Positions 1 to 64,000 of a DNA stretch of 64,000 bases are shown in pieces. The DNA comes from Roseovarius lutimaris. GTDB lineage: Bacteria; Pseudomonadota; Alphaproteobacteria; Rhodobacterales; Rhodobacteraceae. Position 1 is the first letter of the stretch. Each line of letters starts with the position of its first letter. The translations under genes and the position numbers were made by a program. The DNA lies in contig NZ_FOVP01000016.1 in the NCBI RefSeq assembly GCF_900115165.1, forward strand, positions 1-64,000. Reading direction: 5' to 3'. Below the pieces are notes generated by a model. It was not told where the DNA came from. It made no database searches and was given only the letters and a program-made list of their open reading frames with translations.

Positions 1-28
1 CTTCGGGTTTCTCTCGTTTTCCAGCCAT
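1..28 (-). CDS. IS3-family transposase OrfA, first nine codons only (cut by window edge)
   Basis: Reading leftward from an ATG at 26-28, the sequence gives MAGKREKPE, which matches the start of OrfA helix-turn-helix proteins of IS3-family elements (usual continuation EEIV-KLRQV). A GGAGG ribosome binding site sits seven bases upstream (36-40). The stretch 41 to about 90, with its TGGTGGACCACTTTCAGG core, is then the terminal region of the element. Only nine residues are visible, so the family call rests on this short similarity and on the IS3 OrfB debris farther right. Confidence 0.55.
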
Positions 29-65
29 CGCTGATCCTCCAAGTTACGGGACAAATCTATCCCAG

Positions 66-374
66 GTGGTGGACCACTTTCAGGGGGCTATTCCAGGTGC
101 TATCGAGGCAAAAAAAGGCCTCTCAATTAAGAAGAAGCTGTTGTGTTGGGGCGCTTACCTCTTGCTAGCAGTAGTGCCGACTTTCTTTTTGGTCCAAGTT
201 TGGCCCAGTGAAACAAGCACTGTATTGATTTATAGCTCTTCCGATGAAGAGAATTCATTGGTCGGGCCAATCACTGCAACAGTGTTTATGGTTTCTGTGT
301 TCGCTGTTGGTTGGTCTAGGAAGCTGCTAGGAAACGCACTAAAGAACCGAATATTCGGAACTGATGCGAAATGA
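66..374 (+). CDS. small two-helix membrane protein, possibly 5'-truncated by an IS end
   Basis: This open frame of 102 codons starts at a GTG and encodes two hydrophobic segments (about residues 27-45 and 67-84) with a basic stretch (KKGLSIKKK) before the first. I do not recognise a family. Composition is AT-richer than the core genes to the right. The first 10-15 residues are encoded by what looks like the terminal sequence of the neighbouring IS3 element, and there is no clear ribosome binding site. Either the original start was lost when the element inserted, or the frame is translated as a chimera. Expression is unproven. Confidence 0.35.
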   Translation: MVDHFQGAIPGAIEAKKGLSIKKKLLCWGAYLLLAVVPTFFLVQVWPSETSTVLIYSSSDEENSLVGPITATVFMVSVFAVGWSRKLLGNALKNRIFGTDAK

Positions 375-608
375 TGCCCAATCATCAACATGTGCGCAGT
401 TTCAGGGTTACAGAGTGCACTAAACTCATGTTTTTATCGTTTCTGAACTGACTTAAAGCAGACCTTGGAGCAGTCGCATCGAATTCACCCTTCGTCCGCT
501 CAGCAGATCTTTGGCAAACAAGAATGCTGCAAAATGTGTCGACCGTCTGCTTCGGGGAAGCTGCAACGCAGCGCTTGGACATCTGGCCAATGGCAGGAAG
601 ACCGAAAG
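375..608. other. gene-poor interval inside decayed mobile DNA
   Basis: No convincing gene is visible on either strand. Open frames here overlap one another in opposite directions and show no recognisable motif. The interval lies between the small membrane-protein frame and the IS3 transposase debris and is probably residual mobile-element sequence. Confidence 0.4.
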
Positions 609-745
609 GTTGACTGGCATTACATCGCACCCGGCATACCGATGCAGAACGGGTTCGTAGAGAGCTTCGGCCACCAAGACAATCCGCAGCACTGTCAGCC
701 CCTATGAACAAATTAAGCTACTGCACGACGAGACCCTGCGATGAG
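609..745 (+). pseudogene. IS3-family transposase (OrfB) C-terminal remnant
   Basis: The translation contains VDWHYIAPGIPMQNGFVESF, the region around the third catalytic residue (Glu) of IS3-family DDE integrase domains, usually followed by NGRLRDELL-ETLF. The continuation is lost in this frame. LLHDETL reappears in another frame at about 718-738, consistent with an indel and decay. No N-terminal half is present upstream. It may be the far end of the element that starts at the left window edge, or a separate copy. Confidence 0.6.
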
Positions 746-747
746 GG

Positions 748-905
748 ATGTAAAAGCGCCCAAGACCAGTGGCCCGGTCAAAGCTGGAGATCGCTGACAT
801 CTTTCGACGGTACGGTCCTACATGACAGCAGACCAATGCGGGGCATGTCAGCCTCTCCCAGATCAAAGTGATGTTGGCGATTGCCCGCACCGCAGGGAGA
901 GGACG
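748..905 (+). pseudogene. IS91-family transposase N-terminal remnant
   Basis: In one frame the sequence reads LEIADIFRRYGPT, a TGA stop, then NAGHVSLSQIKVMLAIARTA. This matches the start of IS91-type (HUH, Y2) transposases, where the stop position is normally Trp and the text continues into a Cys-rich zinc finger. The frame begins after a TAA and is lost after about 900, so neither the zinc-binding region nor the catalytic HUH and Tyr motifs remain. It is a non-functional fragment that abuts the 3' end of the hydrolase gene on the other strand. Confidence 0.65.
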
Positions 906-920
906 GCGCAGGCGACGGCA

Positions 921-1859
921 TCAGCTGGCTATTTTCGCAGCGATGCCAGGGTTTACGCCCCAAGATTCGACCTCATGACAGGGGCGGGTCGGCAAGTCAT
1001 AATGGCGTGAGCGGTCAAATAAGGGCAGACCCGAGGCCAGCATGGAATGTAGGAACCACATCATGCCATTGGCGACGTCCTCGGGTCTTTCCCAAGTCAC
1101 GAAATGCCCTGCATCAACCACCAGAACCGCTTCAAGCCCGGGAATGTGATCTTCCATACCACGGGCGTATTCAATTGGCTGACGCGGGTCATGTTCACCA
1201 TGGATATAGAGCACTGGCATCGTGAACTTGGAATAATCCACCGGCTTACTATTCCGTATATGCGAAAAATAGAGCGGCACTACATCCGAAATTCCCGGGT
1301 ATGAGAATTCTTTAATGATCTCCTGCAATTCGGCCTCATCGGGTCGGCATTCAGGCTTGCATGATGTCTCGAACCAAACGCGCACATAGGCATCAGCATT
1401 TGACATCAATTGGCTGGCTTTTTCCGGATTACGACCGTTCCACTGATGATGCAGCGAATTGCGAGCATCATAGGTATGCAGAGACAGGCAGCAGCGGATA
1501 TAACGTTCAACCCTGTCCGCGACGAGGTTGACAATATTGTCGGCAATCACCACGCCCCAGTCATGTCCAGCAAGGTGAAATTTCTCGACGCCGATGGCAT
1601 CCAGAAACTCCAGCGTCTCAGCAGCGACGGTGCTGGCGGCATAGTCTCCTTTTGGCTTACCTGACTGGCCATAACCTTTCATGTCAGGGGCAATTACCCG
1701 GAACTGCTTGGCCAACGTGGGGATCTGGTGCTGCCAGCAACGCCAGCTTTCGGGAATCCCGTGGAGCAGAACAATCGCAGGGCCGGTGCCTTCTTCAACC
1801 CAATGCCAGTCAAGCCCGTTAACAGTAGTAGTGTGGTGTGAAAACTCAATTTGTGACAT
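921..1859 (-). CDS. alpha/beta hydrolase, epoxide hydrolase / haloalkane dehalogenase-like
   Basis: The 312-residue protein has the fold's landmarks: HGIPESW near residue 33 (oxyanion side), GHDWG with Asp100 as the likely nucleophile, a probable acid Asp224 in HGEHDP, and His252 in DAGHFVTWERP. An Asp nucleophile followed by Trp-Gly is the epoxide hydrolase/dehalogenase arrangement rather than an esterase Ser. The ATG at 1859 is preferred over an upstream in-frame codon because GAGAGGAG lies at the right distance. The last 35-40 residues after the usual end (MMWFLHSML) have no family counterpart I recognise and run up to the IS91 remnant, so the original 3' end may have been replaced. It follows a TRAP receptor gene with a short gap and is likely co-transcribed. 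The substrate cannot be read from the sequence. Confidence 0.8.
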   Translation of the reverse strand: MSQIEFSHHTTTVNGLDWHWVEEGTGPAIVLLHGIPESWRCWQHQIPTLAKQFRVIAPDMKGYGQSGKPKGDYAASTVAAETLEFLDAIGVEKFHLAGHDWGVVIADNIVNLVADRVERYIRCCLSLHTYDARNSLHHQWNGRNPEKASQLMSNADAYVRVWFETSCKPECRPDEAELQEIIKEFSYPGISDVVPLYFSHIRNSKPVDYSKFTMPVLYIHGEHDPRQPIEYARGMEDHIPGLEAVLVVDAGHFVTWERPEDVANGMMWFLHSMLASGLPLFDRSRHYDLPTRPCHEVESWGVNPGIAAKIAS

Positions 1860-1873
1860 TTGGAACACTCCTC

Positions 1874-3106
1874 TCAGGCTGACCGCCACCAGCGGCGGGG
1901 TTCAACATTTTCGGGCAGGATATCAGGGCTGATTTCACGCGCGATCCGATGTATTTCCGTGTAAGTATCCTGGCCACCAGACCACTTGTTCAGGCGCTCA
2001 CGCCATTGTTCCCATGGCTCAGGGTTGTGATCTGGTGCTGCCCGCTGTTCCGCTTCTGCCAACACATCAGCAGAAAGTTCGACAAATGGCACATTGTTCT
2101 TCGCAAACGTAGTTCCGGGAAGTTGCGGATTGCTTGCGCCGACCATATTGAGCAATGCGGTTTCTTGTGCGTTTTGCACGTAAATCTGTGTCTGGTACGC
2201 CGATTCCATGACCGCATCCTGCAACTCGCCGGAAAGCCGGTCAAAAACGTCAGCGTTCATTGACGTCGCCTCGGTGCCGCAGAATAGACGTAAGTCAATA
2301 GCCTGACCTAAAACCGGTGCCATGTTTGCATAAGCGGCTGCCGAAGCCCAGGTTTCAGCCCCATCTATCAAACCTTGTTTCAACCCATCGAGGGTTTCTT
2401 CCCAAGCTACTGGTACAGGATTAAGATCAAGCAAGCTCATGGCGATTCGACCCAATTGGGTGCCGGTCACACGGTTTTTTGTACCAGCCAGTTCACTCAA
2501 AGACGTGACGACGGGCTTATCTTTTGCCCATGCCTTTCCCATCATCAATCCACGCAATTCGCAGTGCGAGAAAAGGAATTGCAATCCGTGTTTTTCGCGT
2601 ATCGGATCGCGAAAGATTTTCTGGCTGTCGGGGTGATACAAGAAATAGTACTGCGCCGCTCTTGATGGAAACATATAAGCGTAATCAAGAACGTTGAAGT
2701 ATGGTGCAGCGCCAGCTGAATTCTGTGTTGACGCAGTGAACACATCGACGATACCCTGCTGTGCTTTCTCCGCACAGCTAAGTTCACCACACATCTGGTT
2801 CTGCCCGATGTATTCAATGCGAATTTCACCGTCTGTCCGCTCTTCCAGATCACGCGCAAAATGCAGCCCGCCGGTGACAAGAGTTTTTTCGGAATTCGCA
2901 CTGAAGCCTGCCGCACCAAATCTTAATGTGTGACGCGGTTCTTTGCCGAACCTGCGTTCATAGGTTGATTCCGCGGCCGCCGCGAGGCCTGGCAAGCTGA
3001 AGGCACTACCAGTCGCCCCGGCGATCATAACTGATGACAGACCGAAACGGCCAGACAGGCGCAAGAAGTCGCGCTTGGAAATGTTGTTCTTTATTGAGAC
3101 GTTCAT
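1874..3106 (-). CDS. TRAP transporter substrate-binding protein (DctP family), orphan
   Basis: This is a 410-residue periplasmic receptor. The N-terminus KRDFLRLSGRFG followed by a hydrophobic stretch resembles a Tat-type signal (Lys-Arg in place of Arg-Arg). The body shows DctP-like features: MCGELSCAEKAQQGIVDV, a long helical linker, and a terminal Trp/Arg-rich segment. The ATG at 3106 is chosen because GGGAGGA lies just upstream; the longer in-frame start has none. No DctQ or DctM membrane subunit is encoded nearby, so it must use a permease elsewhere or be a remnant of a larger island. It is divergent from a LysR gene and followed by a hydrolase, which suggests an inducible uptake-and-cleavage module. 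Confidence 0.87.
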   Translation of the reverse strand: MNVSIKNNISKRDFLRLSGRFGLSSVMIAGATGSAFSLPGLAAAAESTYERRFGKEPRHTLRFGAAGFSANSEKTLVTGGLHFARDLEERTDGEIRIEYIGQNQMCGELSCAEKAQQGIVDVFTASTQNSAGAAPYFNVLDYAYMFPSRAAQYYFLYHPDSQKIFRDPIREKHGLQFLFSHCELRGLMMGKAWAKDKPVVTSLSELAGTKNRVTGTQLGRIAMSLLDLNPVPVAWEETLDGLKQGLIDGAETWASAAAYANMAPVLGQAIDLRLFCGTEATSMNADVFDRLSGELQDAVMESAYQTQIYVQNAQETALLNMVGASNPQLPGTTFAKNNVPFVELSADVLAEAEQRAAPDHNPEPWEQWRERLNKWSGGQDTYTEIHRIAREISPDILPENVEPRRWWRSA

Positions 3107-3204
3107 CTTTTCCTCCCACATTGGCCGATTCCGAATTGACGGCCTGCATCCTCGAAGGTCTCGACATTGCCCATACAAATCAAATGCTATATAAATATGC
3201 GAGA

Positions 3205-3221
3205 CATGCCTAAATGGCATG
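3205..3221. promoter_or_regulatory. putative LysR-type operator (perfect inverted repeat)
   Basis: CATGCC-TAAAT-GGCATG is a perfect 17-bp inverted repeat containing the T-N11-A core typical of LysR-family recognition sites. It lies 21 bp before the lysR start and about 100 bp before the divergent TRAP gene, the usual place for a site that governs both autorepression and activation. An AT-rich stretch (TATATAAATAT, 3188-3198) next to it could carry promoter elements. Binding is inferred. Confidence 0.6.
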
Positions 3222-3242
3222 GAATGATGATATGGTAACCTA

Positions 3243-4184
3243 ATGAATTTGCGCAGTCTTCGTTACTTCGCCGCGATCTCACAAGCTAAGAGCATCACCA
3301 AAGCAGCTGAGAAACTGCATATCGCGCAACCCGCAGTGTCACGGCAAATCCAGAACCTTGAGGAAGAAATCGGCGTCAGGCTTATGAACCGCTCGCGCGC
3401 GGGAATCAAACTGACAGGGGCTGGTGAGTTCCTGTTGCAACGCGTCTTACCGCTTTTGGTGGAACTTGATCAGGCAAAAGAAACCTTATCACAACAGGCC
3501 AACGCCGAAGTGCAGGACCTCGTCATCGGGTTGACGACCGGCGAAGGGCTGACCGTGGCGTCGACTCTAATTTCGGGCTGGAACCAGCAATTTCCGGCTG
3601 CCAAAATCCGAATATTTGAAGGCCTTGCTCCTACAATTTACGCTGGGCTCAAGGATGGCTCGATTGACATCGGTGTGGTCCCCGAGCCACTTCCATATAC
3701 TGATATCTGGACCAAACCGCTATTCGAAGAACCCATCGTATTTATAGCACCTAAAGAAGATGTTGATAGTGGCATGCCATTTCGTTCGCTAGACAATCTG
3801 GACGTTCCGTCGGCTCTTTCTTTGCCGATTATCTTGCCGAGTTCTCCCAATCCATTACGTACTAGTATCGGGGAGATCGCGGACATATACCACGTAACGT
3901 TGAATGTGGCATTGGAACTCGATTCTATGTCGATCATCAAAGATCTGGTGAGACGCGGCAATGCTTACGCGTTTACGACATATGCCCATTTAACAAACGA
4001 ACTTGAGCATGACCTTCTTCGTGTAGTAGAAATGCCAAAGCAGGTGTTTAAAAGAAACATAAGTCTTTTCGGCTTATTACAGAACGATCACCTTGCCCCA
4101 GACAGCCCAGCTGTTGCGTTTATTGAAGAGTTGATTCTGAACACAGTCAAAGATGGTCGCTGGCCAGGCGCTAAATTGTTGTAA
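3243..4184 (+). CDS. LysR-family transcriptional regulator
   Basis: The 313-residue protein has the standard layout: an N-terminal winged helix-turn-helix (residues 1-60, with AISQAKSITKAAEKLHIAQ and the PAVSRQIQNLEEEIG recognition helix) and a periplasmic-binding-protein-like co-inducer domain from about residue 90. Length is normal for the family. It is transcribed away from the TRAP receptor and hydrolase genes and is separated from them by an interval carrying a perfect T-N11-A repeat, so it very likely regulates them. Base composition is lower in GC than the core genes, in line with the rest of this accessory edge. The ligand is unknown and may be the substrate of the neighbouring transporter. 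Confidence 0.92.
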   Translation: MNLRSLRYFAAISQAKSITKAAEKLHIAQPAVSRQIQNLEEEIGVRLMNRSRAGIKLTGAGEFLLQRVLPLLVELDQAKETLSQQANAEVQDLVIGLTTGEGLTVASTLISGWNQQFPAAKIRIFEGLAPTIYAGLKDGSIDIGVVPEPLPYTDIWTKPLFEEPIVFIAPKEDVDSGMPFRSLDNLDVPSALSLPIILPSSPNPLRTSIGEIADIYHVTLNVALELDSMSIIKDLVRRGNAYAFTTYAHLTNELEHDLLRVVEMPKQVFKRNISLFGLLQNDHLAPDSPAVAFIEELILNTVKDGRWPGAKLL

Positions 4185-4230
4185 AGCTGACTTGGACCTG
4201 TCCCGCTTTTGTGCCGCCCCAAGTGCTCGT

Positions 4231-4950
4231 TTAAGCCACCTTTCGTTCAAAGGCGACGAGGTTTTTCCACGCCAGTGCTGGGTGGCGGCGGCGTGGATTG
4301 TAGAAGCCATTGATGTATTGGAAGATCGCCATCTCAGCCCGCCGTCGTGTTTCCCATGATCTCCGCCAGATCAGTTCGGCCTTGATCGTTTTGAAGAGGG
4401 TGAGGAGGGAAATAGCCGACAGTCCAGTGGACTGTCGGCCCCGACGTAAAACGGCGGCGTTGTCGTAGCAATTACCTTTGCCGCTCATCGACACCTTGAA
4501 GCCGTGTTGGCGCAGGGTCTTCTGGTAATCGTGCGAACAATATTGGCTGCCACAATCCGTATGATGGATGTAGCCCTTTGATGGTGCCCTGAATGCGATG
4601 GCCATCTTCAACGCACGGATAGCCAAGTCCCGTTTCATGCTATTACTGACAGCCCAGCCGATTACCCGCCGAGAATGCAGATCGAGAATGACAGCCAAAT
4701 ACAGCCATCACTCACGCGTCCAAACATAACTGATATCGCCCGCCCACTTCTGGTTCGGCAAATTTGCGTTGAAGTCACGGTCGAGCAGGTTCGGTGCGAT
4801 ATTGAATTTATGGTCGCTGTCGGTTGTAACTTTGTGTTTGCGGGTCCGCACGACAGATATGCCGGTTTGGCGCATCAAGCGGCCCACACGCCGATGGCCA
4901 ACATTCTAGCCAATCTCTTCCAGTCCAATCCCGAGATGTTGATAGTAACG
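4231..4950 (-). pseudogene. IS3-family transposase OrfB, inactivated
   Basis: Read leftward, the frame gives VGHRRVGRLMRQ, KHKVTTDSDHKFNIAPNLL, NQKWAGDISYVWTRE, a TGA stop (4708-4710), then WLYLAVILDLHSRRVIGW, HHTDCGSQYCSH, GKGNCYDNAAV and a normal C-terminus to FERKVA. These are the DDE integrase segments of an IS3-family OrfB. There are three lesions: TGA where Gly is expected, an in-frame stretch of about 45 bp that replaces the catalytic Glu after NAAV and contains a perfect palindrome, and an in-frame TAG near 4905-4910 with no upstream half. The first two catalytic Asp residues are intact, the Glu is gone, so it cannot transpose. Confidence 0.85.
4415..4439. repeat. 25-bp perfect palindrome inserted in the transposase remnant
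   Basis: Two 12-base arms (GCCGACAGTCCA and its complement) flank a single central base. It sits within the roughly 45-bp stretch that interrupts the OrfB frame exactly where the catalytic Glu codon should be (NAAV...TLFKTIKAEL). The insertion keeps the reading frame. This looks like a small mobile palindromic unit rather than random mutation. Confidence 0.7.
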
Positions 4951-4963
4951 TAGATCATATACC

Positions 4964-4995
4964 TGATACTTCTATTATAGTACTGATAAGTATCA
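4964..4995. repeat. AT-rich inverted repeat at the island boundary
   Basis: TGATACTT and AAGTATCA form perfect 8-base arms around a 16-base spacer. The repeat lies just beyond the IS3 remnant, where composition switches from AT-rich accessory DNA to GC-rich core genes. It could be an operator, a weak terminator or a recombination scar. Nothing else supports a specific role. Confidence 0.35.
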
Positions 4996-5051
4996 ACTTT
5001 CTAACTTGACAATACTCCCGCCGGAGGCGTCCCTGCCGTGCCTCGCGCGCC

Positions 5052-6380
5052 CTAGGTCAAGGCGTATTCGGCGGCCTTGACCACACGCAAAAGCCGCTCT
5101 TCCTGAAATGCCTTGCCACAGAACATGATCCCGCAACTGGGCCGGCCGGTGGGCAATGTCACGGCGCAAAGCCCCATCAGGTTGCCAACCCGGGTGTTGC
5201 GCAGGGTCAACAGATTCTCGGTGACATAATAGCCCTCATCGCTCATCAGACGCGCGGCATCGGGCGGCAAATTCGGGGCCGAGGGCATGATCACCGCGTC
5301 GTATCCGGCAACGCGCGCGGCCCAATCGCGACGCAAGCCGTCAAGCAGGCGCCATCCGGCCACGTAATCGGCGCTGCTCACCGCTTTGCCACCGCGAAAA
5401 CGCTCAAGGATCGGTGCGAACATCTTGCCCGGTGCCGCCTCGATCACATCGCGCCAGATGCCATAGGCCTCGCCGGTGAAAAGCGCCGCAGAAAGCGGCA
5501 TGGCCTGCGCAACTTCGGGCGATTCGATTTCCTCGACCACCGCCCCGGCCTCGCGAAGCCGCGCAACGGCAGCCTCATAGGCGGCGCCCGGTTCGGGGCG
5601 CATATCGTCCAGCACAGACGTCTGCAAGGCGGCCAAGCGCAGCCCTTCAAGGCGCGCGCCACGCAGATCGGCGGGTTTGCCTCCCTCAAGCGCCGCCAGC
5701 ATCAACGCCGCATCCTCGACCGAGCGCGACAACGGCCCGACAGTGTCGAATTTCGCACAAAGCGGTACGACGCCTTCAAGCGACACCCGCCCGGCGGTGG
5801 TTTTCAACCCTACCAGATCGTTCCAGGCCGAGGGAATGCGCACCGATCCGCCGGTGTCCGACCCGATCCCGCAGGCCGCAAGATCAAACGCCACGCTGGC
5901 CGCAGCCCCCGAAGATGACCCGCCCGGCACGGCGCCCGCGTCATTCACACAAGGCGGCGTCGCCGTCACCGGGTTGAGGCCCAGCCCGGAAAACGCCAGC
6001 TCGCTCATATGGGTCTTGCCCAGGCAGACAAGCCCCGCCGCCGATGCGTTGCGCAATACCTCGGCGTCACGCGCGGGCATCCGCCCGGCAAGCAGGGCGC
6101 TGCCCGCCTCGGTCGCCACGCCTGCGCTGTCAAACAGGTCTTTCCAACTGACTGGCACGCCGTCAAGCACACCAAGGCGTTGCCCGGCGGCGGCACGCTC
6201 GGCGGCGGCCTCGGCCTCGGCGCGCGCCCGCCCCTCGGTCACCGCGCTATAGATCCGGTCGCGCGCCGGGTGGGCGTTGATCGCCTCAAGATAGGTCTCG
6301 GTCAGGGCCTGTGGGTCGATCTCGCCGCGCCCGATGCCGCGCCCCAGATCGCCTGCTGTCATCTTTAACCAGTCTCGCAT
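5052..6380 (-). CDS. amidase-signature family hydrolase
   Basis: This 442-residue enzyme belongs to the amidase signature family, which hydrolyses amides or transfers ammonia with a Ser-cisSer-Lys triad. The triad is visible: Lys80 in VSWKDLFD, the cis-Ser at residue 155 in GGSSSG, and the nucleophile Ser179 in GSDTGGS, with the family's 24-residue spacing between the two serines. The ATG at 6380 is preferred to one ten codons earlier because GAGGGG precedes it by seven bases. It stands alone, with no GatB or GatC partner nearby, so it is more likely a catabolic amidase than the tRNA amidotransferase GatA. It is divergent from a UbiH-type gene. Confidence 0.9.
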   Translation of the reverse strand: MRDWLKMTAGDLGRGIGRGEIDPQALTETYLEAINAHPARDRIYSAVTEGRARAEAEAAAERAAAGQRLGVLDGVPVSWKDLFDSAGVATEAGSALLAGRMPARDAEVLRNASAAGLVCLGKTHMSELAFSGLGLNPVTATPPCVNDAGAVPGGSSSGAAASVAFDLAACGIGSDTGGSVRIPSAWNDLVGLKTTAGRVSLEGVVPLCAKFDTVGPLSRSVEDAALMLAALEGGKPADLRGARLEGLRLAALQTSVLDDMRPEPGAAYEAAVARLREAGAVVEEIESPEVAQAMPLSAALFTGEAYGIWRDVIEAAPGKMFAPILERFRGGKAVSSADYVAGWRLLDGLRRDWAARVAGYDAVIMPSAPNLPPDAARLMSDEGYYVTENLLTLRNTRVGNLMGLCAVTLPTGRPSCGIMFCGKAFQEERLLRVVKAAEYALT

Positions 6381-6473
6381 AATCTGCCCCTCGCCTAACG
6401 CTGCATTCAAAAATCATTGGTAGCGGCAGAGCGGCGCATGGACAATCCCGGCCCGGCAAACATATTGATAGGC

Positions 6474-7691
6474 ATGGAACATGACAGCGATATCCTGATT
6501 GTCGGTGGCGGGTTGAATGGCCCGGCGCTTGCCTTGGCCCTTGCGCGCGCCGGATTGCGCAGCACGGTGCTTGACGCTCTGGCCGAACCGGTGCGCAAGA
6601 ACGCCGCCTTTGACGGACGCGCCTATGCCCTGGCTCTGGCTTCGGTGCGGCTATTGGATAATCTCGGAATCTGGCAACGGGTCGCTGATCACGCCCAGCC
6701 GATGCTTGAAATCAAGGTGTCCGATGGGCATGCGGGACAAGGCCCCGCGCCGTTCTTTCTGCATTTCGATCACGCCGAAATCGAAGAAGGCCCGATGGGG
6801 CATATGCTTGAGGATCGTTTCCTGCGCCGTGCCCTGCTTGAGGCGATGAACGAGGCGCCGTTGATCACCCAGATATCTGGTGAGCGTGTCACCGCACAAG
6901 AGGTCGGGCCAAAGGGCGCACATGTCACGCTCGCCTCGGGCAAGACCCTGAGCGGGCGACTGATCATCGGCTCGGACGGGCGCGGCTCGGGCACCGCCCT
7001 GCGCGCCGGGATAAGGCGCACCGGCTGGAGCTATGGCCAGACCGCTCTGGTGGCGGCCATCGCGCATGAGTTGCCGCATCACGGCATCGCGCATCAGTTT
7101 TTCATGCCGCACGGGCCGCTGGCAATCCTGCCCCTGCCCGGCAATCAAAGTTCGATCGTCTGGAGCGAAGCAGATGAAACCGCCGCCCGGTTTGCCGCCC
7201 TGTCGGATGCGGATTTCATGCAGGTGCTGCGCCCGCGCTTTGGCGATTTCCTTGGCCAGATCAGGCTGGCGGGCGAACGCTTCACCTATCCGCTCAGCCT
7301 GAGCGTCGCCAATCAGTTCGTCGCCGAGCGGCTTGCGCTGATCGGCGATGCGGCGCATGGGATGCACCCGATTGCCGGTCAGGGCCTCAATGCCGGGCTG
7401 CGCGATGTGGCCGCTCTGGCGCAGGTGCTTGACGAGGCCACCCATCGCGGCGAAGACTTTGCCGCCGCCGATGTTCTGGCCCGCTATCAGCAATGGCGCC
7501 GGTTTGATACCGCCACGCTGGCGATGGCGACTGACATGACCAACCGGCTGTTTTCCAACGATAACCCGCTGTTGCGCGTGGCGCGCGACCTTGGCATGGG
7601 CGCAGTCGGCGCCATGCCCGGCCTGCGCCGTGGCTTTATCCGCGAGGCGGCGGGGCTGACGGGCGATCTTCCGGAATTGATGCGCGGCTAA
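6474..7691 (+). CDS. UbiH/COQ6-family FAD-dependent hydroxylase
   Basis: The 405-residue flavoprotein has an N-terminal dinucleotide-binding motif (VGGGLNGPALALALA), the mid-protein IIGSDGRGSG motif and the C-terminal GDAAHGMHPIAGQGLN motif that closes the FAD site. This order is diagnostic of the UbiH/UbiF/COQ6 class A monooxygenases, which hydroxylate the ubiquinone ring. The ATG at 6474 places the Rossmann fold directly at the N-terminus; the longer open frame adds 19 residues without family similarity. Its stop overlaps the convergent rsmD by four bases. Which ring position is hydroxylated cannot be told from sequence. Confidence 0.88.
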   Translation: MEHDSDILIVGGGLNGPALALALARAGLRSTVLDALAEPVRKNAAFDGRAYALALASVRLLDNLGIWQRVADHAQPMLEIKVSDGHAGQGPAPFFLHFDHAEIEEGPMGHMLEDRFLRRALLEAMNEAPLITQISGERVTAQEVGPKGAHVTLASGKTLSGRLIIGSDGRGSGTALRAGIRRTGWSYGQTALVAAIAHELPHHGIAHQFFMPHGPLAILPLPGNQSSIVWSEADETAARFAALSDADFMQVLRPRFGDFLGQIRLAGERFTYPLSLSVANQFVAERLALIGDAAHGMHPIAGQGLNAGLRDVAALAQVLDEATHRGEDFAAADVLARYQQWRRFDTATLAMATDMTNRLFSNDNPLLRVARDLGMGAVGAMPGLRRGFIREAAGLTGDLPELMRG

Positions 7692-8248
7692 GCGATCCGC
7701 TCCAGAAAGCGAATGGTGGTATCGCCATATTTGCGCTCTTCAATAAGCTGGAATCCGTCGGGTGGGGTGATGCCTGCGCTTTCTTCCCAGACAATCAGCG
7801 CGCTCTCAGCGATCCAGCCGCCGACGAGGGCGGCGGCAAGCGCCGCTTCGCCAAGGCCCTTGCCATAGGGCGGATCGAGAAACACCAGATCATGCGGCGC
7901 GCCGGGGTTCACGCCCGGTCGGCGCGCGTCGGCTTTGAAAATTCGGGTCTGATCCTCGGCGCGGCAGAGCGCGATGTTCTGGTGCAACAGCCCAAGCGCC
8001 TTACGCCCGTTCTCGATGAAACTGACCGTCGCCGCGCCGCGCGACAGAGCCTCCAGGCCAAGCGCGCCGGTGCCGGCGAAGATGTCCAAAACCCGCGCGC
8101 CCTGCGCCGGATCGCCATAGCCCCCGGCCAACACGTTGAACAGGCTTTCGCGCACCCGATCGCTTGTCGGGCGCAGATGCGCGGCGGCATCCCCTTTGCC
8201 GACGCTGGCAAGGGCGCGGCCACGATGTTTTCCGGCGATGATCCTCAC
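7688..8248 (-). CDS. rsmD: 16S rRNA (guanine966-N2)-methyltransferase RsmD
   Basis: This 186-residue SAM-dependent methyltransferase matches RsmD. It starts MRIIAGKHRG, has the SAM-binding loop VLDIFAGTGALGLEALSRGA and the catalytic motif FLDPPYGKG typical of N2-guanine methyltransferases. It starts with GTG, overlapping the TGA of the upstream flavoprotein gene (GTGA), which points to translational coupling. The enzyme methylates helix 31 of 16S rRNA during 30S assembly. Length is normal for the family. Confidence 0.95.
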   Translation of the reverse strand: MRIIAGKHRGRALASVGKGDAAAHLRPTSDRVRESLFNVLAGGYGDPAQGARVLDIFAGTGALGLEALSRGAATVSFIENGRKALGLLHQNIALCRAEDQTRIFKADARRPGVNPGAPHDLVFLDPPYGKGLGEAALAAALVGGWIAESALIVWEESAGITPPDGFQLIEERKYGDTTIRFLERIA

Positions 8249-9456
8249 GCCTTTAACAGCGCCTTGAGGTCAACGCTTGCATCGCCGACCTGATCCGGAT
8301 CGGCGGTTTTGCCTGCATCAATCAGCCGCTTGCCGACCATATAGGCGCGCGGATCGTTCATCGCATCAACCGCCAAAAGCTGTGCGCCCTTGAAATACCA
8401 GAACGACACCGCATCCTCGCCTTCGGCGGCGCGGGTGACGATGCGGTCATAGTCGGTGTTGAGCCCGGCAATCTGTAGTTTGACATCATATTGATCCGAC
8501 CAGAACCACGGGCGCGGCACATACTCGATATGCTTGCCGATGATATTGCCCGCCACGCAATCGCCCATATCAATCGCATTGGGCACGCTTTCCAGCCGAA
8601 GGCGCCCGCCCCGGTACGGAAAAGAGGCGCAATCGCCGATTGCCCAGATCGACGGATCGCTGGTGCGCCCCACGGCGTCAACCGCAATCCCGTTGTCGAT
8701 CGCAAGACCTGCGGCCTCGGCAAGGGCCGTGTCGGGGGTGATGCCGACGCCAACAATGACCATATCGACCGCCAATTCGCACCCGTCACTCAGACGCGCG
8801 GCGCTGACCTGACCCGCGCCCAAAAGCCGGTCAAGACCGATGCCCTCGCGGATATCGACGCCGTGGCGCGTATGCAGAGCGCGGAAATAATCCGAGGTTT
8901 CTTTTGCCGCCACACGTTGCAAAATCCGTTCGCCCATTTCAACCAGAACCACCTGCATGCCGCGACTGGCGGCAACCGCCGCCGCCTCAAGCCCGATATA
9001 GCCGCCGCCGACGATCAGCACCTTTGCGCCGGGCAGAAATCCGGGCGCCATAGAATCGACGTCGGCCAACGTGCGCACCACATGCACCCCGCCAAGATCG
9101 CCACCAATCGAGGCAGGCAAGCGCCGGGGAAGCGATCCGGTGGCCAGCACCAGGTCGTCATAGCCAAGCCGCTCCTGCCCGATGATCACCGCTTTGGCTG
9201 CAGGGTCAATGCCGGTCACTTTCTGGCCAAGGCGCAGGTCAATATCGGCCTCGGAATAAAACCGCTCGGGGCGCAGGTAAAGCCGCTCAAGCGCGAGATC
9301 GCCAAGCAGGTATTTCTTGGACAAGGGCGGGCGCTGATAAGGCGGAACGGGTTCGTCGCCGATCAGGGTGATCGCCCCGTCAAAGCCCTCCGCACGCAGC
9401 TTGGCCACCACCGATGCACCGGCCTGACCGGCCCCGATCACGACTATCCCCGGCAT
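8245..9456 (-). CDS. NAD(P)H-dependent FAD oxidoreductase, ferredoxin/rubredoxin reductase type
   Basis: The 403-residue protein has two dinucleotide-binding folds: VVIGAGQAGASVV at the N-terminus for FAD and LIVGGGYIGLEAAAVA near residue 150 for NAD(P)H. It also has the later FAD contact WAIGDCASFP and a reductase C-terminal domain. PPYQRPPLSKKYL is characteristic of the ferredoxin/putidaredoxin reductase group. No ferredoxin or P450 gene lies beside it, so the acceptor is unknown. The ATG at 9456 puts the FAD fold at the N-terminus and has an AAGGGAGAGG site upstream. It is transcribed together with rsmD. Confidence 0.9.
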   Translation of the reverse strand: MPGIVVIGAGQAGASVVAKLRAEGFDGAITLIGDEPVPPYQRPPLSKKYLLGDLALERLYLRPERFYSEADIDLRLGQKVTGIDPAAKAVIIGQERLGYDDLVLATGSLPRRLPASIGGDLGGVHVVRTLADVDSMAPGFLPGAKVLIVGGGYIGLEAAAVAASRGMQVVLVEMGERILQRVAAKETSDYFRALHTRHGVDIREGIGLDRLLGAGQVSAARLSDGCELAVDMVIVGVGITPDTALAEAAGLAIDNGIAVDAVGRTSDPSIWAIGDCASFPYRGGRLRLESVPNAIDMGDCVAGNIIGKHIEYVPRPWFWSDQYDVKLQIAGLNTDYDRIVTRAAEGEDAVSFWYFKGAQLLAVDAMNDPRAYMVGKRLIDAGKTADPDQVGDASVDLKALLKA

Positions 9457-9557
9457 ATGCCCTCTCCCTTGTTCATCTTTATTAATCGTGGTCACTTGCC
9501 TATCACCCACCTATACTTACATCCAACCGAAACATGTCTGATAGGTGAGGAACGACC

Positions 9558-10046
9558 ATGAGTATTTCGAAAGGCGACAAACTTCCCGATGCCACGCTTT
9601 TGCAACTGGGCGCAGACGGCCCGCAAGAGGTCTCGCTTGGCGAGCACACAGCAGGGCGCAAGGTGGTGATCTTTGCGGTGCCCGGCGCCTATACGCCGAC
9701 CTGCCATTCGGCGCATGTGCCAAGCTTTGTACGCACCAAGGCGCAGTTTGACGAAAAAGGTGTGGATGAGATCATCTGCATCAGCGTCAACGACCCCTTC
9801 GTGATGAAATCCTGGGGTGAGGCAACCGGCGCGACGGAGGCCGGGCTTAGCATGTTGTCGGACCCCCACAGCACGTTCACCAAGGCGATCGGCATGGAAT
9901 TCGACGCCCCGCCCGCCGGGCTTTATGGCCGCTCCAGACGTTATGCCATGCTGGTCGAGGACGGCACTGTCACCCTGCTACATGCCGAGGAAAGCCCCGG
10001 CACCTGTGAAGTGAGTGCAGGCGAGGCGCTTTTGGCGGCTATGTAA
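9558..10046 (+). CDS. peroxiredoxin (Prx5 / hybrid type)
   Basis: The 162-residue thiol peroxidase has the peroxidatic motif PGAYTPTCHSAHVPSF, with Cys in the PxxxTxxC signature, and a conserved Arg (YGRSRRY) later on. The TPTCHSAHVP form is that of Prx5-type peroxiredoxins, which reduce H2O2 and alkyl hydroperoxides with thioredoxin or glutaredoxin/glutathione. GTGAGGA precedes the ATG. It is divergent from the flavoprotein gene and followed by its own hairpin terminator, so it appears monocistronic. Confidence 0.95.
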   Translation: MSISKGDKLPDATLLQLGADGPQEVSLGEHTAGRKVVIFAVPGAYTPTCHSAHVPSFVRTKAQFDEKGVDEIICISVNDPFVMKSWGEATGATEAGLSMLSDPHSTFTKAIGMEFDAPPAGLYGRSRRYAMLVEDGTVTLLHAEESPGTCEVSAGEALLAAM

Positions 10047-10072
10047 GTCGCCCGCCGCTTTGAAGCGGTCGG

Positions 10073-10100
10073 AAAAGAGCGGCGCAGGTCGCTCTTTTTT
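10073..10100 (+). terminator. rho-independent terminator after the peroxiredoxin gene
   Basis: AAAAGAGCG and CGCTCTTTT form a nine-base stem with an eight-base loop, ending in a run of six T. It lies 26 bases after the peroxiredoxin stop codon. Confidence 0.85.
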
Positions 10101-10107
10101 GTTGGAA

Positions 10108-10160
10108 TGAGGGGCGCTGCCCCTCACACTCCCCGGGATATTGTCGGCCAGAAGAAGGGT
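10108..10160. repeat. REP-like extragenic element, copy A
   Basis: A short palindrome (GAGGGGC GCT GCCCCTC) is followed by CCCCGGGATATT and GGCCAGAAGAAGG. Related units occur at 36211-36251, 49637-49674 and, on the other strand, 54650-54680, always between genes. The conserved part is a GGGATATTT or GAGTATTT core followed after a few bases by AGAAGAA or AAGATGAA. Confidence 0.6.
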
Positions 10161-10201
10161 GCAAAGGTTTCAAGCCAATCCCCGCGCAGGGGTGAGGCTA
10201 T

Positions 10202-10498
10202 TCATGCGGCAAGGCCGTCCATCTTGCGCGCAAGCTTGAGGTCAAGCGCGCTTAGACCGTCGACATCATGGGTGGTTAAAGTCACCTGCACCTTATTGTA
10301 AACATTAAACCATTCCGGGTGGTGGTTCCATTTCTCGGCCCAGATCGCGGCGCGGGTCATAAAGCCGAAGGCCTCGACGAAATCGCGAAACTTGTAGTCT
10401 TTTGAAATCGCGTCACGCTCTTCGTCCAGTCTCCAGCCGTTTTCAAGCAGCGGTGTCAGCGTGGTTTTGCGGGCGGTTTCGCTTAAATGTTCGCTCAT
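10202..10498 (-). CDS. phhB: pterin-4a-carbinolamine dehydratase
   Basis: This 98-residue protein carries the family signature [20 protein letters not shown], with the active-site His pair. It recycles the 4a-hydroxy-tetrahydropterin made by aromatic amino acid hydroxylases; relatives also act as the coactivator DCoH. No phenylalanine hydroxylase is in the window. Its ATG overlaps the stop of the upstream COG3146 gene (ATGA), so the two are translationally coupled. Length is typical. Confidence 0.93.
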
Positions 10499-11682
10499 TC
10501 GTGATCCTCCAAATCGGTTTTGCGGAACGGGCCATAGCCGGTGAGTATCTCGATATCCTCGTCCACCGCCGTGCGCTCTGCCTCAAGATAATGCGCGACC
10601 GCTTCGGCGAAACCCTCATCGCGCAGCCAGTGCAGGGAATGGGTGCCCACCGGCAAATATCCGCGCGCCAGCTTGTGTTCGCCCTGTGCGCCAGCCTCTA
10701 CCCGATCAAGCCGCTGTGCAATGGCGAAATCCATGGCTTGGTAATAGCATAGCTCGAAATGCAGGCAGGGATGATCCTCGATGCAGCCCCAGTATCGGCC
10801 ATAAAGTGCCGAGGCGCCGATCAGGTTCATCGCGCCCGCCACCACGCGCCCGCCGCGCCGCGCCAGCACAAGCAGGATATCATCGCGCAGATGCGCCTGC
10901 GCGCGCTCGAAGAACGCCCGCGTGAGATAGGGCGTGCCCCATTTGCGCGCGCCGGTATCCTGATAAAACGCCCAGATCGCATCCCAGTGGTGTGGCTTGA
11001 TCTGATCGCCGGTCAGCCGTTCGATCTCGCCGCCAAAACCCTGCGCGCGGGCGCGTTCCTTGCGGATGGTCTTGCGTTTGCGCGATGACAGATCGGAGAG
11101 GAACGCATCAAAATCGGCGTAGTCGCGATTGATCCAATGATATTGCTGGGTCTTGCGCGCCATAAGGCCCATGGCGACCCCGGCGCGGGCCTCTTCCTCG
11201 GTGCAAAAGGTAAGGTGCAGCGAGGACAGCGCATTGCGCTCGGCGGTCTCGACCGCGCCCTGAACAAGGGCGGCGCGGCCAATATCCTCGAATCCCGGAC
11301 GCACCAAGAGCCGTCGACCGGTGACCGGGGTAAACGGCACGGCAATCTGAAGCTTGGGGTAATAGCGCCCGCCTGCGCGCTCATAGGCGCTGGCCCAGTT
11401 GTGATCGAAAATATACTCACCCTGACTATGGGATTTGAGGTAGAGCGGCGCGCAGGCGATGATTTCCCCGTCGGCCTTGGCGGTCATGTAATGGGGCTGC
11501 CAGCCGCTTCCCACCCCGACCGAGCGGCTGTCTTCCAGCGCCTTGAGGAACCGATAGGTGGTGAAGGGGTCATTCGGGCGTGCGCCGCCCATGGCCTCGG
11601 GACAGGCGCAGGCATCCCAGGCATCCGGCCCGATCTGCGCCAGGGTGTCGTGCAGGCTTATCACTACCTCGCTTTGCGTCAT
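10495..11682 (-). CDS. COG3146-family protein (GNAT/FemAB-like fold), function unknown
   Basis: The 395-residue protein resembles the COG3146 family, often labelled peptidoglycan biosynthesis/recognition protein, with a FemAB-like double acetyltransferase fold. Visible family segments include [15 protein letters not shown] near the start, [19 protein letters not shown] in the middle, and [15 protein letters not shown] near the end. No catalytic motif allows a substrate to be named. The ATG at 11682 is used; an in-frame TTG at 11739 would overlap the preceding gene's stop and is an alternative. It is in line with RidA and glycerophosphodiesterase genes upstream and phhB downstream. Confidence 0.8.
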
Positions 11683-11735
11683 TGCCCCCGCCGTTCTCTT
11701 CCCGCCCTCCTTATCTGACCCGCTTTGCGCAGGGA

Positions 11736-12503
11736 TCAAGCGGCGGGCGTGGGAAGATAACCCTCGAATGTGATGTTATCCATTGTTTTGCGCGCCTCGG
11801 CCTCGGCTTTGGGCGAGCGCACGGTCCAACAAAAAAGACCGGCGCCCTCGGCCTTGAGGTCGGCAAGGCGCGGATTGTCGAGATCGTCGATATCATGGCT
11901 GACAAAAACCGATCCGGTCGCGCCATAGTCGGGAATACCCCGAAGTCGCGCGCGGGTCTCGGCGCGCAGCATCGGCCAATCCTCGGCGGTATAGCCACAG
12001 GTAACGATCCCGCGCGGTACATCCCGCGCAAGGCTGGCCATGCGGGCCACCATATGCGGGTTGAACGACATCACCGCGACCGGGCCGGCGTAGCCCGCAA
12101 GACACTGCGCCGTGGCCTGCTCCAGCGTGCCATCGGTCTCGCCCATCTGGCCGTGCTGATCCTTGAGCTCGATCAAAAGCGGGACGCGCCCGGCGACAAG
12201 CGCCAGCACTTCGGCAAGACCCGGAATGCCCTCATCGCCCCCCAAAAGCGGGATTTGCGCAAGCTCGGCGGCATCGCGTTGGCGCACCGGCCCCCTGACG
12301 CCGGTCAACCGCCCAAGATCGTAGTCGTGAAACACCATCGCGCGCCCGTCGCGCGACAGTTGCAGATCAATCTCTATCCCATAGCCCGCCTTGATCGCCG
12401 CACGGATCGCCGCGCGCGAATTCTCGGGCCGCCCATCCGCAACGTCATGCAGCCCGCGATGCGCAAGCGGCGGGCGAAAAAACACCTCTGGCAGGGCCGT
12501 CAT
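11736..12503 (-). CDS. glycerophosphodiester phosphodiesterase family protein
   Basis: This 255-residue TIM-barrel phosphodiesterase has the GDPD motifs AHRG (residues 14-17), ENS, GIEIDLQLSRDG with the metal-binding Glu-x-Asp, and FHDYDLGRLT. A later LIELK supplies the third metal ligand. It has no signal peptide, so it is cytoplasmic, like UgpQ, and would release glycerol-3-phosphate from deacylated phospholipids. Its ATG overlaps the stop of the RidA gene (ATGA). Confidence 0.9.
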   Translation of the reverse strand: MTALPEVFFRPPLAHRGLHDVADGRPENSRAAIRAAIKAGYGIEIDLQLSRDGRAMVFHDYDLGRLTGVRGPVRQRDAAELAQIPLLGGDEGIPGLAEVLALVAGRVPLLIELKDQHGQMGETDGTLEQATAQCLAGYAGPVAVMSFNPHMVARMASLARDVPRGIVTCGYTAEDWPMLRAETRARLRGIPDYGATGSVFVSHDIDDLDNPRLADLKAEGAGLFCWTVRSPKAEAEARKTMDNITFEGYLPTPAA

Positions 12504-12961
12504 CTGATCTGAAACACCCCGTCGATTTCAACCGCCACGCCAAACGGCAAGGACGGCGCCGACACCGCCGCACGCGCATGTTTACCCGCCTCGCCAAGCG
12601 CCTCGCCGATGAAATCGGAGGCGCCGTTGATCACCTGCGGCTGATCGGTGAAATCGGCGGTGGAATTGACAAAACCGGTCAGTTTGACCACCCGCACCAG
12701 CCGATCAAGGTCGCCACCACAGGCCGCCTTGACCTGGGCCAAAAGCGCAATCGCACAGACCCTGGCCGCCGCCGCGCCTGCCGCCGCATCCATATCCTCG
12801 CCAAGCGTGCCGACGATTAGCCCACTGTCATCCTTGGCAATCTGGCCGGAAACATAAAGCATGTCCCCCGCCTGCACATAGGGCACGTAATTGGCCGCAG
12901 GGGCCGGGGCGTCGGGAAGGGTGACCCCCATCTCGGCAAGTTTCGTTTCAAATTGACCCAT
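12500..12961 (-). CDS. RidA/YjgF-family enamine/imine deaminase
   Basis: The 153-residue protein fits the longer RidA subgroup: YVPYVQAGDMLYVSGQIAKD near the N-terminus, then VVKLTGFVNST and a C-terminal SLPFGVAVEIDGVFQ. RidA proteins hydrolyse reactive enamines formed by PLP enzymes. The canonical C-terminal Arg/Glu catalytic pattern of E. coli RidA is only partly conserved, so the substrate may differ. The ATG at 12961 is better placed relative to GGGAG than the GTG two codons upstream. It is the first gene of a run of overlapping minus-strand genes. Confidence 0.9.
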   Translation of the reverse strand: MGQFETKLAEMGVTLPDAPAPAANYVPYVQAGDMLYVSGQIAKDDSGLIVGTLGEDMDAAAGAAAARVCAIALLAQVKAACGGDLDRLVRVVKLTGFVNSTADFTDQPQVINGASDFIGEALGEAGKHARAAVSAPSLPFGVAVEIDGVFQIR

Positions 12962-13055
12962 GTCCACGTCTCCCTTGGTACAGCGTTGCGCAGAAGCTAG
13001 TCGCTGTTATTCGGGAATGAAATCGAAAAACGGTTCCGCGCGCGATCAAATCCGC

Positions 13056-14363
13056 CTAACCGCGAAAGGCTTTGCTCAGATAATCGGTGAAGGGCTTGAG
13101 AAGATAGGCAATCGGGGTGCGATCCTCGGTGCGGATAAACGTCTCGACCGGCATGCCGGGGATCAGGGTCGTGCCTTCTGGCAGGCGGTCCTTTTCACCT
13201 TCGACAAGCACGATTTCGGCGCGGTAATAATTGGCACGCGTCGCCTCGTCCTGAAAGGCATCCGCCGAGATTTGCGTGACGCGCCCGGTCAGTTCGGGCG
13301 TGCGCCGCTGATCGAGCGCGGTGAACCGCAAAGTGACGTCCTGACCAAGGAAAAGCTTGTCCACATGGATCGCATCCACCCTCGCATTGATCACCAGAGC
13401 GCGGTCCTGCGGCACGATGTAAAGCACCGGGTCGGCCGGGCGCAGGACAGAGCGCAGGGCGAAAACACTCATGTCATAGACCACCCCCGCCACCGGCGCG
13501 GTGATCTCCAGCCGACTCATCTGCTCGATCATGGCGCGGCGCTCTTCGCGCAGTTCCAGCTCGCGCAGTTGCAGATCGCGCAGCGTGGTGATCGCCTCTT
13601 CGCGCCGATCCGAACCGAGTTTCAGAATCTGGGTGTCGATCTCGGTGATACGCCCGCCAGCCTGTGCCTTTTGCGCAATGAGATCGCCCACAGACCCGGT
13701 AAGGCGGGCCTGTTCGCGTTGCAGACCAAGCACCCGACCGGCCTGCGCCAGCCCACGATCAAACAGCGATTGCTGGTCGCGCAGCTCTTGTTCAATCAAC
13801 TCGAGCTGGCGGGCTAGCGCCACCTGCTGGGCCTCGATGCCCTCGATCTGATTGGTGATCTGACCGCGCCGCTTTTCCAGCTGGTCAATCTCGGCGGCAT
13901 TGGTTTCCTCGCGCGCGCGGAACAGGTTTTCCTGCCCAGCCATAAGGTTGGCCGCATCAGGCATATGCGCAGCCAGTTCCATCAGAAGCGGATCAAACTC
14001 AATATCGCGGCGCCCGTCACGCTCGGCCTCAAGCCGACCGCGCCGAGCCATCAACTCCGCCAGCTGGTTTTCGTTGATTGACAGGGTGGATTGCAATAGC
14101 GTCGCGTCAAGCCGCAACAGAACCTGCCCTTCGGTCACAGAATCGCCTTCCTGCACGTAGATTTCGGCGACAACACCACCATCAGGGTGCTGCACAACCT
14201 GTCGGTTCTGATCCACCTCGATGCGCCCACTGGCGATGATCGCGCCGGAAATCTGGGTCAAACCGGCCCATGTGCCAAAGCCCCCGACCAGCAGAACCAG
14301 CCCCAGAAGCCCGATAATGACCGGCATGCGTGCCGACCATGCAGCATCAGATGGCGCGCTCAT
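13056..14363 (-). CDS. type I secretion membrane fusion protein (HlyD/PrtE family)
   Basis: The 435-residue adaptor has one N-terminal membrane helix (about residues 14-35), a periplasmic lipoyl/barrel part (QHPDGGVVAEIYVQEGDSV), a long coiled coil (about 95-285, rich in Glu, Gln, Leu) and a C-terminal beta domain with LIPGMPVETFIRTEDRTP, the HlyD signature region. It bridges the inner-membrane ABC exporter to an outer-membrane TolC channel. Its start overlaps the stop of the ABC gene (ATGA). No TolC gene or RTX substrate is adjacent. Confidence 0.93.
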   Translation of the reverse strand: MSAPSDAAWSARMPVIIGLLGLVLLVGGFGTWAGLTQISGAIIASGRIEVDQNRQVVQHPDGGVVAEIYVQEGDSVTEGQVLLRLDATLLQSTLSINENQLAELMARRGRLEAERDGRRDIEFDPLLMELAAHMPDAANLMAGQENLFRAREETNAAEIDQLEKRRGQITNQIEGIEAQQVALARQLELIEQELRDQQSLFDRGLAQAGRVLGLQREQARLTGSVGDLIAQKAQAGGRITEIDTQILKLGSDRREEAITTLRDLQLRELELREERRAMIEQMSRLEITAPVAGVVYDMSVFALRSVLRPADPVLYIVPQDRALVINARVDAIHVDKLFLGQDVTLRFTALDQRRTPELTGRVTQISADAFQDEATRANYYRAEIVLVEGEKDRLPEGTTLIPGMPVETFIRTEDRTPIAYLLKPFTDYLSKAFRG

Positions 14364-16105
14364 TGCAGGCCTCCCTTGGTGGTGGCGGCGGCCAGGTCCT
14401 TATGGTTTTGCAGAACCTCCTGTAGCACCTTGTCGCGTGGCCCAAAGGCCCGCGCCGCGCCGTTGTCCAGCATCAGCAGGAAATCGCATTCCTTGATGAC
14501 CGCCGGGCGGTGCGCCACGATAACCACGGCCTTGCCGTCGGCCTTGAAGCTGCGAATCGCGGAGTTCACGGCCTCGCTGCCTTCGTTGTCCAGATTTGAA
14601 TTGGGTTCATCCAGAACAAGGATGACAGGGTCGCCATACATAGCGCGTGCCAGACCGATGCGCTGAACCTGCCCGCCGGACAGACGCCCGCCATTGGCGC
14701 TTACCTTCGTGTCATAGCCATCGGGCAGCTTCAGGATCATGTCATGCGCATCGGCCTTTTTGGCCGCCTCAACCACTTTGGCCGCATCGGGTTCTTGCGA
14801 AAGACGCGCGATGTTCTCGGCGATCGTCCCTTCGAAGAGCTGTACGCGCTGCGGCAGATATCCAATATGTCGCCCAAGCACCGCCGGATCGTATTGATCA
14901 AGCGATGCGCCATCGAGCCGGATTTTACCCCCGGCCGGGCGCCAGACGCCGGTAATGGCGCGCGCCAAAGTCGATTTGCCGGCCCCCGAGGTGCCGATCA
15001 CGCCAAGCGCCTGCCCCGGCTCTATCTTGAAGGTGATTGATTTGAGGGCCGCCTGGCTCTCGCCGGGCGCCACCACGGTGACCTGTTGCATCTCCAGGAT
15101 GGCGCGCGGATCGGGCAAGGCGGTGCGCGGCTGTTCCGGCGGCACGGCGCCAAGCAATTCCGCCAGGCTGTCCCAGCCTTTGGCCGCACGTTGAACCAAT
15201 GCCCATTGTCCGAGCGCCTGTTCAATCGGCGCCAAGGCCCGCCCCAGCAGGATAGAGCCCGCGATCATCCCACCGGGAGTCATCTCGCCCCTAAGCACAA
15301 GGTATGCGCCAAGGCCAAGCATCGCCGATTGCAGCAACAGGCGAAAGGCCTTGGTGGAAGTGATGAAGCTGCCGCCTATATCGGCCGAGCGGACTTGCTC
15401 GACCAGCGCGACTTTACGCGCCTCCTGCCAGCGATCAAAAGCGGCATCGCGCATCCCCATGGCCTGAACCATCTCGGCTTCACTGCGCAATTTCTCGGAG
15501 GTCGATTCGGCCTTGACGCTGGCGCTATTGGCGCGGCCAACAGGGTGACGTGTGACGAGCTGATTGATCGCGGCGACACACACAAGAACAAGCCCGCCAA
15601 TTAGCGAAAGCACACCCAGCCAAGGGTGAAAGACCCAAATCGCGGCAAAGAAGAACGGTGCCCAAGGGATGTCGAAAATCGACAGCAAGACCGGCGACGT
15701 CATCAGCCGCTGCACCGCTTCCAGATCGCGCAGACCGGTGGCGGTCGTGGCATCCGGCGCGACAGCAGACTTGCGAATCACCGCGTCAAACACCCGGCGG
15801 TCGAGACGGGCCTGAAAGCGGGCCCCGACACGTCCCATGATCCGCCCGCGGGCATAATCCAGAAGCGCCATCATACCGTAGAGAAACAGCACAAGCACCG
15901 ATAGCGCGATCAATGTCTCGACAGAGCCGCTTCCAAGTACCCGATCATAGACCTGAAGCATATAAATCGGGCCGGTCAGCATCAGGAGGTTTGCAAAAAA
16001 ACTGAAAACACCGACGAACCAGTACAGACCACGGCTTTCACGGCGCGCAGCGCGCAATTCTTCGCGTCCCGCCTCAAGTTTTCGCTTATCCAGTCGCATG
16101 CTCAT
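14360..16105 (-). CDS. type I secretion ABC exporter (PrtD/AprD family)
   Basis: This 581-residue half-transporter has a transmembrane domain (about residues 30-300) and an ATPase domain with Walker A GTSGAGKSTLARAI, signature LSGGQVQRIGLARA, Walker B VILVLDEPNSNLD and a switch His in VAHRP. There is no N-terminal C39 peptidase, consistent with export of proteins carrying a C-terminal signal. An internal ATG three codons in is an equally possible start, since the ribosome binding site is weak. It forms an operon with the HlyD-family adaptor. The cargo is not encoded in the window. Confidence 0.93.
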   Translation of the reverse strand: MSMRLDKRKLEAGREELRAARRESRGLYWFVGVFSFFANLLMLTGPIYMLQVYDRVLGSGSVETLIALSVLVLFLYGMMALLDYARGRIMGRVGARFQARLDRRVFDAVIRKSAVAPDATTATGLRDLEAVQRLMTSPVLLSIFDIPWAPFFFAAIWVFHPWLGVLSLIGGLVLVCVAAINQLVTRHPVGRANSASVKAESTSEKLRSEAEMVQAMGMRDAAFDRWQEARKVALVEQVRSADIGGSFITSTKAFRLLLQSAMLGLGAYLVLRGEMTPGGMIAGSILLGRALAPIEQALGQWALVQRAAKGWDSLAELLGAVPPEQPRTALPDPRAILEMQQVTVVAPGESQAALKSITFKIEPGQALGVIGTSGAGKSTLARAITGVWRPAGGKIRLDGASLDQYDPAVLGRHIGYLPQRVQLFEGTIAENIARLSQEPDAAKVVEAAKKADAHDMILKLPDGYDTKVSANGGRLSGGQVQRIGLARAMYGDPVILVLDEPNSNLDNEGSEAVNSAIRSFKADGKAVVIVAHRPAVIKECDFLLMLDNGAARAFGPRDKVLQEVLQNHKDLAAATTKGGLQ

Positions 16106-16303
16106 CCCGTATGCTATACCTTACGTCTTGCAAAGAAGCGGTTTAAATGAGTAAAGCCAATGTCACCATTCTGCCACAGCATTGTGAACAAGCCGCAAAC
16201 GATACTGGGTTTGCTCGCCCGATCATATATGTAACCTTTTGATTCCCTGAATTTCCGGATATTTCCATTGCTGCCCTCAAACTTAAAACTGCTGTCCTCA
16301 CCG

Positions 16304-17101
16304 ATGCGCCGTGTGGCCGCCCTCACGGGCCTGATTCTGCTTGCGGCCTGCGCCAAGCCTGACCCGTCGCGCGACACCCAAAAGCCGTTCGATCCCTATG
16401 AGGGTCAGAACCGCGAGATTCACCAGTTCAACCGTGGTTTTGACCGCGCGTTGGTGCGCCCGGTGGCCAAGGGCTACACAGATGTAGTGCCCGACGACAT
16501 CGAGAACGCTATTGTGCGGTTTGCCGTCAATCTGTCGCTGCCCAGTGACGTCGTCAACAACGTGCTTCAGCTCAACATGCGTGGCGCCATTCAGGACACC
16601 GCGCGCTTTGTCGTGAACACCACTGTCGGCCTTGGCGGGCTCTTTGATCCGGCCAGCGAAATGGGCATGCCCGCAGGCACGAACACCGATTTCGGCCAAA
16701 CCCTGCATGTCTGGGGCGCACGCGAAGGCGCCTATGTCGAATTGCCGATTCTCGGACCCTCGACAGAGCGTGATACCTGGGGCATGGCCGTGGATCTATT
16801 CACCAACCCGCTCACCTATGTGCTGGATTCACCCGAGAGCTTTGCCGGCACCGCCGCAGGCGTCTCCGCCGGTCTGAGCAAACGCGAAAAATTCGGCGAT
16901 ACGATCGATTCAATTCTCTATGAGAGCGCAGACAGTTACGCACAGTCACGATCACTTTATCTACAAAATCGCCGCTTTGAACTGGGCGGAACAGAGAGCA
17001 ATACCTATATCGACCCCTATGGTGCGCCTGCCCTGTCCGGGACTGACCCTTACGGCGCACCCACCACGTCCGGCTCGTTGGAGGACCCCTATGACCAGTA
17101 A
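16304..17101 (+). CDS. mlaA: MlaA (VacJ) outer-membrane lipid-asymmetry lipoprotein
   Basis: The protein starts MRRVAALTGLILLAAC, a lipoprotein signal with its lipobox Cys. The body has the MlaA features YEGQNREIHQFNRGFDRALV, NNVLQLN, GGLFDPA and FGQTLHVWG. MlaA removes misplaced phospholipids from the outer leaflet of the outer membrane and passes them to periplasmic MlaC. The ATG at 16304 is chosen because it gives a proper lipoprotein signal; an in-frame TTG at 16268 only adds residues. The C-terminus carries a Gly/Pro/Thr-rich tail (DPYGAP repeated). It overlaps mlaC by 11 bases. Confidence 0.93.
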   Translation: MRRVAALTGLILLAACAKPDPSRDTQKPFDPYEGQNREIHQFNRGFDRALVRPVAKGYTDVVPDDIENAIVRFAVNLSLPSDVVNNVLQLNMRGAIQDTARFVVNTTVGLGGLFDPASEMGMPAGTNTDFGQTLHVWGAREGAYVELPILGPSTERDTWGMAVDLFTNPLTYVLDSPESFAGTAAGVSAGLSKREKFGDTIDSILYESADSYAQSRSLYLQNRRFELGGTESNTYIDPYGAPALSGTDPYGAPTTSGSLEDPYDQ

Positions 17102-17696
17102 CCTATCTCGTCGCCATTTTGTCGCCACAGGTCTCGCCTTTGGCGGGCTTGCCGCATTGCCGTCCGGCGTTCTGGCGCTTACCGATGCGCGGGCGCGCTC
17201 ACTCGTTGACGCGATCGTGTCGGATATCAACCGGGTGATCGCGTCGGGCAAATCGGTGTCCAGCATGATCAAGGATTTCGAGCGTATTTTTACGCGCTAC
17301 GCCGATGTGAACATCATCGCCCGTTCGACCCTTGGGGCCGATGCCAACCGGATTTCAAGCAGCCAGATGGCCGCCTTTACCGAGGCGTTTCGGGGCTATA
17401 TCGCGCGCAAATACGGCAAACGCTTCAACGAGTTTGTCGGCGGTCGCATCGAAGTGAATTCGGTCAAGGAGGTGAAATCCTGGCATGAGGTGAAATCGAC
17501 CGCCTATCTGCGCGGCGAATCGCCCTTCGAGGTCAGCTTTCTGATCTCTGACCGCTCGGGCCAGGACCGGTTTTTTGACATGATCATCGAAGGTATCAGC
17601 CTGCGCCTGAGTGAACGCACCGAAGTGGGCGCGATGCTGGACCGTCGCAATGGCGATATCAATGCGATGATCGCCGACCTCAAAAAGGCAGGTTGA
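17091..17696 (+). CDS. mlaC: MlaC periplasmic phospholipid-binding protein
   Basis: The 201-residue protein has a twin-arginine-like N-terminus (SRRHFVATGLAFGGLAALP) as signal peptide and an MlaC/Ttg2D domain (SSMIKDFERIFTRYADVNIIAR, AYLRGESPFEVSFLISD). MlaC shuttles phospholipid between MlaA and the inner-membrane MlaFEDB complex, which is not in this window. The start is fixed by GGAGG seven bases upstream, inside the end of mlaA. The longer open frame that covers mlaA's 3' half is a frame shadow. A Tat rather than Sec signal is notable but not unusual in alphaproteobacteria. Confidence 0.93.
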   Translation: MTSNLSRRHFVATGLAFGGLAALPSGVLALTDARARSLVDAIVSDINRVIASGKSVSSMIKDFERIFTRYADVNIIARSTLGADANRISSSQMAAFTEAFRGYIARKYGKRFNEFVGGRIEVNSVKEVKSWHEVKSTAYLRGESPFEVSFLISDRSGQDRFFDMIIEGISLRLSERTEVGAMLDRRNGDINAMIADLKKAG

Positions 17697-17724
17697 TCCC
17701 CGATCGGCCCCTCTGATTTTGTTG

Positions 17725-17751
17725 AACGGCGCCCCCTTCGGGCGCCGTTTT
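17725..17751 (+). terminator. terminator between convergent mlaC and the PBP1A gene
   Basis: AACGGCGCCC and GGGCGCCGTT form a strong stem around a short loop, followed by TTTTC. The symmetry also gives an A-run on the other side, so it may serve both converging genes. Confidence 0.8.
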
Positions 17752-19892
17752 CAATTGCCACCAAAGATACCGCGCAGGATATTTTCAATCGGGTTGTTGC
17801 CTCTTGGCCTTTGCTCGCGCCGCTCGGGCGCGGCCGGGGCGGGGTCTGGTCTGGGCGCGGGGCGCAGCATCGGTAGCGGCTTGACCGGCACACCCTCATG
17901 CACGCGCAGCATCGTCTCATGCCAGATTTCCGCCGGAAGCCCACCCCCCGTCACCCCGGTGAGGGGCGTGTTGTCGTCATAGCCCATCCAGACCCCCGCC
18001 ACATAATCGGCGCTGAAGCCAAGAAACCAGGCATCGCGCGCGGCCTGTGTGGTGCCGGTCTTTCCGGCCGCCTCGCGGTCCGGCAGCTTGGCGCGCGCAC
18101 CGGTGCCGCCATCGACCACGCGGCTCATCATATAGATAAGCTCGCGGGCGGCTTCTTCGCGGATCACCCGCTCGCCAATACCGCCGCCACTGCCCATCAA
18201 AGGGGTTTGCTCGCCAAGCAGGCTAAGTTCAACCAGGCCGTAAGGCGTGACCGACGACCCACCGTTCAGAATGCCGGCATAAGCCCCGGTCATCTCGATC
18301 AGCGTGCTTTCCGAGGCCCCGAGCGCCAGGGCCGGCCCCGCCGCCAGATCGCTTTCGATGCCAAAGTCACCCGCCACCTTGCGCACAAGATCGCGGCCCA
18401 CGCTTTCCGAAATCTTGACCGCAGGCACATTCAGCGACTGGCGTAACGCCTCGGCCAGGGTCACGCGGCCATAATGCTTGCGGGTATAATTCTCCGGGCA
18501 CCAGCGGCCCGATCCTGGGATATTAAGACAATAGGGCTCGTCCACGACGACCGAATCCCAATGATAGCCGAGCTCAAGCGCGGTGGCGTAGACGAAGGGC
18601 TTGAAGGCCGATCCGGTCTGGCGTTTGGCCTGTGTTGCCCGGTTGAAGGCGCCCACGACCTTGGTCTTGCGCCCCCCCACCATGCCCCGCACCGCGCCAT
18701 CCGCCGACATCACCACAATCGCCGCCTGCGCCTTGGACCCCTCGCGCACCTTTTCGTCGAAAATATACTTGAGCGCATCTTCGGCCGCGCGTTGAATGCG
18801 CTGATCAAGCGTGGTCTTGATGATCACATCCTCAGTCGTATCGCGGGTGAAAAACTCTGGCCCCGAGGCCATGACCCAATCGGCAAAATAGCCGCCGGCC
18901 TGCGCCTCTGCCGCCTCCGATAGCTCTGCGGGATTGGCCAGGGCGATGGCAACCTCCTGATCCGACAAATAGCCCTGACGGCGCATCAGGCCGATCACAA
19001 CCGAGGCCCGGTTTTGCGAGCGTTCAAGGTTGCTTGTCGGGGCCAATGTCGAGGGGGCGGTCAAAAGACCGGCCAGCATTGCGCCCTCGGACGGGTTGAG
19101 ATCGGCCGACGATTTGCCGAAATAACGCTGCGCTGCGGCCTCGGCCCCGTAAGCGCCACCGCCAAGATAGGCCCGGTTCAAATAGACCGACAGAACCTGA
19201 TCCTTGGTATATTTCGCCTCCATCGCGAGGGCATAGACCGCCTCTTTCGCCTTGCGCCACAGTGAGGAACGACGGCAATCAGCGACGTATTCGGCCTCGC
19301 TCTTCCATCGGGTCTCGTCATATTTGACGCCAAAACACAGCAATTTGGCGGTTTGCTGGGTGATGGTCGAGCCTCCATTGCCCGACAGCGGGCCACGGCC
19401 TTCGCGCAGGTTGATGCGAATCGCGCTTGCAATGCCGATCGGGTCAACGCCGGGATGCATGTAAAACCGTCGGTCTTCGGTGGCGATCACCGCGTTCTTG
19501 AGATGCTTGCTGACGGTCTTGGCATTGACCACGCCGCCAAACTGATCGCCGCGCCAGGCAAAGACATCGCCCTCGCGATCCAAAAGCGTGACCGACCCCT
19601 TGGCGCGCCCATCCAGCAGCGCCGCATACTCGGGCAAGGTGGTATAGGTATAGCCCACGGACAGACCGACAATCAGCGCAATGATCGCGCCAACTCGCCA
19701 GCTGATCCCCCAGATGACCCGAAAGACCCAGCCGATGATGCGCGCAAAGAAGGCGATGATCGGATTGCGGATGCGTGCCGGTTTGCGCCGCGCCCGTTTG
19801 GCCGCAGGTTTACGCCGCGCCGGTTTGGCCGGGGCCTTGCGCGTACGCTTGGGGGCCACCAAAGGCGGCTTCTTACGTCCTGAATTGCTCAT
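17751..19892 (-). CDS. class A penicillin-binding protein 1A (bifunctional)
   Basis: The 713-residue peptidoglycan synthase begins with a Lys/Arg/Ala-rich cytoplasmic tail (about 45 residues), one membrane helix (about 65-82), then a glycosyltransferase GT51 domain with the catalytic Glu139 in ATEDRRFYMHPG. The transpeptidase domain follows, with the SxxK nucleophile Ser428 (GSAFKPF), SLN at 486-488 and KTGTT near residue 620. All catalytic motifs are intact. The C-terminal Pro/Arg-rich tail follows the transpeptidase domain directly. It converges on mlaC, so both envelope functions sit together. Confidence 0.93.
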   Translation of the reverse strand: MSNSGRKKPPLVAPKRTRKAPAKPARRKPAAKRARRKPARIRNPIIAFFARIIGWVFRVIWGISWRVGAIIALIVGLSVGYTYTTLPEYAALLDGRAKGSVTLLDREGDVFAWRGDQFGGVVNAKTVSKHLKNAVIATEDRRFYMHPGVDPIGIASAIRINLREGRGPLSGNGGSTITQQTAKLLCFGVKYDETRWKSEAEYVADCRRSSLWRKAKEAVYALAMEAKYTKDQVLSVYLNRAYLGGGAYGAEAAAQRYFGKSSADLNPSEGAMLAGLLTAPSTLAPTSNLERSQNRASVVIGLMRRQGYLSDQEVAIALANPAELSEAAEAQAGGYFADWVMASGPEFFTRDTTEDVIIKTTLDQRIQRAAEDALKYIFDEKVREGSKAQAAIVVMSADGAVRGMVGGRKTKVVGAFNRATQAKRQTGSAFKPFVYATALELGYHWDSVVVDEPYCLNIPGSGRWCPENYTRKHYGRVTLAEALRQSLNVPAVKISESVGRDLVRKVAGDFGIESDLAAGPALALGASESTLIEMTGAYAGILNGGSSVTPYGLVELSLLGEQTPLMGSGGGIGERVIREEAARELIYMMSRVVDGGTGARAKLPDREAAGKTGTTQAARDAWFLGFSADYVAGVWMGYDDNTPLTGVTGGGLPAEIWHETMLRVHEGVPVKPLPMLRPAPRPDPAPAAPERREQRPRGNNPIENILRGIFGGN

Positions 19893-20147
19893 GCTCGCCC
19901 TGCCCGGACCTGTTGCTTTGCGCCACTCTATCGTGCCCTTTCACAAAAGTAGAGACCCCGGAGCGTCGCGTGGGAATTTTCCAATCGCCCATTTTTTAGC
20001 CGCGAAAGCATTTTTGCCCAATATTTAATCACCCCCCTGCGGCAATCCTCCCCAAATGCGCGCTTCTGGCTTCAAGAATCCGCGTTCTGCGCTTTTTCTG
20101 CGGGTGCAAACAACGCGCTGAGCCACAGGAAACCGAAAGGGGTAGAC

Positions 20148-20486
20148 GTGAAACTCATCATTGCAACGATAAAGCCGTTCAAACTCGAAGAGGTCCGCGA
20201 AGCGCTGACCGAGATCGGGGTCCGCGGCATGATGGTTACTGAAATCAAGGGCTTCGGCTCGCAGTCGGGACACACCGAAATATATCGCGGCGCCGAATAT
20301 GCCGTGAATTTCGTGCCCAAGATCAAGCTTGAAATCGGCGTAAGTGCCGGCATGGCCGATCAGGTGGTCGAGACAATTACCAAGACCGCCCGCACCGGCA
20401 AGATCGGTGACGGCAAGATCTTTGTTCTCGACATCGCCCAGGCCGTGCGCGTGCGCACCGGCGAAACCAACGACGACGCGCTTTGA
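20148..20486 (+). CDS. glnK: PII nitrogen regulatory protein GlnK
   Basis: The 112-residue PII protein has the T-loop GHTEIYRGAEYAVNF containing Tyr51, the uridylylation site, plus the family signature near the C-terminus (TGKIGDGKIFVLDI). Being directly upstream of amtB (26-base gap) identifies it as GlnK, which blocks the ammonium channel when nitrogen is plentiful and senses 2-oxoglutarate and ATP/ADP. I could not see a clear sigma-54 promoter or NtrC site in the 255 bases upstream. Confidence 0.95.
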   Translation: MKLIIATIKPFKLEEVREALTEIGVRGMMVTEIKGFGSQSGHTEIYRGAEYAVNFVPKIKLEIGVSAGMADQVVETITKTARTGKIGDGKIFVLDIAQAVRVRTGETNDDAL

Positions 20487-20512
20487 CAGCGCGCAGGGGA
20501 AAGGACAGTACA

Positions 20513-21838
20513 ATGAATTCCATGACCAAACTTGGCCTTGCCGCAACGCTGATCGCGCTGCCGCAGCTTGGCCTTGCTCAAGAGGCCGATACGACGCCAA
20601 CCAATGCCGATATCGGGTTTATCTTCACCACCTTCATGTTCCTCGTCTCGGGCTTTCTGGTGTTCTTCATGGCCGCCGGCTTTGCCATGCTCGAAGCGGG
20701 CCTTGTGCGCGGCAAGAACGTTGCGATGCAGCTTACCAAGAATATTTCGCTCTTCTCGCTCGCCTCGCTGTTTTACTATATTCTCGGCTATAACCTGATG
20801 TACCCCGGCGACGGCTGGACCATGCAGGGCATGCTTGGCGCCTTCTCGATCACCGCGCTCGAGCCGGTTGGCCTTGCCGGGGCGGAACCTGACCTGACCT
20901 ATGCGTCGGTTGGCTCTGACTTTTTCTTTCAGCTGATGTTTTGTGCCGCGACCGCGTCGATCGTGTCGGGTGCTGTGGCTGAGCGCATCAAGCTCTGGCC
21001 TTTCCTGATCTTCACCATCGTTCTGACGGCTGTGATCTATCCGGTTCAGGCCAGCTGGAAATGGGGCGGTGGCTTCCTTGACGAAATGGGCTTTCTCGAC
21101 TTTGCGGGTTCGACCGTCGTGCATTCGGTGGGGGGCTGGGCCGCTCTGACCGGCGCGATCATCCTGGGGCCGCGCATCGGCAAATACGCCAAAGACGGTC
21201 GTGTGATCCCGATCCCCGGCTCGAACCTTGCGCTTGCCACTCTGGGGACGTTCATCCTGTGGCTCGGTTGGTTCGGCTTTAATGGCGGTTCGCAGCTTTA
21301 CATGGACACCGCCGGCAACGTGGCCGATATCAGCCGGATCTTCTCGAACACCAACATCGCGGCCGCCTCTGGCGCAGTGGTTGCTCTGATCCTGACGCAG
21401 ATGCTCTACAAAAAGCCTGACCTTACGATGATCCTGAACGGCGCATTGGCGGGTCTGGTGTCGATCACCGCCGAGCCGCTGACGCCCTCGCTTTTCCAGG
21501 CCATGCTTATCGGTGGTGTCGGTGGTGCGATCGTGGTCTTCGCCGTGCCGATGCTCGACAAGTTCAAGATCGACGACGTCGTCGGTGCCATTCCGGTGCA
21601 TCTCTTCGCCGGTATCTGGGGTACACTGGCGGTGCCGCTGACCAACTCGGACGCCAGCTTTGGCACCCAGATCATCTCGATCCTGATCGTTGGCGCCTTT
21701 GTTGTTGTCGCCTCGGCCGTCGTCTGGATGCTGCTCAAGGGCACCATGGGTCTGCGCGTCACCGAAGAGGATGAAATCAACGGCCTCGACATGGCAGAGC
21801 TGGGCATGGAGGCCTATCCTGAATTCTCCAAAGGCTGA
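20513..21838 (+). CDS. amtB: ammonium transporter AmtB
   Basis: The 441-residue channel begins with a cleavable signal sequence (ATLIALPQLGLAQ) and has the eleven-helix Amt architecture. Recognisable parts are the Amt signature region with the pore His (DFAGSTVVHSVGGWAALTGA) and FNGGSQ. It conducts ammonium across the inner membrane. The ATG at 20513 is preferred because AAGGA lies seven bases upstream and it yields a proper signal peptide; the open frame extends upstream into glnK. It is co-transcribed with glnK and ends at a strong terminator. Confidence 0.96.
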   Translation: MNSMTKLGLAATLIALPQLGLAQEADTTPTNADIGFIFTTFMFLVSGFLVFFMAAGFAMLEAGLVRGKNVAMQLTKNISLFSLASLFYYILGYNLMYPGDGWTMQGMLGAFSITALEPVGLAGAEPDLTYASVGSDFFFQLMFCAATASIVSGAVAERIKLWPFLIFTIVLTAVIYPVQASWKWGGGFLDEMGFLDFAGSTVVHSVGGWAALTGAIILGPRIGKYAKDGRVIPIPGSNLALATLGTFILWLGWFGFNGGSQLYMDTAGNVADISRIFSNTNIAAASGAVVALILTQMLYKKPDLTMILNGALAGLVSITAEPLTPSLFQAMLIGGVGGAIVVFAVPMLDKFKIDDVVGAIPVHLFAGIWGTLAVPLTNSDASFGTQIISILIVGAFVVVASAVVWMLLKGTMGLRVTEEDEINGLDMAELGMEAYPEFSKG

Positions 21839-21873
21839 TCTTTCCTCCTCCCTGATCAGCTGTAAGAGATATT

Positions 21874-21900
21874 CCCGGGCGTTCGCGCCCGGGTTTTTTT
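21874..21900 (+). terminator. rho-independent terminator after glnK-amtB
   Basis: CCCGGGCG-TTCG-CGCCCGGG forms an eight-base stem closed by a stable TTCG tetraloop and is followed by seven T. It ends the glnK-amtB operon. Confidence 0.95.
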
Positions 21901-21972
21901 ATGCACAATCGGCGTGTCCCACCTTCTGGCGCATCTAGCAGAATCGCCCAGACCCGTGCTAAGTCTTGCGGT

Positions 21973-23835
21973 ATGAGCACCGCCAACCCCAATATAGACC
22001 CGGTTCAGCCGACAATTCGCCAGCTTGACGAGGGCGCCATCAACCGCATCGCGGCCGGCGAGGTGGTCGAACGCCCGGCCTCTGCGGTCAAGGAACTGGT
22101 GGAAAACGCCCTTGACGCCGACGCAACCCGGATCGAAGTGGCCTTTGCCGATGGCGGCAAAACCCTGATCCGCGTGGTCGATGACGGATGTGGTATCGCG
22201 CCCGGACAATTGCCGCTGGCGCTTGCGCGTCATGCAACGTCAAAGATTGATGGCTCGGACCTGCTCAACATCCATTCCTTCGGGTTTCGTGGCGAGGCAT
22301 TGCCGTCGCTTGGGGCGGTGGGTCGGCTGACCATCACCTCGCGGGCGCGCGGGTGCGAGGCTGCCGAAATCTCGGTTTCGGGCGGACAGATGAGCGTGGT
22401 CAAACCCGCTGCGCTGAATTCGGGCACCACGGTCACTCTGCGCGATCTGTTTTACGCCACCCCTGCGCGGTTAAAATTCATGCGCACCGACCGCGCCGAG
22501 ACTCAGGCGATCAGCGACACGGTCAAACGCCTTGCCATGGCCGAACCGTTTGTCGGCTTTACCCTGCGCGATATTTCCGGCGGCGGCGAGGGGCGCGTTA
22601 CCTTTCGCGCCGAGGCCGAAACCGGCGATCTGTTTGACGCGCTGCACGGGCGGCTGGCGCGTATCCTTGGGGCGGAGTTCGCCGAAAATGCCCTGCGGAT
22701 CGAGGCGACGCGCGAGGGGATAAACATGACCGGCTATGCCGCCCTGCCGACCTATTCGCGCGGCTCGTCGGTGACGCAATACCTTTTCGTAAACGGCCGC
22801 CCGGTGCGCGACAAGATGCTCTATGGCGCGCTTCGGGCCGCTTATAGCGATGTGCTTAGCCGTGACCGCCATCCGGCGGCGGCGCTGTTTCTGGACTGCG
22901 ACCCGAGCCTTGTAGATGTCAACGTCCACCCGGCCAAATCCGAGGTCCGCTTTCGCGATCCGGGGCTGGCGCGCGGGCTTATCGTGTCGGGGCTGCGCCA
23001 TGCCCTGGCCGAGGCCGGGCATCGCGCCTCAAGCACCGTTGCCGGGGCCACGCTTGGGGCGTTTCGCCCCGAGGAAACCGCGACATCCGGCGCGCGCGTC
23101 TACCAGATGGATCGCCCGTCCTCTGCTGCCCGCGCCCTTGCCTATCAGGCGCAAGCGCCCGGTTTTGCCGAAATGCAGCAGGCCTATAGCGCGCGAGTCG
23201 AGCCGGAGCCTGTCGAGACCGGCACGCAAGAGCCGGACGAGCCCCCCGCAACCGCCCTGCCGCTTGGTGCGGCGCGCGCGCAGGTACATGAGAATTATAT
23301 CATCGCCCAGACCGAAACCGGCATGGTCATCGTCGATCAGCATGCGGCGCACGAACGGCTGGTCTATGAACGCCTCAAGGCGCAGATGGCCGATGCCGGC
23401 GTTGCCTCGCAGGCGCTTTTGATCCCCGATATCGTTGACCTCTGCGAGGCCGATTGCGCCGTCCTGCTTGACGCGGCGGAAGATCTTGCGCGGCTTGGCC
23501 TTATCCTCGAACCCTTCGGTCCGGGAAACATCGCCGTGCGCGAAACCCCGGCCATTCTCGGGCAGGTCAACGCCCCGGCCCTGTTGCGCGATATCCTTGA
23601 TGAGCTTGCCGATCAGGGCGATAGCCAGACGCTGAAGTCACGCATCGACGCGATCCTGTCGCGGGTCGCCTGTCATGGCTCTATCCGCTCGGGGCGCCGC
23701 ATGAGTGGCGAAGAAATGAACGCCCTATTGCGCGAGATGGAGCGCACGCCGCTTTCGGGCCAATGCAACCACGGCCGCCCCACCTATGTCGAATTGCGTC
23801 TGTCCGACATCGAACGCCTGTTCGGACGCACATGA
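21973..23835 (+). CDS. mutL: DNA mismatch repair protein MutL
   Basis: The 620-residue protein has the GHKL ATPase motifs [28 protein letters not shown], and HATSKI with GFRGEAL. The C-terminal dimerisation domain includes [12 protein letters not shown] and CHGSIRSG. The metal-binding [12 protein letters not shown] motif of endonuclease-type MutL proteins is present as [12 protein letters not shown], so this MutL probably nicks DNA itself, as expected for bacteria without MutH. The start at 21973 places the ATPase domain correctly. Its stop overlaps rmuC (ATGA). Confidence 0.96.
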
Positions 23836-25001
23836 TCCAAATCGGCAATACCCAGTTTTCGCTCAGCGATCCGCTGGTGCTGGCCGCCCTCCTGGGGGGC
23901 GCGCTCGTGATGCTCATCCTGATCCTTTTAATCATGGCGGTACGCGCCTCGGCGCGCTCGGCCAACCTTGCCGAACCGCTGGCGCAACAGGTCGGGCAAT
24001 TGGGGCTTCGGGTGCAGGGGCTGAGCGACGGGCAACACCAGCTTGCTGGTGGGCTCAACCATGTGTCCGAGGCGCAGGCGGCGGCGCAAACGCATTTGTT
24101 GCAACTGATGGAAAAGCGCCTGTCGCAGGTCTCCGAACAAATGTCGGAAAACCTGCAAGGCTCGGCCCGGCGCACAGCGCAATCGCTTGGCGATCTGCAA
24201 CAGCGGCTTCAGGCGATCGACAAGGCGCAGGACAATATCACCAAGCTTTCAGGCGATGTTCTGTCGCTTCAGGATATCCTGAGCAACAAACAGACCCGCG
24301 GCGCGTTTGGTGAAATCCAGCTGACCGATATCGTGACCAAGGCGCTGCCCTCGGACAGCTATAGCCTGCAACACACGCTCTCGAACGGGCGGCGGGCCGA
24401 TTGCCTTATCCATCTGCCCAACCCGCCGGGGCCGATCTGCATCGACAGCAAGTTCCCGCTTGAGGCCTATGAGGCCCTGCGCCGTGCCAAAACCGATTGG
24501 GAATTGAACGAAGCCGCCAAATTTTTGCGGGTGTCGGTCAAGAAACACATCCGCGACATATCAGAGAAATACATTCTCGATGGCGAGACCGCCGATGGCG
24601 CCTTGATGTTTCTGCCCTCAGAGGCGGTCTATGCCGAGCTTCACGCCAATTTCCCCGAACTGGTGCGCGACGGCTTTGCCGCACGGGTCTGGATCGTGTC
24701 GCCGACCACCTGCATGGCGACACTCAACACCATGCGCGCCATTCTCAAGGATGCCCGCATGCGCGAACAGGCCGGCGCGATCCGGCGCGAGTTGGGGCTT
24801 TTGTTCGGCGATGTCGAGCGGCTTGGCACGCGGGTGGAAAACCTTGACCGGCACTTCAATCAGGCATCCAAGGACATCTCGGAGATCAAGATTTCCGCCG
24901 ACAAGGCCGGGCGCCGTGCCCGCCGTCTCGACAATTTCGATTTCGAGGAACTGGCCCCCGATGCCGACACCCAGATCATCGCGCTGTCCAAAGACAGCTA
25001 G
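23832..25001 (+). CDS. rmuC: RmuC-family DNA recombination protein
   Basis: The 389-residue protein has an N-terminal membrane helix (about residues 15-37), a coiled-coil region rich in Gln and Ala (about 45-140), and the RmuC nuclease-like core ([44 protein letters not shown]). RmuC limits inversions at short repeats. The ATG overlaps the mutL stop, which marks the true start; the longer open frame into mutL is a shadow. Pairing with mutL puts two genome-stability genes in one transcript. Confidence 0.92.
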
Positions 25002-25064
25002 AGCGGGTTGCGGGCAATCTGGCAATATCCGCTCAATCGCAGCAAACATATCGGACTTTAGTGA

Positions 25065-25451
25065 ATGGCCAAGAAGGCAAAAACCCGCGAGACATTCGAA
25101 GAGATGTTGGCGTCATGCTCCGATACGCTTTTCCCAGCAGAAATGGGTAAGGCGGCTGTGACTTTGGATAGTCGCGATGTCGATGGTGATACGCCGCTTC
25201 ATGTGATGCTGTGGCGCAACAATACCTATGCCGTGTTGCAATTCATCGAGGCTGGAGCAGATGTGAATGCGGTCGGTGATATGTCCGAGACGCCACTTCA
25301 TGTCGCGTTAAAAAAGCAGAATCTTGTTGCCGTGGCGGCCCTGCTTAAATCCGGAGCAGACGTTTCTTGTGTGGATGAATTTGGCCAGTCGCCACGTGAC
25401 CTTGCAGATCGGTTGAAAGGTGAGGTTCGACGGCTTTTCGACAACCGGTAA
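25065..25451 (+). CDS. small ankyrin-repeat protein
   Basis: The 128-residue protein contains about three ankyrin repeats, recognisable from DGDTPLHVMLWRNN, LQFIEAGADVNAVGD, ETPLHVALKKQN and LLKSGADVSCVDEFGQSP. There is no signal peptide, so it is probably cytoplasmic and mediates a protein contact. Base composition is lower in GC than mutL-rmuC just upstream, suggesting more recent arrival. It ends next to a stretch of decayed duplicated sequence. Confidence 0.8.
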   Translation: MAKKAKTRETFEEMLASCSDTLFPAEMGKAAVTLDSRDVDGDTPLHVMLWRNNTYAVLQFIEAGADVNAVGDMSETPLHVALKKQNLVAVAALLKSGADVSCVDEFGQSPRDLADRLKGEVRRLFDNR

Positions 25452-25527
25452 CGCCAGATACATCCATGACATCACGGCCAGATTTATCCGCGTCAGTGAC
25501 GGTCTACAACCTCGGCCGGATGACCTT

Positions 25528-25626
25528 TATCGACTCCGGACAATGGCGGCGAAACACGCGTTCTTCGCGCAAAGGCGAAAATCTTGCGTGGATATCATGG
25601 CTTGGCCCACTGTCAGAAAAAAGAGA
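25528..25626 (-). pseudogene. decayed partial duplicate of the 3' end of the gene at 25866-26243
   Basis: This stretch aligns base by base with 25870-25979: ATCGACTCC, CAATG-CGGCGAAAC, TTCTTCGCGCAAA and GGATATCAT-GCTT recur in the same order. A gap of about 15 bases and many substitutions separate the two, and the frame is broken. It is therefore a second, older copy of the C-terminal coding region. The two copies flank the microprotein gene at 25681-25764. Confidence 0.65.
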
Positions 25627-25680
25627 CCGGGGTGCGGTATCAATGCGCGCCCCGGCCTTATGGCAAAACCATATCAGGCG

Positions 25681-25764
25681 TTACAGGGCCGCCAGAATTA
25701 CGGCTGGCAGGCCAAGCATGCCGGCGGTGATGATCGCGATTGAAAGTCCCAGGCCCTTGAACAT
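25681..25764 (-). CDS. 27-residue hydrophobic microprotein
   Basis: The frame encodes a Met-Phe-Lys-Gly start followed by one continuous hydrophobic helix ending ALPAVILAAL-like (actual end LPAVILAAL) and a stop. GGAGG lies exactly seven bases before the ATG, as strong a ribosome binding site as any in the window. The upstream in-frame extension has no such site. A single transmembrane helix with almost no soluble part suggests a regulatory membrane microprotein or a toxin-like peptide; I do not recognise a named family. It lies between the decayed duplicate and the 125-residue gene on the same strand. Confidence 0.55.
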   Translation of the reverse strand: MFKGLGLSIAIITAGMLGLPAVILAAL

Positions 25765-25865
25765 CTTACATCCTCCATTGCACCGGTTGATCCGATAGGC
25801 GGGAGGTAGCGCGACGCGCCGACAAAAGGATGCGGCAGCCTGTCGCAGAAAACCCCTTACAGAGG

Positions 25866-26243
25866 TTACATCGACTCCAGGCAATGCCGGCGAAACGCGC
25901 GTTTCAAGAGGTCGAGTTCTTCGCGCAAAAGCGCGATTTCCGAGCGGATATCATAGCTTAGCACATCACCGGACAAGAGCGCGAAACTGTCGAGAACATC
26001 ACCGTTGCGCGCATCGCGGATCACGAAGGTCTGGATTCCGTCGGCAATCGCCGCCGCGGGCACCGGCACCCGCACGACCCAGAGACCCTCTTCGGGTTTC
26101 TCAACGACCTCGACGCCCGGCACCCGTTCCTGGAGATGCATAACCTCAATCTGGGGTTGGTAGTTGCCCTCGCCCTCATAGGTCAGAACCCCTTCCCAGA
26201 CCCCTTCAAACAGGCGGGTTTTGGTCAGCGTCAACTCACTCAT
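25866..26243 (-). CDS. conserved hypothetical protein, 125 residues
   Basis: The protein (MSELTLTKTRLFEGVWEGVL at its start) is predicted to be soluble and mostly beta, with a charged helical end (SEIALLREELDLLKRAFRRH) that could form a coiled coil. I do not recognise a family. It is preceded by a DUF6478-type gene on the same strand with a 14-base gap, and the pair is probably co-transcribed. The last third of the gene has a decayed copy at 25528-25626. Ribosome binding site AAAGGA precedes the ATG. Confidence 0.75.
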   Translation of the reverse strand: MSELTLTKTRLFEGVWEGVLTYEGEGNYQPQIEVMHLQERVPGVEVVEKPEEGLWVVRVPVPAAAIADGIQTFVIRDARNGDVLDSFALLSGDVLSYDIRSEIALLREELDLLKRAFRRHCLESM

Positions 26244-26257
26244 CCGGGGGTCCTTTC

Positions 26258-27016
26258 TTATAATTCTGCGCGCGGGCGGCGGCTAAAGGTGAGATCGCGC
26301 AAGACCACCTGGCTCATCTGCGGGTTCTCGAAAATCAGGTCGATCCACGCCCGTTCCACCCGTTTTTCATTGAGGTTGGAATAGGCGAGGTCAAACTCGA
26401 CCATGATCTCATCATCATGCAACGGCAGTTCGCGCACGATCTGTTCGGTATTGGGGCCATGCTTGATGTTGAGCCGCGCGAATATCTCAAGCGGTTTTTC
26501 CATCTCGACAATCGTATCCATCCGCAACAGGTGCTTGCGCGTCAGACCATTGACCGCCTCTTGCGGAAAATCCAGCACCACCGACAAAAACGAGCCGTCA
26601 AAGGCAAACACGTCCATCCGAAGCCCGTAAGGCGCAAGATCGGCCTCGCGACTGTTGCGCAATTGACGCAAGGAAAGCTCGGAATGTGCGCAATCGTGAA
26701 ACAATGTCACTTCGCGTCCCAACATCGACTTGGACTGAACCGAGGCCATGCCCGGTGTCGGCAAGGGTTCGCGCCAAAGCTCTGGCCGCCACGACCAGTC
26801 GGTGCCATGCGGTTTGGGAAAGGCATTGGAGCCGATCATCGGCAAGGCCAGACGGTTATCCGCCGTCGAGATCACTTCGTTCAACGAATACATAAGCTTG
26901 CGGGCGCGTGCACGCTCCCTGCGCAGATTGGCGAGGCTCATCATCGGGGCATTGCGCGCGGCCTGGCTCCATTTTCGAAGCCCGTGACGATGCGCAGCCA
27001 AATCTAGAAATTTCAT
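26258..27016 (-). CDS. DUF6478-like conserved protein
   Basis: The 252-residue protein resembles a family found in Rhodobacterales and labelled DUF6478. Typical parts are KWSQAARNAPMMSLANLRRE, GTDWSWRPELWREPL, FHDCAHSELSLRQLRN and RKHLLRMDTIVEME. It has no signal peptide or membrane helix. The function is unknown. It precedes the 125-residue gene by 14 bases, and no other clue to its role is visible. The family assignment is from memory of its motifs and should be treated as probable. Confidence 0.75.
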   Translation of the reverse strand: MKFLDLAAHRHGLRKWSQAARNAPMMSLANLRRERARARKLMYSLNEVISTADNRLALPMIGSNAFPKPHGTDWSWRPELWREPLPTPGMASVQSKSMLGREVTLFHDCAHSELSLRQLRNSREADLAPYGLRMDVFAFDGSFLSVVLDFPQEAVNGLTRKHLLRMDTIVEMEKPLEIFARLNIKHGPNTEQIVRELPLHDDEIMVEFDLAYSNLNEKRVERAWIDLIFENPQMSQVVLRDLTFSRRPRAEL

Positions 27017-27088
27017 CCCGGTACTACCATCTAAGTCTCGTCTGGACGTGGTGCGCCACCAGTCTGCCCAATAACCCCTTACATAGCA

Positions 27089-27823
27089 TTAACCTTTGAT
27101 CGGAAACAATCCATCTAAAAGCTTATCAAGGCTTTGCCTGGCCCTTGAAACGGGTTGCGTTACGTCCTCTGACGCGGTTTCTGCCGTTGCCGCCGCCGCT
27201 TCGGGGGCAAAACTGCGCTTGGGGCTTTGGTCGCGCAACTCTTCGGCCAGATCCATCAACAGATCGCGCCCCGCTTTATTGGCGACGACGCCGCCCTCCG
27301 GCCCATAGACCGCCAGACCGATCAGGTGATCGTTGATCACCATACCGGCGCGCCAATAAGACGGATCGCCCGTTGGCAGCACCGCGCGCCCGCCAGTTGC
27401 GACATGCACCAGCGATATCCCGTCGCCGTCATAGCCCAGCAAAACCTTGTCCGGGCTCAGGGCGCGGGCCATTTCCGCAGAATCGGGCTGGGTCACACCC
27501 GCTTGGCGCGACAGGACTGACACCGTCAGAACCGCCGGATCAACCACAACCCCCGCCGTGCCGGTCAGGCTTTCACAACTGGCCAACAGCGCAAAACTGC
27601 CACTCTGGCCGCGTTTGACGGTTTGAGGATCAATGCAATAGCCGCGCGGCCCGGCCACGGTGACATCGCCCCCGTAAAACATCACCTTGCTGAGCGCAGA
27701 CACGCCAGACCCAGCCCCCGGCACCCCTTCAAGACAGGCGGCCAGTGGCAGGATCAGTAGTGTGAAAAAGGCCCGGCGAATGATCCTCCAGGCCGTGGTT
27801 TGATCAAAGATCCATATAGACAT
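27089..27823 (-). CDS. putative lipoprotein, function unknown
   Basis: The 244-residue protein has an N-terminal basic stretch and hydrophobic core ending in the lipobox LPLAAC (Cys at about residue 30). It contains no motif I recognise; the middle is small and Gly/Ala/Val rich, and the last 45 residues are Ala/Glu/Ser rich. It starts 20 bases inside the end of ilvD, so it is read from the ilvD transcript although its role is unlikely to be in amino-acid synthesis. The start codon is the only ATG before the signal and has no strong ribosome binding site. Confidence 0.7.
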   Translation of the reverse strand: MSIWIFDQTTAWRIIRRAFFTLLILPLAACLEGVPGAGSGVSALSKVMFYGGDVTVAGPRGYCIDPQTVKRGQSGSFALLASCESLTGTAGVVVDPAVLTVSVLSRQAGVTQPDSAEMARALSPDKVLLGYDGDGISLVHVATGGRAVLPTGDPSYWRAGMVINDHLIGLAVYGPEGGVVANKAGRDLLMDLAEELRDQSPKRSFAPEAAAATAETASEDVTQPVSRARQSLDKLLDGLFPIKG

Positions 27824-29531
27824 GGCGCTCGGCCTTGGCCCCGGGATGGGTCACCGCGCCTTTATATGTCTCGCCAACAAGCTGTGAGTATTTCCAGAGG
27901 GCACCGCTGGCATAGAGCGTCTCGCGCGGGCCTGTCCAGTCGGCCTTGCGCGCCGCCAGATCCTCATCGCTGAGTGCCACCGACAATTCGCCGGTCAAAG
28001 CGTTCAGCGTGATCATGTCGCCATCTTTCAACAGGGCAATCGGCCCGCCATGTGCGGCCTCGGGGCCGACATGCCCCACGCAAAAGCCGCGGGTTGCGCC
28101 CGAAAAGCGCCCATCGGTGATAAGCGCCACTTTCTTGCCCATGCCCTGCCCCGAAAGCGCGGCCGTGGTGGCCAGCATTTCGCGCATGCCGGGGCCGCCT
28201 GCCGGGCCTTCATTGCGGATCACAAGAACGTCGCCCTCTTTATAAGAGCGCGCCTTGACCGCCTCGAACGCGTCTTCTTCGCATTCAAACACCCGCGCCG
28301 GGCCGGTAAAGACCTGCTGTTCCTCGGTCATGCCGGCGACTTTGACGATTGCGCCTGCGGGCGCAAGATTGCCCTTGAGGCCGACAACACCGCCGGTCTT
28401 GCTGATCGGGGCCGAGATCGGGTAAATCACCTTGCCATCGGCCTCACGGGTGATCTTGTCGAGCGCCTCGCCAATCGTGGTGCCATCGGCGGTGATGCAA
28501 TCCTCGTGCAACAGGCCCGCCTTGCGCAGTTCTTTCATCACCACCGGCACGCCGCCAACCTCGTAGAGGTCTTTGGCGACATAAGCGCCGCCGGGTTTCA
28601 GATCGACGAAATAGGGCGTATCGCGGAAAATCTCGCAAACATCCTCAAGGAAGAAGTCAATCCCCGCCTCATGCGCGATGGCCGGCAGGTGCAGCCCGGC
28701 ATTGGTCGACCCGCCGGTACAGGCAACGACCCGCGCCGCGTTTTCAAGCGACTTGAGCGTCACCACATCGCGCGCGCGAATGTTTTTCTCAAGCAGGTTC
28801 ATCACCGCGCGGCCAGAGGCCTCGGCGTATTGATCGCGGCTTTCGTAAGGGGCCGGTGCGCCGGCGCTGTTCATCAGGGCAAGGCCGATCGCCTCGGAGA
28901 CACAGGCCATGGTGTTGGCCGTGAACTGACCACCGCAGGCGCCGGCCGAGGGGCAGGCAACCGCCTCAAGCTTTTCAAGCTCGCAGGTGGTAAGGTTACC
29001 GGCCTGATGCTGGCCGACGGCCTCGAACACATCCTGCACGGTGACATCCTTGCCATCAAGACGGCCCGGCAGGATCGAGCCACCATAAAGAAACACCGAC
29101 GGCACGTTGAGCCGCACCATCGCCATCATCATCCCCGGCAAGCTCTTGTCACAGCCCGCCAGACCGACAAGCGCGTCATAGCAATGGCCGCGCATCGTCA
29201 GCTCCACCGTGTCAGCAATCGCCTCGCGGCTGGCCAGCGAGGATCGCATGCCCTCATGGCCCATCGCTATGCCGTCGGTGACGGTGATGGTGGTGAATTC
29301 GCGCGGCGTGCCGTGCGCCTCTTTTACGCCCATCTTGGCGGCCTGTGCCTGACGGTTGAGGGCGATATTGCAGGGCGCCGCCTCGTTCCAGCAGGTGGCA
29401 ACACCGACGAGCGGCTGGTGGATTTCTGCCTCGCTCATGCCCATGGCATAGTAATACGACCGATGCGGGGCCCGCGCGGGGCCTTCTGTCACATAACGGC
29501 TGGGCAATTTGGCTTTGTCGAATTTGGTCAT
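27804..29531 (-). CDS. ilvD: dihydroxy-acid dehydratase IlvD
   Basis: The 575-residue enzyme shows the IlvD/Edd signatures with cluster-ligand cysteines: CWNEAAPCN, LVGLAGCDKSLPGMM, CGGQFTANTMACVSEA and the C-terminal GRFSGATRGFCVGHV. It dehydrates 2,3-dihydroxy-3-methylbutanoate and the homologous pentanoate in valine and isoleucine synthesis. The ATG at 29531 follows GGGAGG by seven bases; the longer frame lacks this. Motif spacing is normal. It is followed by an overlapping lipoprotein gene. Confidence 0.96.
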   Translation of the reverse strand: MTKFDKAKLPSRYVTEGPARAPHRSYYYAMGMSEAEIHQPLVGVATCWNEAAPCNIALNRQAQAAKMGVKEAHGTPREFTTITVTDGIAMGHEGMRSSLASREAIADTVELTMRGHCYDALVGLAGCDKSLPGMMMAMVRLNVPSVFLYGGSILPGRLDGKDVTVQDVFEAVGQHQAGNLTTCELEKLEAVACPSAGACGGQFTANTMACVSEAIGLALMNSAGAPAPYESRDQYAEASGRAVMNLLEKNIRARDVVTLKSLENAARVVACTGGSTNAGLHLPAIAHEAGIDFFLEDVCEIFRDTPYFVDLKPGGAYVAKDLYEVGGVPVVMKELRKAGLLHEDCITADGTTIGEALDKITREADGKVIYPISAPISKTGGVVGLKGNLAPAGAIVKVAGMTEEQQVFTGPARVFECEEDAFEAVKARSYKEGDVLVIRNEGPAGGPGMREMLATTAALSGQGMGKKVALITDGRFSGATRGFCVGHVGPEAAHGGPIALLKDGDMITLNALTGELSVALSDEDLAARKADWTGPRETLYASGALWKYSQLVGETYKGAVTHPGAKAERHVYMDL

Positions 29532-29630
29532 GAGCGGCCTCCCGGTAAATGCTGGGAAACGGTCTAGGCCAGAGCCGCGAGACAGGCAAGCCGATTGCAA
29601 CGCCCCACAACCCCGGATAGCTTGCGCGCC

Positions 29631-30518
29631 ATGCGATATGACGCCCATGACAGCCTTGTTGCGCCTGCGCGCGCAACCGCCCGCCTGCCCTATCTGATTG
29701 TCGGGACAGCGCTGACCGCCGTTCTGTTTCTGGGGCTCAGCTTTGGCTATGCCGAGGTCTTGCAGCGAGTTTTTCCCAAGGATATCTGGGCGCGCCTCGC
29801 CCCCACCATTGAAAGCGCCACAAGCCCGGTTGGCGTACTGGTGAACCTGTTTATCTTTGCCATGCTAATCACCGCGCTCGCCGTCGCGCTCAGGCTGGTG
29901 CACAAACGCGGGCTTATGACACTTGTCGGCGCGCCTGTTTCGGCAAGCCGACAGTTTCGCCGCGCCTTTCTTGCGATGCTGGTGCTTTATGCGGTGATCA
30001 TGATGCTGCCCCTGCCCGAGGGGATGGAGCCCGCCCCGAACGTGGCCTTTGGCACATGGGCGGGTTTCCTGCCGCTCGCGCTTGTCGGGCTGTTCATTCA
30101 GGTCTTTGCCGAAGAGGTGCTGTTTCGCGGCTATTTTCAAAGCCAGCTCGCGGCTCGGTTTTCCTCGCCGCTGATCTGGATCGGCCTGCCGTCGCTGGGG
30201 TTTGCCCTGTTGCATTTTGATCCGACCACCTTTGGGGTGAATGCCTGGATCGTGGTGTTTTGGGCCGGGGCGTTTGGTATTGCGGCGGGCGATCTTACCG
30301 CGCGGTTCGGCACGCTTGGCCCGGCAACGGCGCTGCATTTCATCAATAATTTCGGCGCCATTCTGATTACCGCGCCACAGGGGCAATTTGACGGGCTCGC
30401 GCTTTATTCCTATCCGTTTTCGATGGAAGATAGCGCCGCATTCTGGACCTTCATGCCGATTGACATAATGATCCTGGTCTGTGGCTGGCTGACAATCCGG
30501 CTTGCGTTGCGAGGCTGA
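29631..30518 (+). CDS. CPBP-family intramembrane metalloprotease
   Basis: The 295-residue membrane protein has about seven or eight hydrophobic segments and the CPBP/Abi motifs: FAEEVLFRGY (two Glu and an Arg), FALLHF and ALHFINN. These form the intramembrane metal site of Rce1-like proteases. In bacteria such proteins process peptides or act in signalling; no partner is visible here. The ATG at 29631 is the first after the divergent ilvD promoter region. Confidence 0.88.
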   Translation: MRYDAHDSLVAPARATARLPYLIVGTALTAVLFLGLSFGYAEVLQRVFPKDIWARLAPTIESATSPVGVLVNLFIFAMLITALAVALRLVHKRGLMTLVGAPVSASRQFRRAFLAMLVLYAVIMMLPLPEGMEPAPNVAFGTWAGFLPLALVGLFIQVFAEEVLFRGYFQSQLAARFSSPLIWIGLPSLGFALLHFDPTTFGVNAWIVVFWAGAFGIAAGDLTARFGTLGPATALHFINNFGAILITAPQGQFDGLALYSYPFSMEDSAAFWTFMPIDIMILVCGWLTIRLALRG

Positions 30519-30578
30519 TTGCATTTCCTCTCCGCGCCGCTTATCTCAGGGGCGAAACGCAACTGAGGGACCGGCCCG

Positions 30579-31529
30579 ATGAACTGGATCACCAACTACG
30601 TGCGCCCAAGGATCAATTCGATCTTCTCGCGCCGCGAAATCCCCGAAAACCTGTGGTCCAAATGCGATGACTGCGGCACCATGCTGTTTCACCGCGAGCT
30701 GAGCGATAATCTTAACGTCTGTACCAGTTGCGGCAATCACATGGCGATTACCCCGCGCGAACGCTTTGCCGCGCTGTTTGACGGTGGCGTTTTTTCAGAG
30801 GCCGAGGTGCCTTTGCCAAACGCCGACCCGCTTCATTTTCGCGACCAGAAGAAATATCCCGACCGCCTGCGCGCCGCGCAAAAGGCCACCGGTGAGAAAG
30901 AGGCGATGCTTGTCGCCACCGGAGAGATCGGCCGCACGCCGATCGTGGCTGCCGCGCAGGATTTCTCCTTCATGGCCGGCTCGATGGGGATGTATGTCGG
31001 CAATGCGATCATTGCCGCCGCTGAAACGGCGGTAAAGCTCAAGCGCCCGCTGGTCCTGTTTTCGGCGGCGGGTGGCGCGCGCATGCAAGAGGGGATTCTC
31101 AGCCTCATGCAAATGCCGCGCACCACGGTCGCGGTGCAAATGCTGCGCGAGGCGGGCCTGCCCTATATCGTGGTGCTGACCCATCCGACCACCGGCGGGG
31201 TGACCGCCTCTTATGCGATGCTGGGCGATGTACATATTGCCGAGCCGGGCGCGCTTATCTGCTTTGCCGGGCCGCGGGTGATCGAACAGACGATCCGCGA
31301 AAAGCTGCCCGACGGGTTTCAGCGCGCCGAATACCTGCTCGAACATGGCATGCTTGACCGCGTGACGCCACGCACCGAAATGCGCGACGAGTTGATCATC
31401 ATCACCCGGATGCTAATGGGGCTTCCCCCTGCCGTGCGCGGCGATCTGCCCGCCCCAGAGGCCGCCGACACCGCGACGCAGCCGGTCACGGCTGAGGAGC
31501 AGCCCGCCGAAAAGACCGCCAAAAAATGA
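30579..31529 (+). CDS. accD: acetyl-CoA carboxylase carboxyltransferase subunit beta
   Basis: The 316-residue protein has the N-terminal zinc ribbon (CDDCGTMLF and CTSCGNHM, four Cys) and the carboxyltransferase core ([35 protein letters not shown]). With AccA it transfers carboxyl from biotin to acetyl-CoA, the first step of fatty acid synthesis. accA lies about 3.7 kb downstream on the same strand. A low-complexity tail ([18 protein letters not shown]) ends the protein, and its stop overlaps folC (ATGA). Confidence 0.96.
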
Positions 31530-32800
31530 GCGCGCCCACATCTGACGTCATCCTTGATCGGATGATGGCGCTGCACCCGAAAATCATCGACCTGACGCTG
31601 ACCCGCGTCTGGCGTTTGCTTGACGCGCTTGGCAATCCGCAAAACGATCTGCCGCCGGTGATCCACCTTGCGGGCACCAACGGCAAGGGCAGCACCCAGG
31701 CGATGATCCGCGCCGGGCTAGAGGCGGCAGGCAAGCGCGTGCATGCCTATACCTCGCCGCATCTGGCGCGGTTTCACGAACGTATCCGGCTTGCCGGTGA
31801 TCTGATCTCCGAGGCAGATCTGACGGCGGTGCTTGATGAATGCTACGCTGCCAATGACGGCGGTGATATCACCTATTTCGAGATCACCACCTGCGCCGGC
31901 ATCCTTGCCATGGCGCGCAGCCCGGCCGATTTTACCCTGCTTGAGGTGGGGCTTGGCGGGCGGCTTGATGCGACCAATGTGATCGCCAAACCTGCACTGA
32001 CCGTGATCACGCCGATTTCCATCGACCACGAGCAATATCTTGGCAACACCCTAGCCAAGATCGCGGGCGAGAAGGCCGGCATTCTAAAGCGCGGCGTGCC
32101 CTGCGTGGTCGGCCCGCAAGCGAACGAGGCGATGGAGGTGATCGAGGCCACCGCCCGCCGTCTTGGCGCGCCGCTGATGGCCCAAGGCCAGCACTGGCAT
32201 GTGAGCATCGAGCGCGGGCGGCTGATCTTTCAGGATGAAACCGGCTTGCGCGATCTGCCGCTGCCCAACCTGCCCGGCACGCATCAGATTGAGAATGCCG
32301 GGGCCGCACTTGCCACGCTGCGCCATCTTGAGATGGGCGATGTGGCGCTTGAGGCCGCGGTTACCTCGGCTGTCTGGCCAGCCCGCATGCAGCGGCTTGT
32401 CCGCGGCCCGCTGGTCGAGGCCGCCCCCGAGGCCGAGCTTTGGCTTGACGGCGGGCATAACGCGGCGGCAGGGCGGGCGCTCGGGCACCATCTTGCCAGC
32501 CTGGCGAAACGGCCCACGCATCTGATCTGTGGCATGCTCAACACCAAGGATATCGCCGGTTATCTCGCGCCGCTGGCGGCAGAGGCCCAAAGCCTGACCG
32601 CGCTGTCAATTCCGGGCGAGGCCAATACCCTGCCCGCCGAAGACACCGCCAAGGCCGCCCTTGGCGTGGGGCTGGCCGCGCAGACCGCCGACAGCGCGCT
32701 TGACGCCGTGCGCGCGATTGTCGCCCATACCCCGAAGGCCCGCATCCTGATCTGTGGGTCGCTCTATCTTGCCGGTGGCATTCTGCGCGAAAATGGCTAG
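31526..32800 (+). CDS. folC: bifunctional folylpolyglutamate synthase / dihydrofolate synthase
   Basis: The 424-residue Mur-ligase-type enzyme has the P-loop [14 protein letters not shown], the second motif [12 protein letters not shown] and the third [15 protein letters not shown]. It adds glutamate to dihydropteroate and folates in the cytoplasm. Its ATG overlaps the accD stop, a gene order common in proteobacteria. Length is normal. Confidence 0.95.
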
Positions 32801-33100
32801 TGCATCGGTGTGGATGACGGCATGGATTTGCGTAAATGCGGGCGCTTCGACGCCACCTCACAAGTATAGGTTGCAAAATCGAACAGTAATCATACACCGA
32901 ATCACTTTATGTTGACCGCTTCGTCGCCTTTCGACTATATCTGGGTCACTTGAGCGGTGCGGCCCCAACAGGTCGGCGGCAAGGCAATTGGGGGGGGGAC
33001 GCGCGGTGCTTGCGCATGCTAAAGGCCATATTTCGACCTTCGCAGGCCCTTGCCCAGTCGGGCAATCCCCTTCGATCTATAGTGTTAAAGGGTATTCAAG
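32801..33100. other. 300-bp intergenic region with a run of nine G
   Basis: No gene is visible. The interval contains a homopolymer of nine G (32990-32998) and one promoter-like pair (32912-32940). The last 60 bases lead into the LysM gene. Confidence 0.5.
32912..32940 (+). promoter_or_regulatory. candidate sigma-70-type promoter for the LysM gene
   Basis: TTGACC at 32912-32917 and CTATAT at 32935-32940 are separated by 17 bases, the ideal spacing. The pair lies about 160 bases before the LysM start, leaving a long leader that contains the run of nine G. Confidence 0.35.
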
Positions 33101-33751
33101 ATGATACGTGTTTTCTTGATCGTTGCCGCCTTCTTCGCCGTCACCATAGCGCTGATCCTTGTTCAGCCCAGCAAACCGCGTCGCTCTGCCGATCTTGCAT
33201 TGCCAGGTGCCAGCGATGTGACCCGTGCCGACACCGACCTGTCGAGCCTTGCCACGATTGCGCCTGAGCAGGCCGGACCCGAAGCCGTCACGCCCGCCCC
33301 CGAAACACCACGCAGCCTGCGGCCGAAAGTGGCCCCGCTACGCGCAGAGGTGCCGCAAATCACGGCGGCCCCTGTCATTGCCCCCGCGCCGCCGACCGAC
33401 CTTGAGGCGCTGATCATCAGGGCGCTGCGTCAAGGCCAGTCGGAAAGCTATATTCACGCGCTGGTCAATGACGCCGCCAAGAAAGGTAAGGTCGAGGTGC
33501 CCAAATCGCTGGTCACCGCCGAGGGGCAGGTCGACACCGCGCTCTTGATGGCCACCCTGTCGGATCCCGCCAATGTCACCCCCGAGGCCCAGACCTATAT
33601 CGTCAGCCCCGGCGACAGCCTTGCCTCGATCGCCTATCGCTTTTACGGGCGCACCGATCGTCAGGCCGATATCCTGAACGCCAATCGCGAGACACTTGCA
33701 GACGCCGACAAGTTAAGCGTCGGGCAGGTTCTCACCATCCCGAACCTCTAG
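33101..33751 (+). CDS. LysM-domain protein, membrane-anchored
   Basis: The 216-residue protein has an N-terminal hydrophobic anchor (FLIVAAFFAVTIALILV), a Pro/Ala-rich linker, and a C-terminal LysM domain (YIVSPGDSLASIAYRFYGR to VGQVLTIPNL) that binds peptidoglycan. It has no catalytic domain, so it is likely a cell-wall anchor or scaffold. It is monocistronic, with a hairpin terminator downstream. Confidence 0.88.
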   Translation: MIRVFLIVAAFFAVTIALILVQPSKPRRSADLALPGASDVTRADTDLSSLATIAPEQAGPEAVTPAPETPRSLRPKVAPLRAEVPQITAAPVIAPAPPTDLEALIIRALRQGQSESYIHALVNDAAKKGKVEVPKSLVTAEGQVDTALLMATLSDPANVTPEAQTYIVSPGDSLASIAYRFYGRTDRQADILNANRETLADADKLSVGQVLTIPNL

Positions 33752-33787
33752 CGAAGAACTTTCCCGAACACCTGGCAGGAATGACTG

Positions 33788-33823
33788 AGGGGCCGAACCA
33801 ACGGCCCCCTTTCATTTTCGGAA
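33788..33823 (+). terminator. probable terminator after the LysM gene
   Basis: GGGGCCG and CGGCCCC form a seven-base stem around six loop bases, followed by the T-rich CTTTCATTTT. Confidence 0.65.
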
Positions 33824-33918
33824 CGCCTCTTGTTTATGAATTCATTTGCGTGCAGAGCGGTTTAGATCGCGCCGACAAACGCCATTCAGAACCATAGGCC
33901 TTCGCATGGGATTGCGTC

Positions 33919-34518
33919 ATGACACATGATCTTTTGATTGCCCTCACCGGCTTTGCCTTCGTCACGGTGATCACGCCGGGGCCCAACAACCTCATGCTGA
34001 TGAGTTCAGGCGCGAATTTCGGGTTTCGCCGCACCGTGCCACATATGCTTGGCATCGGGCTTGGCTTTCCGACGATGGTGTTTCTGGTCGGGATCGGGGT
34101 GATGCAGGTGTTTGACCTCTGGCCGCTCAGCTATGTGATCCTCAAGATCGTGTCGGTTGTCTATCTGCTTTATCTGGCATGGAAGATCGCCCATGCCGCC
34201 CCGCCAAAACAGACCGAGGCCGAAGGCCGCCCGCTGACATTCCTGCAATCCGCGGCCTTTCAGTGGGTCAATCCCAAGGCCTGGAGCATGGCGCTGTCGG
34301 CCGTGACGCTTTACGCGACAGGGCGCGATCTTGTGGCGGTGCTCTGGGTGGCGGGCATCTATGTTTTGGTCTCTGGCCTCAGCACCACAGGCTGGACCGT
34401 GCTCGGCCAACAGCTGCGCCGGTTCCTCAAAAGCCCGGCCCGCCTGCGCGCGTTCAACTGGATCATGGCGGGGTTGCTGGTCACCACCCTGATCCCCGTG
34501 CTGTTTCCGGCCCAGTGA
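33919..34518 (+). CDS. LysE/RhtB-family amino-acid exporter
   Basis: The 199-residue membrane protein has about five or six hydrophobic segments and the LysE signature near the N-terminus (FAFVTVITPGPNNLMLMSSG) plus QWVNPKAWSMALSA in the middle. Such proteins export lysine, homoserine, threonine or related compounds. The substrate is not predictable. The racemase-like gene starts 20 bases after its stop, so the two may share a transcript. Confidence 0.9.
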   Translation: MTHDLLIALTGFAFVTVITPGPNNLMLMSSGANFGFRRTVPHMLGIGLGFPTMVFLVGIGVMQVFDLWPLSYVILKIVSVVYLLYLAWKIAHAAPPKQTEAEGRPLTFLQSAAFQWVNPKAWSMALSAVTLYATGRDLVAVLWVAGIYVLVSGLSTTGWTVLGQQLRRFLKSPARLRAFNWIMAGLLVTTLIPVLFPAQ

Positions 34519-34537
34519 CCATTGCGCAAGGCCTGCC

Positions 34538-35155
34538 ATGACCCTGACCCTTTTGCACACCGCCGAGGCGCATCGCGCCAGTTTTGACGCCCTGCGCGAC
34601 AAAATTGCGCCGGGCGCGCGGCTTGTGCATATCGTGCGCCCCGATTTCCTTGAGCGCGCACAGGACGGCATCGACGCGGCGCTTGGCGATGAGATCGCCG
34701 CGACGATCGCCTCTGCGCCGGGGCCGGTGATTTGCACCTGCACAACCATCGGCCCGGTTGCTGCGCGCGCGGGCGCGATCCGTGTTGACTGGCCGATGAT
34801 GCAGGCCGCCGCGCGGACAAAGGGCGCGGTGCTGATGGTCTATTGCCTTGAAAGTACCCGCGCGCCAAGCCTTGAGCTGTTGCAGGATGCGATGCGCGGC
34901 GCGGGTCATCCCGGCCCGCTTGTTCCGCTGCCCCTGCCCGCACTTTGGCCGCTTTTTGCCCAGGGTAAGACAACGGATTTTGCCAAGGCCCTGGCCAGGG
35001 CGATTCTCGATCAGGCGGTCCAGATGCCTGATCTTGGGGCGATTGTTCTTGCGCAGGCCTCGATGGCGGGGGCGGCGCCGATGCTGGGGGATCTGGGCGT
35101 TGCGGTTTTATCCTCGCCGGAACTTGCGCTTCGGGCCGGATTGGCCCGGTTATGA
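34538..35155 (+). CDS. Asp/Glu racemase-like protein
   Basis: The 205-residue protein resembles a truncated Asp/Glu/hydantoin racemase fold: LLHTAEAHRASFDALRDK at the start, a cysteine in ICTCTTIGPVA near residue 66, and a second half with AIVLAQASMAG where the second catalytic Cys would normally be; that Cys is replaced by Ala/Ser. Loss of one of the two catalytic cysteines makes racemase activity doubtful. It follows the LysE gene and precedes accA. Confidence 0.6.
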   Translation: MTLTLLHTAEAHRASFDALRDKIAPGARLVHIVRPDFLERAQDGIDAALGDEIAATIASAPGPVICTCTTIGPVAARAGAIRVDWPMMQAAARTKGAVLMVYCLESTRAPSLELLQDAMRGAGHPGPLVPLPLPALWPLFAQGKTTDFAKALARAILDQAVQMPDLGAIVLAQASMAGAAPMLGDLGVAVLSSPELALRAGLARL

Positions 35156-35210
35156 TTGCAAATCATCTGCCGTACCGCCATATAACGCCACGGCAACCGT
35201 GGAGTAAGCG

Positions 35211-36173
35211 ATGACCAATTATCTCGACTTCGAAAAGCCCCTGGCGGAAATTGAAGGCAAGGCCGAAGAGCTGCGCGCGATGGCGCGGGCGAATGCGGAA
35301 ATGAATGTCGAGGCCGAGGCCGGCGCGCTTGACCGCAAGGCAGCGGATTTGCTGCGCGATCTCTACAAGAACCTCAGCCCCTGGCGCAAATGCCAGGTGG
35401 CGCGCCACCCCGACCGCCCGCATTGCCGCGATTATATCGAGGCGCTGTTCACCGAATACACCCCGCTGGCAGGCGATCGCGCCTTTGGCGAGGACGATGC
35501 GGTGATGGGCGGGCTGGCCCGGCTTGGGGATCGGCCGGTGATGGTGATCGGCCATGAAAAGGGCAATGACACCAAAAGCCGGATTGCCCGTAATTTCGGC
35601 ATGGCCCGGCCCGAAGGCTATCGCAAGGCAGTGCGGCTCATGGAGATGGCGGATCGCTTTGGCCTGCCTGTGGTGACGCTTGTGGATACCCCCGGCGCCT
35701 ATCCTGGCAAGGGCGCCGAAGAACGTGGCCAATCCGAGGCGATTGCCCGCGCGACCGAGACCTGTCTGCAAATCGGCGTGCCTTTGGTCAGCGTGATTAT
35801 TGGCGAGGGTGGCTCTGGCGGGGCGGTGGCCTTTGCCTCGGCCAACCGCGTGGCGATGCTGGATCATTCGGTCTATTCGGTGATTTCGCCCGAGGGCTGC
35901 GCCAGCATCCTGTGGAAAGACTCCGAGAAAATGCGCGAGGCGGCAGAGGCGCTGCGCCTGACGGCGCAGGATCTGATCAAGCTGGGCGTGGCGGATCGCA
36001 TCATCGACGAACCACTTGGCGGCGCGCACCGCGACCGCGACACCACGATTGTGGCGGTGGGCAAGGCGATCAAGGCGATGCTTGGCGAATTGGACCAAAA
36101 AGACCGGGCGGCCCTGATCAAGGACCGGCGCGAGAAGTTCCTGAAGATCGGCTCGAAAGGGCTTGCTGCCTAG
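35211..36173 (+). CDS. accA: acetyl-CoA carboxylase carboxyltransferase subunit alpha
   Basis: The 320-residue protein starts [19 protein letters not shown] and has the AccA core ([59 protein letters not shown]). It pairs with AccD, encoded 3.7 kb upstream on the same strand. A GGAG site precedes the ATG. The length is as expected for bacterial AccA. Confidence 0.96.
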
Positions 36174-36210
36174 AGGTGAAACGCCCCACAAGCGGCATCG
36201 CGCGCGAAAA

Positions 36211-36251
36211 CTGCGGGGGCCTCCGGCGGGGATATTTAAGGCCAGAAGAAA
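36211..36251. repeat. REP-like extragenic element, copy B
   Basis: CTGCGGGGGCCTCCGGCGGG is followed by GATATTTAAGGCCAGAAGAA. It matches copy A in the GGGATATT and GGCCAGAAGAA parts and lies between the accA stop and the convergent antiporter gene. Confidence 0.6.
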
Positions 36252-36265
36252 CGCAGAGTACCGAT

Positions 36266-37432
36266 TTATCTGGAGCTGTTGGCGACCCGACGGATGGCAA
36301 GAACAGTCATCAGCGGGCCGATCAGTTCAAACAGAACCGTGGTGCCGATGGTCAGGGTAAGGATCATTTCGCCCGATTGCGGGAATTCGCGCGCCGCCAC
36401 CAGAGCCATGCCAACGGCAACGCCCGCCTGCGGCAAGAGGGCCGCGCCGAACCAACGGCGTTCGGCTGGAGGTGCGTCGGCAAACGCGCCGCCAATCCAG
36501 CCCCCCGCCACCCGCGCGCCGGTGCGCAGGGCGATAAAAACAAGGCCAAGCAGGCCGATTTCGGCCAGAAGCCCTAGTTCAAGCCGCGCGCCCGCCAGCA
36601 GGAAAAACAGCACCATGAAGGGCCATTGCAGGTGCTCGATCTCGTGAAAGGCGCGGCCGTGGTGACGCGCCAGATTGGCGATGATCGCGCCCGCCACCAT
36701 GCCGGCGATGAGAAAGGACACCCCCGCCCAGATCGCCAGCCCGGCGGTGAGAAAGACAATCCCGATCGCCTCGGTCTGAAGCGGTTCGCCTTTGCTGAGC
36801 CGCCCGGTCAGATAGGCCGCAGGCAGGCCGATCATCGCCCCGAGGCCAACCGCGCCGCCAATTTCCCAGAGCGCCTCTGACAAGGCAGAGGTATCGCCGT
36901 TGCCGCCAAGCATCTGGGCAAAGACCACGGCCAGCGAAAACGCCAGAAGGCCCCAGGCATCGTCGATGGCGACAATGCCGCGAATCTTGTCCACAAACGG
37001 CCCCTTTGAGCCGGATTGGCGGATCGCATCCTGCGTCGCCGCCGGATCCGTGGCCGAGGCAATCGCCCCCAGAAGCAAAGCGACCGACACCGGCACGCCA
37101 ATCAGCCACAACCCGAGCGTGACCCCCAGCATGGTTGCCAGCACAATCGCCAGCGAAACCAGAAAAATCGCCGCGCCGTGGCGCTTAAGCGCCTTGCCGG
37201 TCAGCGAGTTTCCCAGCAGAAACGCCACCATGGTCAGCGCCATGACCGACAGGAAATCGTAAAGCGCGCGCACCTCGGGTGGAATGAGATCAAGGCCGGA
37301 CCCGCCCGCGATGATCCCGCAGATCAGCAACAGCGTGACCCGTGGCAGGCGCGTGCGGCGCCCGATCGTATCGGCGGCCAGCCCCAGAAGGAACAGCGCG
37401 CCCAGCGTGATCATCAGGGTGGCGTTATCCAT
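36266..37432 (-). CDS. cation:proton antiporter (CPA2/Kef type)
   Basis: The 388-residue membrane protein has about twelve hydrophobic segments. The conserved ion-binding region is visible as ASATDPAAT near residue 126 and GIVAIDDAWG near 153, with the adjacent Asp pair typical of CPA2 antiporters. There is no C-terminal RCK nucleotide-binding domain, unlike full Kef systems. It probably exchanges K+ or Na+ for H+. Only six bases separate it from the upstream GntR-type gene. Confidence 0.88.
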   Translation of the reverse strand: MDNATLMITLGALFLLGLAADTIGRRTRLPRVTLLLICGIIAGGSGLDLIPPEVRALYDFLSVMALTMVAFLLGNSLTGKALKRHGAAIFLVSLAIVLATMLGVTLGLWLIGVPVSVALLLGAIASATDPAATQDAIRQSGSKGPFVDKIRGIVAIDDAWGLLAFSLAVVFAQMLGGNGDTSALSEALWEIGGAVGLGAMIGLPAAYLTGRLSKGEPLQTEAIGIVFLTAGLAIWAGVSFLIAGMVAGAIIANLARHHGRAFHEIEHLQWPFMVLFFLLAGARLELGLLAEIGLLGLVFIALRTGARVAGGWIGGAFADAPPAERRWFGAALLPQAGVAVGMALVAAREFPQSGEMILTLTIGTTVLFELIGPLMTVLAIRRVANSSR

Positions 37433-37438
37433 TTCGCC

Positions 37439-38086
37439 CTATCCGAGCAACATCTTGAGGCCCTGCGTCACATCCGAGCGCACAGCAAGGCGCAGGCTTG
37501 GCTCGTCGCCTGCCTTGAGCGCCGCGATGATAAGACGATGGTGGTGCGGCGGATCCTTGCGTCGCAGACGCCCGTAGAGGGCGCGCATGGTCGGTCCAAG
37601 CTGAAGCCAGACGGTTTCGGCCATAGCCAGCATCGCAGGCGCCTGCGCACGCAAATAGAGCGTGCGGTGAAACTCCAGATTGCGGCGGATATAGGAAACC
37701 GCATCCTGGCGCGCGATATCTTCGGCGACCCGCGCGTTGATGCTCTGAAGCCGGTCGATCAGCGCGATATGCGCACGCGGCAATGCGCGGCTTGCCAGCT
37801 CTACCTCGATCAGGGAACGCAGCGCGGCCAACTCCTCGATCCGCTCGTTGTTGAGTTCCGGCGTGCTGACCCGCCCCGAGCTTGAGATCGTGAGGGCGCC
37901 CTCGGCGGACAGGCGGCGCACCGCTTCGCGCGCCGGGGTCATCGAAACGCCGAATTCCGCGCCGATGCCGCGCAGGGTCATCGCCTGACCAGGCGCAATT
38001 TCGCCATGCATGATCCGGGTGCGCAGACCGCGATAAACGCGGTCATGCGCCGAAGGGCTTGGATCGGGGCGCGGGGTCAATAGCAT
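37439..38086 (-). CDS. GntR-family (FadR/FCD type) transcriptional regulator
   Basis: The 215-residue regulator has an N-terminal winged helix (RVYRGLRTRIMHGEIAPGQ, LRGIGAEFGVSMTPAREAV) and an all-helical FCD ligand-binding domain with metal-binding His residues (FHRTLY and a later HH pair). It precedes the antiporter gene by six bases, so the two are probably one transcript. Its ligand is unknown; FCD regulators commonly sense small organic acids. Confidence 0.9.
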   Translation of the reverse strand: MLLTPRPDPSPSAHDRVYRGLRTRIMHGEIAPGQAMTLRGIGAEFGVSMTPAREAVRRLSAEGALTISSSGRVSTPELNNERIEELAALRSLIEVELASRALPRAHIALIDRLQSINARVAEDIARQDAVSYIRRNLEFHRTLYLRAQAPAMLAMAETVWLQLGPTMRALYGRLRRKDPPHHHRLIIAALKAGDEPSLRLAVRSDVTQGLKMLLG

Positions 38087-38093
38087 GGTATCA

Positions 38094-38103
38094 TGTGATC
38101 ACA
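38094..38103. promoter_or_regulatory. possible operator upstream of the GntR gene
   Basis: TGTGATCACA is a perfect 10-base palindrome eight bases before the regulator's start codon. FCD-type GntR proteins bind short palindromes of this size and usually repress their own genes, so it is a candidate autoregulatory site. A palindrome this short could occur by chance. Confidence 0.3.
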
Positions 38104-38116
38104 AATAACGCCGGGG

Positions 38117-38809
38117 TCAATCGCTGAAACGATAACGGTGCAACGCGCCGCCCTCACGGCGCAGCCAGGCGCGCTGCGCGCCATAGCCCGGCATCAGCTG
38201 CGCCACCACCGCCCAGAAGGCGGGCGAATGGTTCATTTCCGCCAGATGCGCCACCTCATGGGCGGCGACATAATCAAGCACCTCGGGCGGGGCCATGATC
38301 AACCGCCAGGAATAGCTGAGCGCGCCGCTTGACGAACACGACCCCCATCGCGAGCGCGTATCGCGCAGAGTGATCCGGCTATAGCCATGGCCAAGCAGCC
38401 CGGCATAATGATCCGACGCCGCCGCCAGCCGGTCGCGCGCCCGCGCCTTGAGCCAGCCCTCAAGCCGCGCGGCGGCGGTTTCGGGCGCACCGGGCACCTG
38501 TAGGGTGATGCCATCCTGTACCACCCGCCGCCCGGACCCTTGGGCGATTCGCATCACCCTGCCCTCGACCGGAATCTCAAGCCCATGCGTCACCGTGACC
38601 ATGGCCGGGCGCTGCGCCAACTGCGCACGCAACCAATCGGCCTTGGTGTGGGCAAAATCAAGCGCTTCGGCCTCGGGCACACCGCGTGGCAGGGTCAGCG
38701 TAACCCGCCCATCAAGCCCCGAAACACGCAGCGAAATCCGCCGCGCGCGCGGGGACCGACGCAGGCTAAGTTCAACTGGGGGGTTGCCCGGAAGCACGTG
38801 ATGGCCCAT
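38117..38809 (-). CDS. YgjP-like (DUF45/M48-type) metallopeptidase family protein
   Basis: The 230-residue protein has the zinc motif HEVAHLAEMNHSPAFWAVV (HExxH plus downstream His) and the conserved RDTRSRWGSCSSSGALSYSW just before it, which define the YgjP/DUF45 family. The function of this family is not settled. It has no signal peptide, so it is cytoplasmic. GGAGG lies five bases before the ATG. It is divergent from the TIGR02300 gene. Confidence 0.9.
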   Translation of the reverse strand: MGHHVLPGNPPVELSLRRSPRARRISLRVSGLDGRVTLTLPRGVPEAEALDFAHTKADWLRAQLAQRPAMVTVTHGLEIPVEGRVMRIAQGSGRRVVQDGITLQVPGAPETAAARLEGWLKARARDRLAAASDHYAGLLGHGYSRITLRDTRSRWGSCSSSGALSYSWRLIMAPPEVLDYVAAHEVAHLAEMNHSPAFWAVVAQLMPGYGAQRAWLRREGGALHRYRFSD

Positions 38810-38921
38810 ATGGCCTCCTGATTAGCGGATTGCGTGGCGACTAAAGCCTTTGACAGCTGAGCATTGTTATGGCAGGTGGCGCGGACCGTCGACAAGACCA
38901 GAGATTTAAAGGGGATCACCA

Positions 38922-39248
38922 ATGCCCAAAGAAGAATGGGGCGTAAAGCGCCTTTGCCCGACCACCGGAAAGCGCTTTTACGATCTGAACAAGAACCCGA
39001 TCGTTAGCCCGTACACGGGCGAAGTGGTCGAACTCGCCACCGGTAAAAGCCGATCAATGACGCCGGATGCCGAAGATGCCGAGACCAAAAAGCTGAAGAC
39101 AACGGATGCGGATGAAAAATCGGATCTGCTGGATGACGATGACGTGGATGTCGATCTTGATGACGACCTTCTCGAAGATGACGACGACGACGACGATGTC
39201 TCGCTTGACGAGATCGCCGACGTTGCCTCGGACGACACCGAGTCGTGA
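38922..39248 (+). CDS. TIGR02300-family acidic protein
   Basis: The 108-residue protein starts EEWGVKRLCPTTGKRFYDLN, diagnostic of the TIGR02300 (FYDLN) family of alphaproteobacteria, whose function is unknown. The first half resembles a small zinc-ribbon-like fold with only one Cys. The second half is a run of Asp and Glu (more than half of about 45 residues), giving a strongly acidic tail. It is followed by a hairpin and tRNA-Ala. Confidence 0.92.
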   Translation: MPKEEWGVKRLCPTTGKRFYDLNKNPIVSPYTGEVVELATGKSRSMTPDAEDAETKKLKTTDADEKSDLLDDDDVDVDLDDDLLEDDDDDDDVSLDEIADVASDDTES

Positions 39249-39257
39249 AAAACGCAA

Positions 39258-39285
39258 GGGCGGGATTTTCCTCTTGATCCCGCCC
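39258..39285 (+). terminator. hairpin after the TIGR02300 gene
   Basis: GGGCGGGAT and ATCCCGCCC form a nine-base stem with a ten-base loop. There is no T-run after it, so termination would be weak or factor-assisted; it separates the gene from the tRNA. Confidence 0.5.
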
Positions 39286-39334
39286 GCCGCTTTCCCTAGA
39301 TAGCGGCGCACAGGCCTCTTGGGGCCATCGTGAT

Positions 39335-39410
<76 letters not shown>

Positions 39411-39663
39411 TCCTCCTTCATTTCCAGCAGACTTTGGACCTGGCTTTTGGCAGATCGCCGGACATCCGTTGTGACTGTCGATCGCGGCGAATAGCGAAGT
39501 CGTGGCCTTGGCAGACATGCACCGGCCCGATTGCCTGCTGCACAGCGACCATGAAAGCAGCCGTTCATCAGGCCTGCGACAGGTTTTCAGGGACTGGTGT
39601 CTTGCGTTCGACATGGCTTGGGCGTAGGTGCGGGGCCTGTGCAACTAGGTATTCCCGGCTCCC

Positions 39664-40587
39664 ATGGAAATTTACCTGCCCATCGCCGAGGTTTCGGTGA
39701 ACGGTCCACTTCTTCTTTCTATCGGGCTCGTTGTTGGCCTGCTCTCGGGCATGTTTGGGGTTGGCGGCGGTTTCCTGATTACACCTCTGCTGTTCTTCAT
39801 CGGCATCCCACCTGCCGTCGCGGTGGCCACATCGGCCAACCAGATTGTCGCCTCGTCCTTTTCAGCCATCCTTGCCCATATCCGCCGTCGTACCGTCGAT
39901 TTTCCGATGGGTCTTGCGCTCATGGTCGGCGGCCTTACCGGCTCGACCGTGGGGATCTACATCTTCAATTTACTGCGCGAACTCGGGCAGGTCGATCTTC
40001 TGGTCAATATCTTCTACGTGGTCGTTCTCGGGCTGATCGGCGGGCTGATGTTCATCGAAAGCCTGAACGCGATGCGCAAGGCAAAGATGCAGGGCCCCAA
40101 ACCCAAGCGCAAGCGGGCCGGTCACGGTTGGGTCCACGCCATGCCATTGCGAATCCGCTTCCGCTCGTCGGGGCTCTATATCTCGGTCTTTCCGCCGCTT
40201 ATTGTCGGCTTCTTCGTCGGCGTGCTTTCGGCCATCATGGGCGTGGGAGGCGGATTCGTTGTCGTGCCTGCGATGATCTATGTCCTTGGCATGCCGACCA
40301 AAGTCGTGGTTGGAACCTCGCTGTTCCAGATCATCTTCGTTTCGGCGTACACGACGATGATGCATGCCTACAACAGCCACACAGTCGATACGGTGCTGGC
40401 CGTTCTGCTTATCGTCGGCGGCGTGATCGGCGCCCAGATCGGCGCCCGCATTGGTCTGCTGCTCAAGGCCGAACAACTGCGCATCTTGCTGGCCTTGCTG
40501 GTTCTCGCCGTCTGCCTCAAGCTGGGGCTTGATCTGGTGCTGCACCCGGCCGAGGTGTTCTCGATCTCCGTACCCCCTCGACTCTGA
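39664..40587 (+). CDS. TauE/SafE-family sulfite/organosulfonate exporter
   Basis: The 307-residue protein has about eight membrane segments in two halves, each with the repeat motif GMFGVGGGFLITP and AIMGVGGGFVVVP. This internal duplication is the family hallmark. The loop between the halves is unusually basic (KAKMQGPKPKRKRAGHG). Members export sulfite, sulfoacetate or similar anions, and no sulfonate pathway is adjacent. The start lacks an obvious ribosome binding site. Confidence 0.9.
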   Translation: MEIYLPIAEVSVNGPLLLSIGLVVGLLSGMFGVGGGFLITPLLFFIGIPPAVAVATSANQIVASSFSAILAHIRRRTVDFPMGLALMVGGLTGSTVGIYIFNLLRELGQVDLLVNIFYVVVLGLIGGLMFIESLNAMRKAKMQGPKPKRKRAGHGWVHAMPLRIRFRSSGLYISVFPPLIVGFFVGVLSAIMGVGGGFVVVPAMIYVLGMPTKVVVGTSLFQIIFVSAYTTMMHAYNSHTVDTVLAVLLIVGGVIGAQIGARIGLLLKAEQLRILLALLVLAVCLKLGLDLVLHPAEVFSISVPPRL

Positions 40588-40617
40588 TCGCAGGGGCTGT
40601 CTGGCCCCGTCCTTGCA

Positions 40618-41877
40618 CTACTGTCCATACCGCGCGGCTGTCAGACCATCGAATGAAATCTCGGGCTCTTTGCCGACAACAAGGTCGGCCACAGCGCGCC
40701 CTGATCCACAGGCCATGGTCCAGCCCAATGTGCCGTGGCCAGTGTTGAGGTAAAGATTGTCATAGCGCGTCCCGCCCAGAACCGGCGTGCCATCGGGTGT
40801 CATCGGGCGCAGGCCGGTCCAGCCTTCGGCCTGGTTCAGATCGCCGCCCTTGGGAAACAGGTCGTTGATCACATGTTTGACGGTATCCGTGGCGTGCGGC
40901 CCCAGCCGATTGCTATAGCCCGCAATCTCGGCGGTGCCGGCCACCCTGATCCGATCGCCAAGCCGGGTGATCGCCACCTTGTGGGTTTCATCCATCAGGG
41001 TCGATTGTGGCGCCATGGCATCATCAACGACCGGAATGGTCACCGAATAGCCCTTGACCGGATAAACCGGCAATTTCAATCCGATGGGCTTGAGCAAATG
41101 CGGGGCATAACTCCCGAGGGCGCAGACATATTTGTCACCGGTGATGCGCCCCGCCAATTCCGTGTCCACGCCCGCAACCCGGCCGTTTTCAATCGCGATG
41201 CTGCGGATTGACTGGCCATATTGAAACTGTACCCCCAGTTCTGCGGCCTTTTCCGCAAGGGCAATCGTGAACAGCCGACAATCCCCGGTCCGATCCGCCG
41301 TAAGCCGCAAACCGCCAACGAATTTGTGGCGCACCTCGGCCAATGCCGGTTCCACCGCAATGCAGGCGTCGCGGCCCAGTTCTTCGAACGGGCTGTCGAA
41401 TTGCGCAAGGATTTCCTGGTCGGCGCGAGAACCCTTCATTTGCTTGACGGTGCGGAACAGCTGAAGCGTGCCCTGCTCGCGCCCGTCATAGTCGATTCCG
41501 GTTTCTTCGATCAGCTCTGGCATCACGTCGCGGCTATAGTTCGAAACCCTGACCATCCGCGATTTGTTGATCGAATAGCTCTTATCGTTGCAGTTACGGA
41601 TCATCTGCGCCGACCACATCCACATCGTCGGGCTGATCAACGGCCAGATAAACAAGGGGCGGCGCTTCATGAACAGCCACTTGAGCGCCTTCACCGGGAT
41701 CCCCGGCGCGGCCCAGGGTGAGGTCATGCCATAGGATAGTTCTCCGGCATTGGCATAGCTTGTCTCAAGCCCTGGCCCAAGCTGTCGGTCGAGCACGACA
41801 ACCTCGGCGCCCTGCCTGGCCAGATACCAGGCGGTTGTAACACCGATCACGCCGGCCCCCATCACGACTACCTTCAT
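40618..41877 (-). CDS. dadA: D-amino acid dehydrogenase (DadA-like)
   Basis: The 419-residue FAD enzyme has the N-terminal motif VVMGAGVIGVTTAWYLARQG and DadA features ANAGELSYGMTSPWAAPG, EGWTGLRPMTPDGTPVLG and GHGTLGWTMACGSG. It oxidises D-amino acids to 2-oxo acids and passes electrons to the respiratory chain. The ATG at 41877 has AAAGGA upstream and puts the Rossmann fold at the N-terminus; the longer frame adds 27 residues without similarity. A second DadA-like gene lies at 51203. No alanine racemase (dadX) is next to it. Confidence 0.93.
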   Translation of the reverse strand: MKVVVMGAGVIGVTTAWYLARQGAEVVVLDRQLGPGLETSYANAGELSYGMTSPWAAPGIPVKALKWLFMKRRPLFIWPLISPTMWMWSAQMIRNCNDKSYSINKSRMVRVSNYSRDVMPELIEETGIDYDGREQGTLQLFRTVKQMKGSRADQEILAQFDSPFEELGRDACIAVEPALAEVRHKFVGGLRLTADRTGDCRLFTIALAEKAAELGVQFQYGQSIRSIAIENGRVAGVDTELAGRITGDKYVCALGSYAPHLLKPIGLKLPVYPVKGYSVTIPVVDDAMAPQSTLMDETHKVAITRLGDRIRVAGTAEIAGYSNRLGPHATDTVKHVINDLFPKGGDLNQAEGWTGLRPMTPDGTPVLGGTRYDNLYLNTGHGTLGWTMACGSGRAVADLVVGKEPEISFDGLTAARYGQ

Positions 41878-42004
41878 GGTTCTGTCCTTTCCACGCGTTT
41901 CCAACCCTATCCTTGCATTGCAAAGGGCGGCACCACAATAGGTCCGACGATTTTGCACACCGACGGGGATGTCGCCTTATCCTCCGGAGAGTCTGGTGCG
42001 CCGT

Positions 42005-43348
42005 CTATGTCGACGGCGCACCGATGGGAAGCTGAAGCCGAGCCTCGAACCCATCCGGGCGCCCCGTCGCCGGGGAGTGAAGGCTAAGCCCGGCCCCGGC
42101 ACCGTCGGCGATGGCCTGGACAATCGAAAGGCCAAGACCGCTGCCGTCCGATCCAGTGTTCTGGCCCCGCTCAAAGCGCGCGGTCAGGCGCGCCAAGGTT
42201 TCGGGCGCAAGGGCGGGACCCTCGTTGATCACCTGCAAAACGCCGTCTGCCGTCAGCGCGACCCGCACCGGGGCCTCGTCGCGACCATGGCGCAGGGCGT
42301 TTTCGACAAGGTTGCGCAGAACGATGGCAAAGGCATCCGGGTCGATATTGGAGAGCACCGGCCTGTCGGAAGTCTCGGCCAGAATCCGACCGGCCCCGAC
42401 GACCCGTTCAAAATCGGACAGCGCAAGGCGCAGCACCGGGCGCAGGTCGGTGACCGTGTCAGCGCGCAACCGCCCGCCCTCGGCGCGCGCCAGTTGCATG
42501 AGCTTTTCCGACAGCCGGTTCAGGCGCTTGAGCGCGGTTTCAATCTCGCCTGCCCTCGCCCCTGCGCTCGCGTCCCTTGTTTCGGCCATCAGCCTCTGGG
42601 TCTGGGCAAGGGCGGCGGCAACCGGGGTGCGCAATTCATGGGCCGCATTGGCGGTAAAGCTGCGTTCGGCCTCAAGCGTGCGGCGCAGACGATCCAGAAG
42701 CTGATTGACCGCATCGGCCATTGGCAGAAATTCCTCCGGCAGGCTCTCGTCACCGACATGCGACAGGTCGCGCGCGCCACGGCTTGACAAGACCCCGCTG
42801 AAGTCGCGCACCGGGGCAAGGCTCCGCCGCACGATCAGCAACAGACCGATCAGGCTTAGCGGGATCACCACGACAAGCGGCAGGGCAAGCGCCATCAGGG
42901 TTTCGCGCGCCACCTCGGCGCGGTGCTCAAGCGGCTCGGCCATGGCGATGGTGATCGTACCGCGCAGCGCCGCATCGAAATAAAGCCGATGCGTCGCGGA
43001 TTGGGAAAACCCGACCGCCTCAAAGGGGGGAAAAACCGAGACATCGGCGGAATGCGAACGCAGCAGGATACGGCCCTGATCATCGCGCACGATATAGGTA
43101 AAAAACTCTTCATGCTGGCGCAGGCTTGCGATGCGCTGACTGACACCTTCTTCGTCGCGATCAAGAATGTCCAGAACCGCCAGCGGCAGGATGCGCTGCG
43201 CGGTTTCCTCAAGGGCGGAATCAAACACCTCGTCCATTTCGCCGCGCAGCAGGGTCGCGGTGACAAGAGCGGTGGCAAGCCAGACCAGCGTAAGCCCAAG
43301 CCCAAGCCCAAGCGCCAGTTTGCCTTGCAGAGAGCCCGGCCCTCTCAC
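42005..43348 (-). CDS. sensor histidine kinase of the flavinylation locus
   Basis: The 447-residue kinase has two membrane helices (about residues 11-34 and 153-173) bracketing a periplasmic sensor of about 115 residues, a HAMP linker, a dimerisation/phosphoacceptor domain with His237 in NAAHELRTP, and an ATPase domain (RNLVENALRHG, GLGLSIVQAI). It starts with GTG overlapping the response regulator's TGA (GTGA). Its sensor domain has no recognisable ligand fold. It belongs to the QseC/TctE-like group that accompanies PepSY and iron- or redox-related genes. Confidence 0.93.
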   Translation of the reverse strand: MRGPGSLQGKLALGLGLGLTLVWLATALVTATLLRGEMDEVFDSALEETAQRILPLAVLDILDRDEEGVSQRIASLRQHEEFFTYIVRDDQGRILLRSHSADVSVFPPFEAVGFSQSATHRLYFDAALRGTITIAMAEPLEHRAEVARETLMALALPLVVVIPLSLIGLLLIVRRSLAPVRDFSGVLSSRGARDLSHVGDESLPEEFLPMADAVNQLLDRLRRTLEAERSFTANAAHELRTPVAAALAQTQRLMAETRDASAGARAGEIETALKRLNRLSEKLMQLARAEGGRLRADTVTDLRPVLRLALSDFERVVGAGRILAETSDRPVLSNIDPDAFAIVLRNLVENALRHGRDEAPVRVALTADGVLQVINEGPALAPETLARLTARFERGQNTGSDGSGLGLSIVQAIADGAGAGLSLHSPATGRPDGFEARLQLPIGAPST

Positions 43349-44004
43349 GCCGCGCCCAGCCGATAGCCTAGCCCGCGTACCGTCTCGATCCGCTCGCGGC
43401 CCAGCTTTTTGCGCAACCGGCTGACGTAGACCTCGATCGCGTTGCTCTCGATCTCGGTCTCGAACGAATAAAGCCGCTCTTCGAGCTGCGCCTTTGACAA
43501 AAGCTGACCGGGGCGCTGAACGAAGGCCTCAAACAGCACCCATTCGCGCGCGGTCAGGGCCACGGGCTTGCCCGCGCGACGCACCGATTTGGCGGCAAGG
43601 TCGATCTCGAGATCGCCCAGAGTCACCAGCGGATTGGGATTGCCGGAATAGCGCCGTGCCACCGCCCCGACCCGCGCCGAAAGCTCCGAGAGATCAAACG
43701 GCTTGACCATGTAATCATCGGCCCCCGCATTCAGCCCCTCGATCCGGTCGCTGATCTGATCGAGCGCGGTCAGGATGATCACCGGCGTCGCCTCCCCGCG
43801 CCCCCGCAGCGCGCGCAGGAACGGCTGACCGCGCCCATCGGGCAGCATCAGATCAAGCAGGATAAGGTCATAGGCGGCCACATCAAGGTATTCGCCGGCT
43901 TCATCAAGCCGCGTCGCCCAGTCGGTGGAATGGCCATCAGCCGTGATCTGGTCGCGCACCGCCGCCCCCAGAACCCTGTCATCCTCGATCAGCAGCACGC
44001 GCAT
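43345..44004 (-). CDS. OmpR-family response regulator of the flavinylation locus
   Basis: The 219-residue regulator has a receiver domain with the phosphorylation site Asp51 (LILLDLMLPDG) and an OmpR/PhoB winged helix (EVYVSRLRKKLG, TVRGLGYRL). It is transcribed first, and the kinase overlaps its end. It diverges from the PepSY gene with a 147-base intergenic region that contains CTGAC-N6-CTGAC, the direct-repeat geometry bound by such regulators. Confidence 0.95.
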   Translation of the reverse strand: MRVLLIEDDRVLGAAVRDQITADGHSTDWATRLDEAGEYLDVAAYDLILLDLMLPDGRGQPFLRALRGRGEATPVIILTALDQISDRIEGLNAGADDYMVKPFDLSELSARVGAVARRYSGNPNPLVTLGDLEIDLAAKSVRRAGKPVALTAREWVLFEAFVQRPGQLLSKAQLEERLYSFETEIESNAIEVYVSRLRKKLGRERIETVRGLGYRLGAA

Positions 44005-44053
44005 CGCATTTCCCGTCCGGTTTCAATTTTCGCCCGTTCTATCACCCGCGAAG

Positions 44054-44069
44054 CTGACGCGGACCTGAC
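44054..44069 (+). promoter_or_regulatory. candidate response-regulator box, PepSY promoter
   Basis: CTGAC (44054-44058) is repeated at 44065-44069 with an 11-base period, the spacing recognised by tandem OmpR/PhoB-type winged helices. It begins 98 bases before the PepSY start codon and lies in the divergent region shared with the response-regulator gene. A near-identical box precedes the DUF2271 gene. Confidence 0.55.
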
Positions 44070-44151
44070 ACAGAAAAATTGCGGGCTTCAGATTCAAGTC
44101 AGCATAGCGCGCAATAAAGCCCCATCACCAGCAATCTCAGGAGATGGGAAA

Positions 44152-44541
44152 ATGAAAAAATATCTGATCGCAACGACATTTCTGGCCGGGATCGGCGCCG
44201 CAGGGTTTGCATTGGCCGATGACGACGACTGCAACGTGGCAATGTCCAACTGGCAGCCCCGCGAGGCGGTCAAGGCGATGGCCGAGGCCAAAGGCTGGAG
44301 CGTGCGCCGCATCAAGACCGACGACGGCTGTTACGAAATCGACGGGCGCGATGCCCAGGGCCGCGAGATCGAGGTCAAGGTCGACCCCGGCACGCTCGCC
44401 ATCGTCGAGATGGAATATGAGGACGACGATGACGACGACGATTACGGCAAGTCGGGCAGGAAAGCCGCCCCCGTCGGCACCCTCGCCCCGCCGGATAATG
44501 GCCTGTTCACCCCCGGCAGCAAGCCGGTGGTCAAACAGTAA
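44152..44541 (+). CDS. periplasmic PepSY-like protein with Asp-rich segment
   Basis: The 129-residue protein has a Sec signal (KKYLIATTFLAGIGAAGFALA) and one PepSY-type domain (PREAVKAMAEAKGWSVRRIK, YEIDGRDAQGREIEVKVDP). Two Cys (in DDDDCNV and DDGCYEI) may form a disulfide. A run of seven Asp after Glu (about residues 94-101) and an Asp cluster at the mature N-terminus suggest cation binding. AGGAGA precedes the ATG. It heads the cluster divergent from a two-component system and probably supplies or senses a metal or redox ligand. Confidence 0.85.
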   Translation: MKKYLIATTFLAGIGAAGFALADDDDCNVAMSNWQPREAVKAMAEAKGWSVRRIKTDDGCYEIDGRDAQGREIEVKVDPGTLAIVEMEYEDDDDDDDYGKSGRKAAPVGTLAPPDNGLFTPGSKPVVKQ

Positions 44542-44562
44542 ACCGCAGGTTTGACACCCAAG

Positions 44563-44578
44563 CTGACGGCAGGCTGAA
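44563..44578 (+). promoter_or_regulatory. candidate response-regulator box, DUF2271 promoter
   Basis: CTGAC (44563-44567) and CTGAA (44574-44578) have the same 11-base period and, including flanks (AAGCTGACG), the same sequence as the box at 44054. It begins 99 bases before the DUF2271 start codon, against 98 bases in the other promoter. This indicates a second transcription start inside the cluster under the same regulator. Confidence 0.5.
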
Positions 44579-44661
44579 GCAATTTTCCCAATCCGGTCAG
44601 CCACGCTTCAGCCGGGCCCGTCATACAGGGGCCAATCAAGACAACACCAGGAGATGACACC

Positions 44662-45126
44662 ATGAAAACCCTGCTTTGTGCGCTTGCCCTGAGCACGGCG
44701 CTGAGCGGCCCGGCCTTGGCCGCGCCGGTCACTTTTACCACCAACCTGTCCAACTATGGCGGCGATGGCGCCTATCTTGCGCTTTATGTCACCGACGCCA
44801 GCGGCGCCTATATGGGCAGCCTCTGGATGGCGGGCGGCAAAGCGAAATATTACACGCATCTTACCGACTGGCATCGCGCCACCGGCGGCGATACCGCCGA
44901 GATCAACGGCATCACCGGTGCCAGCGTCGGCGCGGGGCGACAGCTCAATATCACGCTGGATCTGTCGGATGCCCTGTTTGACGCGGGCTATGAGCTTCAT
45001 ATCGACGCCGCTGTCGAGGATATGCGCGACAGCCCCTCCGAGGTGGTCGTTCCGCTTACCCGCGCCGGGGCCAACACCCCCGTCAAAGGGCGTCGTTATA
45101 TCCGTGATTTCACCTACGGCATGTAA
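44662..45126 (+). CDS. DUF2271 periplasmic protein, predicted FMN acceptor
   Basis: The 154-residue protein has a clear Sec signal (TLLCALALSTALSGPALA) and a DUF2271 domain (LYVTDASGAYMGSLWMAGGK, YYTHLTDWHRATGG, RRYIRDFTYGM). The segment NGITGAS (82-88) resembles the [ST]-G-A-[ST] motif that ApbE enzymes flavinylate in NqrC-type FMN-binding proteins; Ser88 would be the acceptor. AGGAG precedes the ATG. Its neighbours, a PepSY-TM flavoreductase and an ApbE transferase, support a role as the periplasmic electron carrier of the system. Flavinylation is an inference. Confidence 0.85.
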   Translation: MKTLLCALALSTALSGPALAAPVTFTTNLSNYGGDGAYLALYVTDASGAYMGSLWMAGGKAKYYTHLTDWHRATGGDTAEINGITGASVGAGRQLNITLDLSDALFDAGYELHIDAAVEDMRDSPSEVVVPLTRAGANTPVKGRRYIRDFTYGM

Positions 45127-45151
45127 GCCAAGAAGACGAAAGGCCCCTGCC

Positions 45152-47365
45152 ATGTTGCGTAACCTGCACAAAATTCCCGGTCTGATCGCGGCAATCCTGA
45201 TCGTGGTTATCACACTGAGCGGCGCGGTTCTTTCGGTCCTGCCCGCCTGGGAGGTCGTGGCAGAGGTCCCGGCCCGGCCCGGGGCCGGCCTGAGCGTCGC
45301 GACGCTGGCCGACCGGATCGCGATCACCTATCCCGGCGTTGAACAGATCAAGCGCTCGCCCTCGGGCAAGATCATCGCGTTTTACTTTGACGGCGGACAG
45401 CCCGGCGCGGTGGTGATTGATCCCGCAACCGGCGTTGGCGTTGCAGACGCCCAACGCTCAGCCTTTGCACGCTGGATGACCAATCTGCACCGCTCGCTGT
45501 TTCTGGATGACGCCGGTCGGTGGGCCGTTGCGGCCGGGGCGGCGTCCCTTTTGATGCTGTCGGTGTCGGGCCTGATGCTGACGGCGCGGCGCGTGGGCGG
45601 CTGGCGGCATTTCTTTTCCCGCTTGCGTGGCCCGCTGACCGGTCGGCTTCATGTCGAGGTGGCACGGTTTAGCGTTGCCGGGCTGTTGCTCTCGTCCATC
45701 ACCGCGCTTTTCATGACCGCAAGCACCTTTGGCCTTATCCCCGAGGCGGAAAATCCCCCCACCTTTCCCCGCGCGGTCAGCGAACAGACCGGCGCCATTC
45801 CCGGCACCATGGCGATGCTGCGCGACACCCCCGTCAGTGCGCTGCGCGAATTGACCTATCCCTACCCGGATGATCCCACGGATGTGTTCAAGCTCACTAC
45901 CGATGTCGGCGAGGGCTATATTGACCAGGGCACCGGCGAGGTGTTGATCTGGGCCGATGCGGGCCTCTGGCAGCGGGTGAATGAGACGATCTATATGTTG
46001 CATACCGGGCAAGGCGCGGCTTTGCTTGGGGTGGTGCTTGGCCTGATGGCGCTTGGCGCGCCGGTCATGGCGATCACCGGCGCGATGCTCTGGCTGCAAT
46101 CGCGCCGCGCGCGCCCCCGGATCAAGGGCAACACCCCCGCCGGTCAGGCCGACACCATCGTTCTGGTCGGCAGCGAGGGCGGCAGCACCTGGGGCTTTGC
46201 CGCGACGCTTCACCGCGCGCTTCGCGAGGCCGGGCACACCGTTCACACCGGCGCAATGTCGGAGTTTCGCCCCGAGCGCTATGCCTGCGCGGCGCAGGTG
46301 ATCGTGCTCGCCGCCACATATGGCGATGGTGCGGCACCGGCCTCGGCCAAGGGGTTTCTTGACCGCCTTGCCACGCTGAAAGCAGCGCCCGGCCTGTCTA
46401 TTGCCGTGCTTGGCTTTGGCGACCGTCAGTTCCCGCAATTCTGCGCCTATGGCGCCGAGGTGGCGCGCGTGGCCGACGAAAACGGCTGGCCCTCGCTTTT
46501 GCCGATGGGCACGGTTGACCGCCAATCGCCGCAGGAATTCGCCCGCTGGGGCCACGCCCTGGGCGAGGCGCTTGGCCATCCGCTTGAGCTATTGCATAGC
46601 CCGGTGATCCCGCAAACTCAGGCGCTTACACTCATTTCGCGCCGCGATTATGGCTCTGACATGCAGACCCCTTCGGCGATCCTGCGCTTTGCCTTGCCCA
46701 AAACCGGACGGTTTGGGCGGCTGGTGGGGCGCGGCTTTGCCAGATTCTCGGCGGGTGACCTTTTGGGGATTATCCCCGAGGGTGCCGCGGTGCCACGGTT
46801 CTATTCGCTGGCCTCAGGGCAGGCCGACGGGTTTATCGAAATCTGCGTCAGCCGCCACCCCGGCGGCCTGTGCTCGGGGCAGCTTTTGTCGCTCACCCCC
46901 GGCGACAGCGTTCAGGGATTTCTGCGCCGCAACCCCGATTTTCGCCCCCAGGCGAATGCCAGGCCGGTGATCCTGATCGGGGCCGGCACCGGGATCGGGC
47001 CGCTGGCCGGGTTTGCACGGGCCAATCGGCCGGGCCGCGAGATGCACCTCTATTACGGCGCCCGTCACCCCGACAGCGACCTGTTTTATGGCGAGGAACT
47101 ACAGGGCTGGCAGGCCGATGGGCGGCTTGCCTCGGTAACAGCGGCGTTTTCGCGCACCGACACGCGGACCTATGTGCAGGACGCCCTGCGCAATGATGCC
47201 ACCCGGATTGCCCGGCTGATCAGTGAGGGCGCGCAGGTTCTGGTCTGCGGTGGCCGCGACATGGCCGCCGGCGTGGCCGAAGCCCTGAGCGAAATCCTAG
47301 CCCCTGCCGGATTGACACCGGCCCTGCTGAAAGCCGAGGGACAGTATGTTGAAGACACCTACTGA
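45152..47365 (+). CDS. PepSY-TM / flavodoxin / NAD(P)H-flavoreductase fusion
   Basis: The 737-residue protein joins three modules. Residues 1-320 are a PepSY-TM region with four helices (about 11-33, 125-147, 172-194, 290-315) and conserved His residues (7, 113, 167, 284) that could bind haem. Residues 335-480 are a flavodoxin domain (TIVLVGSEGGSTWGFA, AATYGDG, GFGDRQF). Residues 500-737 are a ferredoxin-NADP reductase domain with RFYSLAS for FAD and LIGAGTGIGPLAGF plus YYGARHPDSD for NAD(P)H. The soluble modules face the cytoplasm, so it can carry electrons from NAD(P)H across the membrane. Its end overlaps apbE by 20 bases. Confidence 0.88.
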   Translation: MLRNLHKIPGLIAAILIVVITLSGAVLSVLPAWEVVAEVPARPGAGLSVATLADRIAITYPGVEQIKRSPSGKIIAFYFDGGQPGAVVIDPATGVGVADAQRSAFARWMTNLHRSLFLDDAGRWAVAAGAASLLMLSVSGLMLTARRVGGWRHFFSRLRGPLTGRLHVEVARFSVAGLLLSSITALFMTASTFGLIPEAENPPTFPRAVSEQTGAIPGTMAMLRDTPVSALRELTYPYPDDPTDVFKLTTDVGEGYIDQGTGEVLIWADAGLWQRVNETIYMLHTGQGAALLGVVLGLMALGAPVMAITGAMLWLQSRRARPRIKGNTPAGQADTIVLVGSEGGSTWGFAATLHRALREAGHTVHTGAMSEFRPERYACAAQVIVLAATYGDGAAPASAKGFLDRLATLKAAPGLSIAVLGFGDRQFPQFCAYGAEVARVADENGWPSLLPMGTVDRQSPQEFARWGHALGEALGHPLELLHSPVIPQTQALTLISRRDYGSDMQTPSAILRFALPKTGRFGRLVGRGFARFSAGDLLGIIPEGAAVPRFYSLASGQADGFIEICVSRHPGGLCSGQLLSLTPGDSVQGFLRRNPDFRPQANARPVILIGAGTGIGPLAGFARANRPGREMHLYYGARHPDSDLFYGEELQGWQADGRLASVTAAFSRTDTRTYVQDALRNDATRIARLISEGAQVLVCGGRDMAAGVAEALSEILAPAGLTPALLKAEGQYVEDTY

Positions 47366-48281
47366 ACTGACCCGCCACACCCTAAGCGGGCCGACCATGG
47401 GCACCCGCTGGTCGGCGCAGTTTCATGCCCACGAGGCGCGCGACCGTGCCCCGATTGAGGCGGCACTGGCCGCAAGCGTCGCCTTGGTGAACCAACAGAT
47501 GTCGACCTGGAAACCCGACAGCGACCTGATGCGGCTTAACCGCGCGCCGGTCGGCGAATGGGTCGCGGTGCCGCGCGAATTGAGGACGGTCCTGATGCGC
47601 GCGGTTGAAATCGGGCGCTTCTCAGAAGGGGCATTCGATATCGCCATGGGCGACGCGGTCGCCGCCTGGGGGTTTGGGGCGCAAGAGCATGACACCGACG
47701 CGATGCGTCGCGCCCTGATTCAGCCCCGACCACAAGCGCATGAGGCGCTTGAGCTTGACCACGCGACGCAACGGGTGCGCAAATGCGCCCCCCTCACACT
47801 TGACCTTTCGGGCATCGCCAAGGGCTTTGGCGTCGATCAGATGGTTGCGGTGCTCGCCCGGTTCGGCATCGAACATGCGCTTGTCGGTCTTGATGGCGAA
47901 TTGCGCGCCATCGGTCAGCGCCCCGAGGGCAAACCATGGACGGTGGCGCTTGAAAAACCCGATTACGAGGCGCGCGCGCCGCTCTCGATCCTTGAGCTGC
48001 GCGACAGCGCCCTCGCCACATCCGGGGATTATCGCCATTGGGTCGACCTTGGCACGCAGCGTCTTTCGCATACAATGGACCCGTCGCGCGGCGGGCCTGT
48101 GCTGGGGGCGGCGGCCTCGGTCACGGTGCTGGCCGAGACCTGCATGGACGCCGATGCCTGGGCGACCGCCTTCATGGTGATGGGCAAGGAACGGGCCAAG
48201 TCTCTGGCCCGGAACCACGGGTTAAGCGCCATTTTCGTTGAACGCGACGGCGCGACATTTCGCCAGACCCATATCGGCTAG
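47346..48281 (+). CDS. apbE: ApbE-type FAD:protein FMN transferase
   Basis: The 311-residue protein has the ApbE motifs GPTMGTRWSAQF, DLSGIAKGFGVDQ, ATSGDYRHW, SHTMDPSRGGPV and the metal-site CMDADAWATAFMVMG. It transfers FMN from FAD to a Thr or Ser of a target protein, most likely the DUF2271 protein encoded 2.2 kb upstream. Unusually there is no signal peptide or lipobox: the domain begins within 20 residues of the start. ApbE proteins serving periplasmic targets are normally exported. GAGGGACAG precedes the ATG inside the preceding gene. Confidence 0.93.
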   Translation: MLKTPTELTRHTLSGPTMGTRWSAQFHAHEARDRAPIEAALAASVALVNQQMSTWKPDSDLMRLNRAPVGEWVAVPRELRTVLMRAVEIGRFSEGAFDIAMGDAVAAWGFGAQEHDTDAMRRALIQPRPQAHEALELDHATQRVRKCAPLTLDLSGIAKGFGVDQMVAVLARFGIEHALVGLDGELRAIGQRPEGKPWTVALEKPDYEARAPLSILELRDSALATSGDYRHWVDLGTQRLSHTMDPSRGGPVLGAAASVTVLAETCMDADAWATAFMVMGKERAKSLARNHGLSAIFVERDGATFRQTHIG

Positions 48282-48333
48282 CGCGAAAGGGTCGGCTGGC
48301 ATGGCGCGCGCGATAGGGTAATATGGTGCCATC

Positions 48334-49587
48334 ATGCCAAGCCTTTGCCGCGATTGCCTTGCCCGATTCGAAACCGCCGCGCGCTGTCCCAACTGCGCCA
48401 GCCCGCGGGTGATTGCGCATGACGAGTTGTTCCAACTGTCCATCGCCCATATGGATTGCGACGCGTTCTATGCCAGCGTCGAAAAGCGCGACAACCCGGA
48501 CCTGGCGGACAAGCCGCTTATCATCGGCGGCGGGCGGCGCGGTGTGGTTTCGACCGCATGCTATATCGCGCGCATTCGTGGCGTGCGCTCGGCAATGCCA
48601 ATGTTTCAGGCGCTCAAGCTCTGCCCCGAGGCGGTGGTGATCAAGCCGCGGATGCAGGTCTACGCCGATGTCTCGCGCCAGATCCGCGCGATGATGCAGG
48701 CGCTGACCCCCGCGATCGAACCCTTGTCGCTGGATGAGGCGTTTCTTGATCTCACCGGCACAGAGCGGCTCCATGGGGCGCCGCCGGCGGTGATGCTGGC
48801 GCGGCTGGTGCGCCAGATGCGGCGCGAGCTTGGCCTGACCGGATCAATCGGGCTGAGCCATAACAAGTTTCTGGCCAAGATCGCCTCGGACCTCGACAAG
48901 CCCCAAGGTTTTTCGGTGATCGGCGCGCGCGAAACCGCCGATTTTCTGCGCGACAAACCCGTGAGCCTGATCTGGGGCGTCGGACAGAGCACGCGCACGG
49001 CGCTGAACGCTGCGGGTATCCGCACCTTTGCCGATTTGCTCCGCTGGGAGCGCGAAGACCTCACGGCGCGGTTTGGCGCCATGGGCGGGCGGCTCTGGCA
49101 TCTTGCGCGCGGGCGCGATGCGCGGCGCGTCTCGGCGCATGAGCCGGTGAAATCCATCTCGAACGAGACCACGTTTTTTGAAGATACCAGGGATGCGGAT
49201 ATTCTTGACGGGCATTTATGGCGGCTGTCGGAAAAGGTGGCGGATCGCGCCAAGGCGAAACAGATTGCCGGGCGGGTCGTGACGCTCAAGCTCAAGCGTA
49301 GCGATCATTCGCTGATCACCCGGCGCCAGGCGCTGCGCGACGCGACCCAGCTTGCCGATACGCTCTATCGCACGGCGCGCGGTCTGATGGATCAACTCCC
49401 CACCGGGGCCGCTTATCGTCTTATCGGGGTGGGTCTGTCGGAGCTTGGCCCAGAGGCGGGGGCGGACCGATCCGGCGATCTGCTTGATCCGCAGGCGGCT
49501 CAGCGCGGCAAGGCGGAAAAGGCCACCGATCTGATTCGGCAGAAATTTGGCGCTGACGCGATTCTCAAGGGGCGTGCCCTGCGCTGA
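48334..49587 (+). CDS. dinB: DNA polymerase IV (Y family)
   Basis: The 417-residue translesion polymerase has the catalytic motifs HMDCDAFYASVE and LSLDEAFLDLTG, both with metal-binding acids, and the helix-hairpin-helix and little-finger regions (ISNETTFFEDTRD). An N-terminal extension of about 35 residues carries CRDCLARFETAARCPNC, a four-Cys zinc-ribbon-like element seen in alphaproteobacterial Pol IV proteins but not in E. coli. No SOS box is obvious in the short upstream gap. Confidence 0.93.
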   Translation: MPSLCRDCLARFETAARCPNCASPRVIAHDELFQLSIAHMDCDAFYASVEKRDNPDLADKPLIIGGGRRGVVSTACYIARIRGVRSAMPMFQALKLCPEAVVIKPRMQVYADVSRQIRAMMQALTPAIEPLSLDEAFLDLTGTERLHGAPPAVMLARLVRQMRRELGLTGSIGLSHNKFLAKIASDLDKPQGFSVIGARETADFLRDKPVSLIWGVGQSTRTALNAAGIRTFADLLRWEREDLTARFGAMGGRLWHLARGRDARRVSAHEPVKSISNETTFFEDTRDADILDGHLWRLSEKVADRAKAKQIAGRVVTLKLKRSDHSLITRRQALRDATQLADTLYRTARGLMDQLPTGAAYRLIGVGLSELGPEAGADRSGDLLDPQAAQRGKAEKATDLIRQKFGADAILKGRALR

Positions 49588-49636
49588 CAGGGTCAGCCAA
49601 AGGCATCGGCATCCATGGCCAAAGCCGGTTCGTGTG

Positions 49637-49674
49637 CCCGGAGGGCGCGATGAGTATTTGGACCAAGAAGAAGG
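49637..49674. repeat. REP-like extragenic element, copy C
   Basis: CCCGGAGGGCGCGA is followed by TGAGTATTTGGACCAAGAAG, the GAGTATTT variant of the unit seen at 10108 and 36211. It lies between convergent dinB and the formylglutamate gene. Confidence 0.55.
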
Positions 49675-49703
49675 TCAAAGCCCTGAGCCAGGTGTTTTCG
49701 GTA

Positions 49704-50567
49704 CTATTCAGCCGCCAACGGCTTGGCCATGGGGCGGCCAATATCGGCAATCTCACGGATCACACCGCGCAGAAGGGTGCGGAAGGCGTCGAAATTGCCA
49801 TTTGGGCGGATCAGCCCCTCGTTCATGTAAAGCGCGCGGTCAATCTCGACCTGGATGGCATGGCGGCCCCGCGTGGGGCGGCCGTAGGTCTGGGTGATAT
49901 AGGCCCCGGCGAAGGGCGTGTTGCGCGTCACCACCAGACCTGTGCGCTGAAAGGCGGCCTCGATCCGATCGACGATATCGCTGTTGGCGGCCGCGCCAAA
50001 GCGGTCGCCAAGCACCACCTCGGGGCGACGGACCCCGCGCCGCGCCACCGCATCCATCGCCTCGTGCGGCATCGAATGGCAATCCACGAGAATCGCCTGG
50101 CCAAACATCAAGAACGCCTGATCCAATTGCCCGGCAAGCGCGGTATGATAGGGCCGCCAATAGGTGTCGATCCGGCGCCTGGCCTCGGCTATCGAGATCT
50201 TGCCGGAATAGATCGCCTGACCATTGGCCACGACCCGCGGAATCACCCCAAGGCCAGAGGCGACGCGCGGGTTGTGCCCGATCTTGCTGACGCCTTCGAT
50301 CAGAGCGGGGTCAAGCTCGTCCTCGCTTCGGTTGAGATCGACATAGGCGCGCGGCGCACCGGCCCTGATGAAGGGCGCGCCAACCTCTGGCACGCTTTCA
50401 AACAACTGGTCGACAAAGGCATCCTCGGAGGAACGCACGGAATGCTCGTTGAGCGTGGTGCGGCGCAGGAAAGTCCAGGGATAATCGCGCCCGCTATGGG
50501 GCGAGGCGAACACCACAGAGGTGGTGCGCCGTTCCGGATATGTGAGGTGATAGGCGACCTTTGGCAT
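49704..50567 (-). CDS. N-formylglutamate amidohydrolase family protein
   Basis: The 287-residue enzyme has the family features SPHSGRDYP, RAYVDLNRSEDELDP and DCHSMPHE, which supply zinc and catalytic residues. It hydrolyses N-formylglutamate to glutamate and formate in histidine degradation, but hut genes are not adjacent, so another N-acyl substrate is possible. AAGGAGAGG precedes the ATG. Confidence 0.88.
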   Translation of the reverse strand: MPKVAYHLTYPERRTTSVVFASPHSGRDYPWTFLRRTTLNEHSVRSSEDAFVDQLFESVPEVGAPFIRAGAPRAYVDLNRSEDELDPALIEGVSKIGHNPRVASGLGVIPRVVANGQAIYSGKISIAEARRRIDTYWRPYHTALAGQLDQAFLMFGQAILVDCHSMPHEAMDAVARRGVRRPEVVLGDRFGAAANSDIVDRIEAAFQRTGLVVTRNTPFAGAYITQTYGRPTRGRHAIQVEIDRALYMNEGLIRPNGNFDAFRTLLRGVIREIADIGRPMAKPLAAE

Positions 50568-50712
50568 GACCTCTCCTTGTGAAACCCATAATAGACTGAA
50601 ATTGAGGTTCTAAAAGCCCTTGATCCCTCTTCCGACTCCTTTTATAGACCAGCGAACCGGCGCGGACTCCCGCGCCCCTTTTGTTGGGGCTTGGGGCCAG
50701 ATCGGTATTCAT

Positions 50713-50787
50713 GGGCGATTAGCTCAGTGGTAGAGCACTTCGTTGACATCGAAGGGGTCACAAGTTCGAACCTTGTATCGCCCACCA
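50713..50787 (+). tRNA. tRNA-Val (anticodon GAC)
   Basis: The 75-nucleotide cloverleaf has acceptor GGGCGAT/ATCGCCC, D-arm AGCTCAGTGGTAGAGC, anticodon stem CTTCG/CGAAG around TTGACAT (anticodon GAC), T-arm with GTTCGAACC and an encoded CCA. Confidence 0.97.
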
Positions 50788-50865
50788 TGAATTCACTGTT
50801 CTGCACCCCGCAGAACGCCCGCAACCAAGGCGCTGGCCCGCGCCGCGACAACTGAGGAGACGACC

Positions 50866-50991
50866 ATGAAGGTTCGTAATTCACTCCGCTCGCTTAAGAA
50901 ACGGCACCGCGACTGCCGTGTCGTGCGCCGCAAAGGCCGCGTCTACGTCATCAACAAGACGCAGCCCCGGTTCAAAGCCCGCCAGGGATAA
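50866..50991 (+). CDS. rpmJ: 50S ribosomal protein L36 (zinc-free type)
   Basis: The 41-residue protein starts [20 protein letters not shown] and continues with [20 protein letters not shown], matching ribosomal protein L36. Zinc-binding L36 has a C-x2-C...C...H set of ligands; here only one Cys is present, so it is the zinc-independent form. GAGGAGA lies seven bases before the ATG. It is too short for most gene callers. A terminator follows. Confidence 0.96.
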
Positions 50992-51021
50992 GCCTGCACC
51001 CACCCTTGGGTGGACGATATC

Positions 51022-51050
51022 AGCCCCGCCTTTTCGGCGGGGTTTTCTTT
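51022..51050 (+). terminator. rho-independent terminator after rpmJ
   Basis: CCCCGCC and GGCGGGG form a seven-base stem around TTTTC, followed by TTTTCTTTT. Confidence 0.92.
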
Positions 51051-51202
51051 TGTGTGGATGGCTTCGGGCGCTGCCCGGCGGCGTGATGCGCCTTGTTTGC
51101 GGGCGCCTCTCCTGTTTTCTGCCGTTACCTATAACAGCCCACTTGCCGCGCTGCCCCTGCTGCGGTTAGGTGGCATACGTTCCATCCCATGACTGGCCCC
51201 CC

Positions 51203-52444
51203 ATGAGCACCCCACAGAAGATCATCGTCATCGGCGCAGGTATCTGCGGGCTGAGTTCCGCCATTTGGCTGCGTCGGGCGGGCCATGAGGTGACGCTTGT
51301 CGACAAGGACGCGCCCGGCGCGGGGGCGTCTTTCGGCAATGCGGGCCTGTTGGCGCAATGGGCGATCGTGCCGGTGAACACCCCCGGCCTGATCGGCACC
51401 GGGCTCAAGTATATCCTGAACCCGCGCTCGCCGCTGTTCGTGCAATGGTCCTATTTTCCGCGCCTGTTGCCCTGGCTGATGAAATTCGCCGCCAATGCCA
51501 ATGACAGCGACACCCGCCGCATGGTTGCCGGGATCGCGCCGATTGTCGGCGACAGCCTTGATCAGCATATCGCCCTGACCCGTGGTACCCGCGCCGCGAA
51601 ATGGGTCACCGCCAGCGATTTCAGCTATGCCTATGAGAGCCGCAAGGCGTTCGACGCCGACGCCTATGCCTGGGCCTTCAAACGCGATGCGGGCTATGTG
51701 CCCGAGGTTCTGACAGATGGGGCCGTGCAAGAGGCCGAACCGATTCTCGGCCCGGCGATCCAATGCCTTGCGACGCTCAAGAGTCATGGGCATATCCTGA
51801 ACCCCGGCGCCTATATGGCCGATCTGGCGCTTGTGCTTCAGGAAGAGGGCGGCACCTATCAACAGGCCGAAGTGCAGGATATCACCCTTGAAAATGGCCG
51901 CATTACCGGGCTTGAAACAAGCCGCGGGACCATGCCCTGCGATCACGCGGTGCTCGCCGCCGGAATCTGGTCAAAGCCGTTGATGCAGAAACTTGGCCTC
52001 AAGGTGCCGCTTGAGGCCGAGCGCGGCTATCACCTGCATTTTACCGCGCCAAGCCAGATGCCAAACAATCCGATGATGATCGCCCGTGACAAGTTTGCGG
52101 TGAACCCGATGGCGCATGGGCTGCGCTGTGCCGGGACGGTGGAATTGGGCGGCATCACCAAGGGCCCGTCACGCGCACCGCTTGACCTTATCCGACGCGG
52201 GGTCGCGCGCGTCTTTCCCGAAATGCGCCATGAGGGCGTCGAGGAATGGATGGGCTTTCGCCCCTCAACGCCCGATAGCCTGCCGCTGATTGGTGAGATT
52301 GGTCAAACCGGCGTGCATGCGGCCTTTGGCCACCAACATGTCGGCCTGACGGCAGGGCCCAAGACCGGGCGCCTCGTCGCCGACCTGATCAGCGGCAAAC
52401 GCCCCAATATCGACCTTGCGCCCTATGACGCCAACCGGTTCTAA
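51203..52444 (+). CDS. FAD-dependent D-amino-acid oxidoreductase, DadA-like
   Basis: The 413-residue flavoenzyme has the N-terminal motif IIVIGAGICGLSSAIWLRRAG and the DAO-family features SFGNAGLLAQWAIVPV, RGYHLHF and EEWMGFRPSTPDSLPLIG with a closing AFGHQHVGLTAGP. The ATG at 51203 places the FAD fold at the start. It is a paralogue of the gene at 40618-41877, with different flanking genes. It converges on the minus-strand PaaK-like gene. Confidence 0.9.
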   Translation: MSTPQKIIVIGAGICGLSSAIWLRRAGHEVTLVDKDAPGAGASFGNAGLLAQWAIVPVNTPGLIGTGLKYILNPRSPLFVQWSYFPRLLPWLMKFAANANDSDTRRMVAGIAPIVGDSLDQHIALTRGTRAAKWVTASDFSYAYESRKAFDADAYAWAFKRDAGYVPEVLTDGAVQEAEPILGPAIQCLATLKSHGHILNPGAYMADLALVLQEEGGTYQQAEVQDITLENGRITGLETSRGTMPCDHAVLAAGIWSKPLMQKLGLKVPLEAERGYHLHFTAPSQMPNNPMMIARDKFAVNPMAHGLRCAGTVELGGITKGPSRAPLDLIRRGVARVFPEMRHEGVEEWMGFRPSTPDSLPLIGEIGQTGVHAAFGHQHVGLTAGPKTGRLVADLISGKRPNIDLAPYDANRF

Positions 52445-52482
52445 GCGCCGCCTTCGATTTTTCTGCGAAAAATCATGACCTC

Positions 52483-53703
52483 TCAATCGTAGCTGCGCAG
52501 ATCCTCGATGACCTTGCCATCGTTTGGAAGGCTGCCCTTGGCGACCACCTCGATCCGGCCCTTGAGCTTGAGCGTATCGGCCACGACACCGGCAAAACCA
52601 TCGGCATCATTGCCATCGGCCTCAATCTGCACGGTCATCACATCGGCCTCGCCTTCGCGGCTGGCGATGACGCGGGCGCGCACAATACCCGCGTGCCCGG
52701 CAACAAGCGCCGCCACCTGCTCGGGGCGCACGAACATGCCCTTGATCTTGGTGGTCTGATCGGCGCGCCCCATCCAGCCCTTGATGCGCGTGTTGGTACG
52801 GCCACAAGGGCTTGTCCCCTCCATCACCGCGCTCAGATCGCCGGTGGCGAAACGGATCAGCGGATAATCGGGGTTGAGCGTGGTCACCACAACCTCGCCC
52901 ACTTCACCGGGGGCGACCGGATTGCCGGTGCCGGGGGTGACGATTTCGACGATCACGCCCTCATCGACGATCATCCCCTCCTGCGTCGCGCTTTCATAGG
53001 CGATATTGCCCAAATCGGCGGTGGCATAGCATTGCAGGCACTGAATGCCGCGCTCGGCGTATTCCGCCCGCAATGACGGGAAAAGCGCCCCGCCACCAAC
53101 CGCCGCACGGGTAATCTTGAGCGGCAGGCCAAGCGCGTCGGCCTTGTCGAGAATAACCTTGAGGTAATCGGGCGTGCCGGCATAAACGGTGACCCCCACA
53201 TCATGTGCGGCACGCGCCTGAAGCTCGGTCTGCCCGGTGCCCGCAGGCAAGACCGCCGCCCCGACAGCGCGCGCGCCATTCTCGAATATCATGCCGGCCG
53301 GCGTCAGGTGATAGCCAAAACAGTTCTGCACGATATCGCCCTTACCGACACCACAGGCATGCAAAAACCGGCCCATCCGCCACCAGTCATGATCGGTACC
53401 GCCGGGTTCATAAATCGGGCCGGGCGATTGGAAAATATGGGAAAACCCATGTGCGGGCCGCGTCGTCAACCCACCAAAGGGCGCCGCATTGCCCTGCGCC
53501 TTGCCCAGATCAGATTTGCGCAAGACCGGCAAACGGGCCAGATCGGCGATGGTCGTGATCACCGCCGCGTCAACATCCCTGAGCGCCCCACCGTAGCCCG
53601 GCAAGGTCTGCGCTCTGGCAATCTGATCTGGCAGGGCCCTTGCCAGGGCTGCGGCACGCTCATCATTGCTGCGGGTTTCGAGCTGGTCGTAAAACTGGGT
53701 CAT
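52483..53703 (-). CDS. phenylacetate-CoA ligase-like enzyme (PaaK family)
   Basis: The 406-residue AMP-forming ligase resembles PaaK: SHIFQSPGPIYEPGGTDHDW near residue 90, QCYATADLGNIAYES in the middle, VVVTTLNPDYPLIRFATGDLS and the C-terminal adenylation subdomain with the catalytic-Lys region (KGSLPNDGKVIEDL). Such enzymes convert aryl- or arylacetic acids to CoA thioesters. It closes an operon of Liv-type transporter genes, consistent with activating an imported carboxylic acid. The GAGG site precedes the ATG. Confidence 0.88.
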   Translation of the reverse strand: MTQFYDQLETRSNDERAAALARALPDQIARAQTLPGYGGALRDVDAAVITTIADLARLPVLRKSDLGKAQGNAAPFGGLTTRPAHGFSHIFQSPGPIYEPGGTDHDWWRMGRFLHACGVGKGDIVQNCFGYHLTPAGMIFENGARAVGAAVLPAGTGQTELQARAAHDVGVTVYAGTPDYLKVILDKADALGLPLKITRAAVGGGALFPSLRAEYAERGIQCLQCYATADLGNIAYESATQEGMIVDEGVIVEIVTPGTGNPVAPGEVGEVVVTTLNPDYPLIRFATGDLSAVMEGTSPCGRTNTRIKGWMGRADQTTKIKGMFVRPEQVAALVAGHAGIVRARVIASREGEADVMTVQIEADGNDADGFAGVVADTLKLKGRIEVVAKGSLPNDGKVIEDLRSYD

Positions 53704-53790
53704 AGCCTCATCCTTCGCCGGTCCCCCGGCAGATCATGCATTGTCTATCCTTGTGATATCGGGTCTCCGGCCAAGGTGCCGTTCTGCGTC

Positions 53791-54615
53791 TTAGCTCAGC
53801 CAACGCTTGCGGCGGCGATAGCTGCGCACATCGCGGAACGATTTGCGGCCCTCGTCCGACACCCCAAGATAGAATTCCTTCACGTCCGGATTCTCACGCA
53901 GGCTGGCCGCAGGGCCATCCATCACCACCCGCCCGGATTCAAGAATATAACCGTAATGGGCAAACCGCAGCGCGACGTTGGTGTTCTGCTCGGCCAGAAG
54001 AAAGGTATAGCCCTCTTCTTCGTTCAGCGTTTTCACAATGTTGAAAATCTGCTCCACAAGCTGCGGCGCAAGGCCCATGCTTGGCTCGTCAAGCAGGATC
54101 GTCTCGGGGCGGCTCATCAGGGCGCGCCCGATGGCAACCATCTGCTGCTCTCCCCCCGAGGTATAGCCCGCCTGGCTTTTACGCCGCTCTTTCAGGCGCG
54201 GAAAATATTCATAGACCTTGTTAAGATCCTCGTCGATCTCACCCCGCGACGAGCCACGCGTATAGGCGCCGGTCAGCAGGTTTTCCTCGACCGTCAGATG
54301 TTCAAAGCAATGGCGGCCCTCCATCACCTGAATGACACCCTTTTTAACAAGGTCGGACGGCACCAGATCCTGCACGCGTTCGCCGCGATACACGATGCTG
54401 CCCTTGGTGACCTCGCCGCGTTCGGATTTCAACAGGTTCGACACCGCCTTGAGCGTCGTCGTCTTGCCCGCGCCATTGCCCCCCAGAAGGGCCGTGATCC
54501 CGCCTTTCGGCACCTTCAGGCTGACACCTTTCAGCACAAGGATGACGTGATTGTAGATCACCTCGATATTGTTGACCTCAAGAAGGGTCTCGTCACTCGG
54601 TCCTGCATCCAACAT
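53791..54615 (-). CDS. Liv-type ABC transporter ATP-binding protein (LivF-like)
   Basis: The ATPase has Walker A LLGGNGAGKTTTLKA, a signature region variant SGGEQQMVAIGRALM, Walker B TILLDEPSMGLAP and the switch His region replaced by LAEQNT, all as in LivF. The start at 54615 is chosen because the longer frame begins with TTG within a REP-like repeat and adds 20 unrelated residues. It is the second nucleotide-binding subunit of the importer. It lies downstream of the binding-protein gene, after a strong stem-loop. Confidence 0.93.
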   Translation of the reverse strand: MLDAGPSDETLLEVNNIEVIYNHVILVLKGVSLKVPKGGITALLGGNGAGKTTTLKAVSNLLKSERGEVTKGSIVYRGERVQDLVPSDLVKKGVIQVMEGRHCFEHLTVEENLLTGAYTRGSSRGEIDEDLNKVYEYFPRLKERRKSQAGYTSGGEQQMVAIGRALMSRPETILLDEPSMGLAPQLVEQIFNIVKTLNEEEGYTFLLAEQNTNVALRFAHYGYILESGRVVMDGPAASLRENPDVKEFYLGVSDEGRKSFRDVRSYRRRKRWLS

Positions 54616-54649
54616 CCCGTGTCTCCGTCCCGGTCGGGCACCTGGCCCT

Positions 54650-54680
54650 GCTTTCATCTTTCGAAAAATACTCAAAATCC
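54650..54680. repeat. REP-like extragenic element, copy D (minus orientation)
   Basis: On the minus strand the sequence reads GGATTTTGAGTATTTTTCGA then AAGATGAAAGC, the GAGTATTT variant of the unit. It lies in the gap between the binding-protein and livF-like genes and borders a perfect stem-loop. Confidence 0.5.
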
Positions 54681-54709
54681 CCCGGCCGCCACATATAGGG
54701 CGGCCGGGG
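54680..54709 (-). terminator. strong stem-loop between the binding-protein and LivF-like genes
   Basis: Eleven-base arms (CCCCGGCCGCC and its complement) enclose an eight-base loop, followed on the minus strand by GATTTTGAGTATTTTT. Placed right after the substrate-binding-protein gene inside an operon, it probably works as a partial terminator or mRNA-stabilising end that keeps the binding protein in excess over the membrane subunits. Confidence 0.65.
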
Positions 54710-54722
54710 AAAAGGGTCTGGC

Positions 54723-56003
54723 TTAGCAGCCCGGCTCGATGCCGTTCTCAGCGGCATAAGCGGCCGAATCTTCCTCAACCAACGGCGCAAGCACCTCCTG
54801 ATCCGACTGGAAATAGTCGGTGATCAGGCTCCATTCGCCTGCCGTCGCATCCCATTGCGCAATGGCGCCATAGCCGTTGCCACCATGGTTTTCACAAGAC
54901 ACCTTGAACTCGGGCCCGAATTTCGGAAGGCCAAGTGCGGTCATCTTCTCTTCGGTCATTTCAAGGTTTTCCATGCCATCGCGCATCATCACCGGGGTGA
55001 TCGCGGCTGTACCGTGGATTTCCTGCGCGGCCTTGGCAGCTTCGGCAACCAACATCGCGGCATATACACCACGGTTATAAACGACGCTGCCATGCTGATC
55101 GCCAGCACCCGCAGCCAGACCTTTGTCGAAGACATAGGCCTTCAGGTCGTCGTAAAGCGGGTAGTCGTCGCCTACGTTGTGGAAGGCCACCGCCTTGTAG
55201 CCATGCGCGCCCTCGCCGACGGGAACCACATCATTTTCCGATCCTGACCACCAGATTCCGATGAAGTTTTCCATCGGGAACCGAATGTTCGCGGCTTCCT
55301 GAATCGCGACCTGGTTCATCACGCCCCAGCCGTACATAATCACGTAATCCGGCTTTTCACGGCGAATTTGCAGCCACTGCGATTTCTGCTCCTGACCGGG
55401 GTGGTCAACCGGCAGCAGCGTAAGCTCATAGCCGTGCTTCGTGGCAAGCTCTTCCAATGTGCGGATCGGCTCTTTGCCATAAGCAGAGTTATGATAGACC
55501 AGCGCGATTTTCTTGTCGCTGATATCGCCGCCATTGAGATCAAGCATATGCTTGATCGCGATTGAGGCCCCATCCCAGTAGTTGGCCGGAAAGTTGAAAA
55601 CCCAAGGGAACACGGCGCCGTTCTTCGCCGATGTCCGGCCCAGACCAGAGGTCAGCATGGGAATGCCATCCGCCGCCACCTTGGGAATCAGCTGGTAGGT
55701 GATACCGGTCGACAGCGGCTGATAGACAAGCGCGCCCGAGCCTTTGGTCGACTCGTAGCATTCCACACCTTTTTCGGTGTTGTAGGCGGTTTCGCATTCC
55801 GGCATCTGGATCTTTTCGCCGCCGATACCGCCGTCGCGCTCATTTAGAAGGGTAAAGTAGTCCGCATAGCCGTCGGCGAATGGAATGCCGCCGGGGGCAT
55901 AGGGCCCGGTGCGATAGCTCAGCGACGGAAAAACAAGATCCGCCATTGCCGGCCCCGCAGCCATGACTGCGCCCAATGCCAGCGCTGCTAATTTAAGTTT
56001 CAT
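54723..56003 (-). CDS. Liv-type ABC transporter substrate-binding protein
   Basis: The 426-residue periplasmic receptor has a Sec signal (LKLAALALGAVMAAGPAMA) and a type I binding-protein fold (PFADGYADYFTLLNERDGGIGG, KIALVYHNSAYGKEPIRTLEE). It differs from amino-acid-binding LivK in its sugar/aromatic-acid-like cleft sequence, and the linked CoA ligases suggest a carboxylic acid ligand. Two Cys (in PECETAYN and CYEST) and a C-terminal Cys pair are present. GGAGG precedes the ATG. Confidence 0.9.
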   Translation of the reverse strand: MKLKLAALALGAVMAAGPAMADLVFPSLSYRTGPYAPGGIPFADGYADYFTLLNERDGGIGGEKIQMPECETAYNTEKGVECYESTKGSGALVYQPLSTGITYQLIPKVAADGIPMLTSGLGRTSAKNGAVFPWVFNFPANYWDGASIAIKHMLDLNGGDISDKKIALVYHNSAYGKEPIRTLEELATKHGYELTLLPVDHPGQEQKSQWLQIRREKPDYVIMYGWGVMNQVAIQEAANIRFPMENFIGIWWSGSENDVVPVGEGAHGYKAVAFHNVGDDYPLYDDLKAYVFDKGLAAGAGDQHGSVVYNRGVYAAMLVAEAAKAAQEIHGTAAITPVMMRDGMENLEMTEEKMTALGLPKFGPEFKVSCENHGGNGYGAIAQWDATAGEWSLITDYFQSDQEVLAPLVEEDSAAYAAENGIEPGC

Positions 56004-56079
56004 CGGTTTTATCCTCCCTTGGTTTTTGTCCGATGGTGTCGCAGGGCGGGAAGTTGCCCGCCGCGCGCCTGTCCCTGCC

Positions 56080-57156
56080 CTAGTGTGGGAAAGGCCAAAG
56101 TCTTAGTTTTTCCTTGGTGACCCGCCACAATTGCGCGAGGCCGTGTGGTTCTGCGATTAAGAAGATGATGATCAGCCCGCCCACGATGATGAATTCCAGA
56201 TGCGCAGCAAGATCGGTGGGCCATCCCATGCCACCCACTAGCGCGTTTTTCAGCAACACCGGCAAGAGCACAAGAAACGCCGCACCTGCAAAGCTGCCAA
56301 AAATCGAGCCAAGCCCGCCGATGATCACCATGAACAGTACCAAGAACGATTTATTGATGCCAAAGGCCTCGCCCACTTCGACCGCGCCAAGATAGACGGA
56401 AAAGAACAACGCGCCCGAAATGCCCACAAAGAAAGAGCTTACGGCAAAGGCGGTCAGCTTGGCCTTGAGCGGGTTCACCCCGATGATCTCGGCGGCGATA
56501 TCCATATCACGAATGGCCATCCATTTGCGCCCTGCCATGCCACGCGTCAGGTTGCGTGCGACAAGCGCGCTGAGCGTCACGAAGACAAGGCAGAACAGAT
56601 AGGCCGCCCAGGGTGCGGTTTCCGCGCCGGTGATCGGCACGCCGAGAACGGTACGCTCGGGCGACGAAATCTGACCCGAGGCCGAATAATTGTAAAACCA
56701 CGGCACCCGGTTGAACAACCAGACCAGAAAGAACTGTGCCGCCAGTGTCGCCACCGCGAGATAAAAGCCCTTGATGCGCAGCGATGGCAGGCCAAAGAGA
56801 ACCCCAACCCCGGCCGTGATCACCCCCGCCAGAATGACGTGGATGAACATGCTGACATCGGGGAATGCCGTCATCAATTTATAAACCGCATAGGCGCCCA
56901 CCGCCATGAAGCCGCCAGTGCCAAGGCTGACCTGCCCGCAATAGCCCACAAGGATATTCAACCCGATCGCGGCAATCGCATAGATCAGGAACGGCAGGAA
57001 AACCGCATTCACCCAGTAGTCATTGATGACAAACGGTACCACGGCAAAGGCAAACACCAGCACCGCATAATAGCGATAGCGGTCAAACTTGATCGGAAAG
57101 GTCTGATTGTCCTCGGTGTAGGACGTCTTGAAGTCACCTGCTTCACGATAGAACAT
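56080..57156 (-). CDS. Liv-type ABC transporter permease (LivM-like)
   Basis: The 358-residue permease has about ten hydrophobic segments and LivM motifs (NILVGYCGQVSLGTGGFMAVGAY cut short here: GYCGQVSLGTGGFMAVGAY; MAIRDMDIAAEIIGVNPLKAK, the ATPase-coupling loop). It has a soluble N-terminal stretch of about 30 residues not present in shorter relatives. Its ATG directly follows the stop of the small membrane-protein gene, without a gap. It forms the translocation pore with the LivH-like subunit. Confidence 0.92.
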   Translation of the reverse strand: MFYREAGDFKTSYTEDNQTFPIKFDRYRYYAVLVFAFAVVPFVINDYWVNAVFLPFLIYAIAAIGLNILVGYCGQVSLGTGGFMAVGAYAVYKLMTAFPDVSMFIHVILAGVITAGVGVLFGLPSLRIKGFYLAVATLAAQFFLVWLFNRVPWFYNYSASGQISSPERTVLGVPITGAETAPWAAYLFCLVFVTLSALVARNLTRGMAGRKWMAIRDMDIAAEIIGVNPLKAKLTAFAVSSFFVGISGALFFSVYLGAVEVGEAFGINKSFLVLFMVIIGGLGSIFGSFAGAAFLVLLPVLLKNALVGGMGWPTDLAAHLEFIIVGGLIIIFLIAEPHGLAQLWRVTKEKLRLWPFPH

Positions 57157-57411
57157 CTATAGTACCTCTCCGTAAATCTCGTCGTCGTCACGCTTGGTCG
57201 CGCGGTTGGGCCGTTTGGCATAGCCGGTCTGTTCGGAATGACGCACCAGCCAGAGGAACGCGATCATGCCCAATCCGCCGCCCATGGCCGCAAGAATGGC
57301 GGCGGTGACCATCTGGCCGGTGGCATTGGTATCAGAGGACAGCGCGAGATAGCCAAAGGCCCAGAACCCGCTCCATGCGATGACATTGACGATGGCAATC
57401 AGCTTTTGCAT
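57157..57411 (-). CDS. small membrane protein within the Liv-type operon
   Basis: The 84-residue protein has two hydrophobic segments (about residues 5-24 and 34-56) and a basic, then acidic, C-terminal tail (RPNRATKRDDDEIYGEVL). I do not recognise a family. It lies between the two permease genes with gaps of four and zero bases, so it is translated with them. Its position suggests an accessory subunit of the importer, but nothing in the sequence proves this. Confidence 0.75.
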   Translation of the reverse strand: MQKLIAIVNVIAWSGFWAFGYLALSSDTNATGQMVTAAILAAMGGGLGMIAFLWLVRHSEQTGYAKRPNRATKRDDDEIYGEVL

Positions 57412-57415
57412 GGCG

Positions 57416-58405
57416 TCACACCCGCTCGATGATTTTTTCGCCGAACAGACCCTGGGGCCGGAACACGAGGAAAATCAACGCCAGGACATAGGCAAACCAG
57501 ATTTCGGTCGCGCCACCAAGATAGGGCGCGCCAATGGCAAACTCGAACACCTTTTCACCGACGCCGATGATCAGACCGCCGACAATGGCGCCGGGGATCG
57601 AGGTGAACCCGCCAAGCATCAGCACCGGAAGCGCCTTGAGCGCGATCAGTGACAGCGAGAACTGCACGCCCGATTTTGTGCCCCACATGATGCCGGCAAC
57701 AAGCGCCACGAACCCGGCGAGCGACCAGACCATGACCCAGATAAAGTTGAGGCTGATGCCGACAGACAGCGCCGCCTGATGGTCATCGGCCACCGCGCGC
57801 ATGGCGCGGCCCTGTTTGGAATATTGCGCGAAGATCACCAGCACGACCACCAGAAGCGCCGCCACCACGGTGGCCACGATATCAAGGTTGTCGATGAAAA
57901 AGCCGTACCCGAAGATGTTATAGGTGACCTCGTCGATGAACGGGTTAAGACCCTGCGGCAGGCCGACATCAAGCTTCTTGATGTCGCTGCCCCACATCAT
58001 GTCGCCAAACCCTTCCAGGAAATAGGCAAGGCCGATGGTCGCCATGAACAGGATGATCGGTTCCTGATTGACCAGATGGCGAAAGATCAGCTGATTGACG
58101 ACCCAGGCCATCGCCACCATCACAACCATGGTCAACAAGATCGCCAGCAGCGCCGGCACGTGCCATCCGAAATGATGAACCTCGGTGCCAAAGATCGCGT
58201 TGATCAGATGGCTGAACGGCACCTGTCCTTCCATGATCCCCACAAGCGTCAGCGCCGCGAACAGCGCCATGACCCCTTGGGCATAGTTGAAAATGCCGCT
58301 CGCCTTGAAGATCAGAACAAAACCAAGTGCCACAAGCGCATAAAGCACCCCCGACATGAGGCCGTTCAGAAAGACCTCCATTCCCCATATCAGCTGCTCA
58401 GGCAT
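57416..58405 (-). CDS. Liv-type ABC transporter permease (LivH-like)
   Basis: The 329-residue permease has about eight or nine membrane segments and LivH features: GVLYALVALGFVLIFKASGIFNYAQG near the start (shown in part: LVALGFVLIFKASGIFN), MRAVADDHQAALSVGI, the ATPase-coupling loop, and GGFTSIPGAIVGGLIIGVGE. It pairs with the LivM-like subunit. GGAGG precedes the ATG by nine bases. Confidence 0.92.
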   Translation of the reverse strand: MPEQLIWGMEVFLNGLMSGVLYALVALGFVLIFKASGIFNYAQGVMALFAALTLVGIMEGQVPFSHLINAIFGTEVHHFGWHVPALLAILLTMVVMVAMAWVVNQLIFRHLVNQEPIILFMATIGLAYFLEGFGDMMWGSDIKKLDVGLPQGLNPFIDEVTYNIFGYGFFIDNLDIVATVVAALLVVVLVIFAQYSKQGRAMRAVADDHQAALSVGISLNFIWVMVWSLAGFVALVAGIMWGTKSGVQFSLSLIALKALPVLMLGGFTSIPGAIVGGLIIGVGEKVFEFAIGAPYLGGATEIWFAYVLALIFLVFRPQGLFGEKIIERV

Positions 58406-58435
58406 GGTGTTGTGCCTCCGTTCAATACAATTTTC

Positions 58436-58451
58436 CCCCGGCGCGCCGGGG
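58436..58451. repeat. 16-bp perfect palindrome in the livG-livH gap
   Basis: CCCCGGCGCGCCGGGG is self-complementary and is followed by a GTGG repeat (three units). It lies in the 96-base gap between the LivG- and LivH-like genes and could form an RNA hairpin within the operon transcript. Confidence 0.5.
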
Positions 58452-58501
58452 TGGGTGGGTGGGCGGCGGGCCGGGGGAAAATCCCGGCCTCTGTCAGCAC
58501 C

Positions 58502-59323
58502 TTAGTCATGTGCAACCCCGAGATAGGCGTCGATCACCGCCTGATTGTTGCGCACCTCGTCGGGGGTGCCGTCGCCGATCTTCTTGCCGTAATCCATCAC
58601 CACAACGCGGTCGCTCAGATCCATCACGACACCCATGTCATGCTCGATCAAGGCGATGGTGGTGCCGAATTCATCGTTCACATCCAGAATAAAGCGGCTC
58701 ATGTCCTCTTTTTCCTCGACGTTCATGCCCGCCATCGGCTCGTCCAGCAAAAGAATCGACGGCTCTGCCGCAAGCGCACGCGCCAGCTCGACCCGCTTTT
58801 TCAAGCCATAGGGCAGACGCCCGACCGGGGTTTTGCGGATGTGTTGAATTTCAAGAAAGTCGATGACCTTTTCCACAACGGCGCGGTTTTCAACCTCTTC
58901 GCGCTCGGCCTTGCCCTTCCAGATCGCCTGCGAGAAAAGCCCGGCTTTCATCTCGCGAATGCGGCCTGTCATGACGTTGTCGAGAACGGTCATGCCCTCG
59001 AACAGCGCGATGTTCTGAAAGGTCCGCGCGATGCCCTGTTGCGCCACTTGAAACGGTTTCATCGGCGGGCGGCGGGTGCCCTTGTACCAGACTTCGCCCT
59101 CTTGCGGATTGTAAAAGCCCGAGATCACGTTGAGCATGCTGGATTTTCCGGCGCCATTGGGGCCGATGATGGCGCGGATTTCGCCCTGACGGATGTCAAA
59201 GCTGATGTCCTTGATCGCCACAACACCGCCAAAGCGAAGGGTGATGTTTTTCATTTCCATCACCACGCCGCCGATCTTGCGCCCGTCTGCGGTGGTGTAA
59301 TCCTCTGGTGTCATATCATTCAT
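58502..59323 (-). CDS. Liv-type ABC transporter ATP-binding protein (LivG-like)
   Basis: The 273-residue ATPase has Walker A GPNGAGKSSMLNVISG, the signature variant YGLKKRVELARALA, Walker B SILLLDEPMAGMN and the switch His in IEHDMGV. Its ATG overlaps the stop of the acyl-CoA synthetase gene (ATGA), which ties the transporter to the synthetase. It is the first nucleotide-binding subunit of the importer. Confidence 0.93.
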   Translation of the reverse strand: MNDMTPEDYTTADGRKIGGVVMEMKNITLRFGGVVAIKDISFDIRQGEIRAIIGPNGAGKSSMLNVISGFYNPQEGEVWYKGTRRPPMKPFQVAQQGIARTFQNIALFEGMTVLDNVMTGRIREMKAGLFSQAIWKGKAEREEVENRAVVEKVIDFLEIQHIRKTPVGRLPYGLKKRVELARALAAEPSILLLDEPMAGMNVEEKEDMSRFILDVNDEFGTTIALIEHDMGVVMDLSDRVVVMDYGKKIGDGTPDEVRNNQAVIDAYLGVAHD

Positions 59324-61293
59324 TCTGCTGCCACCTTTACGTCTGCTACATCGACAACCGCCGCGTCGCGGATCATCAGCGTCGCGCTGATCGAGCCTTT
59401 GCGCCCATCTTCATAGGTCACTTCGGTTTCGGTGTAGATGTCGGCCGATCCGTCATAAAGCGCGTCGATCAGATCCTTGAATTTCTCTTCGACGACGCGG
59501 CGGCGCACCTTGCGGGTGCGGGTCATTTCGCCGTCATCGGCATCCAATTCCTTGTGCAGGATCAAAAAACGATTGACCTGACAATGCGACAGCATCGGAT
59601 CATCCGCCAGAGAGCGGTTGACCTCTTCCACATGCGCCTGAATGGTATCAAGCACCATCGGATGCCCGGCCAGTTCCTGATAAGAGGCATAGCCGATATT
59701 GTTGCGCTCGGCCCAGTTGCCCACGGCCGACAGGTCGATGTTGATAAAGGCCGTGCAGGCCTCGCGCTCATTGCCAAAGACCACCGCCTCAAGGATGTTG
59801 GGGTAGAACTTGAGCTTGTTCTCGACGTATTTCGGCGCGAACAGGCGGCCATCGGCCATCTTGCCCACATCCTTGGCGCGGTCGATGATGCGAAGGTGGC
59901 CGTTGTCCTTGTCAAAAAAGCCGGCATCGCCGGTGGCGACCCAACCCTCGGGGTCCTTCGTGTCGGCGGTGCTTTTGGCGTTCTTGTAGTAATATTCAAA
60001 GGTGCCTGGACTGCGATAGAATACCTCGCCATTGTCGGCGATGCGGATTTCAACGCCGGGTGCCGGCACACCAACGGTATCGCTTCGCACCTCTCCATCG
60101 GGTTGCAGCGTGATGAACACCGAGGCCTCGGTCTGACCGTAAAGCTGTTTCAGGTTGATCCCCAAAGAACGATAAAAATCAAAGATTTCCGGGCCAATCG
60201 CCTCACCGGCGGTATAGCCGACGCGCACCCGGCCAAGGCCAAGCGTGTCCTTGAGCGGCCCATAGATAAACAGATTGCCAAGCTTGTACTTCAGACGGTC
60301 CCAGGCGCTTACTTCCTTGCCATCAAGAATATCCGGGCCAACCTTGCGGGCATGCGCCATGAAGATGTCAAACAGCCACTTTTTCATGCGGCTGGCGTCT
60401 TCCATGCGGATCATCACATTGGTGAGCTGGGTTTCAAACACCCGCGGCGGAGCGAAGTAGTAGGTCGGACCGATCTCGCGCAGGTCGGTCTGCATGGTTT
60501 CGGCGCTTTCAGGGCAATTGACGCAGAAGGCGCACCAATAGGCCTGACCAATGGAAAAGATGAAATCGCCGACCCAGGCCATCGGCAGATAGGCCAGAAC
60601 CTCTTCGCCCGCGCCGAGGTGATCGAAATCCGAGGACGAGCGTGACGCCTCGATGATATTGCGGTTGCTGAGAACCACGCCCTTGGGCTTGCCGGTCGTC
60701 CCCGAGGTGTAAAGCATCACGCAGATGCTGTCGTAATTCAGCTTCTCGCGCCGCGCCTTGAGATCCTCGATGAATTCGTAATAGGCCGCGCGGCCCTGTT
60801 CCTGAATGTCGATGAACCGGTGCAGCTTGTGGTGGTCGTATTTGCGCAATCCGCGCGGATCGACATAGATCATATGTTCGAGGTGCTCCAGACCGGCCTG
60901 CACCTCGATCAGCTTATCCACCTGCTCCTGATCCTGAACGATGGCAAAGCGCGCGCCGCAATGTTCCATCACATAGGCCATCTCGTCGGCGGCGGCGTCC
61001 TGATAAAGCGGTACGGGAATGGCGCCAATCGATTGTGCGGCAACCATGGCCCAATAGAAATACGGGCGGTTGCGGCCGATCACGGCAATAAAATCGCCCT
61101 CATTGACGCCAAGATTGATCAGCCCGAGCGCAAGCGCCTCGATCTCTTTTTCGGTTTCGGACCACGTCCAGCTTTGCCAGATGCCGTATTCCTTTTCCCG
61201 ATAGGCGGGCTTGTCGCCATATTGAGTCGCGTTACGCTGCAACAGCGCCGGAATGGAATCCATTCCGCCGGTCGCCTGAGCCGACTGTGCCAA
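59320..61293 (-). CDS. AMP-dependent long-chain-type acyl-CoA synthetase
   Basis: The 657-residue ligase has the AMP-binding motif LYTSGTTGKPKGVV, the motif QLYGQTEASV, and the hinge region (GWVATGDAGFFD, LRIIDRAKDVGKMADG). The C-terminal catalytic Lys region is RTRKVRRRVVEEK. It forms CoA thioesters from carboxylic acids using ATP. Translation starts at TTG, since GGGAGG lies seven bases before it and no ATG is suitably placed. It is the first gene of the operon, and its stop overlaps the LivG-like gene. Length fits long-chain rather than short-chain synthetases. Confidence 0.92.
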   Translation of the reverse strand: MAQSAQATGGMDSIPALLQRNATQYGDKPAYREKEYGIWQSWTWSETEKEIEALALGLINLGVNEGDFIAVIGRNRPYFYWAMVAAQSIGAIPVPLYQDAAADEMAYVMEHCGARFAIVQDQEQVDKLIEVQAGLEHLEHMIYVDPRGLRKYDHHKLHRFIDIQEQGRAAYYEFIEDLKARREKLNYDSICVMLYTSGTTGKPKGVVLSNRNIIEASRSSSDFDHLGAGEEVLAYLPMAWVGDFIFSIGQAYWCAFCVNCPESAETMQTDLREIGPTYYFAPPRVFETQLTNVMIRMEDASRMKKWLFDIFMAHARKVGPDILDGKEVSAWDRLKYKLGNLFIYGPLKDTLGLGRVRVGYTAGEAIGPEIFDFYRSLGINLKQLYGQTEASVFITLQPDGEVRSDTVGVPAPGVEIRIADNGEVFYRSPGTFEYYYKNAKSTADTKDPEGWVATGDAGFFDKDNGHLRIIDRAKDVGKMADGRLFAPKYVENKLKFYPNILEAVVFGNEREACTAFINIDLSAVGNWAERNNIGYASYQELAGHPMVLDTIQAHVEEVNRSLADDPMLSHCQVNRFLILHKELDADDGEMTRTRKVRRRVVEEKFKDLIDALYDGSADIYTETEVTYEDGRKGSISATLMIRDAAVVDVADVKVAAE

Positions 61294-61583
61294 ATTCTAT
61301 CCTCCCATATGTCCGCTCTTCGAACGAACGACCGCCTTGGGGCGATTCTTTCCTCTGCCAAAGGGTGCTTGTTTCATGGTCTGCGTCAACTTTTTCCTGA
61401 ACATTTCCCAAATCCTACGAATTGTAACAAGCGTTCCGTTCCGCTTGACATGCCGCGACCTGCGCCGGAGACGTGACCTGTTCGCGCTGGCATCAAGGTC
61501 GGGCGATGACCGGCCTCAACAGGTCTTGGACTGAGCCGCCCGGCGTGCTTAGATCAAACGCCAGACAACAAAGGCACAATTAG
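61294..61583. other. 290-bp divergent promoter region
   Basis: This region separates the minus-strand transporter/ligase operon from the plus-strand sensor kinase. No gene is visible. It contains a 20-bp inverted repeat (61428-61447), and TTGACA at 61445-61450 on the plus strand without an evident -10 element. Confidence 0.5.
61428..61447. promoter_or_regulatory. possible repressor operator for the transporter/ligase operon
   Basis: CAAGCG-N8-CGCTTG is a perfect inverted repeat with six-base arms, about 135 bases before the synthetase start. This size suits a TetR- or MarR-type repressor, families that often control CoA-ligase operons, but no such regulator gene is beside it. Confidence 0.35.
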
Positions 61584-63491
61584 ATGCAGCCAAACGGCGG
61601 CCAAACCCAGGAAATGACAAGCGCCGGGCTGAACCTTATTCAGCAGGCTCTTACGATCTATGACCGCGATCTGCGGCTGGCGGTCTGTAACCGGCGGTTT
61701 CAGGAAATGTTCGACCTGCCACAGGCGCTTGTCACGCCGGGGGCCGATTTTGCCGACACGATCCGATATCTGGCCAGGCGCGGCGATTATGGCGATGTCG
61801 ATGATCTGGACAACTTTGTGAAAACCCGCGTCGAACAGGCAAGCGCGTTTGAGCCCCACTATATGGAACGCACCCGCGCCAATGGCCGCACTATCAGTGT
61901 CGAAGGCTCGCCCCTGCCACAGGGCGGGTGGGTGACTGTCTATACCGATATCAGCCGCGCCAAACAGCAAGAGGCGCTGTTGCGCGGGCGCTCAGAGGAA
62001 TTGTCGGATCAGCTTTTGACCTATTCCGAAGAACTGGCCGCCACCAACCGCCAGCTGGAGGCGACAGTGACCGCGCTTGAGGAGGCCAAGCGCCAGATCA
62101 CCGAGGCCGAGGCGCGCGCGCGCCTCACCGCCGAGATGATGCCGGCCCATATCGCGCATGTCGACCCGGACCGCTGTTATACCTATTCCAACCGCCGCCT
62201 GACCTCGGTGATGCCCGGATCAAAACCCGAGATCATCGGCATGCATGCCGCCGAGGTTCTCGGGACACAGCCCTGGTCGGTGATCGGGCCGCAGCTTGAC
62301 AAGGCCTATGCAGGCACGCCGTCGGTGTTCGAATTCACCCACGAGCCAAGTTCGCGCCGCATTCGGGTCGCCCTGACGCCCGATCAAAGTACCGGCGGGG
62401 TTTATATCCTTTCAATGGATATCACCGAGGAAACTCAGACCCGCGCCGCGTTGCAACAAACCCGGCGACGCGAAATGGCGGCGCAGCTGACTCGCGGGCT
62501 TGCGCATGATTTCTCGAACCTGCTGACGATTATCCTTGGCATGCAATCGCGGCTTGGGCGGATGGGCCTACCGGCGCAGGCGGATGAGCTGATCAATGCC
62601 ACGCTGGCGGCGGCGCGCCGCGGTGGCGGGCTTTTGAACCGGATCGCCGATATGACCGGGCGCCGCGACCACGAACCGGTGCCGACCGACCTGACGGCCT
62701 TTCTGGGGGATCTGGAAACGCTGGCGCGCTCGGCATTGCCTGCGGGTATCACGCTTGAGATCGACAATCAGGGGGCCAGCGACCGCTATCTTCTGGATGC
62801 CGGAATGTTGCAGGATTCGCTGTTGAACCTGTTGCTCAATGCGCGCGATGCCTGCGGCAGCCGTGGCGCGATCACCCTGACCGCAGCGCCGTTGCAGGAC
62901 ACATGGCTTGAATTTGCGGTCACCGATACCGGCCCCGGCTTTACCCCCGAGGCGCTTGTGCATGCGCTTGATCCGTTCTTTACCACCAAGGGCGGCGAAG
63001 GCTCGGGGCTGGGGCTTCCGATGGTTTATGACATGACCAAGCTTGCCGGCGGGCGCATCACCCTTGGCAACACCGATACGGGCGGGCGGGTCGCGCTAAG
63101 CCTGCCACTGCGCCCCGCCGGGGCGGCACGTCCGCCGGGTCTTGTGCTATTGGTCGAGGACAGCCCCGATTTGCGCAGCACCCTGCGCGACATGCTGCGC
63201 AGCGCCGGCCATAGCGTGATCGAGGCCACAAGCGTGGATGAGGCCGCCGCGCTTATGACCGAACTGTCCGAGATTTCCGCGGTGCTCTGTGATATCGTGC
63301 TTGAGGGGGATAAGACCGGGCTTGATCTTGCCGCCCTGCCGCGCCGCGCGACTTGCCCGCTTGTCCTCATGACCTCTTTGCCGCCCGACGATCCGCTGCA
63401 CCGTGCGGCCGCAAGCGCGGCCCCCGTCCTGCGCAAACCCTTCACCGCGACCCAGCTTGACGCGGCCCTCAACACCGGAGAGACGCCATGA
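61584..63491 (+). CDS. PAS-containing hybrid sensor histidine kinase
   Basis: The 635-residue cytoplasmic kinase has an N-terminal PAS-like domain (about 14-125), a coiled coil (130-185), a second PAS domain (185-285), a phosphoacceptor domain with His308 in GLAHDFSNLL, an ATPase domain (about 405-510, GEGSGLGLPM) and a C-terminal receiver with Asp570 in VLCDIVLEG. It has no membrane helices, so it senses an internal signal. The next gene, a response regulator, overlaps its stop (ATGA), so the pair is a phosphorelay. Confidence 0.92.
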   Translation: MQPNGGQTQEMTSAGLNLIQQALTIYDRDLRLAVCNRRFQEMFDLPQALVTPGADFADTIRYLARRGDYGDVDDLDNFVKTRVEQASAFEPHYMERTRANGRTISVEGSPLPQGGWVTVYTDISRAKQQEALLRGRSEELSDQLLTYSEELAATNRQLEATVTALEEAKRQITEAEARARLTAEMMPAHIAHVDPDRCYTYSNRRLTSVMPGSKPEIIGMHAAEVLGTQPWSVIGPQLDKAYAGTPSVFEFTHEPSSRRIRVALTPDQSTGGVYILSMDITEETQTRAALQQTRRREMAAQLTRGLAHDFSNLLTIILGMQSRLGRMGLPAQADELINATLAAARRGGGLLNRIADMTGRRDHEPVPTDLTAFLGDLETLARSALPAGITLEIDNQGASDRYLLDAGMLQDSLLNLLLNARDACGSRGAITLTAAPLQDTWLEFAVTDTGPGFTPEALVHALDPFFTTKGGEGSGLGLPMVYDMTKLAGGRITLGNTDTGGRVALSLPLRPAGAARPPGLVLLVEDSPDLRSTLRDMLRSAGHSVIEATSVDEAAALMTELSEISAVLCDIVLEGDKTGLDLAALPRRATCPLVLMTSLPPDDPLHRAAASAAPVLRKPFTATQLDAALNTGETP

Positions 63492-64000
63492 CCGCGCCGC
63501 TTGTGACCATTCTGGATGACGAACCTGCCATCCGCACCATGCTGGCCGATGCCCTGAACGAGGCCGGGTTTCGCACCATGGCCTTTGGCCGCGCGACCGA
63601 ATTCGAGGCGGCGCTGCGATCAACAACGCCGGATGTCTGTCTTGTCGATCTGTCGCTGCCGGACCGCGACGGGCTCACGCTTGTGCATCGCCTCGCGCTT
63701 GAACAGGGCGCCACGGTGATCATCATCTCAGGGCGCGCGCAGGTGCAGGACCGAGTGACCGGGCTGGAACTCGGGGCCGACGACTATATCATCAAACCGT
63801 TCGAACCCGCCGAGGTGGTGGCCCGCATCCGCGCCCGCCTGCGCCGGAGCACGCCCAGCCCGCAAAGCGGCGAGGTGGCGCGCTTCAACGGCTGGGTGGC
63901 GCATTTCGATCGCTATGTCCTTGAGGATGAAACCGCAACCGAGACACCGTTTTCGCATGCCGAGGGTGAGGTGCTGCGGCTGTTTCTCGAACGCCCCAAG
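63488..64000 (+). CDS. OmpR-type response regulator (truncated by window end)
   Basis: The visible 171 residues contain a receiver domain (VTILDDEPAIRTML with acidic pocket, phosphorylation Asp in CLVDLSLPDRDG, and IIKPFEPAEVVARI) and the first part of a winged-helix domain (FSHAEGEVLRLFLERP). It begins at the ATGA overlap with the hybrid kinase and continues beyond the window. With the kinase's own receiver it completes a two-gene signalling unit next to the carboxylic-acid operon. Confidence 0.9.
   Translation, partial: MTAPLVTILDDEPAIRTMLADALNEAGFRTMAFGRATEFEAALRSTTPDVCLVDLSLPDRDGLTLVHRLALEQGATVIIISGRAQVQDRVTGLELGADDYIIKPFEPAEVVARIRARLRRSTPSPQSGEVARFNGWVAHFDRYVLEDETATETPFSHAEGEVLRLFLERPK

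Follow-up and report, generated by a model that had tools for sequence, protein, structure and literature searches.

A conserved gene cassette predicted to move electrons from NAD(P)H outward across the inner membrane under its own two-component regulator

Do six neighboring genes of Roseovarius lutimaris form a single unit, and where would such a unit send its electrons? The genes lie at positions 42005-48281 of the window, the whole 64,000-nucleotide stretch that we analyzed, and comprise a redox cassette and a regulator pair, each member with Pfam support. The minus strand encodes a sensor histidine kinase (42005-43348; 447 residues) and an OmpR/PmrA-type response regulator (43345-44004; 219 residues; PF00072/PF00486). 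On the plus strand follow a small, secreted PepSY_2 protein (44152-44541; 129 residues; PF13670, E 2.7e-27), a DUF2271 protein (44662-45126; 154 residues; PF10029, E 5.1e-34), a PepSY_TM/flavodoxin/NAD-binding fusion (45152-47365; PF03929, 5.3e-31; PF00258, 4.4e-13; PF00175, 3.1e-12) and an ApbE FMN transferase (47346-48281; 311 residues; PF02424, 2e-77), whose gene overlaps that of the fusion by 20 bp. The original prediction had placed all six genes correctly and had given the fusion its exact length, 737 residues.

The comparison of gene order that this prediction called for was carried out on 121 loci, including the window, which reduced to 105 distinct loci when those whose fusions were identical over the first 300 residues were merged. 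The DUF2271 gene preceded the fusion gene in all 105, and apbE followed it in 98 of 99; the kinase and regulator genes were found together upstream in 91 of 96. This conserved order rules out chance clustering; the genes are inherited together, and the regulator pair is thus part of the cassette. One locus sample consisted of the best 80 of 454 confirmed loci, so distant relatives are underrepresented.

The fusion is composed of a four-helix PepSY_TM domain (residues 1-327) and a flavodoxin plus FAD/NAD(P)H reductase (residues 328-737). A fold search with the full-length protein was swamped by the diflavin half, and residues 1-327 were folded and searched separately. Their predicted fold was FoxB-like, and that of residues 328-737 was a cytochrome-P450-reductase-type diflavin module with the domain arrangement of CPR. 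Four histidines, H6, H113, H167, and H284, were invariant in 24 sequences. A profile alignment, in which single segments scored weakly, set H6, H113, and H284 opposite FoxB histidines; it left H167 without a FoxB partner and matched the LHR of the third FoxB helix to the H6 motif instead. The fusion probably carries two hemes. We infer that it would take electrons from cytosolic NAD(P)H and pass them through FAD and FMN to an inner heme (H6/H167) and then to an outer heme (H113/H284).

The next carrier would be the DUF2271 protein. Its N terminus is signal-like, as judged from sequence and hydrophobicity rather than with SignalP, and the N-terminal hydrophobicity was at least 1.6 in 87 of 105 loci (median, 1.8). 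Residues 85-88 (44914-44925, plus strand) spell TGAS, a flavinylation motif; motif counts found [ST]GA[ST] in 104 of 105 DUF2271 proteins and, among ten window proteins checked, in DUF2271 only. A sequence search of the PDB with DUF2271 returned nothing convincing. Judging from its sequence, the protein is a predicted flavinylated electron carrier, whose FMN on the TGAS motif would receive electrons from the outer heme. The transmembrane route envisaged in the original prediction, from NAD(P)H via FAD, FMN, and possibly heme to DUF2271, is supported by the FoxB match, the four invariant histidines, and the TGAS motif.

Where FMN would be attached is a separate matter. In the usual model, ApbE flavinylates its carrier outside. 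The local ApbE scored 260.8 bits against PF02424 (cutoff, 25.6) and aligned to 6nxi with the conserved motifs in place; we take these motifs to have the roles generally ascribed to them. No signal peptide was found on ApbE in any of 103 loci, 93 of which were computed, and the other 10, whose N termini lack the exact MGT pattern, were judged by eye only. In the computed set, a median of 22 codons separated the MGT motif from the preceding stop codon, and none of the 93 had a hydrophobic stretch; in the window, the reading frame is closed five codons before the start. Control ApbE proteins with a signal scored 1.89-3.26, although two of them (the second ApbE of R. lutimaris and that of genome G082) were scored over a frame longer than the protein's own N terminus. 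The Spirosoma ApbE, in which the motif search landed at the wrong place, was excluded from this comparison. The local ApbE thus does not belong to the secreted type, which is recognized by an N-terminal signal peptide or a lipobox.

Flavinylation outside is in conflict with an ApbE that has no signal peptide, and the usual location of the expected ApbE-dependent flavinylation clashes with all 103 loci. In the absence of a signal peptide, the local ApbE is most likely cytosolic, and DUF2271, if flavinylated by it, is probably modified before export, although a study quoted in a review found periplasmic location to be essential for the in vivo function of an ApbE. We tentatively extend this to a scheme that we consider possible, but short of likely: cytosolic ApbE would load FMN onto the DUF2271 preprotein, Sec would export it with the flavin attached and no need for FAD export, and the chain would move horizontally as a unit that is the only target of its regulator. 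Where the substrate is exported but its ApbE has no signal peptide, the premise that such carriers always receive their flavin outside is called into question.

Alternatively, another, exported ApbE could modify DUF2271, the local one having a cytosolic target or leaving the cell interior without a signal peptide. The missing signal peptide agrees with this as well, and the second ApbE of R. lutimaris, whose start is twin-arginine-like, could act outside. At least two ApbE genes were present in 27 of the 30 cassette genomes searched (out of 38 with a full-length fusion), and a cassette on a Salmonella plasmid had no ApbE match within 30 kb. Against it, the local ApbE is the only one in the remaining 3 of the 30 genomes, including one that consists of a single contig, apbE almost invariably follows the fusion gene, and DUF2271 was the sole motif carrier among the window proteins checked. 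We regard this alternative as possible, but less likely than not. The three genomes with only the local ApbE make the place of flavinylation decidable.

The claim that the cassette has its own two-component regulator was much strengthened by a candidate operator that is almost confined to the cassette. Box 1 (44054-44102), in the divergent promoter region, reads CTGAC-N6-CTGAC-N17-TTCAG-N6-GTCAG, that is, two direct repeats with 11-bp spacing in opposed orientation; box 2 (44563-44611) lies upstream of the DUF2271-fusion-ApbE genes, a position also occupied in 9 other distinct loci. The consensus is CTGAM-N6-CTGAM-N17/18-KTCAG-N6-KTCAG. R. lutimaris has two copies, both at the cassette, and a scan of 198 genomes of the family placed 35 of its 36 boxes beside cassette genes. 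The 105 loci held 83 boxes, 4 of which were in neither standard position; 26 of 95 divergent regions had an imperfect box or none, and 8 of 38 genomes with a full-length fusion had no exact box. The best NCBIfam match of the regulator was PmrA, below the cutoff of that family, and BasR/PmrA chains were among the closest solved structures. The phosphorylated regulator would bind boxes 1 and 2 and presumably activate, rather than repress, its own gene, the PepSY_2 gene, and the DUF2271-fusion-ApbE genes. With an operator this close to private, the regulon and the inducing signal are directly testable. Control by Fur or by a regulator of TGA-N9-TCA sites was rejected: in the two gaps, the best Fur match was no better than in shuffled sequence and no TGA-N9-TCA site was present, both motifs being taken in their usual forms.

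In the kinase, HisKA and HATPase were supported (PF00512/PF02518), and a 2CSK_N-like periplasmic domain and HAMP were detected below the Pfam cutoffs. Just past the first helix, on the periplasmic side, is R35-x-E37-x-x-E40, conserved at 88%, 95%, and 87%, respectively, in 94 aligned kinases. A QseC-like control kinase also carries ExxE. The motif is thus not specific, and we do not accept it as proof of iron sensing.

The PepSY_2 protein has a signal-like N terminus, carries an acidic run at residues 90-97 (EDDDDDDD), and ends in a conserved tail, KAAPVGTLAPPDNGLFTPGSKPVVKQ (44461-44538, plus strand). In addition to PF13670, it matched PF03413 below the cutoff, and the sole PepSY match in the PDB was a weak one (9vy3, E 0.0045). 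A DNA pattern for the tail core, PPxNGLF, occurred once in the R. lutimaris genome; in relatives, similar tails were found on secreted, usually acidic proteins, and 73 of 82 tail proteins had an acidic run of at least 6. The definition of DbfQRS-like modules, a small secreted protein with a PepSY domain no more than four genes away from a kinase or regulator, applies to the locus; in such modules, the PepSY protein binds the sensor domain of the kinase and turns it toward phosphatase activity. The PepSY_2 protein may contact the periplasmic side of the kinase, which, probably in this bound state, would sense a metal-related or envelope signal.

What such a system is for can be judged in part from its neighbors. 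P1B-ATPase and/or VIT genes accompanied 35 of 105 loci and were the only flanking clusters in more than 5 of the 105 (smaller clusters were left unannotated); on plasmids, the annotations of these neighbors name a heavy-metal or cadmium ATPase and the VIT family. As a rule, proteins of both kinds export or sequester metal. A variable slot held cytochrome b561 (39 loci) or a ferric-reductase-like protein (12 loci), together 51 of 99. Among 94 matching PLSDB records, 38 of which were Pseudosulfitobacter, 70 were typed conjugative. Within a locus sample limited to the best 80 of 454, copies from different named genera were nearly identical: 99.83% over 12.9 kb between Mesorhizobium and Labrenzia and 99.87% over 14.2 kb between Rhizobium and Shinella. 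In seven annotated proteobacterial plasmid stretches, whose gene tables are incomplete, no TonB receptor was annotated and no methionine sulfoxide reductase was listed.

The same electron path could serve tolerance of metal or cation stress: the kinase would sense excess metal, the acidic PepSY_2 and tail proteins bind it in the periplasm, and the redox chain reset its oxidation state, while P1B-ATPase and VIT, where present, clear the cytosol. The roles of ATPase and VIT, the lack of a TonB receptor in the plasmid stretches, and the lack of Fur-like and TGA-N9-TCA sites in the gaps make metal stress no worse a fit than the scavenging of iron. Conjugative plasmids, near-identical copies, and acidic runs agree with it, and in published accounts BqsS, whose locus also has PepSY neighbors, senses Fe2+, and BqsRS mediates defense against cationic stress. 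However, the window copy has no ATPase, VIT, b561, or ferric-reductase gene, and the FoxB-like domain, together with the available published Caulobacter data, points to acquisition. We consider stress tolerance a serious possibility, though less likely than not.

In HprRS-MsrPQ, a two-component regulator stands beside a heme membrane reductase. By this resemblance, and given the contents of the variable slot, electrons might instead go to an oxidized periplasmic protein or small molecule in repair or redox homeostasis, with metal binding secondary. The flanking ATPase and VIT clusters and the plasmid stretches without methionine sulfoxide reductase speak against this role, which we find improbable.

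We therefore favor, as reasonably likely, a self-contained, inducible electron-export cassette for periplasmic metal reduction under its own sensor-regulator pair. Reduced DUF2271 would pass electrons to a metal complex, most likely of Fe(III), iron being the likeliest substrate. If this is right, a single cassette, often found on plasmids, lets a bacterium send electrons from NAD(P)H into the periplasm in a regulated way and brings together the genes for the donor, the wire through the membrane, the carrier, the enzyme that installs its cofactor, and the switch.

How does the cassette compare with known systems? In the available text on the mmf cassette of pHB44/pBS64, a PepSY protein and a two-component system are tied to iron, without mention of DUF2271 or ApbE. 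SHP/diheme cytochrome clusters, as far as PMC2909971 was available, likewise combine a two-component system with a cytochrome b and a small accessory protein in the periplasm and form divergent operons in some species, but use c-type cytochromes in place of a flavinylated-type carrier. DbfQRS/BqsRS likewise have a small secreted PepSY protein beside the kinase-regulator pair and a periplasmic ExxE in the kinase, and the BqsR operator, TTAAG-N6-TTAAG, shares the pentamer-N6-pentamer layout (available parts of PMC12714742, PMC12666569, and PMC4682146). Here, however, the pentamer is CTGAM/KTCAG, and the box, in which two direct repeats are set in inverted orientation, occurs almost only at the cassette; candidate sites for BqsR, by contrast, are numerous.

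The siderophore reductase FoxB (PDB 7abw) and its relatives HiuB and CrpH resemble the membrane half of the fusion in having four helices with PepSY-type domains between them on the periplasmic side, as well as four heme-ligand-type histidines (available parts of PMC12424826 and PMC13038864). For FoxB, these accounts give the electron donor as unknown, whereas here a donor module is fused and a flavinylated-type carrier is adjacent. CPR, CysJ, and the NOS reductase domain share the flavodoxin and FAD/NAD(P)H domains but are not, like this module, fused to a heme-type membrane domain.

A last comparison is with the PepSY-like flavinylation systems of Meheust et al. (2021; PMC8238504), defined in its available text as a PF03929 or PF16357 gene in a cluster where apbE, FMN-binding, DUF2271, or DUF3570 genes lie no more than five genes away and one or more of them encode a signal peptide. 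The cassette fits this definition, including [S/T]GA[S/T] on DUF2271, and it shares the PepSY_TM membrane protein, the secreted carrier, and ApbE in one cluster. The redox core thus belongs to a published class, as the known clustering of ApbE with DUF2271 and PepSY genes, noted in the original prediction, had implied; that work counted 1077 PepSY-like genes with an NAD-binding domain and 167 clusters with VIT1. In the titles and abstract openings of one limited literature collection, no two-component system, box, or signal-less ApbE was described for a DUF2271 cassette. In place of the DUF4198, TonB, and Fur settings of the published systems, as far as available, the present cassette has a two-component system, a candidate box, and PepSY_2, and it differs further in its signal-less ApbE and full diflavin reductase C-terminal half. 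Relative to the published core, the regulatory wiring, the complete donor-to-heme fusion, and the location of ApbE are new angles.

The six genes at 42005-48281 were those of the original prediction. By gene calls and Pfam assignments, a minus-strand pair encodes a sensor kinase and a regulator of the OmpR type; divergent from it, four genes encode a small secreted PepSY_2 protein, DUF2271, the 737-residue membrane fusion and ApbE, with fusion and ApbE overlapping by 20 bp. A search of the whole R. lutimaris genome returned single matches for PepSY_TM and DUF2271 and, besides the cassette ApbE, a second, more distant one. The tRNA-Ala (39335-39410) and tRNA-Val (50713-50787) genes flank the region on opposite sides, with sulfite-exporter-like, DAO, DinB and FGase genes between them and the cassette.

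To collect relatives, 198 family genomes were searched with the fusion, named genomes were scanned (best 80 of 454 confirmed loci) and flanks were fetched, yielding 121 loci including the window and 105 distinct fusion proteins. DUF2271 preceded the fusion in all 105 distinct loci, and ApbE followed it in 98 of the 99 with sufficient downstream sequence. The divergent kinase-regulator pair was present in 91 of 96 loci with at least 4.5 kb upstream, and a PepSY_2-like gene in 90 of 99. When the proteins of 93 loci were compared pairwise, the distances for kinase, regulator, DUF2271, fusion and ApbE were correlated with one another (r of 0.87 to 0.94), and thus the genes travel together; the cassette is a conserved unit. 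The best 80 of 454 confirmed loci in named genomes include ones from Rhodobacterales, Mesorhizobium, Hoeflea, Shinella, Rhizobium, Kaistia, Parvibaculum and others; among these named relatives, Roseovarius gaetbuli and R. marisflavi are closest (88% fusion identity).

Near-identical copies were found across named genera: 99.83% over 12.9 kb between Mesorhizobium and Labrenzia, and 99.87% over 14.2 kb between Rhizobium and Shinella. Ninety-four plasmid records matched, 70 of them typed as conjugative and 38 from one genus; plasmid-borne loci were additionally present in Cupriavidus, Paraburkholderia and enterobacteria. In three plasmids inspected (loci L157, L158 and L162; marine, conjugative), repABC lies a few kilobases from the cassette, as if both belonged to a shared backbone region. 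A diverged cassette on Salmonella Cubana plasmid NC_021819.1 (L160, 9528-17045) comprises kinase-regulator, ferric-reductase-like, PepSY, DUF2271, fusion and VIT1/CCC1 genes, with no ApbE match within 30 kb; mcr-9 and a copper-resistance gene are on the same plasmid. On Spirosoma oryzicola plasmid NZ_CP089541.1 (L219, Bacteroidota), a DUF2271-PepSY pair lies near an FMN transferase gene and a TonB-dependent receptor with a siderophore-transport annotation, an iron-type setting outside the cassette family.

ApbE is described as flavinylating DUF2271 proteins at [S/T]GA[S/T] (PMC8238504). The window DUF2271 has TGAS at residues 85-88 and a signal-like N terminus, and the motif occurs in 104 of 105 loci (exception, L042). 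The cassette ApbE lacks a signal peptide: none of 93 computed N termini was hydrophobic (at least 1.6, 12-residue scale), ten more appeared signal-less by eye, and the distance from the previous stop to the conserved MGT motif has a median of 22 codons. Signal-bearing controls scored 1.89 to 3.26; these were E. coli Ftp, the second R. lutimaris ApbE and, from cassette genomes, three ApbEs outside the cassette. Plasmid ApbEs, one each from Cupriavidus, Paraburkholderia, Xanthobacter and Rhizobium, were alike signal-less. We favor flavinylation of DUF2271 before export, by the signal-less local ApbE. Cytosolic ApbEs acting on cytosolic targets are known, and in one study a truncated cytosolic ApbE was unable to replace the periplasmic enzyme (PMC12052999); alternatively, the cassette ApbE may be exported by an unusual route. 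Other alternatives are that a second ApbE assists where present, or that DUF2271 is not flavinylated. The second ApbE of R. lutimaris (L002, G000:C38:110441-111187) has a twin-arginine-like start, and of 30 cassette genomes searched, out of 38, 27 had two or more ApbEs and three (G003, a single contig; G103; G177) the local one only.

The slot between PepSY_2 and DUF2271 holds cytochrome b561 in 39 of 99 loci, a ferric-reductase-like gene in 12 and neither in 48. Relatives often also encode there a small secreted protein that combines an acidic run with a PPxNGLF tail. Among 82 proteins selected by presence of the tail, 73 had an acidic run of at least six and 29 a PepSY_2-like part. In the window nothing occupies this slot, and both acidic run and tail are on the PepSY_2 protein. 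The conserved C-terminal tail, (N)PAPAGTVAPPxNGLFxxGxxPxVxVN (44461-44538), marks secreted, usually acidic cassette proteins, including some without a recognizable PepSY domain; its core occurs once in the R. lutimaris genome, and Pfam gave no match for two tail proteins examined. It is perhaps a docking peptide.

A P1B-type ATPase gene (motif TPCPL; SPC in two) and/or a VIT-family gene lay within the fetched stretch in 35 of 105 loci, mostly just downstream. Together, the slot and tail proteins, the ATPase and VIT neighbors and the plasmid-borne copies point to action on a metal. The best candidate is iron, in view of the VIT genes, the fold match of the fusion's membrane half to the siderophore reductase FoxB, and published iron-linked DUF2271/PepSY operons. 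ATPase and VIT proteins in general export, and a role in metal stress is therefore a serious rival.

The divergent regions share a candidate regulator box of two facing direct repeats with 11-bp spacing, CTGAM-N6-CTGAM and KTCAG-N6-KTCAG, 17 or 18 bp apart. Among 95 such regions, the exact whole box was present in 69, its first arm in 78 and its second arm in 85, against respective means of 0, 0.065 and 0.045 in shuffled controls keeping base composition only. A pattern search of the R. lutimaris genome (4.28 Mb, spacer 14-38) found the whole box at two places, both inside the cassette: in the divergent region (44054-44102) and just upstream of DUF2271 (44563-44611). The reversed pattern had zero occurrences in that genome. 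Across the 105 loci there were 83 boxes, comprising 69 divergent, 10 before DUF2271 (including the window) and 4 elsewhere.

In the 198 family genomes (spacer 14-20), 36 boxes occurred in 33 genomes (control, 0), 31 of them, by coordinates, no more than 3 kb from a fusion gene. Among genomes whose fusion is full-length, 30 of 38 had the box, compared with one of two whose fusion is partial and two of 158 that have neither. Four of the remaining five boxes adjoin homologous kinase, regulator and PepSY_2 genes. Two of these loci, L168 (G084:C56) and L169 (G087:C123), run kinase-regulator-box-PepSY_2 without a fusion and are a reduced form of the cassette, L168 also having b561, an ATPase and merely a short ApbE-like piece; in the other two (L170, L171) a contig end is near. 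The fifth box (L167, G131:C259:1848-1896), the sole one of the 36 with no query cassette genes nearby, is a chance site or an additional regulon member. The box has the same form as the BqsR operator, TTAAG-N6-TTAAG (PMC4682146), and BasR/PmrA is among the closest solved structures to the cassette regulator. With the box nearly confined to cassette genes, the original prediction of a dedicated regulator is well supported, and the regulator would act through these candidate boxes as the cassette's own switch.

Directly past its first helix, the kinase carries R35-x-E37-x-x-E40 (conserved in 88%, 95% and 87% of 94 kinases). ExxE is described as an iron-sensing motif in BqsS and relatives (PMC12666569). 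It is absent from the nearest paralogue in the R. lutimaris genome and present in a QseC-like control kinase, and because of the latter it is a mere hint of iron sensing.

PepSY proteins next to two-component genes form a published module: DbfQ makes contact with the kinase DbfS in Vibrio cholerae, and two small PepSY proteins are encoded at the BqsRS locus of Pseudomonas (PMC12714742). The cassette has the same arrangement. Its flavinylation class is likewise already published. New here are the near-private candidate operator, a predicted complete donor-to-haem fusion adjoining its putative carrier, and an ApbE without a signal peptide paired with an exported presumed target.
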